The translations under genes were made by a program, and so were the position numbers. Shown here one piece after another: positions 1-52,853 of a stretch of DNA of 52,853 nucleotides. The notes beneath the pieces were generated by a model. That model did no database searches, was not told where the DNA came from, and worked only from the letters and a program-made list of their open reading frames with translations. Each line of letters opens with the position of its first letter. Position 1 is the first letter of the stretch. The DNA is from an uncultured Erysipelotrichaceae bacterium (lineage in GTDB: Bacteria; Bacillota_I; Bacilli_A; RFN20; CAG-826), in NCBI GenBank assembly GCA_902800905.1, contig CADCGC010000005.1, positions 1 through 52,853 of the forward strand, read 5' to 3'.

Positions 1-355
1 AAGGGTTTGGCTGTTCGCCAATTAAAGTGGTACGCGAGCTGGGTTCAAAACGTCGTGAGACAGTTTGGTCCCTATCTGTCGTGGGCGCAGGAAGTTTGAA
101 TGGATTTGACCTTAGTACGAGAGGACCGGGTTGAACATGGCAATGGTATATCGGTTGTCACGCCAGTGGCATGGCCGGGTAGCTACCCATGGAACGGATA
201 AACGCTGAAAGCATCTAAGCGTGAAGCCAACCATAAGATGAGACTTCCCATTCGCAAGAAGTAAGACCCCTTCAAAGTTAGAAGGTTGATAGGTCGGAAG
301 TGTAAGTGCTGTGAGGCATTTAGCTGACCGATACTAATAGGTCGAGGACTTAATT
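1..355 (+). rRNA. rrl: 23S ribosomal RNA, 3' end (partial)
   Basis: The first ~355 bases match the conserved 3' end of bacterial 23S rRNA. They include the sarcin-ricin loop region (AGTACGAGAGGACC at about 114-127) and the terminal helix strand near 344-355. The 5' part lies outside the window. The 3' boundary is set by comparison with the E. coli end and may be off by a few bases. Confidence 0.97.
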
Positions 356-467
356 TCTAAGATTTTTATAAAAGAGTCCATAAGTAAAATTTATGTTTAA
401 CTTTAACGAAAGAAAGAGTAATGTATTAATATCTAGTTTTCAGAGAACAAAGTTCTCTAAATAAAAA
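356..467 (+). other. 23S-5S spacer
   Basis: This AT-rich spacer carries a perfect 7-bp hairpin, AGAGAAC-aaa-GTTCTCT, just upstream of the 5S gene. It is probably a processing or antitermination element of the rRNA transcript. No tRNA lies in the spacer. Confidence 0.6.
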
Positions 468-577
<110 letters not shown>

Positions 578-585
578 TTTTTTTA

Positions 586-614
586 TTTATAAAAAAATAG
601 ACCTATACTATAAT
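586..614 (+). promoter_or_regulatory. Promoter with predicted leaderless start
   Basis: A -35 TTTATA (586-591), 17-base spacer and perfect -10 TATAAT (609-614) are followed by only six bases before the ATG at 621. The predicted transcription start is therefore at or next to the start codon. The same arrangement occurs before lepB. Confidence 0.6.
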
Positions 615-620
615 AAAACT

Positions 621-1841
621 ATGAAAGTAAATGTAATTAGATTATCGAACTCGCTTGATCCAAATGCGAACTTTAAAAAAGAAGATGATTTATTCATCGA
701 AGAAATAAATAATGAATTATTTGAAGATGACCTTGAACTAGTTGAAGATCCTTCAATTCCGTATTCAATAGTTTTTATTGAAACTGGTGGTAGTGAACAA
801 CATTTTGTGAAGGTTGAAAAAGATTTACCACGACCAATCATTTTACTCTCAACTTGTAAAAATAACTCACTTCCTGCATGTTTTGAGATAAAAACCTATT
901 TAAATAATCATAATCAAGAAGATGCGATTTTACTTTTTGGAAGTGAAAAAGATATCGCTTATACATTAAAAGATGTCATCAAATTATTAACCGCGAGAAG
1001 TTATGTTGAAGGATCATCTTTAGGAGTAATTGGAAAACCAAGTGATTGGCTAATTGCCTCCACTGTTGACTATGAAGAAGTTAAGAATCGATTCAATATC
1101 ACTTTGATTGATATTCCTACCAGCGAATTAAAAGAAGAGATTGATAAAGGAATTTTACCAGATATTCCTAAATATGATTTTTATAAGAAACTCGCTAAAG
1201 ATAACGAATATTTTGATGGAGCGCTTAAAATCTATTCAGGGATTAGAAGAATCGTTGAGAAATATAATCTAAAAGGATTTACAATCCGCTGCTTTGATTT
1301 AATTAGTGAATATAAAAACACTGCTTGTTTAGCTTTAGCAATGCTTAATGATGAAGGAATCATTGGAACTTGTGAAGGTGATATTCCAAGTATGTTAACA
1401 ATGTTCTTTGTTAGAGCGGTCAGCGGACAAACATCATTCCAAGCCAATCCAAGTAAGATTGATTTAAACAATCAAACATTATTACTCGCTCATTGCACAA
1501 TTCCATTTTCAATGGTTAAAAATCCAGAGTTTATGACCCATTTTGAAAGTGGCTTAGGAATAGGAATTAGAGGAAAATTAGATGAAAGAGATATCACAAT
1601 TGTGAAATTATCTCCTAAACTAAACCATTCTTTATTCTTAGAAGGAAAAGTTATTTCTAATCCAGAATTAACTAATTACTGCCGCACTCAAATTGAAGTT
1701 AAATTTGAAGAAGATGATGGACTATTTACTTTATTAAGAGAAGATTTCGGAAATCATCTCATTGTGGTATATGGAAATATTGTTTCTGAGTATTTAAATC
1801 TCCTTCATTTTTATAATCAAAAGAGTAAGGAAAATTCATAA
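621..1841 (+). CDS. L-fucose/L-arabinose isomerase-like protein
   Basis: This 406-aa protein resembles the L-fucose/L-arabinose isomerase fold family. The middle contains the GSSLGVIGKPSDWLIAST stretch, and the second half the FTIRCFDLIS / ACLALAMLNDEGIIGTCEGDIPSMLT region with conserved acidic residues typical of the isomerase C-terminal half. The substrate cannot be told, and no pentose or fucose pathway gene lies nearby, so it may act on another sugar or sugar phosphate. It sits directly behind the rRNA operon and just upstream of fakA. There is no Shine-Dalgarno sequence before the ATG, and the promoter placement suggests a leaderless mRNA. Family assignment is fairly sure, exact activity is not. 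Confidence 0.75.
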   Translation: MKVNVIRLSNSLDPNANFKKEDDLFIEEINNELFEDDLELVEDPSIPYSIVFIETGGSEQHFVKVEKDLPRPIILLSTCKNNSLPACFEIKTYLNNHNQEDAILLFGSEKDIAYTLKDVIKLLTARSYVEGSSLGVIGKPSDWLIASTVDYEEVKNRFNITLIDIPTSELKEEIDKGILPDIPKYDFYKKLAKDNEYFDGALKIYSGIRRIVEKYNLKGFTIRCFDLISEYKNTACLALAMLNDEGIIGTCEGDIPSMLTMFFVRAVSGQTSFQANPSKIDLNNQTLLLAHCTIPFSMVKNPEFMTHFESGLGIGIRGKLDERDITIVKLSPKLNHSLFLEGKVISNPELTNYCRTQIEVKFEEDDGLFTLLREDFGNHLIVVYGNIVSEYLNLLHFYNQKSKENS

Positions 1842-1842
1842 T

Positions 1843-1871
1843 TTGACATTAATATTCTATATATGTAAAAT
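1843..1871 (+). promoter_or_regulatory. fakA promoter
   Basis: A consensus -35 TTGACA (1843-1848) and -10 TAAAAT (1866-1871) are separated by 17 bases. The predicted transcript starts at about 1878, immediately before a 7-bp hairpin, CTTATGC-ttta-GCATAAG (1880-1897). No Shine-Dalgarno sequence precedes the ATG at 1911. Confidence 0.7.
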
Positions 1872-1910
1872 AATATACTCTTATGCTTTAGCATAAGACC
1901 CCAAAGAAAA

Positions 1911-3602
1911 ATGAAAACAATTGATAGTAAAACATTAAAATTATTATTAACTAGTGCATCAAACAATTTGTTTAATCACTATCCAGAAGTCGACGCGCTT
2001 AACGTTTTCCCTGTTCCTGATGGAGACACTGGTATCAATATGAACCTCACTATGACTAGTGGGGCTAATGAGATTAACGAATTAAAAGATGACGCAGATT
2101 TATATACAGTTGCCAAAACCTTTGCACATGGCTTACTTATGGGCGCAAGAGGTAATTCTGGCGTTATTACTTCACAAATCTTTAGAGGTTTCGCAAGTGC
2201 TTTAGAAGGTGCTGAAGAAATTGATTCTCTTTTACTTGCTCAAGCCTTTAGAACTGGTAGCGATACTGCTTATAAAGCAGTTATGAGACCGGTTGAAGGT
2301 ACTATTTTAACTGTTGTTAGAGAAAGTAGTGTTGCTCTTTCTAAAAAAGTTAAAGAAGGAATGAGCATTGAAAAGACCTTAGAAATCTTATTAAAAGAAG
2401 CTAATGTTTCACTTAATAGAACTCCGGAACTTTTACCAATTCTTAAAGAAGTTGGTGTTGTCGACTCTGGTGGAACTGGTTTAGTAAGAATCATCGAAGG
2501 TATGTATCTTGCTAGTAAAGAAGAATTTGTTAACCGTAACAGTGATACGATAGGTAATTCTTCAATGATGAGCGCTGCAGCAGCTTCAATCGCTGAAGAA
2601 GAATTTGGATATTGTACTGAATTTATCATGTCCTTAGGACCAGATTCAGTGAAAAAGATCTTTAACCAAAAGAGATTTACTGAATGGCTTAATGACCATG
2701 GACAATCACTAGTGGTTGTTAGAGACGATGATATTGTTAAAGTTCACGTTCACACTCTTACACCAGGAGAAATTCTAAATTTTGCTCAACAATATGGTGA
2801 ATTCTTAAAACTTAAGATTGAGAATATGACTGAACAACATCACGCTCTTGAAAATGGTGCGAAAGTTGAAGAACATGTTGATTTAGTTAAAGAAGAAACT
2901 GTTCACATTGAAGAATCTGACGTTGAATTCATCGATGAGCATAACGCGATTATTGCTGTTAGTAGTGGCGCTGGTATTTCTAAATACTTTAAAGAAATCG
3001 GTGTTTCTGTTGTTGTTAGCGGTGGACAAACCATGAATCCAAGCAGTGAAGACTTCTTATCCGCTATTAATAGATTAAACGTTGATAACATCTTCATTCT
3101 TCCAAATAACTCCAATATCGTTATGGCTGCTAACCAAGCTGCTGATTTAGCAAACGAAAACGGAAAGAATGTCTTTGTTATTCCTTCTAAGACTATTCCT
3201 CAAGGAATTGTTGCAACACTCAACTTTGATCCAGAATCAGACCCAGAAGAAAACCTTAAGAACATGAAATTCTCTCTTAAGAGAATTAAGAGTGGAGAAG
3301 TTACATTCTCAATCAGAGATTGTGAACTTAATGGAATTAAGATTGAAAAAGATGACTTCATCGGTATCTTTGAAAAAGATATCGTTGTTGGAACCAAAGA
3401 TAAATTTGAATGTTTACTCAACTTAATCGACAAGATGGTTGATGATGATAGTGCGCTTCTTACCATTTTCCTTGGTGAAGATGTCACTAGAGAATCACTC
3501 TTTGAAACTAAAAAAGAGATTGAAAGAAGACATCCTGATTTGAATATTGAAGTCATTGAGGGACAACAAAATGTCTATTCTTTCTTAATTGGTATTGAAT
3601 AA
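1911..3602 (+). CDS. fakA: Fatty acid kinase subunit A (DAK/YloV family)
   Basis: FakA phosphorylates fatty acids bound to FakB (DegV-family) carriers. The acyl-phosphate product is used by PlsX/PlsY for phospholipid synthesis from exogenous fatty acids. The 563-aa length fits. The N-terminal DhaL-type domain contains NVFPVPDGDTGINMNL (residues ~31-46, Mg-ATP-binding aspartates) and GARGNSGVITSQ. A DAK1_2-like domain forms the C-terminal part. The fakA-recG-plsX order is typical of Firmicutes. No fakB is in the window. It has its own promoter and a 5' UTR hairpin. Confidence 0.95.
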   Translation: MKTIDSKTLKLLLTSASNNLFNHYPEVDALNVFPVPDGDTGINMNLTMTSGANEINELKDDADLYTVAKTFAHGLLMGARGNSGVITSQIFRGFASALEGAEEIDSLLLAQAFRTGSDTAYKAVMRPVEGTILTVVRESSVALSKKVKEGMSIEKTLEILLKEANVSLNRTPELLPILKEVGVVDSGGTGLVRIIEGMYLASKEEFVNRNSDTIGNSSMMSAAAASIAEEEFGYCTEFIMSLGPDSVKKIFNQKRFTEWLNDHGQSLVVVRDDDIVKVHVHTLTPGEILNFAQQYGEFLKLKIENMTEQHHALENGAKVEEHVDLVKEETVHIEESDVEFIDEHNAIIAVSSGAGISKYFKEIGVSVVVSGGQTMNPSSEDFLSAINRLNVDNIFILPNNSNIVMAANQAADLANENGKNVFVIPSKTIPQGIVATLNFDPESDPEENLKNMKFSLKRIKSGEVTFSIRDCELNGIKIEKDDFIGIFEKDIVVGTKDKFECLLNLIDKMVDDDSALLTIFLGEDVTRESLFETKKEIERRHPDLNIEVIEGQQNVYSFLIGIE

Positions 3603-3624
3603 CAGCCTTAAGGTTGTTATTTTT
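3601..3624 (+). terminator. Hairpin after fakA
   Basis: AACAGCC-ttaa-GGTTGTT (3601-3618) followed by a T-rich run is a modest intrinsic terminator. The TAA stop of fakA overlaps its first bases, and it lies between fakA and recG. Confidence 0.6.
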
Positions 3625-3629
3625 ATTCT

Positions 3630-5633
3630 ATGACAAATAAAAAACTTACTAATTCTCCTAGATTAAATTACCTCCTATATAACATGGGTATTTTTAATTA
3701 TTATGATGTTGTTAATCATTTGCCTAGAAGATATGATGATTATTCCTTAACTAGGGAAAGAGATTTAGAAGATAAAGAACGCGTTGTAATCTACGCGAAA
3801 GTTGTGTCTCAAGTATTAATTAGTAAATCATTTAAAAGGACCTCTGTTGCGTCTTTTGATGTTTTAACTCCTAACAATACTTATTTCAAAATAATCGCTT
3901 ATAATCGTCCTTATTTACCAAAGATTGTTAAGATTGATAGTTATTACACGATCATTGGTGTTTATGATAAAAAAAGAAACACGATTAATATGATCAATAT
4001 CGTTGAAGGAGAAATCAGTAAGAGCAACGCTCTTAGACCAGTTTATTCCCTTCCAAAAGACTACGCGAATAAGGACTTTGTTAAATTGGTCAACAAGTCG
4101 TTGACCGAATTAAAAGGGCAGATATATTCATTAGTTCCTCCTACCTATCAAAAGAAATATCGTTTAGTGAATAAAGAAACCGCTCTTAAATACGCACATT
4201 TCCCAAAGAGTAATGAAGAGATTAGACAAAGTTTAAGACATCTTAAATATGAAGAAGCTTTATTGTTCTCTTTGAAGAACCAAATTATTAAAGAGGAAAA
4301 TAAGTCTTTATCAAAGATAAAGAAAGAACCAATCGACTTAAGTAGTTGTGAAGCCTTTTTAAAGACACTTCCATATGAATTAACCGAAGACCAAGAAGTC
4401 GCTGCTAGTGAGATTATTGAAGACATGAACCAATCGGCTTTGATGTATCGTTTGCTTCAAGGTGATGTTGGAACAGGTAAAACCCTTGTTTCCTTTATCG
4501 CGTTATATGCAAACTATGTTAGAGGAGACCAAGGTGCTTTAATGGCCCCAACAGAAGTTCTAGCAAAACAACACTATGAGAATGCTAAAAAACTATTTGC
4601 AGGAACCAAACTTAGAATTGCCTTATTAGTGGGCTCAACTCCAGCAAGTGAAAAGAAAGAAATATATCGAAATATTGAAGAAGGTGACTATGACATCATT
4701 ATTGGGACTCATGCTTTATTCACGAAGTCTGTTGTTTATTCTTCTTTAGGATTGGTCATCATTGATGAACAGCATCGTTTTGGAGTTAACCAAAGAAAAG
4801 CGTTAATGAATAAAGGTGACCACGCAGATTTACTTATGATGTCAGCGACACCAATTCCTCGTTCCTTAGCCTTATCAATTTATGGGGACTTAGAGATCTC
4901 AACTTTATATAAATTCCCTAACGTTAAAAGAGATGTGAAGACAAAAATCATTTCAACTGAATCAGAACAAATAATGGAAATTGTTCAAGGAACGGTTGAG
5001 GCAAATAGAAAGGTTTATATTGTTGCTCCATTAATTGAATTTAGTGAAGACGGCAAGTATTCCGCAGAGAAGCTTTATGCGCGTTTTGTCATCAAATTTG
5101 GCGCAAAAGTCGGACTTTTGCATGGAAAAATGAAGTCAGAAGAGAAAGAAAAGGTCCTTAATGACTTTGCTTTTGGTGATGTCGATATCCTTGTTTCCAC
5201 TCAAGTAATTGAAGTCGGAATTGATGTTAAAAATGCTTCAACTATGGTGATATATGATGCCTCTTCTTTTGGTTTAGCGTCACTCCATCAATTAAGAGGA
5301 AGAATTGGTAGAGACGGTCATAAGTCACTATGTTTACTCGCTATCGCTAATAGTGAAGATAAGGAAAAACTTGAGATTTTAGTGAAGTCAAATGATGGTT
5401 TTGAAATTGCTGAAAAAGACTTATCAATGAGAGGTCCAGGAGAACTTGTTGGAGTTAGACAATCTGGCATTCCTGATTTTAGATTCATTAATATGATTGA
5501 TGATATTAAGATTTTTGTCGTTGCTCGAGATGACGCTAGAGAAATACTTAAGAATAAAGAAAAACCAGAATTTAAGTGGCTGATAGATTATTGTAAAAGA
5601 AGCATTCAAGAGGAGGATATAGTCAAAGTATAA
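3630..5633 (+). CDS. recG: ATP-dependent DNA helicase RecG
   Basis: RecG remodels stalled replication forks and Holliday junctions. The 667-aa protein has the N-terminal OB-fold wedge region, Walker A GDVGTGKT (~residue 277), the DEQH box in IIDEQHRFGVNQR (~377), SATPIPRSLA, and the C-terminal motifs LRGRIGRDGHKS and SMRGPGELVGVRQSG. Length and motifs match the family. The ATG at 3630 has no Shine-Dalgarno sequence. A weak TTGAAT-N17-TATTTT promoter would place the transcription start at the ATG. Confidence 0.97.
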   Translation: MTNKKLTNSPRLNYLLYNMGIFNYYDVVNHLPRRYDDYSLTRERDLEDKERVVIYAKVVSQVLISKSFKRTSVASFDVLTPNNTYFKIIAYNRPYLPKIVKIDSYYTIIGVYDKKRNTINMINIVEGEISKSNALRPVYSLPKDYANKDFVKLVNKSLTELKGQIYSLVPPTYQKKYRLVNKETALKYAHFPKSNEEIRQSLRHLKYEEALLFSLKNQIIKEENKSLSKIKKEPIDLSSCEAFLKTLPYELTEDQEVAASEIIEDMNQSALMYRLLQGDVGTGKTLVSFIALYANYVRGDQGALMAPTEVLAKQHYENAKKLFAGTKLRIALLVGSTPASEKKEIYRNIEEGDYDIIIGTHALFTKSVVYSSLGLVIIDEQHRFGVNQRKALMNKGDHADLLMMSATPIPRSLALSIYGDLEISTLYKFPNVKRDVKTKIISTESEQIMEIVQGTVEANRKVYIVAPLIEFSEDGKYSAEKLYARFVIKFGAKVGLLHGKMKSEEKEKVLNDFAFGDVDILVSTQVIEVGIDVKNASTMVIYDASSFGLASLHQLRGRIGRDGHKSLCLLAIANSEDKEKLEILVKSNDGFEIAEKDLSMRGPGELVGVRQSGIPDFRFINMIDDIKIFVVARDDAREILKNKEKPEFKWLIDYCKRSIQEEDIVKV

Positions 5634-5653
5634 TGTTTTGAAAACCTATTGGT

Positions 5654-5683
5654 TTTATAATTCATTATTTTTTGATATATTAT
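5654..5683 (+). promoter_or_regulatory. plsX promoter with predicted leaderless start
   Basis: TTTATA (5654-5659), an 18-base spacer and TATTAT (5678-5683) lie six bases before the ATG at 5690. A small hairpin, AAAACC-tatt-GGTTTT (5641-5656), that may end the recG transcript overlaps the -35. Confidence 0.5.
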
Positions 5684-5689
5684 TTAGGT

Positions 5690-6655
5690 ATGATTAGAAT
5701 TGCAGTTGATACATTAGGTGGAGATAATGGTAGCGCTCCTATCGTTGAAGCGATTATTTCTTATTTGAAAGGCAATAAAGATGTCGCTATTACCGCCGTT
5801 GGTAAAAAAGAAGAATTAACTAAACTTGAAGGCATTTGCGAAATAGTGGATGCTCCTGATATTGTTCCTATGGAAGCCGGACCTCTTGAAGTCATGAGAA
5901 TGAAGAACTCATCAATGTATAAGACAGTCATGCTTGCTAAAGAAGGAAAAGTTGACGCAGTTGTTTCTTCTGGATCAACTGGAGGATTCCTTTCTTCATC
6001 CACATTATTATTAAAAACTATTCCTGGAGTTAATAGAGCGGCATTTATTGCTCCTTTCCCAACCAAGATTAAAGGTCATTATGTTGTTATTCTTGATATT
6101 GGAGCGAGTAATGAAAACTCTCCAGAAGAATTGAAACAATTTGCTACTATGGGAATGTTATATTCCAAATATATTCTTGATGTTGAAGAGCCAAAAGTGT
6201 TCCTTCTTTCTAATGGAACAGAGCCAAAGAAAGGCTCTCCTAGCGGTAAAGAAGCCTATAAATTATTAGAAGGAAATCCAAACTTTAAGGGCAATATTGA
6301 AGCAAGAAATGCTTTAAGCGGTGAGGCTGATGTCATTGTTACTGATGGCTTTACTGGAAATATCTTCCTTAAGAGCAGTGAAGGTATGGCAAAGATGATG
6401 AGTGGATTCTTTAAAGATGCATTTAAAAAGAATTTATGGACTATGTTAGGTTATCTTCATGTACGTAAAGGAATTAAGAATATTAGTGAAATCATGGATT
6501 ATAAGTCAACTGGTGGTGCGATGCTTTTAGGTGTCAATGGTGTCGTTGTTAAAGTACACGGTAACGCAGATGAATATTCAATGTACTGTGCGATTAGAGT
6601 AGCTAAGAAACTAGTTGAAAAAGATATTAGAGAGAAGATTAAAGAAGGTATTTAG
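5690..6655 (+). CDS. plsX: Phosphate acyltransferase PlsX
   Basis: PlsX interconverts acyl-ACP and acyl-phosphate, feeding PlsY in phosphatidic acid synthesis. The protein is 321 aa from the ATG at 5690. It starts with the family signature IRIAVDTLGGDNGSAPIVEA and has SSGSTGG, LDIGAS, EPKKGSPSGKEAYKLL and TDGFTGNIFLKSSEG. An upstream in-frame start (5672) adds six non-conserved residues and overlaps the promoter, so it was rejected. In related Firmicutes fabD, fabG and acpP follow; here rnc follows directly. Together with fakA this suggests use of imported fatty acids. Confidence 0.97.
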   Translation: MIRIAVDTLGGDNGSAPIVEAIISYLKGNKDVAITAVGKKEELTKLEGICEIVDAPDIVPMEAGPLEVMRMKNSSMYKTVMLAKEGKVDAVVSSGSTGGFLSSSTLLLKTIPGVNRAAFIAPFPTKIKGHYVVILDIGASNENSPEELKQFATMGMLYSKYILDVEEPKVFLLSNGTEPKKGSPSGKEAYKLLEGNPNFKGNIEARNALSGEADVIVTDGFTGNIFLKSSEGMAKMMSGFFKDAFKKNLWTMLGYLHVRKGIKNISEIMDYKSTGGAMLLGVNGVVVKVHGNADEYSMYCAIRVAKKLVEKDIREKIKEGI

Positions 6656-6658
6656 TTT

Positions 6659-7339
6659 ATGGAATATATTAGTGTTTTCTCTAAATTCGGCGTGACACCT
6701 ACAAATTCTGAGTATTATGAGCTTGCTTTAACGCATCCTTCATGTAACTCTGAAAGAAATACAAAACACCAAGATTATGAGCGTTTAGAATTTGTTGGTG
6801 ATTCAGTTATAGGATTTGTTTCAGCAGACCTTATTTTTAAAGTCCATCAAGAAATGGATCAAGGATTAATGAGTAAGCTCCGTTCTTATTTAGTGTGTTC
6901 TAAATCATTAGCGAACTACGCTCGTAAATTAGGATTTTATGAATATATTCATATCGGTCATTCAATTACACCAGATCAACTCTTTAAGAGCGATAAGATT
7001 TTAGAAGATGTTTTTGAGGCTCTTATTGGAGCGTTATATTTAGATCAAGGAATTGATGTTACGTATCGTGTAATTAAGGAAATCTTATACGAAGATATTT
7101 TAAATACTGGAATCGATGATATTGTTGATAGTAAAACAAGACTTCAAGAGGAAATTCAATCTGAATATCGTGAAGCAGTCAAATACGTTGTTATAGATGA
7201 ATTTGGCCCTGCTCATGATAAAACATTTGTTGTTGAAGTCTTATTTAATGGACTTGTTTTAGGCAAAGGCAAAGGCAAGAGCAAAAAAGCTGCTGAGGAA
7301 GCCGCTGCTAAAGACGCCCTTAGTAAGAGGAGTGTATAA
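6659..7339 (+). CDS. rnc: Ribonuclease III
   Basis: RNase III cleaves double-stranded RNA in rRNA precursors and structured mRNAs. The 226-aa protein has the catalytic signature ERLEFVGDSVIGF (residues 41-53), the second acidic motif ILEDVFEALIGALYLDQG and a C-terminal double-stranded-RNA-binding domain ending KGKGKSKKAAEEAAAKDAL. It starts three bases after plsX and its stop overlaps the ftsY start by one base, so translation is probably coupled. The usual acpP before it and smc after it are absent. Confidence 0.97.
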   Translation: MEYISVFSKFGVTPTNSEYYELALTHPSCNSERNTKHQDYERLEFVGDSVIGFVSADLIFKVHQEMDQGLMSKLRSYLVCSKSLANYARKLGFYEYIHIGHSITPDQLFKSDKILEDVFEALIGALYLDQGIDVTYRVIKEILYEDILNTGIDDIVDSKTRLQEEIQSEYREAVKYVVIDEFGPAHDKTFVVEVLFNGLVLGKGKGKSKKAAEEAAAKDALSKRSV

Positions 7340-8310
7340 TGGGTTTAATCTCGTTTTTAAAAGAAAAGTTTTCTAAAAAGAAAACCGAAGATACAGATTC
7401 TTATACCGAAGGTATGGCGAAATCTCGCCAGAATTTTTCTAATAAGCTAAACTCGCTTTCTAAGAAATACAAGAAAGTTAATCAAGAATACTTCGAAGAA
7501 CTAGAAGAAATTCTAATTGAAAGTGATGTTGGAGTTAAGTTAACTCTTAGAATTATTGATGAAGTATTAGAAGAAAGCAAAAAGAAAAAGATTTCTGACG
7601 CTGAAGAGATTAACGAAATTGTCATCGACCATATGTTTGAAGGATATATGGAAAAAGGTGATTCTTTAACTGAAGTGAGATTTGTTAATGATGGTCCAAC
7701 AGTTTTATTAGTTGTTGGAGTTAATGGAGTTGGTAAAACAACGACCATCGCTAAATTAGCAAAAAGATACCTTGATAAAGGTAAGAGTGTTCTTTTAGTT
7801 GCCGCTGATACTTTTAGAGCAGGAGCAACTGAACAGCTTCAAATTTGGGCTGATAGATTAGGTATTGAACTTGTTAAAGGCGAATATAATTCAGATCCAA
7901 GTTCCGTTGCTTATGATGGAATGGCTAAAGCAAAGAAAGATAATATTGATTTAGTTATTGTTGATGTCTCTGGAAGATTACAAACCAAACAATATTTAAT
8001 GGATGAATTAGCCAAATTAAATAGAGTTATCGCTAAAGTGATTCCAGAAGCACCACATGAAACATTCTTAATTATTGATGCGACAACTGGGCAAAACGGT
8101 GTTGTTCAAGCAAAAGCTTTTGCAGAAGTCACTAAACTCACTGGTGTCGTAATTACCAAGATGGATGGAACTAGTAAGGGCGGAATCATACTTGCTATTA
8201 GAGATGAACTTGGAGTGCCTGTTAGATTCATCGGATTAGGTGAAAAAATGGATGACTTAAAAGAGTTTGATCTTGAAAGTTATATCTATGGATTATGTGT
8301 TGAAAAATAG
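7339..8310 (+). CDS. ftsY: Signal recognition particle receptor FtsY
   Basis: FtsY docks Ffh-ribosome complexes at the membrane. The 323-aa protein has a short charged N-terminal segment, the four-helix N domain and the GTPase G domain. G1 is [28 protein letters not shown] follows, and G4 is [10 protein letters not shown]. The G3 motif reads DVSGRLQ (D209-Q215) instead of the near-invariant DTAGR. The long acidic A domain of E. coli FtsY is missing, as is common in Firmicutes. The gene lies in the rnc-ftsY-ylxM-ffh operon. Confidence 0.97.
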
Positions 8311-8312
8311 TT

Positions 8313-8648
8313 ATGGAAAAGATCGAAAAGACAATTAGATACACAAAACTATTTAACCTATATGGTTCTCTTCTTTCCGATGCTCAAAAAGAGATTTTAT
8401 CCGATTACTTCTTCGCTGATTTATCTATCTCAGAGATTAGCGAAAATAGGTCAATCTCTAGAGCGGCAGTCGAGGACGCTTTATCAAAAGGAACAAAGAA
8501 ACTTGATTATTACGAAGAGAATGTAAAAAGCCTAGCAAAGCAGGAAAATCTTCGCTCAAAACTCGAAGAATTAGCACGAATTTGTGATGATCAAGAAGAA
8601 ATAAAAATGGTAAAAAAGATAATGGAGGAGCTTGACAATGGCATTTGA
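8313..8648 (+). CDS. ylxM: YlxM-family SRP-associated protein
   Basis: YlxM is a helix-turn-helix protein encoded with ffh; in streptococci it stimulates SRP GTPase activity. The 111-aa protein has the typical start (YTKLFNLYGSLLSDAQKEILSDYFFADLSISEIS) and an HTH region (ISRAAVEDALSKGTKKLDYYE). It begins two bases after ftsY and its last 11 bases overlap the start of ffh, whose Shine-Dalgarno (GGAGG) lies inside this gene. Confidence 0.93.
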   Translation: MEKIEKTIRYTKLFNLYGSLLSDAQKEILSDYFFADLSISEISENRSISRAAVEDALSKGTKKLDYYEENVKSLAKQENLRSKLEELARICDDQEEIKMVKKIMEELDNGI

Positions 8649-9993
8649 AAACCTGACAGAAAAACTATCAAGAATATTTAAAAAGCTTCGTGGACAAGCT
8701 CGTTTAACTGAGTCCAATATGGACGATATGTTGAAGGAAATCCGCATCGCATTACTAGAAGCAGATGTAAACTACAAAGTCGTTAAAGAGTTTATTGCAA
8801 ATATTAAAGAAAAAGCGATTGGACAAGATGTTTTGACTAAACTCAATCCAAGCCAAATGATTACTAAAATCGTCCATGACGAATTAGAAGAATTGCTTGG
8901 TGGTGGAGAGAACGAAATTCAATACCAAAACAATCGTCCCACAGTTATTCTTCTTGTTGGTTTACAAGGTAGTGGTAAAACAACCTCTGCTGGTAAATTA
9001 GCGTATTTAATGAAGAACAAACTTCATAAAAAAGTTCTTCTTGCTGCTGGTGACGTTTATCGTCCAGCCGCTATTGACCAATTAAAACAAATTGCAGATT
9101 CAATTGATGTTCCTGTTTTTTCTAAGGGAACTAATGTTTCTCCTGTCCAAATTGCTATTGAAGCTAAAAAAGAAGCATTTAATGAACATTACGATGTATT
9201 AATTATTGATACCGCTGGTCGTATTGCGATTGATGAAGCATTAATGAATGAATTAAGCGAAATCAAAAAAGAAGTATCTCCGGATGAAATTCTCTTATTA
9301 GTTGATGCGATGAGTGGCCAAGACGCAGTTAACGTTGCTAATGCATTTAATGATTTATTAGCGCTTACTGGCGTTATCATGTCTAAACTTGATGGTGATG
9401 CTCGTGGTGGTGCAGCTTTAAGTATTAGACACATGACCGGAGTGCCAATCAAATTCTCTGGTATTGGTGAAAAAGTTAGTGATTTAGATATTTTCCACGC
9501 CGATCGTATGGCAGATCGTATTTTAGGCATGGGTGATGTCATGACCTTAGTGGAAAAGGCCCAAGAAGAGATCGATGAAAAAGAAGCAAGACGTCAAGCA
9601 AACAAAATGATGTCTGGCAAATTTGACTTAGATGATATGCTTTCACAAATGAAACAAGTTCAAAAGATGGGGTCTCTTGGTGGTTTATTGAAGTTAATGC
9701 CTGGTATGCCAAAGATTACACCAGAACAACAAGCATATGCCGAAAAAGAGATGAAAAACTTTGAAATCATTATTAATTCAATGACTTTTGAAGAAAGACA
9801 TAATCCAGAAATCTTCCAATATTCTAGAAAGATTCGTGTTGCTAAAGGAAGCGGTAAACAAGTTAGTGATGTTAATCGCGTTTTAAAGAAATATGAATCA
9901 ATGAAAGAAATGATGAAAAAGATGGAACAATACAAAAAAAGCGGTAAATTACCGCCGGGTATGGGTGGACTTGGAGGTTTTGGAGGTTTCTAG
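8638..9993 (+). CDS. ffh: Signal recognition particle protein Ffh
   Basis: Ffh binds signal peptides and 4.5S/scRNA and targets proteins to FtsY. The 451-aa protein has an N domain, a G domain (GLQGSGKTTSAGKLA, DTAGRIAIDE, SKLDGDARGGAALS) and a methionine-rich M domain with the GLLKLMPGMP finger loop. It ends in a glycine-rich tail. The ATG at 8638 was chosen because GGAGG lies eight bases upstream; a TTG at 8632 would add two residues. It converges on trmD with three bases between the stops. Confidence 0.98.
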   Translation: MAFENLTEKLSRIFKKLRGQARLTESNMDDMLKEIRIALLEADVNYKVVKEFIANIKEKAIGQDVLTKLNPSQMITKIVHDELEELLGGGENEIQYQNNRPTVILLVGLQGSGKTTSAGKLAYLMKNKLHKKVLLAAGDVYRPAAIDQLKQIADSIDVPVFSKGTNVSPVQIAIEAKKEAFNEHYDVLIIDTAGRIAIDEALMNELSEIKKEVSPDEILLLVDAMSGQDAVNVANAFNDLLALTGVIMSKLDGDARGGAALSIRHMTGVPIKFSGIGEKVSDLDIFHADRMADRILGMGDVMTLVEKAQEEIDEKEARRQANKMMSGKFDLDDMLSQMKQVQKMGSLGGLLKLMPGMPKITPEQQAYAEKEMKNFEIIINSMTFEERHNPEIFQYSRKIRVAKGSGKQVSDVNRVLKKYESMKEMMKKMEQYKKSGKLPPGMGGLGGFGGF

Positions 9994-9996
9994 AAC

Positions 9997-10761
9997 CTAC
10001 TTAATAAACTTCTTTCCTTTTTCAATAGCAGCGAGTTCCCAACTCGCTTTTTCTTCACCTTCTTCAAGTAGCTTTAACTCTTGTTTGGTGAAATGATGTT
10101 TGTTAAATAAATCTTCACGAAGTTCTTTTGTTAAACGGAGAGATTGCTTTTTCCTCCATTTTGCAATGGCTTGGTGATTTCCGGAATATAAGATGTCAGG
10201 TACTTTATCGCCATTATAATCATATGGCTCTGTATATTGAGGATATTCTAATAAATCATTATCAAACGATTCTTCGTCGATAGATTCTTTAGTGATTGCT
10301 CCATCGAGTAATCTAATGATTGCGTCACTAATAACCATTGAGCCTAGTTCTCCACCGGTTAATATATAATCACCGATAGAAATTTGCTCATCAACGTACT
10401 TATTGACTCTTTCATCGATACCTTCATAATGACCGCAAAGTAGTATAATATCTTCTTGCTTAGATAACTCAATTGCTTTTGCTTGATTGAATGTCTTTCC
10501 TCTTGGAGAAAGCATATAGATTTTTGATGAATCCCCTCTATTTGCGGAGATACAATCGACGATTGGCTGACACTTCATGATGAGTCCAGCGCCACCTCCG
10601 ATTGGAGCGGAATCCACTCTATGATAGCGATCTTGAGTGTAGTCTCTGATGTTGACTATTTTGATTTCAACAACTTTCTTTGCGAGTGCGCGTTTAATGA
10701 TTGAATTTGTTAAAAATCCATCAAACATTTCTGGGAATAAAGTCAAAATTGTAATTCTCAT
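9997..10761 (-). CDS. trmD: tRNA (guanine-N1-)-methyltransferase TrmD
   Basis: TrmD makes m1G37 in tRNAs reading CNN/UNN codons, preventing frameshifts. The 254-aa SPOUT-type protein has MRITILTLFPEMF at the start, the SAM-binding trefoil-knot motifs LLCGHYEGIDERV and ISIGDYILTGGELGSMVISDAI, and a C-terminal helical domain. It overlaps rimM by four bases. In most Firmicutes it reads with ffh, but here the rpsP-khpA-rimM-trmD block is on the opposite strand. Confidence 0.98.
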   Translation of the reverse strand: MRITILTLFPEMFDGFLTNSIIKRALAKKVVEIKIVNIRDYTQDRYHRVDSAPIGGGAGLIMKCQPIVDCISANRGDSSKIYMLSPRGKTFNQAKAIELSKQEDIILLCGHYEGIDERVNKYVDEQISIGDYILTGGELGSMVISDAIIRLLDGAITKESIDEESFDNDLLEYPQYTEPYDYNGDKVPDILYSGNHQAIAKWRKKQSLRLTKELREDLFNKHHFTKQELKLLEEGEEKASWELAAIEKGKKFIK

Positions 10762-11267
10762 AACAAGCCCTCTATCACATTAATGACGATAACTTTCCCA
10801 CAAATATCGACTGATTTTATGAATTCTTTGATAAATGGAACGAAGAAATCTTTGTTTCCTTTTCTTGAAACTCTAAGAGTAATTTGGGCTGGGAACTCTT
10901 CGACTTCTTTGACTGTTCCTAACTCATTATTATTCTCGTCAACGACTTTGCATCCACGCAAGTCACTATAAAAATATGTATCTTTATTTAAGAAGTTATT
11001 ATTTTTGATTACTTGTACTTCATAACCTTTTAGAGCTTTTGCGTCTTCTGGGTTATTAATTTCAACAAATTTAACAAAATCAAAGAATCCGCTGTGACGA
11101 TATTTAACAACTTCATACTCTGTCATTGAATTATCAAGTGGGTTAACAAAAAATACCTTAGCACCTTTCTTATATCTCTTCTCGCCAAATGAAGTGGTGG
11201 AATAGATTTTGATTGTGCCATCAATTCCGAATGAGTCAACAATTTTGCCTAAACTTAAATATTCCAT
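10758..11267 (-). CDS. rimM: 16S rRNA processing protein RimM
   Basis: RimM binds ribosomal protein S19 and helps mature the 30S head. The 169-aa protein begins with LSLGKIVDSFGIDGTIKIYS (RimM N-terminal barrel). Its C-terminal PRC-barrel contains FYSDLRGCKVVDENNNELGTVKEV and FVPFIKEFIKSVD. It lies between khpA and trmD in the inverted block. YlqD, often next to it in Bacillus, is absent. Confidence 0.95.
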   Translation of the reverse strand: MEYLSLGKIVDSFGIDGTIKIYSTTSFGEKRYKKGAKVFFVNPLDNSMTEYEVVKYRHSGFFDFVKFVEINNPEDAKALKGYEVQVIKNNNFLNKDTYFYSDLRGCKVVDENNNELGTVKEVEEFPAQITLRVSRKGNKDFFVPFIKEFIKSVDICGKVIVINVIEGLL

Positions 11268-11285
11268 AATTTCAAAAAATGGAGG

Positions 11286-11552
11286 TTATTCCCCCATTTT
11301 GTCGTCTTCGAATGATTCGAATTTTAGATGAACGTGTTTATTTTCGCTCTTTCCAGCGATGCCTACGACTTCTCTTAGGGCATTAGCGATTAATCCCTTA
11401 TGTCCAATTAAGCGAGCAGTGTCATTTTTTTCAGCAGCGATAATAATGAGAACATCTTTTGCAGTGTTTCCTTCAGTCACTCGAATGAGGATTGAGCTAG
11501 GATCTTCGACGATACTGTCGATTAATGTGTGAATGATATTCTCGTAATCCAT
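11286..11552 (-). CDS. khpA: KH-domain RNA-binding protein KhpA
   Basis: KhpA (YlqC) is a small single-KH-domain RNA-binding protein that partners KhpB (Jag) and affects cell division and elongation in Gram-positives. The 88-aa protein has the KH core VLIIIAAEKNDTARLIGHKGLIANALREVV with the GxxG loop GHKG. Its position between rpsP and rimM is the conserved one. The start lies three bases after the rpsP stop. Confidence 0.93.
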   Translation of the reverse strand: MDYENIIHTLIDSIVEDPSSILIRVTEGNTAKDVLIIIAAEKNDTARLIGHKGLIANALREVVGIAGKSENKHVHLKFESFEDDKMGE

Positions 11553-11555
11553 TGC

Positions 11556-11828
11556 TTATTTTCCTTTTTTGACTTCAACTGCTTTGGCATTGATGCCTTT
11601 ACGATTAAACATAGCTTTGACTGTTTCAGATGGTTGTGCACCTAATGCTAACCATTTGAGTGCTAATTCTTCATCGATAACTGCGTTTTCAACACCCTTT
11701 TCTGGATCAAAATATCCAATTTGTTCGATATAACGACCATCTCTTGCATATCTGCTATCTGCAGCAACGATACGGAAGAATGGATCCTTATGACGACCAA
11801 TTCTTGTTAATCTAATTTTAACTGCCAT
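11556..11828 (-). CDS. rpsP: 30S ribosomal protein S16
   Basis: The 90-aa protein matches S16 over its full length ([40 protein letters not shown]). It leads the minus-strand operon rpsP-khpA-rimM-trmD. A strong Shine-Dalgarno (AGGAGG on the minus strand) precedes the ATG. Confidence 0.98.
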
Positions 11829-11856
11829 ATTAGTTTTCCTCCTAAATTGCCTTACT

Positions 11857-11886
11857 ATAGTAATCTTATAATAATAGTGGTGTCAA
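11857..11886 (-). promoter_or_regulatory. rpsP operon promoter
   Basis: Read on the minus strand, a consensus TTGACA (11886-11881) is followed after 18 bases by TACTAT (11862-11857). This would drive rpsP-khpA-rimM-trmD, divergent from rplS. Confidence 0.55.
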
Positions 11887-11935
11887 GCATTTTTGCTTTA
11901 CATATTTAAATTTCTTTCTAATTTTATATAAATTA

Positions 11936-12048
11936 ATGATTGCATGTTCTTTCAAAGGTTGGTATGATAATCGAGCATGTCAAAGTGCTACGGGTGCTCC
12001 GCTGTCATATTCGAGAATGAACACCAAGAGATCAAATATCTATAGGAG
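11936..12048 (+). promoter_or_regulatory. Structured leader of rplS (L19 leader candidate)
   Basis: The rplS 5' UTR contains three nested perfect helices: TGTTC/GAACA (11945-11949 with 12019-12023), TATGA/TCATA (11963-11967 with 12005-12009) and GAGCA/TGCTC (11973-11977 with 11995-11999). It ends just before the AGGAGG ribosome-binding site. An L19 leader that autoregulates rplS is known in low-GC Gram-positives (Rfam L19_leader). Membership in that family is inferred from position and folding, not from a model search. Confidence 0.65.
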
Positions 12049-12056
12049 GCGTAACA

Positions 12057-12404
12057 ATGAACAACAGATTAGTTGAAGAAATTACAGCATCCCAACTCAG
12101 AACAGATTTACCAGCTTTCAAATCTGGTGACGAAGTCAAAGTCGCTGTTCGTATTATTGAAGGTAACAAATCCAGAATCCAAGTATTCCAAGGCGTTGTC
12201 ATTCAAAGAAGAGGTGGCGGTGTTAATGCTACGTTTACCGTTCGTAAGATGTCTAGTGGCATCGGTGTGGAAAGAACCTTCCCTGTACATTCCCCAAATA
12301 TCGCAAACATTGAAGTTGTGAGAAGAGGTAAGGTCAGAAGAAACAAAATTACCTACATCCGTAAACGTTCAGGTAAAGCTGCTCGTATTAAAGAAATCTT
12401 ATAA
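12057..12404 (+). CDS. rplS: 50S ribosomal protein L19
   Basis: The 115-aa protein is a full-length L19 ([38 protein letters not shown]...[13 protein letters not shown]...[26 protein letters not shown]). L19 sits at the 30S-50S interface. An AGGAGG Shine-Dalgarno lies eight bases before the ATG, and a structured leader precedes it. The gene is monocistronic, ending at a strong terminator. Confidence 0.98.
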
Positions 12405-12424
12405 TTCAGAGCAAAAAAAGATAT

Positions 12425-12451
12425 AAAGGAATCTCGAATGATTCCTTTTTT
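12425..12451 (+). terminator. rplS terminator
   Basis: AAAGGAATC (12425-12433) and GATTCCTTT (12440-12448) form a 9-bp stem with a six-base loop, followed by a T run. Confidence 0.85.
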
Positions 12452-12452
12452 C

Positions 12453-12481
12453 TTTATATTTATCTTATTATTTAATATAAT
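12453..12481 (+). promoter_or_regulatory. lepB promoter with predicted leaderless start
   Basis: TTTATA (12453-12458), 17 bases and TATAAT (12476-12481) end six bases before the ATG at 12488. This is the same geometry and the same hexamers as the promoter at 586-614. No Shine-Dalgarno is possible if the transcript starts there. Confidence 0.6.
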
Positions 12482-12487
12482 AAATCT

Positions 12488-13264
12488 ATGAGTTTTTTTA
12501 AGAACGAAAAATTTCAAAAAATTTTTTATCCAATTTTCTATATTGTATTTGCAGCAGCCATAACTGTTTCTGGTTGTTTCATTTTTTCTCGTTATTATTA
12601 CACTAATATTTTTGTCAGCGGTCCAAGTATGCTGCCTACATTAGTAGGAAATGATACGGACAATGTTCACCATTATGGAATTGCTGATACAACTAATTCC
12701 GCTATTAATCATTTAGAAAGATTTGATGTAGTCATTACATATTATCCAAGTGGGTGGGGCGCCAAAGACGGACTCATTGTTAAAAGAGTGTGGGGGTTCC
12801 CTGGAGAAACTTTAAATTTGAAAAGCACAAAAGATGGTTCGACTTTCACTGTTTCTCGTGATGGGAATGAAATATATCGTATTGAATCAACTATTACTAC
12901 ACAAAACGTTAGCACTAATTTAAAAGATCGATTTGAAAATATGCAACTCTATGAATTTAACATTGGAAGAAAGATTTTTAGAACGCATTATCAGTACAAG
13001 GTTATTGATGATGTTGTTCATAATAACGGCATGAGAAATATTACTAATCTTACTCTTGGTGAGGATCAGTATTTTGTCATGGGCGATAATTGGATTGATA
13101 GTACTGATTGTTATACAAAAATGTCTCATCAAGAAAAACTCACAAGATCCAATATTCAAGGCAGAGTAATTTGCATACAAGGATATGGCAAAGTTCTTAA
13201 ACAAGATGTGAATGTTTATAAGATTATCGACAAGAATCCAATTAGACCAATTTATAATTTTTAG
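12488..13264 (+). CDS. lepB: Signal peptidase I
   Basis: Signal peptidase I removes signal peptides from secreted proteins at the outer face of the membrane. The 258-aa protein has one N-terminal membrane anchor (~residues 13-34). The catalytic serine is in SGPSMLPTL (S47) and the general-base lysine in LIVKRVWGFPGE (K99). The conserved box VMGDNWIDSTD follows. The region after the lysine is longer than in minimal Gram-positive enzymes. Its position between rplS and rbgA matches the place of signal-peptidase genes in some Firmicutes. Confidence 0.92.
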   Translation: MSFFKNEKFQKIFYPIFYIVFAAAITVSGCFIFSRYYYTNIFVSGPSMLPTLVGNDTDNVHHYGIADTTNSAINHLERFDVVITYYPSGWGAKDGLIVKRVWGFPGETLNLKSTKDGSTFTVSRDGNEIYRIESTITTQNVSTNLKDRFENMQLYEFNIGRKIFRTHYQYKVIDDVVHNNGMRNITNLTLGEDQYFVMGDNWIDSTDCYTKMSHQEKLTRSNIQGRVICIQGYGKVLKQDVNVYKIIDKNPIRPIYNF

Positions 13265-13273
13265 AGGTTAAAT

Positions 13274-14116
13274 ATGTCGCAAGTACATTGGTTTCCTGGA
13301 CATATGAAAAAAGCCTTAAATGAGATAGAGGCTAAAATAAAGTTAGTTGATGTTGTAATCGAAATTTTAGATGCACGTTCGCCAATAAGTTCAATCAATC
13401 CAGAATTTGAAAAAAGAATTGCAAACAAGAAAAGATTGATAGTTCTTTCAAAGAGTGATCTCGCCGATCCACTTGAAACAAAAAAATGGGAGTTTTACTT
13501 CAAAAACAAGGTCAATTCCCTATTAATTTTGAATTTAAACGATGCAAAAGCGACTAAATTGATTAGCAACGAAGTGTCAAAACTTGGCGAGGAGAAGCAC
13601 GCCAAAGAAAAGGCTAAGGGAATGAAACCACAGCCAATCAAAGCGATGATTATTGGTATTCCTAATGTTGGTAAATCTTCTTTAATTAATCGTCTTGCTA
13701 AGCGTAATGCAGCCGGAGTTCAAAATAAGCCAGGATACACTAGAGGTGAACAATATATTAAGGTTAATAATGACTTTATTCTTTTAGACACTCCGGGTGT
13801 TCTTCCAATGAACTATGAAGACAAGCAACACGCTATAAATTTAGCGTTACTCGGTTCTATTAGAGAAGAGATTTTACCAAACGATGAATTAGTAAAATAT
13901 TTGCTTAAATATCTATCTAAGAATTATCCAAATGCTTTAGTGGAAAGATTTGGTGTTGATGACTTATCTGACCCAATTGATGTTGCTAATAAAGTTGCCA
14001 CTAAACGAGGTTTGATTACAAATGGCAACTTAGATTTGGATAGAGCGAATTTCTTGATTCTTAAGGAATTCAAAGAAGGAAAACTTGGAAGAATCACTTT
14101 GGAAAAAGCACAATGA
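13274..14116 (+). CDS. rbgA: Ribosome biogenesis GTPase RbgA (YlqF)
   Basis: RbgA is a circularly permuted GTPase needed for late 50S assembly. The 280-aa protein starts with the family signature VHWFPGHMKKALNEIE. The permuted motif order is visible: DARSPISS, then the G4-type VLSKSDL, then G1 GIPNVGKSSLINRLAKR, then G3 LLDTPGVL. A short helical C-terminal domain follows. Its TGA stop overlaps the rnhB ATG by four bases. Confidence 0.97.
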   Translation: MSQVHWFPGHMKKALNEIEAKIKLVDVVIEILDARSPISSINPEFEKRIANKKRLIVLSKSDLADPLETKKWEFYFKNKVNSLLILNLNDAKATKLISNEVSKLGEEKHAKEKAKGMKPQPIKAMIIGIPNVGKSSLINRLAKRNAAGVQNKPGYTRGEQYIKVNNDFILLDTPGVLPMNYEDKQHAINLALLGSIREEILPNDELVKYLLKYLSKNYPNALVERFGVDDLSDPIDVANKVATKRGLITNGNLDLDRANFLILKEFKEGKLGRITLEKAQ

Positions 14117-14733
14117 GCTTAGATTACGAACAGCAATATTATAGTGAAGATATTCAATTCATTGTTGGCTGCGATGAAGCCGGCCGAGGATGTTTATTAG
14201 GCCCTGTTGTCGCTGGGGCAGTTATTCTGCCTAAAGATTTTAAGTGTGATTTAATTAATGACTCTAAACAACTAAGTGAAAAACAAAGGGAAGAAGCATA
14301 TCAAATTATTAAAGAAAACGCTTTAGCGTGGGCGGTTGCAGAAGTATCTCCTCAAGAAATTGATGAGATTAATATATTAAATGCTTCTAGAAAAGCGATG
14401 ATTGAAGCAATGAAAAAGCTTAATCACCGATATGATATGATTCTTACTGATGCTGTTAAAATTCAAACAGATTTACCTTTTGAGGCTATTATTAAAGGTG
14501 ACGCGAAAGCAATGTGCATTGCGGCGGCATCAATTATGGCGAAAGTGACTCGTGATCATATTTGCTATGAACTTGACAAACAGTACCCTCAATATCAGAT
14601 TGCGAAACACAAAGGATATGGAACAAAACTTCATCTTGAATTATTAGAAAAGTATGGTCCAAATAAAGAAATATATAGATTTAGTTATGCGCCGATTAAA
14701 AAGTTCTTAATTCAGAAAGTTAGCCTATTTTAG
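14113..14733 (+). CDS. rnhB: Ribonuclease HII
   Basis: RNase HII removes ribonucleotides from DNA and RNA primers. The 206-aa protein has the catalytic GCDEAGRGCLLGPVVAGAVIL (D21, E22), SKQLSEKQRE, the metal-binding aspartate in MILTDAVKI, and AASIMAKVTRDH. The rbgA-rnhB pair is conserved in Bacilli. Confidence 0.97.
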   Translation: MSLDYEQQYYSEDIQFIVGCDEAGRGCLLGPVVAGAVILPKDFKCDLINDSKQLSEKQREEAYQIIKENALAWAVAEVSPQEIDEINILNASRKAMIEAMKKLNHRYDMILTDAVKIQTDLPFEAIIKGDAKAMCIAAASIMAKVTRDHICYELDKQYPQYQIAKHKGYGTKLHLELLEKYGPNKEIYRFSYAPIKKFLIQKVSLF

Positions 14734-14741
14734 AAAAAAAG

Positions 14742-14760
14742 TTATTAACACAGTTAATAA
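14742..14760. repeat. Perfect inverted repeat after rnhB
   Basis: TTATTAAC-aca-GTTAATAA is an 8-bp perfect inverted repeat with a 3-base loop, eight bases after the rnhB stop. There is no T run, so it is not a clear terminator. It could be a protein-binding site or an mRNA-end stabilising hairpin. Confidence 0.5.
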
Positions 14761-14802
14761 TTAAAAAAGTGGGTTAGAAAAAAATTAAAAAAATCGAAAA
14801 AT

Positions 14803-14832
14803 CCTCCTCTTAGTATAGTGAGGAGGTTTTTT
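14803..14832 (+). promoter_or_regulatory. Hairpin overlapping the dprA ribosome-binding site
   Basis: CCTCCTC (14803-14809) pairs perfectly with GAGGAGG (14820-14826) across a 10-base loop. Six T residues and then the dprA ATG at 14833 follow. The downstream arm is a strong Shine-Dalgarno, so the hairpin would hide it. The same structure also looks like an intrinsic terminator. Confidence 0.6.
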
Positions 14833-15606
14833 ATGGACTCAAGAAATTTACTAATCGCTGAGGCTGTTTATTATTCAGGCAGATGGGCGGATGTTGTATC
14901 AGCAATTAGTAGTAGAGCTTATCTACCAGACGAGGAAGTTGTAAGAATTTTAAGAAATATTAAATGTAAAGTTGTAACTATTCTCGACAAAGAATATCCG
15001 CAATATTTAAAAAAGATGTATCAACCCCCATTAGTGCTTTTCTACTATGGTAATTTATCTTTATTAAATGATTATAACATCAATATTGGAATCGTAGGGA
15101 CAAGGAAGCCATCAGAAGCAGGTGCTAAAGTGACTCATGATATTACTAGTAAAATTGCCAAAAGATATATTGTGGTTTCCGGTTTAGCGGCAGGAATTGA
15201 TCGAATTGCACACCGAACATCAATTAATTTTGGAGGAAAAACAATCGCAGTTTTAGGGTGTGGAATTGAAAAATGCTATCCAACTTCAAATCAGGATTTA
15301 TATGATGAAATCAAGAAAAACCCAAATTGTCTTCTTATTTCAGAATATCCCGGATTTACCCCGCCACACAAAGACAATTTTCCATTTAGAAATCGTTTAA
15401 TTGCGCAATTTTCAAAAGCAATATTAGTTACTGAATCAAAAAGAAAAAGTGGCACTGCTATTACGGTTGGATACGGATTGTTTTATGGCAAAGATATAAT
15501 GTGCGTTCCATCAAGCAATTATAATGATTCGGGGTGTAACCTATTTCTTAAAGAAGGGGCAATCTTGGTGGAAAATAGCGAACATGTCATTGAAATAATG
15601 GAATAA
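14833..15606 (+). CDS. dprA: DNA processing protein DprA (Smf)
   Basis: DprA loads RecA on incoming single-stranded DNA during transformation and is widely kept even in non-competent bacteria. The 257-aa protein has the Rossmann-like core with IGIVGTRKPSEAG, YIVVSGLAAGIDRIAHR, TIAVLGCGIEKCYP, FRNRLIAQFSKAILVTES and KSGTAITVGYG. The ATG at 14833 is chosen because GAGGAGG lies six bases upstream; an upstream GTG at 14818 would lie inside the hairpin. The C-terminal winged helix found in some members is missing. The dprA-topA-xerC order is conserved in Firmicutes. Confidence 0.95.
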   Translation: MDSRNLLIAEAVYYSGRWADVVSAISSRAYLPDEEVVRILRNIKCKVVTILDKEYPQYLKKMYQPPLVLFYYGNLSLLNDYNINIGIVGTRKPSEAGAKVTHDITSKIAKRYIVVSGLAAGIDRIAHRTSINFGGKTIAVLGCGIEKCYPTSNQDLYDEIKKNPNCLLISEYPGFTPPHKDNFPFRNRLIAQFSKAILVTESKRKSGTAITVGYGLFYGKDIMCVPSSNYNDSGCNLFLKEGAILVENSEHVIEIME

Positions 15607-15661
15607 AAAAACATATATGAAGTTAAATGACTATTTAAGAAATAATATAGTGTTTTTGCTA

Positions 15662-15691
15662 TTGACTAATATCCTCAATCAAGACCATAAT
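15662..15691 (+). promoter_or_regulatory. topA promoter
   Basis: TTGACT (15662-15667), an 18-base spacer and CATAAT (15686-15691) end ten bases before the topA ATG. The predicted 5' UTR is only a few bases and has no Shine-Dalgarno sequence. Confidence 0.5.
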
Positions 15692-15701
15692 TTTATGCAC
15701 T

Positions 15702-17804
15702 ATGAAGTTAGTAATCGTCGAATCTCCAACAAAATGCGAAACCATCAAACGCTATCTAGGCAATGACTATGTCGTTAAAGCCAGCTATGGCCATATCCGC
15801 GATTTAGCCACTAGAGGCAAGGGTGGGCTAGGGATTGATGTCGAAAATAATTTTGCGCCCGCGTATATAATTAATAAAGATAAGAAAAAAGTAGTCTACG
15901 ACTTGCAAAAATTAGCAAAAGAGGCTGATGAAGTAATTCTTGCAACCGACCCTGATAGAGAAGGTGAAGCAATTGCCTGGCACTTAGCGCAAGTGCTTGG
16001 TTTAAATGTTGCTACAAATAAGAGATTAGAATTCCACGAAATTACACGTGATTCAATTGGTGAAGCGATGAAACATCCTAGAACCATCGATTTAGCTTTA
16101 GTGTCATCTCAAGAAACACGACGCATGCTTGATAGAATCATTGGATTTAAATTATCTGCTTTAATCAATAAAAAGATTCACTCCAAGAGTGCAGGAAGAG
16201 TGCAATCAGCGACTTTAAAACTTGCCTATGATCAAGAATTAAAAATCGATCAATTCGTTCCGAAAGAATACTATAAAATCAATTGTTTAATTTTATTAAA
16301 AGGCAAAGAACACGAGCTTACTTTCTTAAGTGACTCTAATGGAAATAAAGAGATTAATACCATGGAAGAAGCTGAGAAGATTCTTAAGCTTTTAAATGGT
16401 GAGGCAAAGGTTGTTTCTGTTGATAAAACTGTCAAAACAATTGATAGTAAAGAACCATTTACAACTTCAACCCTTCAACAAGAAGCATTCTCTAGACTCA
16501 AATTCAAAACTGATAAGACCCAAAGAGTGGCCCAGTCACTTTACGAAGGTATTTCAGTCAATGGTGAGCATGTCGGTTTAATCACTTATATGAGAACTGA
16601 CTCAACTAGACTCGCTCCTATCTTTGTTGAAAGAGCAAAGAACTATATCACCGAGACATATGGAAAAGAATATTTAGGTAGGCCTAAACAATTTAAGGCT
16701 ACTGAATTAACTCAAGACGCTCACGAAGCAATTAGACCAACATCTAACCACAGAACTCCAGAGTCTGTTAGACAATATTTAACTCCAGATCAATACAATC
16801 TTTATAAATTAATTTATAACAGAACCATCGCTTCCTTGTTCAAAGGTAAAAAAGAAGAGATTCTTACTGTGAAATTTGATGTTAATGGAGTTTCCTTTAA
16901 AAGCGACTTTGTTAGAACTCTTTTCCCTGGATATGAAATTGTTTATAAAGATGAAGAAGAAGTTAAACACTATAAGGAATTACCTGAGATCAATGTTGGC
17001 GATTCATTCACTATCTCAAATAGCAGTGTTGAACAAAAATTCACTACACCTCCAGCCCGTTATAGCGAAGCTAAAATCGTTAAACTTATGGAAGAAGTGG
17101 GAATTGGTAGACCATCAACATATGCTTCAACTATCTCAACTTTAAAGAAGAGAAAATATGTCGTTGAAGAAAAAGGTATTTTAACTGTGACCGATCAAGG
17201 AAAGAAGACCGCTCACGTATTAGAAAAATATTTTCCAGACATCGTCGATGCGAAATATACCGCGGATATGGAAAACAAATTAGACTCTATTTCTGAAGGC
17301 GGAGAAAAATCAAATAAAATCCTTTCTGAATTCTATAATGAATTCATTAAAGAAATTGATCATGCATATCAAATCATGTATGTCGACGAAGTTGTCTATA
17401 CCGGAGACATTTGTCCTAAGTGTGGTTCACCTCTAGTTTATAAAGAAGGCAAGAACGGTAAATTTATTGGATGTAGCAACTATCCAAGATGTAATTACGT
17501 CCAAAAAGAACCAAAGCCAGTTGTCTATACAGGTGAGTTATGTCCAAAATGTGGTAAACCATTAGTGAAAAGAACATATTCAAAGAACAAAACTTTCATC
17601 GCCTGTAGTGGATATCCGAGCTGTAACTACACAGTTAAAGAAAAGAAACCAGAAGACGAAGAAACAAAAATCGTTAAAAAATGTCCACAATGTGAGACAG
17701 GTAATCTTATAAAGAAGCGCGGCAAATATGGATATTTCCTTGGCTGCACCAACTATCCAGAATGTAATCATATGGAAAAGATTGGCAAAAGAAGACACAG
17801 TTGA
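15702..17804 (+). CDS. topA: DNA topoisomerase I
   Basis: TopA relaxes negative supercoils. The 700-aa protein has the TOPRIM domain (KLVIVESPTKCETIKRYLG, ATDPDREGEAIAWHL) and the catalytic tyrosine Y296 in LITYMRTDSTR. The C-terminus carries three four-cysteine zinc ribbons (CPKCGSPL..CSNYPRC, CPKCGKPL..CSGYPSC, CPQCETGN..CTNYPEC). Its TGA stop lies inside the loop of its own terminator hairpin. Confidence 0.98.
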   Translation: MKLVIVESPTKCETIKRYLGNDYVVKASYGHIRDLATRGKGGLGIDVENNFAPAYIINKDKKKVVYDLQKLAKEADEVILATDPDREGEAIAWHLAQVLGLNVATNKRLEFHEITRDSIGEAMKHPRTIDLALVSSQETRRMLDRIIGFKLSALINKKIHSKSAGRVQSATLKLAYDQELKIDQFVPKEYYKINCLILLKGKEHELTFLSDSNGNKEINTMEEAEKILKLLNGEAKVVSVDKTVKTIDSKEPFTTSTLQQEAFSRLKFKTDKTQRVAQSLYEGISVNGEHVGLITYMRTDSTRLAPIFVERAKNYITETYGKEYLGRPKQFKATELTQDAHEAIRPTSNHRTPESVRQYLTPDQYNLYKLIYNRTIASLFKGKKEEILTVKFDVNGVSFKSDFVRTLFPGYEIVYKDEEEVKHYKELPEINVGDSFTISNSSVEQKFTTPPARYSEAKIVKLMEEVGIGRPSTYASTISTLKKRKYVVEEKGILTVTDQGKKTAHVLEKYFPDIVDAKYTADMENKLDSISEGGEKSNKILSEFYNEFIKEIDHAYQIMYVDEVVYTGDICPKCGSPLVYKEGKNGKFIGCSNYPRCNYVQKEPKPVVYTGELCPKCGKPLVKRTYSKNKTFIACSGYPSCNYTVKEKKPEDEETKIVKKCPQCETGNLIKKRGKYGYFLGCTNYPECNHMEKIGKRRHS

Positions 17805-17815
17805 TGTCTTTTTTT
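17792..17815 (+). terminator. topA terminator
   Basis: AAGACA (17792-17797) pairs with TGTCTT (17805-17810), followed by a T run. The 7-base loop contains the topA stop codon. Confidence 0.75.
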
Positions 17816-17832
17816 GTTATACTTATTTAAGT

Positions 17833-18759
17833 ATGGCTACCATCAAAATAATTGCAGAATTCTTAGATTACCTAAAATACGAAAGAAACTACACTGACCA
17901 GACAATCCTCTCTTATCGAAGAGATGTTGAAAAATTCTTCAAGTTTCTTGTTGAAGAAGGAGTAGAAATTAACGAAGTTGATCAGATTGTCATTCGTAAT
18001 TTTTTGACTGACGAACTCAATAGTGGGAACACTAAAAGAAGTTGCAAAAGAAGACTATCTGCACTTAAACATTTCTACAAGTTCCTATTAAGAAATGGAC
18101 AAGTAAATAGCAACCCGTTTTTGTTCGTAGATTCACCTAAAATAGAAAAGAAATATCCACACTTTTTATACAAGGATCAAGTGAGACAAATTCTTGATTT
18201 AAACCGCAAGAGAACCGATGAATTGGCTCTTAGAGACCAAGCAATTTTGTCCACTCTTTACTATACCGGAATGCGTGCAAGTGAGCTTGTTGGATTGACG
18301 ATGCAATCAGTCAATGTTCCTCAAAGAATTGCGCGAGTTTTAGGTAAAGGAAGAAAAGTGAGAATTGTCCCTTTCAGTGAAGAATGTCAAAAAGATATTG
18401 ATGTCTATATCAAACAGCTTAGACCGATTCTTTTATCAAGGTTTGATTTATCAAAAGGAAAACCAATGCCTACTGAAATCTTTTTAAATGACCGAGGAGA
18501 CAAACTAACAACTAGAGGACTCGAATTCATTCTCGATAGAATTGAAGAAAGAACAGGAACGTTTGTTGATTTACACCCTCACGTATTAAGACATAGTTTT
18601 GCCACTCACTTATTAGAAAATGGAGCGGACCTTCGTATTATTCAAGAACTATTAGGCCACTCATCATTAAACACAACTCAGGTTTACACTCATGTGACAG
18701 AAGAAAATATGAAGGAAACATATTTAGCAAGTCATCCGAGAGCCAAGAAGAAAAATTAA
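17833..18759 (+). CDS. xerC: Tyrosine recombinase XerC (CodV-like)
   Basis: XerC/CodV resolves chromosome dimers at dif. The 308-aa protein has an N-terminal SAM-like DNA-binding domain (EFLDYLKYERNYTDQTILSYRRDVEKF). The catalytic domain carries the R-K-H-R-H-Y residues in TGMRASELVGL, HPHVLRHSFATHLLENGADLRIIQELLGH and TQVYTHV. The ATG at 17833 fits family length; an earlier in-frame start lies inside topA and was rejected. A TATACT box lies nine bases before the ATG. Its place after topA matches codV of Bacillus, though the intervening trmFO is missing. Confidence 0.95.
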   Translation: MATIKIIAEFLDYLKYERNYTDQTILSYRRDVEKFFKFLVEEGVEINEVDQIVIRNFLTDELNSGNTKRSCKRRLSALKHFYKFLLRNGQVNSNPFLFVDSPKIEKKYPHFLYKDQVRQILDLNRKRTDELALRDQAILSTLYYTGMRASELVGLTMQSVNVPQRIARVLGKGRKVRIVPFSEECQKDIDVYIKQLRPILLSRFDLSKGKPMPTEIFLNDRGDKLTTRGLEFILDRIEERTGTFVDLHPHVLRHSFATHLLENGADLRIIQELLGHSSLNTTQVYTHVTEENMKETYLASHPRAKKKN

Positions 18760-18778
18760 GAAAAAATAATATTTTTGC

Positions 18779-18808
18779 TTGTCTTCTATTAGGCTCTTTT
18801 GTTATGAT
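18779..18808 (+). promoter_or_regulatory. rpsB-tsf promoter
   Basis: TTGTCT (18779-18784), 18 bases and TATGAT (18803-18808) preceded by TGT (extended -10). The predicted start is near 18815, giving a leader of about 107 nt. Confidence 0.6.
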
Positions 18809-18814
18809 TATCAC

Positions 18815-18921
18815 GCTGTATATTAATACAGACTACACACATCGTGGATTCAACCCCATTGTCTCACATAGTGAGGGCGGTTGTTAGAAGCGGTGGAGGC
18901 TAAAACATAAGGAGGCTCAAA
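18815..18921 (+). promoter_or_regulatory. Structured leader of rpsB
   Basis: A 6-bp hairpin, CTGTAT-atta-ATACAG (18816-18831), opens the transcript. CAACC/GGTTG (18851-18855 with 18879-18883) then encloses CTCAC-ata-GTGAG (18863-18875). AAGGAGG stands before the ATG. Ribosomal protein operons are often autoregulated through such leaders, so S2 feedback is plausible. I cannot assign it to a known family. Confidence 0.6.
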
Positions 18922-19989
18922 ATGAGCGAAGAAGAAAAAGTTGTTGCTCCTGCTGAAGAAGCAGTCGCAGAACCAGCTGCTAACCCAATGGAAGCAGTTA
19001 TGCATGATCCTGATGCACCAATTATCACCATGAAGAAACTCTTGGAGGCTGGTGCACACTTCGGACATCAAACAAGACGTTGGAACCCAAAGATGAAGAA
19101 ATACATCTATGGTGCTCGTAACGGTGTCTACATCATTGATTTACAAAAGACTGTAGACTTAATCATCGTTGCTTACAAAGCAATGAAAGAAATCGTCGAT
19201 AATGGCGGTAAAGTTCTCTTTGTCGGAACAAAGAAACAATGTAAAGAAGCAGTGGAAGCCGAAGCATTACGTTCCGGAAGCTTCTATATCACCAACCGTT
19301 GGTTAGGTGGTACACTCACCAATTTCAAGACTATTCAAAGTCGTATCAGATTCTTAAAGGAACTTGAAAGAAGAGAAGAAGAAGGCGAACTCGACTTATT
19401 ACCAAAAGTTGAAGCCGCTCAATTAAGAAAAGAAAAAGAAAAACTTTCTAAGAACTTAGAAGGTATCAAGGAAATGAGAAAGGTTCCAAATGCCTTATTT
19501 GTTATCGATCCAAACCTTGAACATAACGCTGTTGCAGAAGCTAGAAAATTAGGAGTCCCAATCTTCGGTATTATTGACACCAATAGTAACCCAGATTTAG
19601 TGGACTATGTCATTCCAGCTAATGATGACGCTATCAGAAGTGTTAGCTTAATTCTTGCGGTTATCGCTGATGCTATCGTTGAGAGCAAAGGTGGATTACC
19701 AGTCGTTGCTTACACCAAAGACGAAGGTGATGAAATCACCATGAAAGAAGTCATCAAACAAACAGATAAAGAAAACGCTGAAAAATTAGCAAGAATTCGT
19801 GCTGAAAGAGCAGCAAGACAAGAAGCTTATGAAAGAGAACAAGCTTTACGTCAAGCTAGCCACGATAAAGCCGCTGCTGTTGCTCAAGAACAAGAAGAGC
19901 TTAAGAAAGAAGAAAAACCAGCTGCTCCTGCTAAGAAACCAGCAAGAAAACCAGCTGCTAAAAAAGCTGAAACTCCAGAGGAAAAATAA
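18922..19989 (+). CDS. rpsB: 30S ribosomal protein S2 with terminal extensions
   Basis: The S2 core begins at about residue 37 ([41 protein letters not shown]) and includes [28 protein letters not shown] and [14 protein letters not shown]. The protein is 355 aa against about 250 for typical S2. There is a ~36-aa acidic/alanine-rich N-terminal extension and a ~90-aa C-terminal extension of charged coiled-coil-like sequence ending in Lys/Ala/Pro repeats. A strong Shine-Dalgarno favours the first ATG. It is co-transcribed with tsf two bases downstream. Confidence 0.97.
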
Positions 19990-19991
19990 TT

Positions 19992-20858
19992 ATGGCAGAT
20001 ATCAAATTAATCAAAGAACTTCGTGATAGAACAGGTGCTGGCCTTAACGATTGTAAAGCCGCATTAGAAGCTTGTGAAAATGATATCGACAAAGCATGTG
20101 ACTGGTTAAGAGAAAAAGGCATCGCTAAAGCCGCTAAAAAGGCTGATCGTATTGCCGCTGAAGGCTTAGCCTTAGCAGTCAGATGCCCAAAATGTGGCAA
20201 AACCGTAGTTTTAGAAGTTAACTGTGAAACAGACTTCGTTGCTAAAGGTGATGCATTCCGCGCATTTGTCGAAGCCGTTGCTGGTGTCATCCTTAAGGAA
20301 GAACCAAAAGATGTTGAAGCTGCAAAAGCTCTTACAACCGACCTCTTTGCAGACGCAACTGTTAAGATGGGTGAAAAATTCGATTTAAGAAGATTCACTG
20401 TCATCGAGCAAAAAGACAACCTCATTGGTAGTTACATCCACATGGGTGGAAAGATTGCGGTTGCAGTCTCTCTACAAGGTGGAGATGATGAACTTGCAAA
20501 GCAAATCGCTATGCACATCGCTGCTAACAACCCACAATATTTGACTATTGAAGATGTTCCAGCCGATGTTAGAGAACACGAAATGAGTGTTCAAAAAGAA
20601 GCTGCTAAAAACGATGAAAAACTCGCTAATAAGCCAGCTCAAGTCTTAGAGAAGATTCTCGAAGGCAAAATCAACAAATACTTTGCTGAAATGACTCTTG
20701 AAGCTCAACCATTCTTAATGGATGATAGCAAAACCGTCGGTCAATTCTTAAAAGAAAAAGGCGTTAAGGTTTTATCATTCGTCCGTTATCAAGTTGGTGA
20801 AGGTATTGAAAAGAGAAAAGATGACTTCGCTAGCGAAGTAATGTCTCAAGCAAAATAA
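19992..20858 (+). CDS. tsf: Elongation factor Ts
   Basis: EF-Ts recycles EF-Tu-GDP. The 288-aa protein has the N-terminal module with the classic IKELRDRTGAGLNDCKAALE signature, the core NCETDFVAKGDAF motif and the C-terminal coiled region. An unusual CPKCGK segment sits just before the core motif (residues ~61-66). Upstream gene rpsB is in the same operon; a strong terminator follows. Confidence 0.98.
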   Translation: MADIKLIKELRDRTGAGLNDCKAALEACENDIDKACDWLREKGIAKAAKKADRIAAEGLALAVRCPKCGKTVVLEVNCETDFVAKGDAFRAFVEAVAGVILKEEPKDVEAAKALTTDLFADATVKMGEKFDLRRFTVIEQKDNLIGSYIHMGGKIAVAVSLQGGDDELAKQIAMHIAANNPQYLTIEDVPADVREHEMSVQKEAAKNDEKLANKPAQVLEKILEGKINKYFAEMTLEAQPFLMDDSKTVGQFLKEKGVKVLSFVRYQVGEGIEKRKDDFASEVMSQAK

Positions 20859-20869
20859 TGAAAAAAATG

Positions 20870-20896
20870 GGAAACACGTTTTGTGTTTCCTTTTTT
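20870..20896 (+). terminator. rpsB-tsf terminator
   Basis: GGAAACAC (20870-20877) and GTGTTTCC (20883-20890) form an 8-bp stem with a 5-base loop, followed by six T residues. Confidence 0.9.
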
Positions 20897-20923
20897 GTTA
20901 TATAATAAGAAGGGTGATGAGCT

Positions 20924-21643
20924 ATGTATAAACGTGTCTTACTCAAACTTAGTGGTGAAGCATTAGATGAAAAAAACTCTAATAACATTATTGATGTTAA
21001 CTCATTAAATTCCATCTGTGAGAAGATTAAGATTCTTCATGATGATGGAATGGAAATCGCAGTCGTTATTGGAGCTGGCAACATCTGGAGAGGAAAAGTT
21101 GCTGATAAGATTGGAATTGAACGTGTTCCAGCAGATTATATGGGAATGCTTGGCACTGTCATTAACGCTGTTGCAATGAGCAGTGCTCTTAAACGTATTG
21201 GCGTTGAATCAGTCGTTTATAGTGCAATTCCAGAAATTAAAGATGTGACTTTTGCGTATGATGCTGATAAAGTTAAGAGTGACTTATCTCAAGGAAAAGT
21301 ATGTTTCCTTGCTGGTGGAACAGGTAAACCATTCTTTACCACAGATACCGCCGCAACATTAAGAGCAATTGAAACAAATTGTGACGCTATCTTAATGGCG
21401 AAAAATGGTGTTAAAGGTGTCTATGATAAAGATCCAACCGTCTATTCTGATGCGAGATTCTATCCAGAAATAACATACAAAGAGATGAGAGATATGAATA
21501 TTCAAATCATGGATCAAACCGCGATTGAACTCATCGAAAAAACAAATATTGAGATTTTAGTGTTCTCAATGCAAAACGTTGAAAACTTCCAACAAGCCGC
21601 GAAAGGTGTGAACGTTGGAACCATCTGCAAAAAGGAGAGATAA
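20924..21643 (+). CDS. pyrH: Uridylate kinase
   Basis: PyrH phosphorylates UMP to UDP. The 239-aa protein has the amino-acid-kinase fold motifs KRVLLKLSGEAL, VVIGAGNIWRG, FLAGGTGKPFFTTDTAATLRA and NGVKGVYDKDP. A TATAAT box (20901-20906) and an AAGGGTGATG Shine-Dalgarno lie upstream, right after the tsf terminator, so pyrH-frr is a separate transcript. Confidence 0.98.
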   Translation: MYKRVLLKLSGEALDEKNSNNIIDVNSLNSICEKIKILHDDGMEIAVVIGAGNIWRGKVADKIGIERVPADYMGMLGTVINAVAMSSALKRIGVESVVYSAIPEIKDVTFAYDADKVKSDLSQGKVCFLAGGTGKPFFTTDTAATLRAIETNCDAILMAKNGVKGVYDKDPTVYSDARFYPEITYKEMRDMNIQIMDQTAIELIEKTNIEILVFSMQNVENFQQAAKGVNVGTICKKER

Positions 21644-21646
21644 TTT

Positions 21647-22192
21647 ATGGATGATTATGCAGTTGAAGCCCAAGGCAAAATGAAGAAATGTATTGAAAAT
21701 TTTAAAGGACAACTCGCAACATTACGAACAGGTAGAGCGAGTCCAGCAATGCTCAATAACATCGAAGTTGATTATTATGGAAGCCCAACTCCAATTAATC
21801 AAATTTCCTCAATAACCATACCAGAACCCCGTCAACTTCTCATTAAACCATATGATAAGAACGACGTTAAAAACATCGTTTCAGCGATTCATGCTTCTGA
21901 TTTAGGACTCAATCCAATTAACGAAGGACAACAAGTTCGTTTGATTATCCCTGCTTTAACAGAAGAGAGAAGAAAAGAGATTGTTAAGCAAGCTCATAAA
22001 TACGCAGAAGAATGTAAAGTTGCAGTCAGAAACGTTAGAAGAGACTACATGGAACTTCTTAAAATGGATGATTCTTACCCAGAAGATTTACAAAAGAGAG
22101 CTCAAGAAGACATCCAAAAAGTTACTGATGAAGCAACAAAAGATATTGATTTAGTTCTTGCTGAAAAAGAAAAAGAAATCATGGCGATTTAA
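21647..22192 (+). CDS. frr: Ribosome recycling factor
   Basis: Frr splits post-termination ribosomes with EF-G. The 181-aa protein is full length, with TLRTGRASPAMLNNIEVDYYGSPTPINQISSITIPEPRQLLIKPYDK and RRDYMELLK. It starts three bases after pyrH with a GGAGA ribosome-binding site inside the pyrH end. Confidence 0.98.
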   Translation: MDDYAVEAQGKMKKCIENFKGQLATLRTGRASPAMLNNIEVDYYGSPTPINQISSITIPEPRQLLIKPYDKNDVKNIVSAIHASDLGLNPINEGQQVRLIIPALTEERRKEIVKQAHKYAEECKVAVRNVRRDYMELLKMDDSYPEDLQKRAQEDIQKVTDEATKDIDLVLAEKEKEIMAI

Positions 22193-22239
22193 CCTATCGT
22201 TAATCAACAGAATTTCTAAAAGAAAAAAATCACATTAAT

Positions 22240-22264
22240 AAGTGCGCTTAGGCGCGCTTTTATT
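22240..22264 (+). terminator. frr terminator
   Basis: AGTGCGC (22241-22247) pairs with GCGCGCT (22252-22258) with one G-U pair and a 4-base loop, followed by TTTATT. Confidence 0.75.
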
Positions 22265-22285
22265 GTATACTTAATGTGATACATT

Positions 22286-23011
22286 ATGGGAAACACAGAA
22301 TTTAAACTCAAACATGTTGCCTTCATTATGGACGGCAATGGCCGTTGGGCCAAAAGAAGAGGACTTCCTCGTCACTTAGGGCATAAAGCAGGGTGTGATA
22401 GAATTATTGACATTTATGAAGAATGCCTTGCTCAAGATATCAAGGCCATGTCTTTATATGCTTTTAGTACGGAAAACTGGAATCGCCCTCAAGATGAAAT
22501 TGATCATTTATTCAACTACTTAGATATTTTCTTCAAAAAAGAAATCAAGCGAATCATTAAAGATGGTTCAAGAGTTATCGTCAGTGGTGATATTTCTCGT
22601 TTACCAAAGAAAACCCAAAAAACAATTAATGATGCGATTGAAAGAACAAAAGATTGTAAGAACTTCTGCTTCAACATTTGTCTTAACTATGGTGGTAAAG
22701 CCGAAATTGTTAGAGCGGCGTCGTTATTCGCTCAAGAAGTTAAAGAAGGAAAACATCAACCGAACGATTTAACCGAAGAAATGTTTGAGAACTATTTATA
22801 TACGAAAGGTTTGCCACCAGTGGACTTATTAATTAGAACTAGTGGTGAACTTAGAACAAGCAATTATCTCCCGTGGCAATTAGCGTATGCGGAATTTATC
22901 TTCACTAAGACCCCATGGCCAGATTTTACAAAAGAAGAATTTAGAAAATGCATAGACGAATATTATTCAAGGAATAGGAGGTTTGGAACAGTCAATGATC
23001 AAGAAGAATGA
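22286..23011 (+). CDS. uppS: Undecaprenyl (di-trans,poly-cis) diphosphate synthase
   Basis: UppS makes the C55 lipid carrier for cell-wall polymers. The 241-aa protein has HVAFIMDGNGRWAKRRGLPRHLGHKAG, STENWNRP, NICLNYGGKAEIVRA, LLIRTSGELRTSNYLPWQLAYAEFIF, including the catalytic Asp of MDGNGRW. It overlaps cdsA. A TATACT box lies 14 bases before the ATG. Confidence 0.97.
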   Translation: MGNTEFKLKHVAFIMDGNGRWAKRRGLPRHLGHKAGCDRIIDIYEECLAQDIKAMSLYAFSTENWNRPQDEIDHLFNYLDIFFKKEIKRIIKDGSRVIVSGDISRLPKKTQKTINDAIERTKDCKNFCFNICLNYGGKAEIVRAASLFAQEVKEGKHQPNDLTEEMFENYLYTKGLPPVDLLIRTSGELRTSNYLPWQLAYAEFIFTKTPWPDFTKEEFRKCIDEYYSRNRRFGTVNDQEE

Positions 23012-24032
23012 AAATGCAAAACATGAACTTCACCACAATCAACTAAGTGGAAAAACAAAGAAGTCAATGGCAATACGCATTATTTCTGCAGTGATTTTAA
23101 TTTCTATTGTCGTTCCTTCTATTATCTTAGGTGACTGGATTTATTTTGCTCTTATGACTCTCGCTCTCGCTTTTGCGTGCTATGAGATTTTGGGGTGTGC
23201 AGGAAAAAGAACAGTCTTTATTTTCTTAGCCTATTTCTTTTTTGTTGCTCTTATTGCCTATTGGCCAATGTTTAAAGGAATTGTTGTTAATTCAGCAGCC
23301 TTTACAAAGCCAGATAACTATTTCAATACGATATACCTTCCAATTCTTGTCGTCGTATTAGGTTCGTTCCTATTATTCTGGCTTACCGTTATCTATAAGG
23401 ATTTCTCTGTTGTTGATGCCTCTTTCTTAATCACAATGGCAATTATTATCGGACTCGGTTTCCAATGCCTTTTCTATTTACGTTATTTCCCAATGTCAAG
23501 AATGGGTGTTATTAGCCCTGATAGTTGGTCCTTTAATTTAGAAAACACAGTCCTACCATCGGTATTAATTCTCTTTGTCTTCTTATCCGCAGTTATGACT
23601 GACACTGGTGCATATTTTGTCGGTGTTCTATTTGGAAAAACAAAGATGAACGAAAGAATCTCTCCGAACAAAACTTGGGAAGGCTTCTTTGGTGGGATTA
23701 TCGTTTCTTTCATCGTTTGTAGCGCAGTTGGTTTAGCGTTAGCCTTTAGCAATTATCCAATTCTTGATTGCTTTAATGGAGAACACTGGTATAACGTTTT
23801 AATCCTTTGCTTCATTACTCCGTTCTTTGCAACATTAGGCGACTTTGTTTTCTCTGCAATTAAAAGATATTGGGGAATCAAAGATTATGGAAAAATCATT
23901 CCTGGACACGGAGGAGTTCTTGATCGTTTAGATTCTATATTCTTTGCGAGTATTGTCGCCTCGATTACTGTCTTTATCATTTCAAATATGACCGGTTCCG
24001 GATTTGGAAACTGGGATTTAATTTTAGTCTAA
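22995..24032 (+). CDS. cdsA: Phosphatidate cytidylyltransferase
   Basis: CdsA makes CDP-diacylglycerol. The ~345-aa protein has about eight hydrophobic segments and the C-terminal signature GDFVFSAIKRYWGIKDYGKIIPGHGGVLDRLDS, plus NKTWEGFFGG. The ATG at 22995 lies inside the end of uppS with GGAGG 13 bases upstream; a TTG at 22983 is a possible alternative but its spacing to GGAGG is only one base. A ~25-aa polar N-terminus precedes the first membrane segment. Confidence 0.95.
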   Translation: MIKKNENAKHELHHNQLSGKTKKSMAIRIISAVILISIVVPSIILGDWIYFALMTLALAFACYEILGCAGKRTVFIFLAYFFFVALIAYWPMFKGIVVNSAAFTKPDNYFNTIYLPILVVVLGSFLLFWLTVIYKDFSVVDASFLITMAIIIGLGFQCLFYLRYFPMSRMGVISPDSWSFNLENTVLPSVLILFVFLSAVMTDTGAYFVGVLFGKTKMNERISPNKTWEGFFGGIIVSFIVCSAVGLALAFSNYPILDCFNGEHWYNVLILCFITPFFATLGDFVFSAIKRYWGIKDYGKIIPGHGGVLDRLDSIFFASIVASITVFIISNMTGSGFGNWDLILV

Positions 24033-24033
24033 T

Positions 24034-25203
24034 ATGAAAATCTTACTTCTAGGTGCATCAGGTTCAATTGGCACTCAAACAATTGACGTTATCAATAAGA
24101 ATCCTCAAGATTTCACTCTTGTTGGTTTTTCTGTTGGTTATCGCACTAGATGTATCGGAAGTATTATAAAAAAACATCATTCAGTTACCCATGTCTTTTT
24201 AAGAGACTATACTAAGTTAAGTTATTACAAAAAGAGATATCCAAACGTGACATTTATTGCTGAAAGAGATAACTCAATTAGTGACTTAATCAAGATGTGT
24301 AATTCAGAGATGGTAGTAAACGCTTTAGTTGGTTTTAGTGGACTTCTTCCATCTATTACCGCCTTAAAGTTAAATAAAAAGCTCGCTCTCGCTAACAAAG
24401 AGTCACTCGTTGTTGGTGGAGAATTAATCAATAACTTATTAGCTAGTGGACACGGCGAACTCTATCCAATTGATAGTGAACATTCAGCATTATGGAAATG
24501 TTTAAAAGTTGATGATAAGAACGTCAAAAAGATGATGCTTACCGCTAGCGGGGGAGCATTTAGAAAACTCTCAAGAGATGAGTTAGAAAACGTTACTGCT
24601 AGCGATGCTTTAAAACATCCAACCTGGCAAATGGGCGCTAAGATTACTATTGACTGTGCTACGATGATTAACAAATGCTTTGAAATAATTGAAGCTGGTT
24701 ATTTATATAACTATCCATATAAAAAGATTGGAGTTACTCTCCATGATGAATCATATCTTCATTCATATTTAATATATGAAGACGGATTGATGAGAGGAGA
24801 ACTCTCTAAACCTGATATGCGTAACCCGATTAAGTTCGCTCTTTATGAAGGAAAGATTCCTTTTAAGACCCAAACATTTAAATCTTTAGATTCTTTAAAG
24901 AATTTACATTTCCATGAATTCAATAAAGAACGTTATCCGTTAGTGGATCTCGCTGGTATTGTCCTAACTAAAAAAGGAACTTATGGAGCGGCCTTGAATC
25001 GCTCAAACGAAGTGGCAGTTCATGCATTCTTAAAAGGAGAGATTTCTTTCTTAGATATTGAAAGAATCGTCTTCAAGTGTATGAGTGAACACAAAAATAT
25101 CACCCATCCAACATTAGAACAAATCTTAAAGGTTGATAATGATATCAATCTAAAAGCCACAAATATTGTGAATCAAATTAAAGGAGGAAAAATCAAATGG
25201 TAG
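24034..25203 (+). CDS. dxr: 1-deoxy-D-xylulose 5-phosphate reductoisomerase
   Basis: Dxr catalyses the committed step of the MEP isoprenoid pathway, which supplies UppS. The 389-aa protein has the NADPH-binding GASGSIGTQTIDV, LALANKESLVVGGELI, the substrate/metal motif PIDSEHSALWKCL, and TASGGAFRKLSRDELENVT. It overlaps rseP by seven bases. Confidence 0.97.
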   Translation: MKILLLGASGSIGTQTIDVINKNPQDFTLVGFSVGYRTRCIGSIIKKHHSVTHVFLRDYTKLSYYKKRYPNVTFIAERDNSISDLIKMCNSEMVVNALVGFSGLLPSITALKLNKKLALANKESLVVGGELINNLLASGHGELYPIDSEHSALWKCLKVDDKNVKKMMLTASGGAFRKLSRDELENVTASDALKHPTWQMGAKITIDCATMINKCFEIIEAGYLYNYPYKKIGVTLHDESYLHSYLIYEDGLMRGELSKPDMRNPIKFALYEGKIPFKTQTFKSLDSLKNLHFHEFNKERYPLVDLAGIVLTKKGTYGAALNRSNEVAVHAFLKGEISFLDIERIVFKCMSEHKNITHPTLEQILKVDNDINLKATNIVNQIKGGKIKW

Positions 25204-26795
25204 TGCTTTATATCGTCTTATTTATCGTTTGTCTTTCAACTTTAATTATGGTTCACGAAGCCGGGCACTTAATTACTGCGAAAGCCTTTAATGTCTATTG
25301 CTTTGAATATGCGATTGGCTTTGGTCCTAAACTCTTCTCAAGAAAAAGAAAAAACGGAGAGACATATTTCTCAATTAGAGCGATTCCTTTTGGTGGATTT
25401 GTCTCAATGTATGGAGAAAGCGAAACTGTTCCTGAAGGATTAGAAGTTAATCCAAGTAGAAGCTTACTTGCGATTAAAAAGTGGAAGAGAGCCATTATTA
25501 TGGCCGCTGGAGTAATAATGAACTTCCTCCTTGCTTTACTCGTTTTCTTTATCTATGAAGTGGCCTTCCCATCATATCAGGGAAGATATGGTCATATTAC
25601 AGTTAGCAATGACTCTTTAGCGTATTCCGCTGGACTTAGATCTCAAGATTCAGTTTATGCGACAGTGTTAACTTATGAAGACTCTGCGTTTATTTTCTAT
25701 GATGATGATTCAGTTTTTGAATATACAGATTCTTCTGCTGTTGCTGCCTTCGTTGGCTTTGACTATAACACTTTATCTTTAAAAGATACTTCATTAATCA
25801 ATCACGCAGTGGCATTTGAAAGATTAGAATTTGGTAGCTATGTCGTTTCTACATATCCTAGTGTTGCTATCGCTGGTATTCTCGCTGGCGATTATTCAGG
25901 TGAAGCAGTGGTTAATAATGAAATTAAAGGATATGTTGGAGCGTTCTATAGCAAAAAGAATGGAGAAGTATATTCTGTTGAAATTGCTTTAGTGGACAAT
26001 ATCCATGCAAAAGATGTTACTCCAGTAATTGCTGAACTTTCATTAACTGAAGAACAATATAAGACAATGTCTTTTGTCCCTCTTAATAACGAAATAGTTG
26101 TTGCTGGTGATATTTATGAAAAGACAGTTGATGGAAAAGTGTACAAATACGTCAAGGTTAACGGATTAGACTTTAAAACAGATTATCCGAGTGTCTTAGG
26201 AAATAATCTTTTTAACCATAAGTACAGTGGGCTCGAACCAACAAAACTTAGCATGTCTCTTTATGTTTATGATGAGACAAACCCAACAAGCCGTGGAGTT
26301 AGCCATGATTTAGATAATATGACTTTAACCAAGAGTGGTGATAACTATCGCTTACCAGATAATATTGGTATCTCAATGCAACTAGACACATATCGTAATG
26401 GTTTTGGTGAATCTATCAAAAACACATTTGTTGATTTTGGTAATTCCGCGACTGCGATTGTTAGAGGTTTAGGACATCTATTTACTTCAAGTGAAGGATG
26501 GAGAGATGTTGGAGGAATTATTGCAATTGGAGTCCAAACAACGAAGATCCTACAAGAAAACGGATTTGGAACATTCCTATTCTATTGGGGATTAATTTCT
26601 GTCAACTTAGGAATTGTTAATCTCTTACCATTCCCTGGATTAGATGGTTGGCATCTACTTGTTCTTGCTGTTGAAGGTATCACAAGAAAAGAAATCCCTT
26701 CTAAAGTTAAGAACATCGTTTCTGCAGTTGGAGTAGCGATTCTTCTTGTTCTTATGGTCCTAATCATTATCAAAGATATCATTGGATTATTCTAG
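25197..26795 (+). CDS. rseP: Site-2 protease RseP/RasP, enlarged
   Basis: This intramembrane metalloprotease cleaves anti-sigma factors and signal-peptide remnants. The zinc motif HEAGH is at residues 20-24 in the first membrane segment. The C-terminal metal-ligand motif is NLLPFPGLDGWHLL, with Trp replacing the second Gly of the usual LDGG. At 532 aa it is about 100 aa longer than typical members; the extra length lies in the extracytoplasmic region between the two halves, where the PDZ domain sits. Order dxr-rseP-(proS)-polC is conserved but proS is absent here. Confidence 0.93.
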   Translation: MVVLYIVLFIVCLSTLIMVHEAGHLITAKAFNVYCFEYAIGFGPKLFSRKRKNGETYFSIRAIPFGGFVSMYGESETVPEGLEVNPSRSLLAIKKWKRAIIMAAGVIMNFLLALLVFFIYEVAFPSYQGRYGHITVSNDSLAYSAGLRSQDSVYATVLTYEDSAFIFYDDDSVFEYTDSSAVAAFVGFDYNTLSLKDTSLINHAVAFERLEFGSYVVSTYPSVAIAGILAGDYSGEAVVNNEIKGYVGAFYSKKNGEVYSVEIALVDNIHAKDVTPVIAELSLTEEQYKTMSFVPLNNEIVVAGDIYEKTVDGKVYKYVKVNGLDFKTDYPSVLGNNLFNHKYSGLEPTKLSMSLYVYDETNPTSRGVSHDLDNMTLTKSGDNYRLPDNIGISMQLDTYRNGFGESIKNTFVDFGNSATAIVRGLGHLFTSSEGWRDVGGIIAIGVQTTKILQENGFGTFLFYWGLISVNLGIVNLLPFPGLDGWHLLVLAVEGITRKEIPSKVKNIVSAVGVAILLVLMVLIIIKDIIGLF

Positions 26796-26813
26796 TGGAG
26801 GTGGATTTGTTTT

Positions 26814-29800
26814 ATGAAAGATAAAATGAAAAGTTTTTTAAATCATATTCACATCGATAATATCGATGATTTTGATCTTGATTTTGAAATGGTGGGACGT
26901 AATAGATTTAACTACCAACAAATTGACATGATTATTGTCAAGAATACCCCTTGGGATTATGACTTACTTAGACAATTTATCGACGCTCTTGGAAGCATTG
27001 ATTATCCATATACATTACATTTCTCTTATCTTGAGAAACCAACTAGCGAAGATGCGATGAGCTTATTTGATAATTGGTATCGTTATCTTTATCGTAGTCA
27101 ATATGACATTGAATTAGTCGCTAAAGATATATCAACAATCTTAATTCGTTATGATGATGAAGCAGAAAAGAGTAGATATGAAAGCATTGTGAAAGAATTC
27201 AAACAATTCCTTTCCTTTATTTCTTATGACTTCATTGACTTTGAAGACGAGATTATTCCTCTTGAACCAGAAGTGGTAGAAGTTGATGAGAAAACTAAAA
27301 AGAAAGCCACTAAAGCCGCCACAAAAGTTGCAGAGGCAGAAATTGAAGAAAATAAAAACGAACCAGAGCCATTAGACCGTGAAGATATCGCGGAAATGAT
27401 TGCTAACGAACAACGAGAAAAGAATCAACAATTAGAAGACGCTCTTCTTAAACAGATGAAAATCAACAAAGAAAACATGATTAAGGAGAGAGAAAGAGCA
27501 AGACTCAATAGGCGTGGTAAATATCAATTCATTGACCGTATTGATGACATCACTGTTGAAAGCGATCACGTTGACTTCTGTGGTGTAGTCTATTCCCTCG
27601 TAATTAATGAAAGAGGCGAAAGAAAGCGCCTTGATTTCGGAATTTCTGATGAATTTGGTGGGGCTATAAGTTGTAATTGCTATCAAAATCAACAGATTAA
27701 CGATGAGATAGTTAAAGCCTTATTACATAGTAACGTTCGTATTAGAGGTGTAGCCTATACTGATGAATATGACCACAACTTAAAGATTAAGGTTCATTTT
27801 ATTGATTTACTTCCACCTCCTGAGATTGTTCCTGACGCAACTCCTATTAAGCGTGTTGAATTGCATTTACATAGTAATATGTCAACTCAAGACGGTATCT
27901 CTTCAATGGATGAATACGCTAAATATGCTAAACAACTCGGTCATAGTGCTTTAGCGATTACAGACCATGGCTGTGTCCAAGGATTCCCTGATGCTCAAAA
28001 AGCCGGAAAAGATAATGATATTAAAATGCTTTATGGTTGTGAGTTTTACATGGTTGAAGATCGACTTAAATATGTTGATAACCCAACCGATATTGAATTA
28101 AACAAAGCTAGTTATTGTGTATTCGACTTTGAAACTACAGGCTTAAGCGCTCGATATAACAAGATTATCGAATTTGGTGCGGTGAAGATTATTCATGGAA
28201 TGATTACTGAACGTATTGATATTTTAGTTAACCCTGGCGTTCCTCTTCCAAAGAAGATTGTCGAAGTCACTAATATCACTGATGACATGTTAAAAGATAA
28301 GCCAATGATTGGAGAAGTAATTGATAAGATTATGACCTTTATTGGCGATTCAATTCTTGTTACACATAACGCATCCTTCGATATTGCCTTCTTAAACCAA
28401 GCCTTAATTGATTTAGGAAGAGAACCAATTAAAAATGGAGTAGTGGATACTTTGACACTATCTCAATATCTTTTCCCAACTTCAAGAGGACATAGATTAG
28501 GTGTTCTATGCCGTAATATGGAAGTTGAATATGATGAGAAGAGCGCTCACCGTGCTGATTACGACGCCTATGTCTTAGCGGAAGTATGGCAAACCATGCT
28601 TGTTAAGTTAACAAAAGACAATTTACATTTAAAACACTTTGAATTAACTAAGCTTGAAGCCAAAAAAGAATTAATTGAGCACTTACGTCCTAGACACGTT
28701 ATTGCCTTTGCTAAGAACTTAGCAGGATTAAAAGATTTATATCGTTTAGTTTCTATTTCAAATATTGAATATCTTGCAAAAGTTCCTAAACTTCCTCGAA
28801 GTGTCCTTAACCAATATCGTGAAAATCTCATTATTGGTTCAGCCTGCTTTAATGGTGAAGTTTTTGACACCGCTAGATACTATAACAGCTACAAGCTTAA
28901 AAAAGTTATGGCGTTCTATGACTATATCGAAGTTCAACCACCAGAGAACTATTCTTTCTTAGTTAATACTGGTGAATTATCACAAGAAGATGTCCTTCAA
29001 TATATCAAAGATATAATTGACGCTGCTAAAGAGATTAATAAACCTGTTTGTGCAACGGGCGACGTCCATTACTGTAAACGCGAAGAAAAAGTCTTTAGAG
29101 ATGTTTATATTTCCGCTCCTCAAGTTGGAAAGATTAACCATCCACTAAATCCATATAATAGAGATGACTATCCTCCATTTGAGAATCCAGATCAACACTT
29201 CCGTTCAACTGAAGAAATGCTTGAATGTTTCTCATTCTTACCAAGTGATGTCGCTAACGAGATTGTTATTACTAACACTAATTTAATTGCAGACCAAATT
29301 GAGTCAATTAAACCAGTTCCTAACGATAAGTTATATACTCCAAATATTGAAAACGTCGATGAAATATTAACAAAGATGTGCTACGACAAAGCACATGAGT
29401 TATATGGGGACCCGCTTCCAGAATTTATTGAAACAAGATTACAAACTGAACTTAATGGTATTATTTCAAACGGATTTACTGTTATTTATTACATCGCTCA
29501 TAGATTGGTTAAGAAATCTAATGAAGATGGTTATATCGTTGGTAGCCGTGGCTCTGTCGGTTCTTCTTTTGTCGCGACAATGTCCGGAATTACTGAAGTT
29601 AATCCTCTTCCTCCACATTATCGTTGTCCAAAATGTAAACGTTTAGAATGGGGCAAAGAAAGCTATCCAGGAATTAGAAGTGGTTTTGATTTGCCTAAAA
29701 AGAACTGTCCTGATTGTGGAATAGAAATGATTGGTGATGGACAAGATATTCCATTTGAAACATTCCTAGGATTCCATGCTGAAAAGGTTCCTGATATCGA

Positions 29801-31286
29801 CCTTAACTTCCCAGGAGACTATCAAGCGAAAGCTCACGAATATACAAAAGTGTTATTAGGCCCAGACAATGTCTTTAGAGCTGGAACAATTGAAACGGTC
29901 GCTGAAAAGACAGCGTTTGGTTTTGCTCGTGGTTACATTGAAAGAAAGTATATGTCTCAGGGCAAAACTAAGGAAGAAGCTGCTCAATTATTAAGTACTT
30001 ATCCAAAAGCTAAAATTGAATATCTTGCTAGTGGGTGTGTTGGGGTTAAAAGAACAACTGGTCAACACCCTGGAGGAATCGTCGTTGTTCCTAGTGACCA
30101 CACTGTTTATGACTTTACTCCAGTTCAATGGCCTGCAGATGAAGAAGGTAGTGCTTGGAAAACCACTCACTTCGACTTCCATTCCATCCACGACACAATT
30201 TTAAAACTAGATATGCTTGGTCACGTTGACCCAGTCGCTTTAAAAATGATGTGTGACTTAACACATATTGCAATTAATGATATTCCACTAAATGATCCGG
30301 AGGTTTTATCAATCTTCTCTAAGAATGACGCACTTCATCTTCATAGTAACTATTTGAATCAATCCACGGGGGCTCTTGCGATTCCTGAGTTCGGAACAGA
30401 CTTCGTTAGAGGCATTTTAGATAAGACTAGACCAACAACATTCTCAGACTTAGTTATTATTTCTGGCTTGTCTCATGGTACTGATGTTTGGAATGGCAAC
30501 GCTGAAACGATCATTGATAAAAAAGAAGCAACCTTACAAGAAGTTATTGGATGTCGTGATGATATTATGACTTATCTTATTGATAAAGGCTTACCAGCCT
30601 CAATTAGTTTCGCTATTATGGAAGATGTCCGCAAAGGAAGAGGGCTTAAGACTGAATATGAAGAAGCAATGATTGCTCATAATGTTCCTCATTACTACAT
30701 CGATTCATGTAAAAAGATTAAATACATGTTCCCTAAGGGACACGCAGTGGCTTATGTCACTATGGCGGTTCGTGTTGGATATTTCAAAGTCCATTATCCT
30801 TTAGAATTCTACGCAACATTCTTCTCTGTTCGTTCTAAACAATATGACATTATCCCGATGATTAAGGGAGAAGAATCAATTATTGCTAGACTTGAACAAT
30901 TAAAAGTTAAAGAGAAAACAGTTGGAGAAAAATTAACTCCAAAAGAAGAAGAACAATATAAGACTCTTCAAATTGCGGTTGAAATGACTCAAAGGGGATA
31001 TAAATTCGCCAATATCGATTTATATCGTTCTGATGCGACTAAATTTGTGGTTGACCACGAACATAATTGTCTAATTCCTCCATTCATCACAATTGATGGT
31101 TTAGGAGAAAACAACGCGAAGACCGTTGTTGAAGAAAGACTAAAGAGGCCATTTACTTCTAAAGAAGATCTTTTAAGAAGAACAAAACTAACATCGACAA
31201 ACGTCAACGATTTATCAGCGATGGGTGTTTTAGATGATTTAAGTGAAAATGATCAATTATCATTATTCGATTTTGGAGGGTTTTAA
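26814..31286 (+). CDS. polC: DNA polymerase III PolC-type alpha subunit
   Basis: PolC is the replicative polymerase of Firmicutes. The 1490-aa protein has an N-terminal domain, an OB fold, a PHP domain (VELHLHSNMSTQDGISS; LAITDHGCVQG), an inserted DEDD 3'-5' exonuclease (CVFDFETTGLSARYNKIIEFGAVKI) and the C-family polymerase core with VGSRGSVGSSFVATMSGIT and the catalytic PDIDLNFPGDYQ. A zinc-binding CPKC...CPDC pair lies in the core. GGAGG precedes the ATG. Its presence supports Bacilli/Mollicutes affinity. Confidence 0.98.
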   Translation: MKDKMKSFLNHIHIDNIDDFDLDFEMVGRNRFNYQQIDMIIVKNTPWDYDLLRQFIDALGSIDYPYTLHFSYLEKPTSEDAMSLFDNWYRYLYRSQYDIELVAKDISTILIRYDDEAEKSRYESIVKEFKQFLSFISYDFIDFEDEIIPLEPEVVEVDEKTKKKATKAATKVAEAEIEENKNEPEPLDREDIAEMIANEQREKNQQLEDALLKQMKINKENMIKERERARLNRRGKYQFIDRIDDITVESDHVDFCGVVYSLVINERGERKRLDFGISDEFGGAISCNCYQNQQINDEIVKALLHSNVRIRGVAYTDEYDHNLKIKVHFIDLLPPPEIVPDATPIKRVELHLHSNMSTQDGISSMDEYAKYAKQLGHSALAITDHGCVQGFPDAQKAGKDNDIKMLYGCEFYMVEDRLKYVDNPTDIELNKASYCVFDFETTGLSARYNKIIEFGAVKIIHGMITERIDILVNPGVPLPKKIVEVTNITDDMLKDKPMIGEVIDKIMTFIGDSILVTHNASFDIAFLNQALIDLGREPIKNGVVDTLTLSQYLFPTSRGHRLGVLCRNMEVEYDEKSAHRADYDAYVLAEVWQTMLVKLTKDNLHLKHFELTKLEAKKELIEHLRPRHVIAFAKNLAGLKDLYRLVSISNIEYLAKVPKLPRSVLNQYRENLIIGSACFNGEVFDTARYYNSYKLKKVMAFYDYIEVQPPENYSFLVNTGELSQEDVLQYIKDIIDAAKEINKPVCATGDVHYCKREEKVFRDVYISAPQVGKINHPLNPYNRDDYPPFENPDQHFRSTEEMLECFSFLPSDVANEIVITNTNLIADQIESIKPVPNDKLYTPNIENVDEILTKMCYDKAHELYGDPLPEFIETRLQTELNGIISNGFTVIYYIAHRLVKKSNEDGYIVGSRGSVGSSFVATMSGITEVNPLPPHYRCPKCKRLEWGKESYPGIRSGFDLPKKNCPDCGIEMIGDGQDIPFETFLGFHAEKVPDIDLNFPGDYQAKAHEYTKVLLGPDNVFRAGTIETVAEKTAFGFARGYIERKYMSQGKTKEEAAQLLSTYPKAKIEYLASGCVGVKRTTGQHPGGIVVVPSDHTVYDFTPVQWPADEEGSAWKTTHFDFHSIHDTILKLDMLGHVDPVALKMMCDLTHIAINDIPLNDPEVLSIFSKNDALHLHSNYLNQSTGALAIPEFGTDFVRGILDKTRPTTFSDLVIISGLSHGTDVWNGNAETIIDKKEATLQEVIGCRDDIMTYLIDKGLPASISFAIMEDVRKGRGLKTEYEEAMIAHNVPHYYIDSCKKIKYMFPKGHAVAYVTMAVRVGYFKVHYPLEFYATFFSVRSKQYDIIPMIKGEESIIARLEQLKVKEKTVGEKLTPKEEEQYKTLQIAVEMTQRGYKFANIDLYRSDATKFVVDHEHNCLIPPFITIDGLGENNAKTVVEERLKRPFTSKEDLLRRTKLTSTNVNDLSAMGVLDDLSENDQLSLFDFGGF

Positions 31287-31293
31287 TTAAAGT

Positions 31294-31370
31294 CGGGAAG
31301 TAGCGCAATTTGGTAGCGCACTTATTTCGGGTGTAAGGGGTTGCCGGTTCAAATCCGGTCTTCCCGACCA
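31294..31370 (+). tRNA. tRNA-Pro (anticodon CGG)
   Basis: A 7-bp acceptor stem (CGGGAAG/CTTCCCG), standard D and T arms, and an anticodon loop TTCGGGT giving CGG. CCA is encoded. It starts seven bases after polC. Confidence 0.95.
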
Positions 31371-31376
31371 TTATTT

Positions 31377-32159
31377 ATGAATAAATTATTTGCTAGAGAA
31401 AATGAAATGTTTGATAAGAGAATCCACGAAATAGATTTCTTTCGTGGCATTTTAATCATTCTTGTTGTCTTCGATCATCTTCTCTGGTTCATTAATTTCT
31501 ATATATTCCATCGAACATCTGATTTCCTTAATTGGTATTGGACTAGTGATTTAAGAATGGTGGTTCGTCAGATTGTTTTAATGGCGTTCCTATTCACTTG
31601 TGGAATTAGTTGTTATTTGTCTAAAAACAACAAAAGAAGGGGTTTCTTACTGCTTTTATTGTGTGTTGGTATTACTATCGCCACTCATCTTATTCAATTA
31701 ATGCCAATGTTTGAAGGGAGAGTAATAGCGATTGACTTCAATATCTTAGGAGTTATTGCTATTTCAATTCTACTATTCTGCTGCTTCGAAAAGTTTAATT
31801 CTAAGAATTTACTCCTCGTTAGTGGTGGATTAATGCTTTTCTATTTCTTCCTACTAGTGAATTCAAGACTTAACCCAGTTATGGAATATTATCCATTTAG
31901 AAGCATTTTAAGTTGTGATTTTAACCCTGTTAGAGAAGGATATGTTGGCGATTATCTTTCTTTATTCCCATATGTTATTTTCTTATTCTTAGGTGTGGTA
32001 TTTGCTAGAAAATTCTATGCAAATAAGACTTCGCTAATTAAAAAGAAAGGCAACTGGGAAAAGCCAATTTGCTTTTTAGGAAGACACACTCTAATTATTT
32101 ATGTCGCTCATGAGATATTATTTACTATAATATTTATGCTCATCGGATTAGCGTTTTAA
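31377..32159 (+). CDS. Membrane acyltransferase-like protein (DUF1624/HGSNAT-like)
   Basis: The 260-aa protein has the family start RIHEIDFFRGILIILVVFDHLLWF and seven to eight hydrophobic segments, resembling the heparan-alpha-glucosaminide N-acetyltransferase catalytic-domain-like family (DUF1624). The conserved acidic and His residues at the first membrane segment (IDFFRG...FDH) support this. The start is uncertain: ATG 31377 (just after tRNA-Pro) or ATG 31407. Earlier in-frame codons lie inside the tRNA. It is followed 14 bases later by an AMP-dependent ligase, so the two may cooperate in modifying a lipid or glycan. The substrate is unknown. Confidence 0.75.
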   Translation: MNKLFARENEMFDKRIHEIDFFRGILIILVVFDHLLWFINFYIFHRTSDFLNWYWTSDLRMVVRQIVLMAFLFTCGISCYLSKNNKRRGFLLLLLCVGITIATHLIQLMPMFEGRVIAIDFNILGVIAISILLFCCFEKFNSKNLLLVSGGLMLFYFFLLVNSRLNPVMEYYPFRSILSCDFNPVREGYVGDYLSLFPYVIFLFLGVVFARKFYANKTSLIKKKGNWEKPICFLGRHTLIIYVAHEILFTIIFMLIGLAF

Positions 32160-32173
32160 GGAGGTGAAGATAT

Positions 32174-33799
32174 ATGACTATTGAATACTTAACTTTATAT
32201 CAAGCATATAGACAAGCCGCTTTAAACACGCCTGATGAAACCGCAATTTATTATTATAATAATAAAATCAGTTTCTCTAAGTTATTAGATCAAATTGATG
32301 AAATGGCGTCTATTCTTCAAAACATGTACCGTATTGAAAAAGGTGATGTTGTTTTAGTGTCGCTTCCTAACATTCCTCAAACAATCATCCTTTTCTATGC
32401 AATTAATAAAATTGGGGCAATCAGCAACATGGTTCACCCTAATTCTCCATTTGAAGTAATTCAAAAATATTATGATGATGCGAACTGTAAAATGGCGTTC
32501 CTCTTCGATATGAGAGTCTACAAAGAACTCAAGAGCTATATGGACTTTAGAGGGACTGTTGTCCTTTGTGGTGCTGGATCATTCTTAACTCTTAGAGATA
32601 AAAGACATTATGCATTTGCTAATAGAAGAATGTCTCGTGAATTAAAAGCAACCCATAGATTTTTAGGTTATAGAAAACTAAAGAGTAATGGCCTTATTTC
32701 AAAAGAAGTAGAGATAGGTCAAGATGAGACAAGTGTTCTCCTACATTCAGCATCAACAACAGGTATTTCTAAAACCATTTGTTTGGGTGCAAAAAGCTTT
32801 AACTTTACCGCTAGTAGAATTCCTGAAATTATGTGTATGTATCCAGAGGACTTTATTGGCAAGAGTCTCATCAGTGTTCTTCCTTCGTTCCATGGTTTTG
32901 GTTTATGTATGACTATGCACGCTCCTCTAGTGAATAGCTTTGGAATAATCATGATTCCGAAATTTTCCAGCAAAATGGTCGTAAAAATGATGAATAAATA
33001 CAAAAACGTCATTTGTATATGTGGAGTTCCTAACATCTTCAAAGCCCTTATTAACGATCAAAAATTCTACAATAATAGGCACCTAAAAACTTTAAGAAGT
33101 TGCTTCTCTGGAGGCGACACTTTAAGCATGATTGTCAAAGAGAATTTTGACACTGCGATGATTAGAAAAAACTCCAAATGTCGACTCTTTGAAGGATATG
33201 GTTTAACAGAGGCCTTATCGGTGTGCTGCGTTAACACACATCGTCGTCATAAGTACGGTTCAATTGGCTATCCAATTTCAGGTGTTAGTTTCAAGATTTT
33301 AGATGAAAATAATGTTGAATTAGAACCAGGCAAAATTGGTGAGATTTCAATTAAGAGTGAGAATAGTATGCTCGGATATTTTAATGATGAAGAAGCCACT
33401 AAAGCTACCTATGTAGATGGTTATTTAAAGACTGGCGACTTAGGTTATATGGATGAAGATGGATTCTTATATTTCACCGCTAGAAAGAAAAGAGTCATTA
33501 AAGTTAATGGTGTGGCCGTATTCCCACACGAGATTGAATCAGTTATTTTAGGACTTAGTGGCGTTCAAGGTGTTTGTGTTGTACAAATTCCAGATGAAAA
33601 GACGGTGAACGCTGCCAAGGCATTTGTTGTATCAAACAATAAAGACCCGGAAAGAATTAAAAATGAATGTCGCAAGAAACTTATCAGCTGGGCTATTCCT
33701 AGAGAAATAGAATTTGTTAAGAGTTTGCCTCAAACTAGATATCACAAAACTGACTATCGCAAGATGCAAGAACTGGAAAACGAAAGGCGAAAAGCGTAA
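32174..33799 (+). CDS. AMP-dependent acyl-CoA ligase/synthetase
   Basis: This adenylate-forming enzyme probably activates a carboxylic acid with ATP. The 541-aa protein has the P-loop-like motif HSASTTGISKT (degenerate from YTSGTTGxPK), EGYGLTEALSVCCVN, YLKTGDLGYMDEDGFLYF, ARKKRVIKVNGVAVFPHEIE and the C-terminal lysine segment LPQTRYHKTDYRKM. A very strong Shine-Dalgarno (AAGGAGGTGA) lies upstream. It is likely co-transcribed with the membrane acyltransferase. Substrate (fatty acid or other) cannot be told. Confidence 0.85.
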   Translation: MTIEYLTLYQAYRQAALNTPDETAIYYYNNKISFSKLLDQIDEMASILQNMYRIEKGDVVLVSLPNIPQTIILFYAINKIGAISNMVHPNSPFEVIQKYYDDANCKMAFLFDMRVYKELKSYMDFRGTVVLCGAGSFLTLRDKRHYAFANRRMSRELKATHRFLGYRKLKSNGLISKEVEIGQDETSVLLHSASTTGISKTICLGAKSFNFTASRIPEIMCMYPEDFIGKSLISVLPSFHGFGLCMTMHAPLVNSFGIIMIPKFSSKMVVKMMNKYKNVICICGVPNIFKALINDQKFYNNRHLKTLRSCFSGGDTLSMIVKENFDTAMIRKNSKCRLFEGYGLTEALSVCCVNTHRRHKYGSIGYPISGVSFKILDENNVELEPGKIGEISIKSENSMLGYFNDEEATKATYVDGYLKTGDLGYMDEDGFLYFTARKKRVIKVNGVAVFPHEIESVILGLSGVQGVCVVQIPDEKTVNAAKAFVVSNNKDPERIKNECRKKLISWAIPREIEFVKSLPQTRYHKTDYRKMQELENERRKA

Positions 33800-33811
33800 T
33801 ATTGTTCCTAC

Positions 33812-33895
33812 GTGGCTATGGCGGAATGGTAGACGCGCTAGTTTCAGACGCTAGTGAGGAAACTCATGGAAGTTCGAGTCTTCTTAGCCACACCA
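33812..33895 (+). tRNA. tRNA-Leu (anticodon CAG)
   Basis: Class II tRNA with acceptor stem GTGGCTA/TAGCCAC, a variable arm after the anticodon stem, and loop TTCAGAC giving CAG. CCA is encoded. Confidence 0.93.
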
Positions 33896-33910
33896 TTCTT
33901 ATTTATAAGA

Positions 33911-33937
33911 AAATCGTTGAATTACCAACGATTTTTT
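33911..33937. terminator. Bidirectional terminator between tRNA-Leu and DUF2804 gene
   Basis: AAATCGTTG (33911-33919) pairs with CAACGATTT (33926-33934), with T runs on both strands. The loop contains the stop codon of the minus-strand gene. Confidence 0.8.
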
Positions 33938-34944
33938 ACTTTCTCTGCAAACCCTAACAGGTTTTCAAATTTGAATTCTTTCTCATCAACTTTGATTGTT
34001 CCTGAGAAATATCCAAACACTTGATGCTGTTTGCTTTGAATGATTAATGCATTAGTATTTGCGTATCTATCAATGATAGGGACAAATGTTAGATTGATAT
34101 CACCCTTTTCACTTGTGAAAGTCCAAGGTTTCATATATTCTTCTTTTCCTTTTTCATCTTGAGGAATATTGAATTTTACATCTTCAAGTTTATAGACATC
34201 TTTATCATAGAAGAACATATTCTCGCTTGCTTGTGATGTGTCTCCAAATCCGTAGCCAAGATTAAATCCGATTCGATGCCCTCCATAATTCGCGTTTAAA
34301 CTAGACCAATACCAGGTATTTGAATAAGTCCATACGCCTCTTCCCCAGTCAAGGACACCTAACGATGTTGTTTTAAATTGATGAGTTAAATCTCCAAATC
34401 TAAAGAAACCATTCGCTTTTAAAAGATTGATTTTTTGATTGTAGTAGAAGTGTCTTTTCTTTTTAAATGGAGTGGCGATGACCATTGATCCTTTAGAGGT
34501 AGGTTCTAAGCGAATATCGCAAAAGAACTCCCTCCCTTTTGCTAAATTCTTCATTGAACATATTAGATGTCTCTTGCCATTTTTGTTTCCGAAGTACATC
34601 GAATATTTACGGCCTTCCATGAAAACATCGCCGTCTTTTGAAGAAGATGGGAAATTGATTTCTCCAAATGTTAGCCATCTAATATAAGATTTTGTTACTT
34701 CTTTTCTATTTTTAAAATCAAGGACACTTATCGAGGCCATTCCCATATAGGAGTTATCATCGATAGTTAAAGCAATTCCATATTCTTCATCGCAAATGAA
34801 ATAGTAGTCCCATTCTTTTTTACGACTCACTAATCCTTTGATATCTTTTCTTGAATATTCTCTAACCAAATCAAAAGCGTAACCAGCTTCAATTAGATTC
34901 CCTTTTTCATCAAGTAAAGGGCCTTCACTTAATTTGTGTTGCAT
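33922..34944 (-). CDS. DUF2804 family protein
   Basis: The 340-aa protein matches the DUF2804 family: N-terminal EGPLLDEKGNLIEAGYAFDLVREYSRKDIKG, central SKGSMVIATPFKKKRHFYYNQKINLL and GVLDWGRGVWTYSNTWYWSSLNA, with HRIGFNLGYGFGDTSQASEN following. No signal peptide or membrane segment is visible. The biochemical role is unknown; the family is distantly like lipocalin/hydroxyneurosporene-synthase-fold proteins. GAGG lies seven bases before the ATG. It is alone on its strand between two tRNA-Leu genes. Confidence 0.85.
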   Translation of the reverse strand: MQHKLSEGPLLDEKGNLIEAGYAFDLVREYSRKDIKGLVSRKKEWDYYFICDEEYGIALTIDDNSYMGMASISVLDFKNRKEVTKSYIRWLTFGEINFPSSSKDGDVFMEGRKYSMYFGNKNGKRHLICSMKNLAKGREFFCDIRLEPTSKGSMVIATPFKKKRHFYYNQKINLLKANGFFRFGDLTHQFKTTSLGVLDWGRGVWTYSNTWYWSSLNANYGGHRIGFNLGYGFGDTSQASENMFFYDKDVYKLEDVKFNIPQDEKGKEEYMKPWTFTSEKGDINLTFVPIIDRYANTNALIIQSKQHQVFGYFSGTIKVDEKEFKFENLLGFAEKVKNRW

Positions 34945-35034
34945 ATGTTTTCCTCGACTACTAATAACATTATATCAAATATGTAGATTTTTCTCTTTAT
35001 TTATAAAGACTATTTAGAATATAATAATCTCACT

Positions 35035-35120
35035 GCCCGAGTGGTGGAATTGGTAGACGCAATGGACTCAAAATCCATCGGTTAACAGCCATGTCGGTTC
35101 GAGTCCGACCCCGGGCACCA
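35035..35120 (+). tRNA. tRNA-Leu (anticodon CAA)
   Basis: Class II tRNA with stem ATGGA/TCCAT around loop CTCAAAA (anticodon CAA), a long variable arm and encoded CCA. One acceptor pair is A-C. A weak hairpin with CCCC/GGGG arms (35134-35163) and TTTTATT follows before thyA. Confidence 0.93.
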
Positions 35121-35193
35121 AAATAGCAACAATCCCCTTGAAAATTTAGTAGAATTCCTGGGGTTTTATTCTATAAAAGGAGTTGGTGATAAT

Positions 35194-36024
35194 ATGTCTA
35201 GAGCAGATCAAATCTTTGTTGAAAACATGAAAGATATTATGGAGAATGGTTTTTCTGATGAACATTTACCAGTAAGACCACATTGGGAAGATGGAACTCC
35301 CGCTCATACGATTAAAAAATTCTGTATTGTTAATAGATATAATCTTCAAGAAGAGTTGCCAATTCTTACCATTAGAAGAACAGCATTCAAATCTTGCTTA
35401 GATGAACTCCTTTGGATTTGGCAAAAGAAGAGCAATAACATCCATGACTTAAAAAGTCATATTTGGGATTCATGGGCTGATGAAACTGGTTCAATCGGTA
35501 AAGCATACGGCTATCAATTAGCAAAAAAGAGCATTTACCCAGAAGGCGAATTTGACCAAGTTGATAGAGTCCTCTTTGATTTAAAACATAATCCTCAATC
35601 AAGAAGAATTATGACAAACATTTATAACTTTGAAGATTTACATGAAATGAATCTCTATCCATGTGCCTACTCTATGACATTTAATGTCACAGGTGACACA
35701 CTCAATGGAATTCTTAATCAAAGAAGTAATGATATGTTAACCGCGAATAACTGGAATGTTCTTCAATATTCCTTGCTATTAATTATGTTTGCACAAGTAT
35801 CTGGACTTAAACCAGGAACTTTAGTTCACGTTATTGCGGACGCTCATATTTATGATAGGCATGTTGATTTAGTTAAAGAAGTGATTGCTAAGCCTCAACA
35901 TAAAGCTCCAAAACTCTGGGTTGATCCTACAATCACAAACTTCTATGACTTTACAGTGGATAGCTTCAAACTCATCGACTATGAATATGAACCATTAGAC
36001 AAAAAGATTCCGGTGGCTATTTAA
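35194..36024 (+). CDS. thyA: Thymidylate synthase
   Basis: ThyA converts dUMP to dTMP with methylene-THF, producing dihydrofolate. The 276-aa protein has the catalytic cysteine in LYPCAYSMTFNV, the phosphate-binding NPQSRRIMTN and the NQRSNDMLTANNWNVLQYSLLL and HVIADAHIYDRH motifs. The residue after the PC motif is Ala rather than the common His; this fits my recollection of clostridial-type ThyA proteins. AAAGGAG Shine-Dalgarno 12 bases upstream. It is immediately followed by folA, which regenerates THF. Confidence 0.96.
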   Translation: MSRADQIFVENMKDIMENGFSDEHLPVRPHWEDGTPAHTIKKFCIVNRYNLQEELPILTIRRTAFKSCLDELLWIWQKKSNNIHDLKSHIWDSWADETGSIGKAYGYQLAKKSIYPEGEFDQVDRVLFDLKHNPQSRRIMTNIYNFEDLHEMNLYPCAYSMTFNVTGDTLNGILNQRSNDMLTANNWNVLQYSLLLIMFAQVSGLKPGTLVHVIADAHIYDRHVDLVKEVIAKPQHKAPKLWVDPTITNFYDFTVDSFKLIDYEYEPLDKKIPVAI

Positions 36025-36025
36025 G

Positions 36026-36535
36026 ATGATTATTTCAATATTAAGCGCTGATAAAAAATGGGGAATTGGAAAAAGAAACGGACTTCTTTTTTCATTGCCT
36101 CTTGATATGAAATTCTTTAGAACAACAACTCTAAATCATGTCGTGGCAATGGGTGAAAACACATTATTATCATTCCCAAATTCTAAACCGCTAAAGAATA
36201 GAACTCATATCGTTTTGAGTGCAGATCCTACTCATAATTATGAAGGAGTGATTAACGTTCATTCCTTTGAAGTTTTCTTAAAAACCATTAAAGAAACCGC
36301 CTCAAATGAAGATGTCTATATCATTGGAGGAGCTTCAATTTATAACCAAATGATTCCCTATGTTGATAAAGTTTTATTAACAAAAGTTGATGAAGATGGT
36401 GGAGCAGAAGTTTTCTTTCATAACTTAGATGAAGACCCTAACTTTGAATGTATCGAAGAAGGGGAGCCAATTGACGATAACGGACACATCATTAGATTCA
36501 CAACTTATCGTAACAATCACAAGATATCTATTTAA
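36026..36535 (+). CDS. folA: Dihydrofolate reductase
   Basis: FolA reduces the dihydrofolate made by ThyA. The 169-aa protein has ISILSADKKWGIGKRNGLLFSLPLDMKFFR (substrate/NADPH-binding N-terminus with D in LPLD), VAMGENTLLSFPN, VYIIGGASIYNQMI and LTKVDED. It starts one base after thyA. Its TAA stop lies in the loop of a small hairpin (36525-36541). Confidence 0.95.
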   Translation: MIISILSADKKWGIGKRNGLLFSLPLDMKFFRTTTLNHVVAMGENTLLSFPNSKPLKNRTHIVLSADPTHNYEGVINVHSFEVFLKTIKETASNEDVYIIGGASIYNQMIPYVDKVLLTKVDEDGGAEVFFHNLDEDPNFECIEEGEPIDDNGHIIRFTTYRNNHKISI

Positions 36536-36540
36536 TAGAT

Positions 36541-36624
36541 AGTCGCTAAAAAAATGGTTAGATAAAAATTTTAAAAGTTTTTATTGCAACAAATTAGCAA
36601 ATAATCTAACATATATTAGCGACT
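36541..36624. repeat. Nested inverted repeat after folA
   Basis: AGTCGCTAA (36541-36549) pairs with TTAGCGACT (36616-36624). Inside it GTTAGAT (36557-36563) pairs with ATCTAAC (36604-36610), around an AT-rich core. The structure ends five bases before tRNA-Thr. Function unknown: it may be an RNA stem separating folA from the tRNA genes or a remnant of an insertion. Confidence 0.55.
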
Positions 36625-36629
36625 TAGTT

Positions 36630-36706
36630 GCCGACTTAGCGCAATCTGGTAGAGCAACTGAATCGTAATCAGTAGGTTGCAGGTTCAATTCCTGTAGTCG
36701 GCACCA
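36630..36706 (+). tRNA. tRNA-Thr (anticodon CGT)
   Basis: Acceptor GCCGACT/AGTCGGC, anticodon stem ACTGA/TCAGT around loop ATCGTAA (CGT), encoded CCA. Confidence 0.95.
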
Positions 36707-36713
36707 GCAAGTT

Positions 36714-36789
36714 GGGTATTTAGCTCAGCTGGGAGAGCATCTGTTTGACGTACAGAAGGTCGGCGGTTCGATCCCGTCAGTACCCACCA
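36714..36789 (+). tRNA. tRNA-Val (anticodon GAC)
   Basis: Acceptor GGGTATT/AGTACCC, anticodon stem TCTGT/ACAGA around loop TTGACGT (GAC), encoded CCA. It lies seven bases after tRNA-Thr, so the two are probably co-transcribed. Confidence 0.95.
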
Positions 36790-36801
36790 AATTGAAAATT
36801 G

Positions 36802-36829
36802 ACCTAGTTAAATGCTAGGTTTTATTTTT
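36802..36829 (+). terminator. Terminator after tRNA-Val
   Basis: ACCTAG (36802-36807) and CTAGGT (36815-36820) pair across a 7-base loop, followed by TTTATTTTT. It lies only about ten bases before tRNA-Gly, so it may be leaky. Confidence 0.65.
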
Positions 36830-36839
36830 AGAAAAAAGT

Positions 36840-36913
36840 GCACCTGTGATTCAATGGTAGAATGTTAGCTTCCCAAGCTGAACACGCGGGTTCGATTCCC
36901 GTCAGGTGCTCCA
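36840..36913 (+). tRNA. tRNA-Gly (anticodon CCC)
   Basis: Acceptor GCACCTG/CAGGTGC, anticodon loop TTCCCAA (CCC), discriminator T and encoded CCA. Confidence 0.94.
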
Positions 36914-36923
36914 ACATTAATGT

Positions 36924-36948
36924 AAATGGGCTTTGCCCATTTTATTTT
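36924..36948 (+). terminator. Terminator after tRNA-Gly
   Basis: AAATGGGC-ttt-GCCCATTT (36924-36942) followed by a T-rich run closes the tRNA cluster. Confidence 0.85.
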
Positions 36949-37021
36949 CAAAAGATGCTCATCAATAAATGATGAATTATTACTAGATTAGATGTATACT
37001 AAATAGTTAGAGGAAATTGAT

Positions 37022-37762
37022 ATGATTACTATTGATCAAAAACTCGCTGAATATTTAAATAACTGGATAGTAGATGGCTGGCCAGTAGGCAATTTAATTT
37101 TATGTGTTATCGCATTAACACTTTGCGTTATTCTTGTTGGTGTTGTTGGCATTGAAAGAGAATGGCGTGGACGTAGTGCAGGATTAAGAACCCACCTTCT
37201 TGTTGGTGTTGGCTCCGCAATTATCATGATTCTTTCAATCTATGGATTCCCACAAGTATTCCAAGACCATCGTGATGTCGCTAGATTAGCTGCTCAAATC
37301 ATTACTGGTGTTGGTTTCTTAGGAGCTGGTGCAATCATCCATCGTAATAATGGTATTAAAGGTTTGACAACCGCTGGTACTATTTGGGTTTCAATGGCCA
37401 TTGGTATTGCTTGTGGCTCATTCAACTTCATTCTTGCCATTATTGGAACAATGTTAATCTTTGCAGTCTTGACAGTCTTTAAAAAAGTTGAAGTTAAGAT
37501 TGGACAAAAGAACCCAACTATTGTTTTAATCGTTCCAGGAGATAAACCTGCGTTAGAAAAAATCTTAATCGTTTCAAAAGAATTCAATTGTAGAGTGACT
37601 GGAATCAGCACCACATTAGTGGATGATTCAACATCCTCAAAAGCAGTTGAAGTTACTTTCCAAGCTGTCTTTGCAGATGGAGGAGAAGTAAAACTATCTG
37701 AATATCTCGCTCAACTTGAAAAAGAAACAGGTGCAGTTAATATTCACTTATTAAGTCATTAA
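37022..37762 (+). CDS. MgtC/SapB family membrane protein
   Basis: The 246-aa protein has the MgtC family core GIEREWRGRSAGLRTHLLVGVGSAIIMILSIYGF and AAQIITGVGFLGAGAIIHRNNGIKGLTTAGTIWVSMAIGIACG, with about five membrane segments. A cytoplasmic C-terminal domain (from ~155) resembles the ACT-like domain of MgtC. In pathogens MgtC binds ATP synthase and matters at low Mg2+; here the role is unknown. A TATACT box (36995-37000) and an AGAGGA Shine-Dalgarno precede it. A perfect 6-bp inverted repeat (TCATCA/TGATGA, 36959-36975) lies just upstream of the promoter. Confidence 0.92.
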   Translation: MITIDQKLAEYLNNWIVDGWPVGNLILCVIALTLCVILVGVVGIEREWRGRSAGLRTHLLVGVGSAIIMILSIYGFPQVFQDHRDVARLAAQIITGVGFLGAGAIIHRNNGIKGLTTAGTIWVSMAIGIACGSFNFILAIIGTMLIFAVLTVFKKVEVKIGQKNPTIVLIVPGDKPALEKILIVSKEFNCRVTGISTTLVDDSTSSKAVEVTFQAVFADGGEVKLSEYLAQLEKETGAVNIHLLSH

Positions 37763-37770
37763 TTCAAGAT

Positions 37771-37811
37771 AACATGGTTTACAAAAGATATTGATGTAAC
37801 CTTGTTTTTTT
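37771..37811 (+). terminator. mgtC-family gene terminator
   Basis: An imperfect stem (37771-37783 with 37795-37806, containing GGTT/AACC and ACA/TGT) is followed by seven T residues. Confidence 0.7.
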
Positions 37812-37864
37812 GTTGCATTATTTTCTATTTGTAATAGAATATTTCAGTTGCCGGAGGAATGAAT

Positions 37865-38854
37865 ATGAAGAAATATTTAGGAACAGTCATTACCGTGATT
37901 GTTGTCATTACAGGTGTTGTCCTCGGATTTGTTTTAGGAGGACCTCAACTCACCGATCTACAAAAAGACACTCTTATTATCTTAGCTATTATGTGTGTTA
38001 GTAGTGCTCTATATTGCTTTGTTGTTGGTGAATTAAGTAGAAACAATTCACAAATGGACAAATTATGGAGTATTCTCCCAATTGCGTATACTTGGGTTAT
38101 TGCCGCTAAAAGCGGAATGGAACCAAGAGTGGTTATTTACTCAGTCTTAGTCACTATTTGGGGAGTTAGATTAACAATCAACTTCGCTAGAAAAGGAGCG
38201 TATCAATTAAAATTCTGGGCTGGAGAAGAAGATTATCGTTGGCAAGTTTTGCGTCAAAGCAAATATTTAAAGAACAAATTTGCTTGGGCAATGTTTGATT
38301 TATTCTTCATCTCCATTTATCAAAATGCCTTAGTTCTTGCGATTTGTTTGCCAGCTCTTGTTTGTATGGGCTCTGCTGAACCATTAGGTTTATGGGACTA
38401 CGCTGCGACAGCGTTAACATTTGGATTCATTCTTTTAGAAACCGCTGCTGATGAACAACAGATGTTCTTCCATACTCAAAAAAGACAAATGTTAGCAGAA
38501 GGTAAATCATTAGAAGAATTACCAGAACCATTTAATAAAGGATTTAATACATATGGTTTATGGGCACATGCAAGACATCCAAATTATTTCGCTGAACAAG
38601 CAATATGGATCTGCTTATATCTATTTGCGATTGGAGCAGGCGCAACTAACTATGTTGTCTTTAACTGGACAATGGTGGGACCACTTGTGCTTGTCTTCCT
38701 CTTCTTAGGAAGTTCAACTTTTGGTGAAAGCGTTTCAAGTAGTAAATATCCTGAATATAAATATTATCAAGCAACCGTTTCAAAATATGTTCCTCTTTGG
38801 AGATATAACCCAGAGAAAGCTGAACAAAAAGTTAGAAACGCTGAAGCAAAATAA
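37865..38854 (+). CDS. DUF1295 / steroid 5-alpha-reductase-like membrane protein
   Basis: The 329-aa protein has several membrane segments and the DUF1295 pattern: RNNSQMDKLWSILPIAYTW, WGVRLTINFARKGAY, GEEDYRW, and the C-terminal GLWAHARHPNYFAEQAIW with the conserved His-Pro-Asn. Related proteins are NAD(P)H-dependent lipid or steroid reductases or isoprenylcysteine methyltransferase-like. The substrate is unknown. ATG 37865 is chosen because GGAGG is seven bases upstream; ATG 37859 is too close to it. Confidence 0.85.
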   Translation: MKKYLGTVITVIVVITGVVLGFVLGGPQLTDLQKDTLIILAIMCVSSALYCFVVGELSRNNSQMDKLWSILPIAYTWVIAAKSGMEPRVVIYSVLVTIWGVRLTINFARKGAYQLKFWAGEEDYRWQVLRQSKYLKNKFAWAMFDLFFISIYQNALVLAICLPALVCMGSAEPLGLWDYAATALTFGFILLETAADEQQMFFHTQKRQMLAEGKSLEELPEPFNKGFNTYGLWAHARHPNYFAEQAIWICLYLFAIGAGATNYVVFNWTMVGPLVLVFLFLGSSTFGESVSSSKYPEYKYYQATVSKYVPLWRYNPEKAEQKVRNAEAK

Positions 38855-38874
38855 AAAGCCCAAAGGGCTTTTTT
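38854..38874. terminator. Terminator after DUF1295 gene
   Basis: AAAAGCCC-aaa-GGGCTTTT (38854-38872) followed by T residues starts at the last base of the stop codon. It separates this gene from the convergent DUF1294 gene. Confidence 0.85.
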
Positions 38875-38928
38875 CTTACCATTTATAATCGGTATTTCTT
38901 TGTAAATGATTCTTTTTCCTGTTCCATA

Positions 38929-39234
38929 TTAGAAATTGATAAAGAAATATAAAACCACAATCAAACCAGTGTGAAGCAATAAACCTAATAGATTAACTGC
39001 AGTGAAGTACCAATGTTCACCTTTTGTTTTATGTCTAAAAATGAGCATTGCTGGATAGCCTCCAAACGCTCCTCCAAAAAGTGATAACAATAAGAGAGTC
39101 ACCTCTTTTGTACGATATTTACCTTTTTCAGCTTTCTTTTTATCCGCTCCATAAGCAATAAAAGTGATGAATGAAAGCAACAATAAATATGCCCCGTAGG
39201 ACATCATAACTATTTCTTTTTTTGTAAATGGCAT
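38929..39234 (-). CDS. DUF1294 family small membrane protein
   Basis: The 101-aa protein has three hydrophobic segments and the DUF1294 signature YGADKKKAEKGKYRTKEVTLLLLSLFGGAFGGYPAMLIFRHKTKGEHW. Function of the family is unknown. AGAGG lies ten bases before the first ATG; internal ATGs at residues 10 and 11 are possible alternatives. Confidence 0.85.
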   Translation of the reverse strand: MPFTKKEIVMMSYGAYLLLLSFITFIAYGADKKKAEKGKYRTKEVTLLLLSLFGGAFGGYPAMLIFRHKTKGEHWYFTAVNLLGLLLHTGLIVVLYFFINF

Positions 39235-39285
39235 GTTCTTTTACCTCTAATTTGTTAAACATTATACACATTAAAATAAAAAAAT

Positions 39286-39316
39286 CATATTTGATTAACC
39301 AAATATGTTGTATACT
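39286..39316 (+). promoter_or_regulatory. Operator and promoter of the ECF S-component gene
   Basis: A perfect 8-bp inverted repeat, CATATTTG-attaac-CAAATATG (39286-39307), lies right against a TATACT -10 box (39311-39316), where a repressor would block RNA polymerase. The ATG follows nine bases after the -10, so the 5' UTR would be very short and no riboswitch fits. The repressor is unknown. Confidence 0.65.
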
Positions 39317-39325
39317 ACTACCAAT

Positions 39326-39910
39326 ATGAAAAGAACGATTGCAAGAATTTGTGGAGATGGAATGTTACTAGCAATATATATTGTATTGTCTACTTTAACT
39401 GTAAGATTAACTCCAAATCTCCAAATCACCTTTTCAGGTGTTGCAATTATTATGGCAGTCGTTTTATATGGACTCCCTGACGCTTTGCTTGTTGCTTTAC
39501 TAGGAAGCTTTGTTGCTCAACTTAGAAGTGCATATGGCTTAACAATCACAACTCCAATTTGGATGATTCCTCCAATTTTAAGAGCGTTAGTGTTTGGAGT
39601 TGTTTACGAATTATTCCTTAAAAAAGGAATCAAACTTGAAGACAAAAGAGTTCTGTTTGTAACCTTTGTTATCATTTCTGGTTTAGTGACCACCCTCGCT
39701 AATACTGGCGCAATATTCCTAGATGCTTATATATTTGAGTACCCTGTCGCTATGGCGGTAATAGAAAGCATAATGAGATTTGTGTCTTCAATTGCCTCCT
39801 CTATCTTTATGGGGCTTATCACGTTACCAATTATCTACGCTTTAAAACACGCAAACTTGATTCACGAACGTCATAAAGTTGAAAAGTTAGAACAAAAACA
39901 AGAGCAATAA
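39326..39910 (+). CDS. ECF transporter S component
   Basis: The 194-aa protein has six hydrophobic segments and the ECF S-component pattern: RICGDGMLLAIYIVLSTLTVRLTPNLQITFSGVAIIMAVVLYGLPDALLVALLGSFVAQLRSAYG, with a small-residue-rich first helix that contacts the EcfT module. The S component binds a vitamin or similar small molecule; the energising EcfAA'T genes are not in the window, so it would share a common module. Substrate unknown (folate or another vitamin possible). ATG 39326 is chosen because an earlier in-frame start lies in the promoter. Confidence 0.85.
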   Translation: MKRTIARICGDGMLLAIYIVLSTLTVRLTPNLQITFSGVAIIMAVVLYGLPDALLVALLGSFVAQLRSAYGLTITTPIWMIPPILRALVFGVVYELFLKKGIKLEDKRVLFVTFVIISGLVTTLANTGAIFLDAYIFEYPVAMAVIESIMRFVSSIASSIFMGLITLPIIYALKHANLIHERHKVEKLEQKQEQ

Positions 39911-39924
39911 TGCTCTTGTTTTTT
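39898..39924 (+). terminator. ECF S gene terminator
   Basis: ACAAGAGCA-ataa-TGCTCTTGT (39898-39919) and a T run. The loop contains the stop codon TAA. Confidence 0.85.
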
Positions 39925-39939
39925 AATACTTTGTATTAA

Positions 39940-40626
39940 TTATAGTCTTTTATTAACTCTATCCTTGATTCTTTCAATATCTTCTTCATTCTCAACGAGA
40001 GATAAAGCGTCTAATTCTTCTTCATACATAAAGCAAATACTATTCTTTATATCAGGATTCTTGTTTTTTGACATCAATACAGCCTCTCCTCCATAAATGT
40101 ACCAATGTCCAAGGAGATAGTAATTGTCTTCTTTCCCTTTGTCATCAACAAGAATGAATTTTGTTCCTCTTGAAGATTTTACAATGCGATCGTAAAAAGA
40201 TTCATTGTCTTGATGTTCTTCTTCGTCGTCTTCATCTTCATCAAATTCATCAAGTCTTTCATCAATTGGTTCAGGTTCTGGCGTTTTTTCGCCTTTAACT
40301 TCAGCGAGGAGTTCCTCTATCATTCTATCAATGTCGTCGATTTCTTCTTTCGTTTCTTCGGCACTCATTGTGTCTTCATCAGATGGAAGTTTTTTGACTG
40401 CTTCTTCGATGTTGTTTAAATCATCAAAAGAATAGGAGTTGATTCTTCTTATGGCTTCTTTAATGACACTATTTTGTTCTTCGGTATTTTTCTTGTCGCC
40501 TAAATAGGCTTCTAAAAATCTATTAATTGAGCCTCTCATTCTTTCTTCATCTGAGTTTTTAAAAAGAAGAACAGTGCTTACAATTAGTTCTCTAACTTCA
40601 CTCTCGAAAGTTTTTGTGTCATTCAT
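39940..40626 (-). CDS. Acidic protein with DUF1292-like C-terminus
   Basis: The 228-aa protein has three parts: an N-terminal helical segment (ETFESEVRELIVSTVLLFKNSD-like, residues ~5-90), a strongly acidic linker rich in Asp/Glu (~90-150), and a C-terminal beta-rich domain (KFILVDDKGKEDNYYLLGHWYIYGGEAVLMS) that resembles DUF1292/YrzB. Function unknown. ATG 40626 is chosen because GAGG lies nine bases upstream; a TTG at 40641 would add five residues. It is divergent from the Sel1-VirD4-ClpP operon with an 82-base intergenic region, so it may be co-regulated with it. Confidence 0.65.
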   Translation of the reverse strand: MNDTKTFESEVRELIVSTVLLFKNSDEERMRGSINRFLEAYLGDKKNTEEQNSVIKEAIRRINSYSFDDLNNIEEAVKKLPSDEDTMSAEETKEEIDDIDRMIEELLAEVKGEKTPEPEPIDERLDEFDEDEDDEEEHQDNESFYDRIVKSSRGTKFILVDDKGKEDNYYLLGHWYIYGGEAVLMSKNKNPDIKNSICFMYEEELDALSLVENEEDIERIKDRVNKRL

Positions 40627-40670
40627 ATAATGTCGCCTCAATTAAATATTATATTTTATATAAATAATAT

Positions 40671-40678
40671 GTTATCAT
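40671..40678 (+). promoter_or_regulatory. Candidate promoter of the Sel1-VirD4-ClpP operon
   Basis: TGTTATCAT, an extended -10 (TATCAT at 40673-40678 preceded by TGT). No good -35 was found. The AAAGGAG ribosome-binding site follows before the ATG at 40709. Confidence 0.4.
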
Positions 40679-40708
40679 AAATTCAACACCAATCAAAGGA
40701 GCACAATA

Positions 40709-41623
40709 ATGACTAAAGAAGTTTTTAACAACTACTTCCCTTTTTATGAAATGGTTAAGTTGTCGTTACTTTTAAGCAACAGAAAAGACGGCAAACCAGA
40801 TCAAGACATTCAAAAAATTATTGAATTTATTGGAAAATCATATCGATTAGATAGTGAATTTATTCAATATTGTTCAAAACAAATCATCGATGAACTATCC
40901 GCAATTAGTAGCGTGGATGATGTTAACGCATTTAAGAGCTTAAGTTCCACTAATAGTGAAGCTCTTGGAGATAATCCTAGCTTACTTCAAATTAAATGTG
41001 ATGCACTTAATGAAATCATTGATGAAACAAGTAGATACGATACAAAAGTTAATAAGAACTGGTTCGACTATTCTTATTATCGCCAATATGATGCCCAAGC
41101 AAGATTTGCTCAACTCAAGGCAACATCAACGGTTGGATATATTTCTGCTAACAAATTAGTTGCCATTATGTTAGCGGAAGGAATCGGTTGTAATAGAGAT
41201 CTTAAAGAAGCAATCTTAAGACTAAAGCAATGCGCCACTTGGGGTGATGTCCAATCACTTTATATGCTTGCCTATGCTTATGAATTAGATGAAAACGACG
41301 AACAAGCAAAGATTTATCGTGAACTCGCTGAACTTGATTCCTACTTCTTAAAAGGAATAACAGTGCTTCCAAAGAAAGAAGAAAGTAGAAGCCAAGTCGT
41401 CAAAGATTTATACGCAGAAATTTCTTCTTTAAAACATGATGTTGTTTATCAATACAATCTCAAAGATATCAATTATTCATTCGTAGAAGTGATGATTTCT
41501 AGTGATGTCAGTCACCTTCAAAAACTTGAATATATTAATAACTTCAACGCGAATGAATGGAAAGAAGCCACAAATAGTTCTAAATCAATCACTAAGATGG
41601 GCTTCAATTTAGGAGGAAAATAA
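40709..41623 (+). CDS. Sel1-like (TPR-type) repeat protein
   Basis: The 304-aa protein is soluble and helical. Residues ~130-215 look like Sel1-like repeats (ANKLVAIMLAEGIGCNRDLKEAILRLKQCA and GDVQSLYMLAYAYELDENDEQAKIYRELAE). Such repeats usually serve as protein-binding scaffolds. The N-terminal ~110 residues are not recognised. It is the first gene of a tight operon with a VirD4-like ATPase one base downstream, suggesting it is an adaptor for that ATPase or the ClpP pair. Confidence 0.7.
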   Translation: MTKEVFNNYFPFYEMVKLSLLLSNRKDGKPDQDIQKIIEFIGKSYRLDSEFIQYCSKQIIDELSAISSVDDVNAFKSLSSTNSEALGDNPSLLQIKCDALNEIIDETSRYDTKVNKNWFDYSYYRQYDAQARFAQLKATSTVGYISANKLVAIMLAEGIGCNRDLKEAILRLKQCATWGDVQSLYMLAYAYELDENDEQAKIYRELAELDSYFLKGITVLPKKEESRSQVVKDLYAEISSLKHDVVYQYNLKDINYSFVEVMISSDVSHLQKLEYINNFNANEWKEATNSSKSITKMGFNLGGK

Positions 41624-41624
41624 A

Positions 41625-43481
41625 ATGAGTAAGAAAGAATCATTATCCCATTATTTAATTGATGAATATATTTCCTCTAACCGTGAAAATTCCACAGTTA
41701 TTGATTATCACGAATTACGTGATAAAGGCATTAAAACTTATTACTATGATGAGTTAAATAGCACAGTCACAAAAGGATATCCTTTTGCTAGTGACTTATA
41801 CTGTGAAGAAAATGGTGAATGCTATTCTACAAGCGATGTTAAAAAGATGGACGCTGATTGGATTAGAAGCCATTGTCGTTTACGTTTCCATTACATGCCT
41901 TACTATCATGAACTTTATTTAGGTTCCACTGGTAGTGGTAAAACCACAGGCTGTATTGAACCACAAATCAGAGCGATCACTTCTCAAAAGAACAAACCAA
42001 ACATCTTCATCTCTGACCCTAAGGGTGAACTTTATGAACACAATGTCGCTCATCTTGTGAAGAATGGTTATTCTGTTCATATCGTTAACTTTAAAGATAC
42101 AACTCGTTCAGATAGATGGAATCCATTAACTGAATGCTACCGTCAAATGATGACCATTAATGATGTTGATAAATCATATAAACACATGAAAGGTCTTCCA
42201 AAAGAAAATGCAAGAATAAGCGGAAAACGTAGTGATTTCATTGAAGCAAACGGATATTACGTCTTTAAAAACGTTTGTTATGCAAACATGGAATCTTTAA
42301 GAAAGATGCTTGATTTTGAAAAATACATGATTCAATCAAAAGTCTTCTCAGAGGTTGCCCAAATCGCTTACACAATGCTCCCAGAAAAATCACAAAAAGA
42401 TCCGACTTGGGAAATGGGTGCTAGAAGATTACTTTTAGGTATTTTAGAAACCATGCTTCTTGAAGGACTTCAAAAACCAGATGAATTCAAAGAAGATATG
42501 TGCACAATTAAATCAGTCTTTGATTGCTTCACTTTATTAGTGAGATCTAGTAACAGAGATAGCAACGAAGATGATGGAACATTAGCAAGAAGAGAAAAAC
42601 TCTTAGCAAATAAACCAAAAGAAACCGTTGATAAAATCATGGGCGTTCTTACTACCGCTGATAGCACTAAGAAAGGCTACTTCTCAGTCTTTGAATCCTC
42701 TTTAGCGGACTGGTTACAAGGACATGTTTTCCAATTAACAAGTGGAACAACCTTCAATATTGATGATGATACCGAACATCCATTCGCTATCTTTTTTGCT
42801 ACAAGAGATTACACTAAGAGTGATTATGGCATTGCCTCATTATTCGTTGATTGGGTTTATCGCAAGATGTTAATTAAAGCTGACCAATCACCAAAAGATG
42901 AGAACAACAATCCTCAAACAAGAGTGACTCACTTCATCCTTGATGAATTTGGTAACATTCCAAGAATTCCAGATTTTGAAAACAAGATTGCTACTGCAAG
43001 AAGTAGAAATATTTATTTCCACATCTTTTTACAATCTTATGAACAATTAGATGTTGTTTATGGACATCAAACTGGAAACATTATCGTCGATAACTGTAAC
43101 CAACAATCTTATTTAGGTTCTCAACATAGTGAAACTAAGAAGAGATTCTCTGATCAATGTGGTATTAAGACCGTTAGTTCAATTTCATCAGTCTTAAAAG
43201 AAGGTGGAGTTAATCTTGAACAAGTTCCAGTTGTTACAATTAGTGACCTTGACTTAATTGAACCAGGAGAAATTTACTCAAAACGTATCTACACTCCAGT
43301 TGTTTTAAGTTCATATATTAGAAGCTATATTGCTGCAGACCTCAAGTATTTTGCGGATTTCAGAGTCCCAGATGTCTTTGAAGAATACGCACCTGTTAAC
43401 AATGTCATTTGTAATGACGCAGAACATACATATGATGGATTCAGTACGATGAAGAAGATTTATCGAGAAAGAAGATATTAA
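41625..43481 (+). CDS. Soluble VirD4/TraG-like ATPase
   Basis: The 618-aa protein is a member of the VirD4/TraG (T4SS coupling protein) ATPase family: Walker A LGSTGSGKTTGCIEPQI (~residues 99-115), ISDPKGELYEHN, Walker B HFILDEFGNIPRIPDFENKIATARSRNI (~438-465) and FLQSYEQLDVVYG. Unlike conjugation coupling proteins it has no N-terminal membrane helices: the first 95 residues are polar. No relaxase, VirB4 or other conjugation gene is nearby. GGAGG lies eight bases before the ATG, inside the Sel1-like gene. Downstream, one base away, are two ClpP paralogues. It may pump DNA or protein into another complex; its role here is unknown. Confidence 0.85.
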   Translation: MSKKESLSHYLIDEYISSNRENSTVIDYHELRDKGIKTYYYDELNSTVTKGYPFASDLYCEENGECYSTSDVKKMDADWIRSHCRLRFHYMPYYHELYLGSTGSGKTTGCIEPQIRAITSQKNKPNIFISDPKGELYEHNVAHLVKNGYSVHIVNFKDTTRSDRWNPLTECYRQMMTINDVDKSYKHMKGLPKENARISGKRSDFIEANGYYVFKNVCYANMESLRKMLDFEKYMIQSKVFSEVAQIAYTMLPEKSQKDPTWEMGARRLLLGILETMLLEGLQKPDEFKEDMCTIKSVFDCFTLLVRSSNRDSNEDDGTLARREKLLANKPKETVDKIMGVLTTADSTKKGYFSVFESSLADWLQGHVFQLTSGTTFNIDDDTEHPFAIFFATRDYTKSDYGIASLFVDWVYRKMLIKADQSPKDENNNPQTRVTHFILDEFGNIPRIPDFENKIATARSRNIYFHIFLQSYEQLDVVYGHQTGNIIVDNCNQQSYLGSQHSETKKRFSDQCGIKTVSSISSVLKEGGVNLEQVPVVTISDLDLIEPGEIYSKRIYTPVVLSSYIRSYIAADLKYFADFRVPDVFEEYAPVNNVICNDAEHTYDGFSTMKKIYRERRY

Positions 43482-43482
43482 T

Positions 43483-44025
43483 ATGCCAAAAGAAAAAGAA
43501 TTAAATGAACTTTTAATTGAAAATGGTATTCTCCTCGTCACTAGTGGAGCATGCGCAAAGTCACCAACAGATATCATTTTTGCTTTGATGACTTATGAAT
43601 TAAAAGACCCAACCAAAGAGATTAAACTCTACATTTCTTCAACATGTGATGAGCCAACAAATATGTTAGCGATTTATGACACTCTTAAGGCGATTAAGAA
43701 TCCTATTTCCGCAACATGTGTTGGACTTATTAGCAATTATGGAGCGTTACTTCTTTCTGCCGCTAATAAAGGTAGAAGATTCGCGCTTAAACACTCCCAA
43801 TTCTCTTTAAGAGAACCTTATGGATATCTTGGAAACGGTGCTAACCAACAAACTGAAGTTGCTATTTTAGCAAAAGAAACATCAACATTAAGAAGAGACT
43901 TTGAAGAACTCTTCTCTAAAGAAACTGGTCAACCAGTTGAGAAGATTCATGAAGACCTTCATAATGGTTTATCTTTAAACGCTGAAGAAGCAAAAGCATA
44001 TGGAATTATTGATGAGGTGATTTAA
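43483..44025 (+). CDS. Catalytically dead ClpP-like protein (ClpR-like)
   Basis: The 180-aa protein has the ClpP fold pattern (IKLYISSTCDEPTNMLAIYDTLKAI, GALLLSAANKGRRFALKHSQF, LSLNAEEAKAYGIIDEVI). By alignment with ClpP2 downstream and with E. coli ClpP, the catalytic Ser is replaced by Asn (N85) and the catalytic His by Arg (R110). The oxyanion-side SPGG is replaced by STCD. The Asp-containing segment is degraded (EDLHNGLSL). It probably plays a structural role like ClpR in plastids and cyanobacteria, in a mixed ring with the next gene. The N-terminal axial loop region is short. Confidence 0.8.
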   Translation: MPKEKELNELLIENGILLVTSGACAKSPTDIIFALMTYELKDPTKEIKLYISSTCDEPTNMLAIYDTLKAIKNPISATCVGLISNYGALLLSAANKGRRFALKHSQFSLREPYGYLGNGANQQTEVAILAKETSTLRRDFEELFSKETGQPVEKIHEDLHNGLSLNAEEAKAYGIIDEVI

Positions 44026-44027
44026 TT

Positions 44028-44543
44028 ATGGATGATAGTAGAATTGTCACATTAGACAACGAAGTCAATGAAGGCTCTGCCTTACAAGTAATAATGAAAT
44101 TGCTTTATTTAGATTCCTTAGAACCAGGAAAAGAAATATATTTGTATATTAATTCTCCTGGAGGAAGCATTCTTCATGGTTTAGCAATCTATGACACGAT
44201 TAAACATATTAAGTCACCTGTTTATACAGTGTGTTGTGGTTTAGCAGCCTCAATGGGTGCATTCTTACTGAGCTGTGGAGAAAAAGGTCATAGAGCAGCT
44301 TTAAAACATAGTCGTATCTTAATCCATCAACCTTTGATTTACACTGATGGGGGATATGGACAAAGTGAAACAGCGTTAAGAGAAACTGCTGAAAGATTAT
44401 CTAAGAATAGAGATATTTTAGAATCCATTATGGCAGATAATATCGGTGTCACAGTTAATAAGATTCACGCAGATTGTGAAAGAGATAACTGGATGAGCGC
44501 TGATGAAGCCAAAGAATACGGATTAATTGATCAAGTAATCTAA
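44028..44543 (+). CDS. ClpP-like serine protease, short form
   Basis: The 171-aa protein keeps the full ClpP active site: YINSPGG (residues 40-46), S75 in LAASMGAFLL, H100 in RILIHQP and D149 in DCERDNWMSADEAKEYG. It lacks about 20 N-terminal residues that form the axial pore loops of ordinary ClpP, so Clp ATPase docking may differ. A near-perfect Shine-Dalgarno (GAGGTGATT) lies in the end of the previous gene. Tight linkage to the dead paralogue suggests a hetero-oligomer. It is not possible to tell whether a canonical clpP exists elsewhere. Confidence 0.9.
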   Translation: MDDSRIVTLDNEVNEGSALQVIMKLLYLDSLEPGKEIYLYINSPGGSILHGLAIYDTIKHIKSPVYTVCCGLAASMGAFLLSCGEKGHRAALKHSRILIHQPLIYTDGGYGQSETALRETAERLSKNRDILESIMADNIGVTVNKIHADCERDNWMSADEAKEYGLIDQVI

Positions 44544-44545
44544 CA

Positions 44546-44998
44546 ATGGATAAAACTGTTCTCGCCTATATTGATATCAATGATAAATATCTTTTGCTAT
44601 ATCGCAATAAAGAAAAAGGCGATATCAATCAAGGGAAATGGCTTGGGGTAGGAGGACACCTTGAAGAAGGAGAAACTCCTGATCAAGCTCTCATTAGAGA
44701 AATCAAAGAAGAAACAAATCTTAATGTCGTTAAATACCAATATCGCGCTTTGCTTTATTTCAATTGTGATGACTATTCTGAAATCATGTATTTATATACA
44801 GTGAGTGAAGTCAAAGGCGAAATCGGAGAATGCGATGAAGGAGATCTCAAATTCTTTGATAAAAAAGAGATATTCGATTTACCAATGTGGGAAGCGGACA
44901 AACTCTTTCTAAAGAAACTATTAAACAACGACCCATATTTTGAGATGGAACTCAATTATTCGGGTAGCAAACTATTATCAGTTAAATATTTGAAATAA
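44546..44998 (+). CDS. Nudix hydrolase (MutT-like)
   Basis: The 150-aa protein has the Nudix box GHLEEGETPDQALIREIKEETNL preceded by GKWLGVG, resembling 8-oxo-dGTP or nucleotide diphosphatases. It starts two bases after ClpP-like and one base before the HAD gene, so all are probably one transcript. The substrate cannot be told from sequence. Confidence 0.88.
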   Translation: MDKTVLAYIDINDKYLLLYRNKEKGDINQGKWLGVGGHLEEGETPDQALIREIKEETNLNVVKYQYRALLYFNCDDYSEIMYLYTVSEVKGEIGECDEGDLKFFDKKEIFDLPMWEADKLFLKKLLNNDPYFEMELNYSGSKLLSVKYLK

Positions 44999-44999
44999 T

Positions 45000-45788
45000 A
45001 TGAAAAAGAAACTAATTATCTTCGACATGGATGGAACAATCTATCTCGGCTCCAATTTAATAGATGGAGCGTTATCAACTTTTAATTATTTAAAAGAAAA
45101 CAATATTGAATACGTTTTTTTCACTAATAACTCTTCTCATGATTTAGATTTTTATTATGAGAAAATGAAGAATTTTGGAATTGATTGTTCTTTAGAACAT
45201 AATTTTTATTCATCCACCGAAGTTACTATCTCATATCTAAAAGATAGAGGTGTAAAAGATATCTATGTAGTAGGGAACGAGTGTTTAAAAAAGAAACTTA
45301 GAAAAGAATTTAACCTCATCACTAAATATGAAAAAAATAGGAAGATCGACGCAGTGGTGACAGGCTTCTCTACTGAACTCGTTTATGATGAATTAAAAGA
45401 CGCTTGTTTATACTTAGAAACGCAAGAAATCCCCTTAATTGCCACAAATGGAGACTATCGCTGCCCAATTGAAGATGGGCTATATATCCCTGATTGTGGT
45501 GGAATGTGTGAATGGATTAGATTATGTACTGGGAAGGTCGCTACTGTTTTAGGAAAACCAAATCCAGAGATTATTTACTATCTCGCAAAGAAATTTAATG
45601 TCGCTCTAGATGAAGTATTAGTAGTGGGAGATAGACTTTACACAGATATCCTAGTGGGAGTTAACGCCAAGGTTGATTCTTTATGTGTCCTTTCTGGTGA
45701 ATCATCATTAGAAGATGTTAAAAACTACGAACATCAACCAACCTATATTTTAGATTCCATCAAATCTTTACCGGATTTGTTGAAATAA
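45000..45788 (+). CDS. HAD-IIA phosphatase (NagD/AraL-like)
   Basis: The 262-aa protein has HAD motif I IIFDMDGTIYLGS (nucleophile D9, D11), motif II FFTNNSS, and motif IV VVGDRLYTDILVGVNAKVDSLCVLSG. The cap insertion between ~70 and 190 fits the IIA subclass (NagD, p-nitrophenylphosphatase). Likely a sugar- or nucleotide-phosphate phosphatase. It ends 25 bases before the symporter gene. Confidence 0.88.
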   Translation: MKKKLIIFDMDGTIYLGSNLIDGALSTFNYLKENNIEYVFFTNNSSHDLDFYYEKMKNFGIDCSLEHNFYSSTEVTISYLKDRGVKDIYVVGNECLKKKLRKEFNLITKYEKNRKIDAVVTGFSTELVYDELKDACLYLETQEIPLIATNGDYRCPIEDGLYIPDCGGMCEWIRLCTGKVATVLGKPNPEIIYYLAKKFNVALDEVLVVGDRLYTDILVGVNAKVDSLCVLSGESSLEDVKNYEHQPTYILDSIKSLPDLLK

Positions 45789-45813
45789 ATAGTCATACTA
45801 AAGGAGAAGAAAT

Positions 45814-47328
45814 ATGACAACTCAAACATCAAATAACGCTCCATTGAAACTTAATATGAAGCGTACCATGTTGATTGGTTTTGCCTTCTTCGGCATTTTG
45901 CTTTTGTGGCAAGTCTATGATTCATGGTGTCCAACTCTTTTGACAGAGTTATTTGCTAAAGCAATGTTCCCAGATCCTGCAACAGGATATGAGGCCATGA
46001 GAGCAATCAACACTCCCGCAGCAATTGCTGAATGTAACAAAATGACAGAAAAAGTTCAATACATTGTCGGTGTTATGATGGCGATTGATAATCTTGCTGC
46101 GTTAATCTTACTTCCAATTTTTGGAAGACTTTCAGATAAGACTCATACAAGATTCGGCAAAAGAATGCCATATATTATGATTGGTACTTTGGTTTGCGCA
46201 GTTGCTTTCCCATTTGTTCCAGTTATTTTCCATTTTGCTGGTAGCATTCCTGGCGTCATTGTTATGATGGCAATCGTTGTCTTATTTGCGATGATGTATC
46301 GTAACCCTGCTGTTGCTTTGATGCCTGATATCACACCAAAACCATTACGTAGTAAGGCTAATGGTATTATCAATATCATGGGCTATATCGGTGGTGCCTT
46401 TGCAGTTTTAGTTGGTATTGTCTTTGCATTAAGTGATTATTTAGGAACAACATTAGACAAAGAAACCGGTTTATATAAAGCACATAGTTGGGCATATAAC
46501 AACCCATGGGTTATTATCGCTCCATTCTTAGTGGCGTCAGTCTTAATGGTTATTTCTGCTGTTGTCTTATTTATTAAGATTAAAGAAAACAAAGTTGCTG
46601 AAGAAGTCAGAGATGATATGGCTAGAGGCGAACTTGAAGCTGAAGTCGTTGACCAAGTCAGTGAAGATAAACCAATGAGTAAAGCAAATAAGATTATGCT
46701 TATCCTCATTCTTGGAGCAGAATTCTTCTGGTTCATGGCTGATAATGGTATTAATACCTTCATGGGTAACTACGCTGTCTATTTCTTAGGAACATCAACA
46801 AGAAGTAGCATGATTAACACAATCGTATTTGGTGTTGGCTCTGTTGCTGGTTTTGCTCTTGGTGGAATTATCGCTAGTAAGATTGGTCGTAAATGGACCT
46901 TATTAAGTGGTTTAGGAATGACTTTGTTCTCATATGCTTTATGGGCAATCTTAACATTCGCGGTTGGTGGATTACAAAATAGTGGTTCATTCCCATTCTG
47001 GATTTTCATCCTCTTCTTCATTAGAGGATTTGGTATGTCTTTAGTCCACGTTAATTCCTTCCCAATGGTTGTTGAATTATGTCCAAATAGTAAGATTGGT
47101 CAATTCACTGGATATTATTATGCTTCCTCAATGGCGGCTCAAACAATTACTCCAGTTGCCTTAGGTGCGTTACTTAATCTTGACAACTTCAGCTGGGAAT
47201 TCCTTCCAGTCTACGCTTTAGCGTGTATCACCGTGTCATTTGTCATCTTCTTCTTTGTGAAGAATGTAAAATCCACTAAAACAAAATTCTCTAAAGGATT
47301 AGAAGCATTAGGCGAAAACGATGACTAA
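45814..47328 (+). CDS. MFS/GPH-type sugar transporter
   Basis: The 504-aa protein has about 12 membrane segments with the SLC45/GPH-like signature GRLSDKTHTRFGKRMPYIMIG and the linked YRNPAVALMPDITPKPLRSKANGIINIMGYIGG. It probably imports a sugar or glycoside with a cation. AAAGGAG lies upstream of the ATG. The downstream glycerophosphodiesterase gene overlaps its end by eight bases, so the two are co-transcribed. Substrate unknown. Confidence 0.85.
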   Translation: MTTQTSNNAPLKLNMKRTMLIGFAFFGILLLWQVYDSWCPTLLTELFAKAMFPDPATGYEAMRAINTPAAIAECNKMTEKVQYIVGVMMAIDNLAALILLPIFGRLSDKTHTRFGKRMPYIMIGTLVCAVAFPFVPVIFHFAGSIPGVIVMMAIVVLFAMMYRNPAVALMPDITPKPLRSKANGIINIMGYIGGAFAVLVGIVFALSDYLGTTLDKETGLYKAHSWAYNNPWVIIAPFLVASVLMVISAVVLFIKIKENKVAEEVRDDMARGELEAEVVDQVSEDKPMSKANKIMLILILGAEFFWFMADNGINTFMGNYAVYFLGTSTRSSMINTIVFGVGSVAGFALGGIIASKIGRKWTLLSGLGMTLFSYALWAILTFAVGGLQNSGSFPFWIFILFFIRGFGMSLVHVNSFPMVVELCPNSKIGQFTGYYYASSMAAQTITPVALGALLNLDNFSWEFLPVYALACITVSFVIFFFVKNVKSTKTKFSKGLEALGENDD

Positions 47329-48049
47329 GAAAAATTGTTTATCAAAAATTAATCCTGTATTCCTAAATGGAATTGCTCATCGTGGACTCCATAATGATAA
47401 ATTCACCGAGAATGGTTTAAAGGCGTTTGAAAATGCAATTAACCATGGAGTAGCGTTTGAATTTGATATTCATTTAACTAAAGATAACGAGTTAGTTGTT
47501 TGTCACGATGAAGATTTAGTGAGAACAACTGGTAAAAATGGAATCATTGAAGATTTGACTCTCAAAGAAATTAGAGATAATTATCGCCTTCTTGATGGAG
47601 GAGTAATTCCGACTCTTCAAGAAGTCATAGATTTAAACCAAGAAAGAGTCCCAATGGTTATCGAACTTAAAGTCTTTAGAAAGAATTACAAACCTCTCGC
47701 TAAAAAGTTCAAAGAATACTTCCCTCAATTTAAAGATAAGAAGAATATCTTGATTATCTCCTTTGATCCAAGAAGTCTATGGCCTCTTGCACATAAAGGA
47801 TTCATCCGTTCTCTATTAGTAGCGAAATCTGATGAATACACATGGCCATTCCGCTTAACAGTGGAATCAGTGGATTTAGATCAACAACTCTTTGAAGAAG
47901 AAAGAGTGAAGAGATATTCAAAAAATCACTTCACAAATGTTTGGACAATTGAAAATGAAGAACAGCTTGATAAGGCTTTTCCGTATGTCGATACAGTGAC
48001 ATTCCAATATATTGATCCAGAAGTTGTGAAGCAAAAACTTCAAAAGTAA
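47321..48049 (+). CDS. Glycerophosphodiester phosphodiesterase
   Basis: GDPDs cleave glycerophosphodiesters into glycerol-3-phosphate and an alcohol. The 242-aa protein has IAHRGLHNDKFTENGLKAFENAINHGVAFEFDIHLTKDNELVVCHDEDLVRTTG, with the catalytic His pair and metal-binding Glu/Asp. No signal peptide is visible, so it is probably cytoplasmic. The transporter upstream might import its substrate. Confidence 0.93.
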   Translation: MTKKNCLSKINPVFLNGIAHRGLHNDKFTENGLKAFENAINHGVAFEFDIHLTKDNELVVCHDEDLVRTTGKNGIIEDLTLKEIRDNYRLLDGGVIPTLQEVIDLNQERVPMVIELKVFRKNYKPLAKKFKEYFPQFKDKKNILIISFDPRSLWPLAHKGFIRSLLVAKSDEYTWPFRLTVESVDLDQQLFEEERVKRYSKNHFTNVWTIENEEQLDKAFPYVDTVTFQYIDPEVVKQKLQK

Positions 48050-48054
48050 AACGG

Positions 48055-48082
48055 AATCCCATCATAGATGGGGTTTCTTTTT
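48055..48082 (+). terminator. Terminator after GDPD gene
   Basis: AATCCCATC-ata-GATGGGGTT (48055-48075, one G-U pair) followed by a T-rich run. Confidence 0.8.
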
Positions 48083-48090
48083 ATAGTTAA

Positions 48091-48149
48091 ATATGAACAG
48101 CCATTCATTTTTATATTGCAAATATGAACAACTATTCATATAATATAAT
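48091..48149 (+). promoter_or_regulatory. Metal-responsive promoter with two operators
   Basis: TTGCAA (48116-48121), 17 bases and TATAAT (48139-48144) form the promoter. Operator 2, ATATGAACAACTATTCATAT (48122-48141), fills the spacer. A second copy, ATATGAACAGCCATTCAT (48091-48108), lies 31 bases upstream. Both are imperfect inverted repeats like SmtB/CzrA-type operators. They are the expected sites of the repressor encoded next. Confidence 0.8.
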
Positions 48150-48172
48150 CGTCCAAAGGGAGAATTAGATTT

Positions 48173-48508
48173 ATGTATATTAACGATAATGTCATTAACA
48201 AAATGCAAGACACACTTAAAATAGCGGCAGATGGGACGAGATTAAAGATTCTATCTTGCTTATTAAATGAATTAGATGTCAGTGATAGCCATCCTCATCT
48301 AATTGAAAAATGTGTTAATGATATTTCTCTACAAATTGGTAGTAGCCAATCTTTAGTCAGTCATCAACTTAAAGTTCTTAAAGATGGTGGTTTTGTTAAA
48401 GCAAGAAAAGAAGGCACTAAAATCTATTATTCCCTCAAGGATGAACATGTTAGACAAATTATGCAAATAACATATGAACATGTGTTAGAGGATGACGACA
48501 ATGATTAA
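48173..48508 (+). CDS. ArsR/SmtB-family zinc-responsive repressor
   Basis: The 111-aa winged-helix repressor has GTRLKILSCLLN, SSQSLVSHQLKVLKDGGFVKARKEGTKIYYSL (recognition helix and wing). The C-terminal alpha-5 helix carries D90, H92, H103 and E106, the exact spacing of the SmtB zinc site (D-x-H-x10-H-x2-E). This predicts release from DNA on Zn(II) (or Cd). It overlaps the exporter gene by eight bases and autoregulates through the two operators upstream. Confidence 0.9.
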   Translation: MYINDNVINKMQDTLKIAADGTRLKILSCLLNELDVSDSHPHLIEKCVNDISLQIGSSQSLVSHQLKVLKDGGFVKARKEGTKIYYSLKDEHVRQIMQITYEHVLEDDDND

Positions 48509-50876
48509 GAAAACATATAGTATCACTGGTTTTGATTGTGCAAGTTGTGCTTCTAAAAGTGAAACCCACCTCAATAAAAATGAATATATTGAAAGTGCAG
48601 TCATTGATTTTAATAACGACCGTTTGCATGTAACTTTTAAAGAAAAGGAATTGCCTCCAAAAGAATTAAAAAAAATCATTAAAGAAGTGGAAGACGACCC
48701 AATCGAAATTGAAGAATTGAATCAAAAAACCATCAAGAAGTCCTATATTATTACTGGATTTGACTGCGCTTCTTGTGCTTCTAAAAGCGAAGCACATTTA
48801 AATAAACACGAATGTATTGATTCATGTGTAATCGATTTTAGTGCGGATAGATTACACGTTACATATAAAGAAAAAGAATTATCTCCTAGTGAATTAAAAT
48901 CAATCATCGCGGAAGTTGAAGATGATCCAATTGAAATTAAAGAACTAGGCGAAAAGACAAGTAAGAAATCTCTATTTGATAAAGAGATGATATTTACATT
49001 ATGTAGAGTTCTTGTTGGTGTTATAACTATCATTTTCTCTTTAACTTTATTCCACGAAGAACAATTCTTCTGGGTGAACTTTGGTATCTTTGCCTTTGCG
49101 TTATTACTTCTTTCTTATGATGTATATTTTGCAGTCATTAAACATATCATTCATTTAGAGAATCCGTTTGATGAAGAACTATTAATGACCATTACTAGTA
49201 TTGGAGCGTTCGTTGTTGCTTCAATTAGTCAAGAGACCCATTTATATATTGAAGGCCTAATGGTCATGATTCTCTTCCAAATTGGTGAGATTATCGAAGG
49301 CATTGCGACAAATAAATCAAAGAACGCGATTATGTCTGCGGTTTCTTTAAGAGTTGAAACTGCGAATAAAGTTGTTGGTGGTGATGTTATTACTGTTAAA
49401 CCAGAAGAATTAAATATCGGTGATGTTGTTATTGTTTCTACAGGTGAGCAAGTCCCTGTTGATGGATATATCTTAGAAGGCAATGCTGAACTTGATACCT
49501 CTAGTCTTACTGGTGAATTTGTTCCTATTACCGCTAAAGAGGAACTAGAAATCTTTGCTGGATATATTGTTAAAAGTGGCTCTATTAGAGTTAGAGTCAA
49601 CAAAGAATATAAAGATAGTGCAGTTAACAAAGTTGTTGAATTAATCACTAATAGTGGCGCTAAAAAGAGCAAAGCTGATGAATTTGTTACTAAGTTCGCT
49701 AGAATCTATACTCCTATCATCTTTACAGTTGCTTTATTAACTGGCTTAATCGGTGGATTAATTACTTTAGATTATCAAACATGGTTAATCTTAGGATTAA
49801 AGATGTTAGTAGTGGGCTGTCCATGCTCAATCGTTATTTCTGTCCCACTTGCATATTTTGCTGCGGTTGGTTTAGCGTCTAAAAACGGTGTGGTTGTTAA
49901 AGGAACAAATTATTTAGATCAATTAGTAAATCTTAAGAAAGTTGTTACTGATAAAACTGGAACATTAACTAAGGGTGTCTTTGTTATAACAAAAAAATAC
50001 GCAGTAAATGGTAATGAAGAAGAACTAATGAAATATCTTGTTGCGGCTGAATACTTATCCACTCACCCAATTGGTGTTGCAATTTGCAAGCATCAAGAAA
50101 TTGATAATATCGCAAAAGATGTATCTGACTATCAAGAGATTGCTGGCAAAGGTGTTTCTGTTGCCTATAAAGGAAAGAAAGTTTTAGCGGGTAATGAACG
50201 TTTAATGACCGCTAATGGAATTACATTCGAAGAAGTAAAAGAGGCGGGTTCTGTTGTGTATTTAGCGGTAGATGGCAAGTTCTATGGCTATGTTGTTGTT
50301 AGCGATGAAATCAAGGAAGATGCAAAAGAAATGGTTGCGTTACTTAACAAAGAAGGTATTGAAACCATTCTTCTTACTGGCGATAAAGAAAGCAATGCAA
50401 AAGCATTATGTGAAGAACTTGGTATCACTAGATATAAAGCTGAATTATTACCAGAAGATAAACTCCATCATTTAGAAAATGAATTAGATAAGAAATATGC
50501 GACTGCATTTGTTGGTGATGGAATTAACGACGCAGCGTCAATTAAAGAAGCTGATGTCGGATTTGCAATGGGAGCGATTGGGAGCGATGTCGCTGTTGAA
50601 AGTGCAGATGTCGTCATTATGAACGATGATCCAAGTAAAGTGTATGATGCTTATAAGATTAGTAAGATTGCTAGAGGAACAGCGTTATTTAATATCATTT
50701 TCTCGTTATTAATTAAAATTGGGATTGAAGTAGCCGCGTTAATTACTAGTTTACTTGGAAGAGGAGATGTAATTCCAATGTGGCTTGCTGTATTGGCGGA
50801 TACTGGTTTAACTGTTTCCTTAGTTATTAATTCTTTATTAATTCTATATAGAAAAATTAATCATAAGAGTGTTTAA
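48501..50876 (+). CDS. Zn/Cd-exporting P1B-type ATPase with two HMA domains
   Basis: The 791-aa protein exports divalent metal, probably Zn(II) or Cd(II). Two tandem heavy-metal-associated domains (GFDCASCASKSE motifs at residues ~10 and ~86) are nearly identical. Then come six to eight membrane segments with the CPCS metal motif, the actuator LTGEFVP, the phosphorylation DKTGTLTKG, the HP motif STHPIGVAI and GDGINDAASIKEADVGFAMG. ATG 48501 is chosen because GAGG lies nine bases upstream. It is the target of the repressor upstream. Confidence 0.93.
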   Translation: MIKKTYSITGFDCASCASKSETHLNKNEYIESAVIDFNNDRLHVTFKEKELPPKELKKIIKEVEDDPIEIEELNQKTIKKSYIITGFDCASCASKSEAHLNKHECIDSCVIDFSADRLHVTYKEKELSPSELKSIIAEVEDDPIEIKELGEKTSKKSLFDKEMIFTLCRVLVGVITIIFSLTLFHEEQFFWVNFGIFAFALLLLSYDVYFAVIKHIIHLENPFDEELLMTITSIGAFVVASISQETHLYIEGLMVMILFQIGEIIEGIATNKSKNAIMSAVSLRVETANKVVGGDVITVKPEELNIGDVVIVSTGEQVPVDGYILEGNAELDTSSLTGEFVPITAKEELEIFAGYIVKSGSIRVRVNKEYKDSAVNKVVELITNSGAKKSKADEFVTKFARIYTPIIFTVALLTGLIGGLITLDYQTWLILGLKMLVVGCPCSIVISVPLAYFAAVGLASKNGVVVKGTNYLDQLVNLKKVVTDKTGTLTKGVFVITKKYAVNGNEEELMKYLVAAEYLSTHPIGVAICKHQEIDNIAKDVSDYQEIAGKGVSVAYKGKKVLAGNERLMTANGITFEEVKEAGSVVYLAVDGKFYGYVVVSDEIKEDAKEMVALLNKEGIETILLTGDKESNAKALCEELGITRYKAELLPEDKLHHLENELDKKYATAFVGDGINDAASIKEADVGFAMGAIGSDVAVESADVVIMNDDPSKVYDAYKISKIARGTALFNIIFSLLIKIGIEVAALITSLLGRGDVIPMWLAVLADTGLTVSLVINSLLILYRKINHKSV

Positions 50877-50885
50877 TATAGGGGT

Positions 50886-50962
50886 GCGCTATTAACTCAA
50901 CTGGATAGAGTGTCAGACTTCGAATCTGGAAGTTGAGGGTTCGAGTCCTTCATAGCGCGCCA
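50886..50962 (+). tRNA. tRNA-Arg (anticodon TCG)
   Basis: Acceptor GCGCTAT/ATAGCGC, anticodon stem TCAGA/TCTGG around loop CTTCGAA (TCG), encoded CCA. It reads CGA. Confidence 0.93.
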
Positions 50963-50974
50963 AAATTAAATATA

Positions 50975-51001
50975 ACGCGCATCATTATGGTGTGTGTTTT
51001 T
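50975..51001 (+). terminator. tRNA-Arg terminator
   Basis: ACGCGCA (50975-50981) pairs with TGTGTGT (50991-50997) with two G-U pairs, followed by a T run. Confidence 0.7.
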
Positions 51002-51116
51002 ATAACTAATCAAAAATAGAAAAAAGTTTAGACCAATACAAGAAAAAATTAATGATTTTATACTCAAGCAATGATAGTGGAAAAAAATTAAAATGTTTCG
51101 ATAGTATCAAAAAATA

Positions 51117-51146
51117 TTTACAAGTTATTTTTTATTGTGTTATAGT
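51117..51146 (+). promoter_or_regulatory. Promoter of the candidate ncRNA
   Basis: TTTACA (51117-51122), 18 bases and TATAGT (51141-51146) preceded by TGT (extended -10). The predicted start is at about 51153. The stretch 51002-51116 between the tRNA terminator and this promoter holds nothing I recognise. Confidence 0.6.
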
Positions 51147-51152
51147 TTGTTT

Positions 51153-51317
51153 GCTAAAAATCAAAAAACGGTTTTTAGCGATATGGCTAACCCCCGTATT
51201 CTTAAAATTGTTTTGACACTTTATGTGGCAGTTACCTCTTCTCTTTCTCTAGGTCTAAACAACCGTAACTCCACACTTAAGTCGTTGAAATGGAAGGGCC
51301 GATTCGTCGGCCCTTTT
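51153..51317 (+). ncRNA. Candidate stand-alone structured RNA (~165 nt)
   Basis: From the predicted start, a 5' hairpin has arms GCTAAAAATC/GGTTTTTAGC (51154-51179). A long imperfect arm follows, with TGTGG-c-AGTTAC pairing to GTAACT-CCACA (about 51225-51236 with 51265-51275), extended outward by ACUU/AAGU-type pairing. A 9-bp GC-rich terminator stem with a TTCG tetraloop (51294-51315) and TTTT end it. A possible 58-codon ORF from ATG 51183 has no ribosome-binding site and runs through the terminator stem. I do not recognise it as tmRNA, SRP RNA, RNase P RNA or 6S RNA. Confidence 0.5.
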
Positions 51318-51320
51318 ACT

Positions 51321-52001
51321 TTAAAAGAAAAGCATAAGCACTCCAATGCACTGAAATAAAGATCCTAATAAAACAAACACATGGAATATAGAATGGAAAT
51401 TTAAATTCTTGTGGCCAATGCCATAAGTAATTGATCCGATAGTGTACAAAATGCCACCTGTTAATATGAATGCAAATGGACTAATTGGTAGATAAGTAAA
51501 CGCTCCAGAAAATAGAACAAGCCATCCTAAACCAAGATATAGGAACATTGAAATGCCTTTTACCACCTTATTATTAAAATCAATAAGATTTAATAAAGCA
51601 CCAATGACCGCCATTATCCATTCAAGAATTAAAACTATTAATCCAATTTGATTTGTTTGATTAATGAATAAGCAAATAGGAGTGTATGTTCCTGCAATCA
51701 AGAAATAGATTGTACAGTGGTCTAGTACTCTTTTTACTTTCTTTGATTTCTCTTTCCTGGGAGTTTCAATATGGTATAAGCCGCTTACTAAATAAAGCGC
51801 GACTAATGACAAACCATATATTAATAATCCAATAAAACTAATAGTATCGATACCGATGAGAAATTTAAGATCAAAAGAAAGAGAGATAACAATTAGACCT
51901 AATGGGATTCCTAAAAAATGAGAAATACCATTAAATATCTCTTGTCCAAGAGTGTAATTTGGAATATCAATTGCTGATAGCTTTCTTTCGATCATCTTCA
52001 T
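51321..52001 (-). CDS. Hemolysin III family (PAQR-like) membrane protein
   Basis: The 226-aa protein has seven hydrophobic segments and the family's conserved metal-site motifs: GISHFLGIPLGL, VSGLYHIETPRKEKSKKVKRVLDHCTIYFLIAGTYTPICL and GIGHKNLNFHSIFHVFVLLG. Named for a Bacillus cereus hemolysin, most members are membrane proteins of uncertain role (YqfA-like). The start at 52001 has GAGG ten bases upstream; a second ATG two codons in is possible. Its stop lies four bases beyond the last T of the ncRNA terminator. Confidence 0.9.
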   Translation of the reverse strand: MKMIERKLSAIDIPNYTLGQEIFNGISHFLGIPLGLIVISLSFDLKFLIGIDTISFIGLLIYGLSLVALYLVSGLYHIETPRKEKSKKVKRVLDHCTIYFLIAGTYTPICLFINQTNQIGLIVLILEWIMAVIGALLNLIDFNNKVVKGISMFLYLGLGWLVLFSGAFTYLPISPFAFILTGGILYTIGSITYGIGHKNLNFHSIFHVFVLLGSLFQCIGVLMLFF

Positions 52002-52123
52002 CGTTTCAAAACCTCGTTACCAATATAATAAAAAAAGAAAAAACAGTAACTGAACTGATGAGTATACGCACTCTCTTATAAGAATTAACTACTCTCTCCG
52101 TAAGAGAATATGCCGTTTTTTGC

Positions 52124-52152
52124 TTGAAATTTGCTCACAATATGCCTATTAT
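52124..52152 (+). promoter_or_regulatory. XRE gene promoter with predicted leaderless start
   Basis: TTGAAA (52124-52129), 17 bases and TATTAT (52147-52152) end seven bases before the ATG at 52160. Upstream lie two related inverted repeats, TCTTATAAGA (52074-52083) and TCTCT-ccgta-AGAGA (52093-52107), about two helical turns apart; these may be operators of the regulator. Confidence 0.55.
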
Positions 52153-52159
52153 TAGCGAT

Positions 52160-52729
52160 ATGAGAGAAGAAGACATTAGAAACAATTTTTCAAAGAATCT
52201 TTACTCGCTTAGAAAGTCTAAAAACTTATCACAAGCTCAATTAGCGGAAGAATTGAACTATACATATAAGGCTGTTAGTAAGTGGGAAAATAAAGAAACC
52301 ATTCCTGATATAGTAACTTTAGAAGCTATCGCGTCTTTTTTTGATATCACAATCGATGAATTAATAAGTGATAAAGATGTCGTAAAGATTTCCAATAAAA
52401 AAAGAACTCATATAAGAATTACATTATCATCTATCGCTATATGTTTTGTTGTAACCGGAATTGTCTATCTAGCTTTAATGCTTGCAGGTATTCCTAAATC
52501 ATATATCGCTCTTCCATTTGCATTACTAACTGGAGGAATTGTATTTGTTGTTTTTGCCTCTATTTGGTTTAAGAAGTATTTTGTTTTCTTGTCAACAAGC
52601 ATTATTGTTTGGAGTAGCGCTCTTATAATAATGCTGTTCATGGACTTTTATTATTTCTGGATAGTATTAATAATCGCTGCTGTCATTAACTTAGCGTTCT
52701 ATCCATTCTTCAGAATTTTCTTCAAGTGA
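52160..52729 (+). CDS. XRE-family regulator with C-terminal membrane segments
   Basis: The 189-aa protein has an N-terminal HTH of the XRE/Cro type (NLYSLRKSKNLSQAQLAEELNYTYKAVSKWENKETIPDIVTLEAIASFFDITIDELI) followed by a short linker and about four hydrophobic segments. Such HTH-membrane proteins often sense envelope or antibiotic stress. ATG 52160 is chosen because the promoter ends seven bases before it; upstream in-frame codons lie in the promoter. The TGA stop coincides with the first bases of the adjacent transposon end (TGACATCC), so the C-terminus may be truncated or changed by the insertion. Confidence 0.75.
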   Translation: MREEDIRNNFSKNLYSLRKSKNLSQAQLAEELNYTYKAVSKWENKETIPDIVTLEAIASFFDITIDELISDKDVVKISNKKRTHIRITLSSIAICFVVTGIVYLALMLAGIPKSYIALPFALLTGGIVFVVFASIWFKKYFVFLSTSIIVWSSALIIMLFMDFYYFWIVLIIAAVINLAFYPFFRIFFK

Positions 52730-52853
52730 CATCCTCCCCCACTTATAGAAGATGGGGGCTTCCCACTCAAGAAATCTAATGATTTCAGATTAGATGGGCT
52801 ATCCCCGAGAGTCCCTCGGTTAAGTTTGTTTATATCAAGACAAACAACTTGTT
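52727..52853 (-). mobile_element. End of an IS200/IS605-family (TnpB-type) element
   Basis: Read on the minus strand, the last 127 bases end in AGTGGGAAGCCCCC...GGGGGAGGATGTCA, which resembles the right end of TnpB-bearing IS200/IS605 elements. The terminal hairpin is CCCCCACTT-atag-AAGaTGGGGG (52736-52758) with a bulged A, typical of the single-strand transposition ends. The transposase/TnpB gene must lie to the right, outside the window, reading toward this end. The exact boundary and the presence of TnpB cannot be seen. Confidence 0.75.
52728..52853 (-). ncRNA. Omega-RNA (reRNA)-like scaffold of the TnpB element, partial
   Basis: Within the element end, four more hairpins are visible: GTTTGT/ACAAAC (52824-52845), CCGAG/CTCGG (52805-52819), GGG/CCC (52796-52805) and ATCTAAT/ATTAGAT (52774-52795). 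TnpB guide RNAs are made from this 3' region, with the guide taken from the flank just outside. The 5' part is beyond the window. Assignment is by position and structure only. Confidence 0.5.

Follow-up and report, generated by a model that had tools for sequence, protein, structure and literature searches.

We find that four adjoining genes in a 52,853-nucleotide stretch of an uncultured Erysipelotrichaceae genome (contig CADCGC010000005.1, analysed in full and hereafter called the window) probably encode an ATP-dependent protease of the Clp type that is powered by a VirD4/HerA-class hexamer, with a Sel1-like subunit docking this motor onto the proteolytic barrel. We infer this coupling from sequence and genomics. 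A soluble ATPase of the VirD4/TrwB class (FtsK-HerA superfamily) would form the hexameric motor in place of an AAA+ Clp ATPase and would thread protein into the barrel. The Sel1-like subunit would bind the motor and plug its flexible C-terminal [ILM]-G-F tail into hydrophobic pockets of the ClpP-family barrel, a role that IGF loops play in ClpX/ClpA. The barrel itself would be a mixed assembly, with the dead ClpR ring turned towards the motor and the active sites contributed by ClpP.

All four open reading frames lie on the forward strand, and the gene content of the operon is read directly from them: a Sel1-like companion (40709-41623, 304 aa), a VirD4/TrwB-type ATPase (41625-43481, 618 aa), ClpR (43483-44025, 180 aa) and ClpP (44028-44543, 171 aa), with the predicted close spacing confirmed by intergenic gaps of 1, 1 and 2 bp. 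The operon is an accessory insert (39911-44545), not a conjugative remnant. It is bounded by an ECF transporter gene and a NUDIX gene, and at empty sites in four genomes of the same genus (G002, G008, G011 and G013) the ECF-S gene is followed by NUDIX, NagD, MFS, GlpQ, ArsR and P-type ATPase genes without the operon. The NUDIX and NagD genes 3' of the operon were considered as members and rejected because in relatives both come straight after the ECF gene. The same insert holds a divergent gene on the reverse strand (39940-40641, 233 aa), which is missing from the empty sites and is a possible fifth gene; it has no Pfam match over the cut-off and no detectable homologue at other Sel1-like-linked (type A) loci, and a comparison gave no support for its being the counterpart of DUF1292-like genes found at the equivalent place in other loci. 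Promoter and terminator scans did no better than on shuffled sequence.

Both barrel proteins match the CLP_protease Pfam family (ClpR, 8.5e-38; ClpP, 4.7e-61). The expectation that one paralogue would be without catalytic residues and the other would carry the full triad was upheld: ClpP has S75/H100/D153, and ClpR has N, R and G at the positions of E. coli ClpP S97, H122 and D171. Relative to mature E. coli ClpP, the active ClpP begins at about residue 24, so that some 23 N-terminal residues, forming the axial loop, are missing. Hydrophobic-pocket residues are better conserved in ClpR and are partly degenerate in type A ClpP.

The original prediction placed the second gene in the VirD4/TraG family, and Pfam agrees (T4SS-DNA_transf, 5e-36; TraG-D_C, 3e-26). 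Fold comparison supports this placement, with Z 27-29 to TrwB and Cag-beta and Z 17-19 to HerA chains. Walker A (GSTGSGKTT, residues 100-108; 41922-41948, forward strand) is invariant at T102, G105, K106, T107 and T108 in 28 homologues, as is Walker B (FILDEF, residues 437-442; 42933-42950, forward strand) at F437, L439, D440, E441 and F442. A transmembrane scan of the protein detected no transmembrane helix or hydrophobic segment, whereas conjugative relatives have the anchor.

The first gene had been called a Sel1-repeat protein. Its product has no Pfam match over the cut-off, but its predicted fold, an alpha-solenoid followed by a disordered C-terminal tail, resembles Sel1-repeat proteins; the best Foldseek neighbours are Sel1-repeat structures with probability up to 0.99, but with a best E-value of 0.03. 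We propose that it is the ClpP-docking subunit. Within their last 12 residues all 21 Sel1-like homologues carry [ILMVF]GF, these tails being homologous and so not independent observations; the window protein has M297-G298-F299 (codons 41597-41605, forward strand), of which G298 and F299 are invariant in the 21. The background frequency of [ILVM]GF in the last 12 residues is 0.74%, and none of five generic Sel1 proteins has the tail motif. The motif, which the original prediction did not notice, sits in a predicted-disordered segment, and it is retained in Clostridia Sel1-like proteins whose genomes have only housekeeping ClpP. The tripeptide (L/I/V)-G-(F/L) is the ClpP-docking motif of Clp ATPases, and free linear IGF peptides work poorly on ClpP (PMC8745299); for tail docking, the avidity of a multimer must therefore be assumed.

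Partner genes suggest when such a protease might act. A transmembrane-Rossmann-RyR protein is encoded in 7 of the 8 operon-bearing genomes, against 50 of 279 genomes (p = 2.8e-5), with none detectable in G067, and TIR-NTPase or small RyR genes lie near some copies in relatives. With such partners, the operon product would most likely be a protease for stress or immunity under signal control, perhaps exerted by the membrane protein with the RyR-like domain. PADLOC returned only a weak mad8 match, and PADLOC and NCBIfam together gave nothing specific as a known defence system. The same context accommodates a different use of the motor. Motors of the TrwB type are known chiefly for translocating DNA, a point against the preferred reading. 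The Sel1-VirD4 pair could dock on ClpP while the motor moves along DNA, bringing the protease to proteins bound there, for example those of phage replication, or activating it at them, with no protein threaded by VirD4. The TrwB/HerA-type fold with its conserved Walker motifs, the nearby TIR and RyR genes, and the partnership of HerA-class motors with other effectors in the defence complexes of the PDB (SIR2-HerA, DUF4297-HerA) all fit this arrangement, which we nevertheless regard as unlikely, since DNA binding is conjecture here and, to degrade folded substrates, a ClpP barrel ordinarily depends on an unfoldase that threads them.

That the genes of the operon are associated beyond chance is confirmed by their distribution, all data coming from metagenome-assembled genomes. 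The Sel1-like protein, the VirD4 orthologue (counted within family f1) and ClpR occur in exactly the same 8 of the 279 genomes of the order, in 7 genera, a coincidence with p ~1e-15 if they were independent. Conservation of gene order in relatives had been proposed as a check, and there the four genes adjoin while their flanks change, although G031 and several Clostridia depart from the exact order. No other ClpP was found in the 8 operon-bearing genomes. A Clp ATPase with PF10431 was not detected in three of them (G064, G067 and G158), G067 being 97% complete; in G000, G004 and G031 the ClpB-like sequences that were inspected have no ClpP-docking IGF loop. The original prediction left open whether VirD4 replaces a Clp ATPase or feeds one: because there is no usable Clp ATPase and the Sel1-like partner bears an IGF-type tail, replacement is favoured and feeding disfavoured. 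These observations also weigh against the proposal that ClpR and ClpP use an unlinked Clp ATPase or act as a stand-alone peptidase, with VirD4 and the Sel1-like protein merely co-inherited for another job. ClpB-like ATPases in several operon genomes would suit it, as would the many Clostridia that have only the Sel1-VirD4 pair, with no linked ClpP and a housekeeping ClpP elsewhere; in about 10 Clostridia genomes the pair has no dedicated ClpP nearby and no ClpR anywhere, and may therefore have another primary function. Set against the perfect co-occurrence of Sel1-like and ClpR, the empty search in G067, the loop-less ClpB-like proteins and the docking motif in every Sel1-like tail, we consider this proposal improbable.

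The preferred reading, a VirD4-type motor acting on a Clp barrel, gains from loci beyond the operon. Within family f1, VirD4 matches and ClpP occur together in 21 cases, alone in 16 and 2 respectively, and neither in 185 (p = 1.7e-17), and the pairs are always on the same contig within about 6 kb. Divergent soluble VirD4s also adjoin ClpP, which is present at 14 of 32 soluble VirD4 loci and at 0 of 49 membrane-anchored ones. At the other (type B) VirD4-ClpP pairs the companion is unrelated in sequence to the Sel1-like protein (hhalign probability 0.4%) and ends in LGL, MGL, IGL or YGF, one (L162) having IGH in place of the motif. Searched against plasmids, the VirD4 protein matches only CD1115-type conjugative proteins, at ≤28% identity in the best rows. 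The original prediction saw no obvious conjugative element or prophage, and neither the window's open reading frames nor Pfam on adjacent genes revealed a relaxase, VirB4, T4SS, Clp ATPase or phage gene beside the operon; the neighbourhoods listed for relatives likewise show no relaxase or T4SS gene. A decayed or miniature conjugative element with a leftover coupling protein and ClpP as unrelated cargo, suggested by VirD4 family membership and by CD1115 conjugative VirD4 being the nearest named NCBIfam family (below its cut-off), is very hard to credit and, like a prophage, is rejected, given the uninterrupted housekeeping neighbourhood at empty sites, frames intact across many genera, the anchorless ATPase, a separate and fully supported type A clade, a Sel1-like marker found neither in 72,556 plasmids nor in viral contigs, and the lack of ClpP at anchored loci.

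To our knowledge, known self-compartmentalised ATP-dependent bacterial proteases use AAA+ motors, and the literature searched, with subscription papers mostly outside it, describes no system that combines ClpP with VirD4, HerA, TraG or conflict systems. A broader proposal, which we offer tentatively, is that these loci represent a new class of ATP-dependent protease, in which a VirD4-branch FtsK-HerA motor works on a ClpR/ClpP barrel through an IGF-tailed adaptor, is activated when the transmembrane-Rossmann-RyR partner detects nucleotide (ADP-ribose-type) immune signals, and was arrived at more than once with unrelated adaptors. Already a Clp barrel powered by a VirD4/HerA-class motor would mean that the docking code between IGF tripeptide and ClpP pocket is portable to another motor family; VirD4-type pumps would gain a role outside secretion, and bacterial defence would acquire a protease arm in its motor-effector logic. 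The sharp prediction is that one C-terminal tripeptide of a third protein should control assembly.

Compared with ClpXP, ClpAP and ClpCP, the system shares a ClpP barrel with a Ser-His-Asp triad, a P-loop motor (here proposed to be hexameric) and an (L/I/V)-G-(F/L)-type tripeptide. It differs in having a VirD4/TrwB-class rather than an AAA+ motor, a putative docking motif in the C-terminal tail of a separate subunit rather than in a motor loop, a ClpP without the axial loop and a dead paralogue in the operon. With ClpP/ClpR and ClpP1P2 barrels of cyanobacteria, plastids, mycobacteria and Listeria it has in common a dead or distinct paralogue co-encoded with active ClpP; motor and docking differ, and our ClpR is likened to theirs by its missing triad. 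Fold and conserved Walker motifs are shared with the VirD4/TrwB/TraG type IV coupling proteins, which differ in their membrane anchor and in relaxase and T4SS genes nearby, where the ATPase described here has constant Sel1-like and frequent ClpP partners. Finally, like the SIR2-HerA and DUF4297-HerA defence complexes, the operon is an accessory cassette in which an FtsK-HerA superfamily motor accompanies an enzymatic effector, but the effector there is an NADase or nuclease, whereas here it is a putative Clp-type protease and the motor belongs to the VirD4 branch.

The four ORFs of the operon (40709-44543, forward strand) are separated by 1, 1 and 2 bp, exactly as the original prediction had it, and Pfam agrees with its assignment of the second product to the VirD4/TraG coupling-protein family and of the last two to ClpP. 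Compared with E. coli ClpP, the triad is complete in the last protein only (S, H, D; N, R, G in the preceding ClpR), and in the same comparison it is kept in 9/9 ClpP homologues and complete in 0/10 ClpR homologues. The first product, predicted to be a Sel1-repeat protein, has no Pfam match above cut-off; its AlphaFold2 model is an alpha-solenoid (pLDDT 90.8) for which Sel1-repeat proteins are the closest structures solved, at weak similarity, so that “Sel1-like” is the appropriate label.

A tripeptide in the Sel1-like tail offers a candidate link between motor and barrel. Clp ATPases enter hydrophobic pockets of ClpP through loops bearing (L/I/V)-G-(F/L) (PMC8745299), whereas here a tripeptide of the same type, MGF in the window, lies in the C-terminal tail of the companion. 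[ILMVF]-G-F falls within the final 12 residues of all 21 aligned Sel1-like proteins and forms the very C-terminus of several; G298 and F299 never vary, in a tail that is otherwise variable and predicted to be disordered. By comparison, [ILVM]GF occupies that place in 0.74% of 944 other mechanically called ORFs from the same loci, and the motif occurs in 0/5 generic Sel1-region proteins. ClpR pocket positions 23, 92, 112 and 114 are aliphatic or aromatic in 10/10 homologues, while positions 92 and 112 vary in ClpP, a pattern suggesting the ClpR ring as the docking face for the motor. Aligned to E. coli ClpP, the operon's ClpP begins at about residue 24 and therefore lacks the axial loop.

The VirD4 model (pLDDT 88) resembles TrwB and Cag-beta (Z 27-29) and also HerA proteins, including those of the SIR2-HerA and DUF4297-HerA complexes (Z 17-19). 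Unlike its conjugative relatives, which have an N-terminal transmembrane helix, no VirD4 sequence of type A (the operon's own group) has one in its N-terminal part.

Across the 279 genomes of the order, the Sel1-like profile has full matches in eight; the same eight exceed 244 bits with the ClpR profile (next match 156 bits) and hold the VirD4 orthologues (identity 41% or more, within family f1). The expectation that gene order is kept in relatives holds in part: the genes stay together despite unrelated flanks, but G031 reads clpR-clpP-sel1-virD4 and in G068 another gene separates virD4 from clpR; in G067 and G158 the set is broken up by contig ends. A profile scan of genome contigs yielded about 25 loci at 40-48% identity, partly from the same genomes and including Clostridia, Christensenella and Acholeplasmatales assemblies. 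Sel1 and VirD4 are nearly always paired there; in some cases ClpR/ClpP lie beside them, divergently transcribed (L127, L131, L141), and in others they do not. Among the Clostridia genomes behind these loci, five have ClpR and a dedicated ClpP and about 10 have only one ordinary ClpP elsewhere; the tail motif is retained where the sole ClpP is the housekeeping one, which would fit docking to that protein. All 25 type A sequences form one fully supported clade in the VirD4 phylogeny.

The eight genomes contain no further ClpP-family protein besides the operon's ClpR and ClpP. A domain search found no Clp ATPase C-terminal domain in G064, G067 (97% complete) or G158, a weak match in G068, and ordinary matches in the window's genome (G000), G004, G031 and G075. 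Docking-loop inspection covered G000, G004, G031 and G068: the ~705-aa proteins of the first three, of a kind also found in ClpP-free genomes of the genus, lack an (L/I/V)-G-(F/L) loop where one would be expected, and no such motif was seen there in the G068 match, which is a ClpA-like AAA protein belonging to a separate island. The window's genome has two ClpB-like genes, on contigs C14 (L103) and C58 (L104); the C58 copy is near-identical to the G012 gene (L113), which makes that contig a probable contaminant. On a short contig of another genome (L050, G003:C27) there is a divergent ClpP (70 bits) whose neighbours resemble, by eye, phage packaging/head genes; it is thus probably a prophage prohead protease.

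Two further groups of soluble VirD4 adjoin ClpP. In type B (G145, G146, L146, L162) the companion is larger, is a homologue of the Sel1-like protein (hhalign 94%) and in most cases has a YGF/FGF tail; the type C companion (genera g31, g3 and g5; tails LGL, MGL, IGL or YGF) has no detectable relation to it (hhalign 0.4%). In family f1, VirD4 matches and ClpP (>100 bits) are both present in 21 genomes, one only in 16 and 2, and neither in 185 (Fisher p = 1.7e-17, an optimistic value as the genomes are related). ClpP lies near 14/32 soluble VirD4s versus 0/49 membrane-anchored ones in 81 scanned loci.

The operon and a divergent gene (39940-40641) are an accessory insert of ~4.6 kb, and the neighbourhood around it is genuinely chromosomal, as the flanks (ECF-S, NUDIX, NagD, MFS, GlpQ, ArsR, P-type ATPase) run uninterrupted by the operon in four genomes of the genus (G002, G008, G011, G013), G011 having one other small gene at that place. 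Operon GC (34.3%) does not differ from that of the flanks (34-35%), and an orthologous ATPase occurs in 2/19 genomes of the genus, with mutual identity of only 46%. The window's genome comprises 1.85 Mb in 64 contigs (94% complete, 4.2% contaminated). The P-type ATPase (48492-50876) follows an ArsR-like regulator; its N-terminus carries a metal-binding repeat in two nearly identical copies.

Next to the operon in most type A loci, and next to several type C loci, is the gene for a large protein with hydrophobic segments at the N-terminus, Rossmann-like motifs (by eye) and, at the C-terminus, a RyR-like domain (Pfam 7e-5 in one member; RyR structures give weak profile matches). The copy in the window's genome is unlinked to the operon (contig 3, 55.4-58.1 kb). 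This protein occurs in 7/8 type A genomes versus 50/279 in the order (p = 2.8e-5). Phage proteins with RyR domains bind cyclic ADP-ribose immune signals or cleave them (preprint PMC13232231), and some loci encode TIR-NTPase proteins; together these observations suggest a signal-controlled immunity role. One TIR-NTPase-TPR protein adjoining a type A operon (L043:4269-8090) has an extra C-terminal APH-type kinase domain. Small acidic DUF1292-like proteins (L038:11110-12205, L042:8519-9100) and small RyR proteins are recurring partners near the operon. After a type B ClpP-Sel1-VirD4 set, L112:11524-15800 encodes a protein with a SLOG-domain-like start (by eye) and another, of 757 aa, that contains a RyR-like region. 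A conserved island of ~8-10 genes (L048:10875-19998; L107:6361-15925; L038:15733-18000 with L242:33-9727) adjoins VirD4-ClpP loci in G146, G068 and G004, encoding a ClpA-like AAA protein, a coiled-coil-like protein, a Fer4_12 radical-SAM-like protein, a P-loop protein weakly matching DO-GTPase2 and, in 2/3 islands, a transglutaminase-like protein.

The VirD4-ClpP link, originally drawn from gene order alone, is now a predicted coupling supported by genomics and the tail motif. We found no description of such a system in the literature searched. If the inference holds, the operon's product would work like a Clp protease; classical Clp proteases have an AAA+ motor, whereas the operon's ATPase is of another class, so the system is not classifiable among them. 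Its ATPase shares the fold of coupling proteins but has neither their membrane anchor nor their gene neighbourhood.
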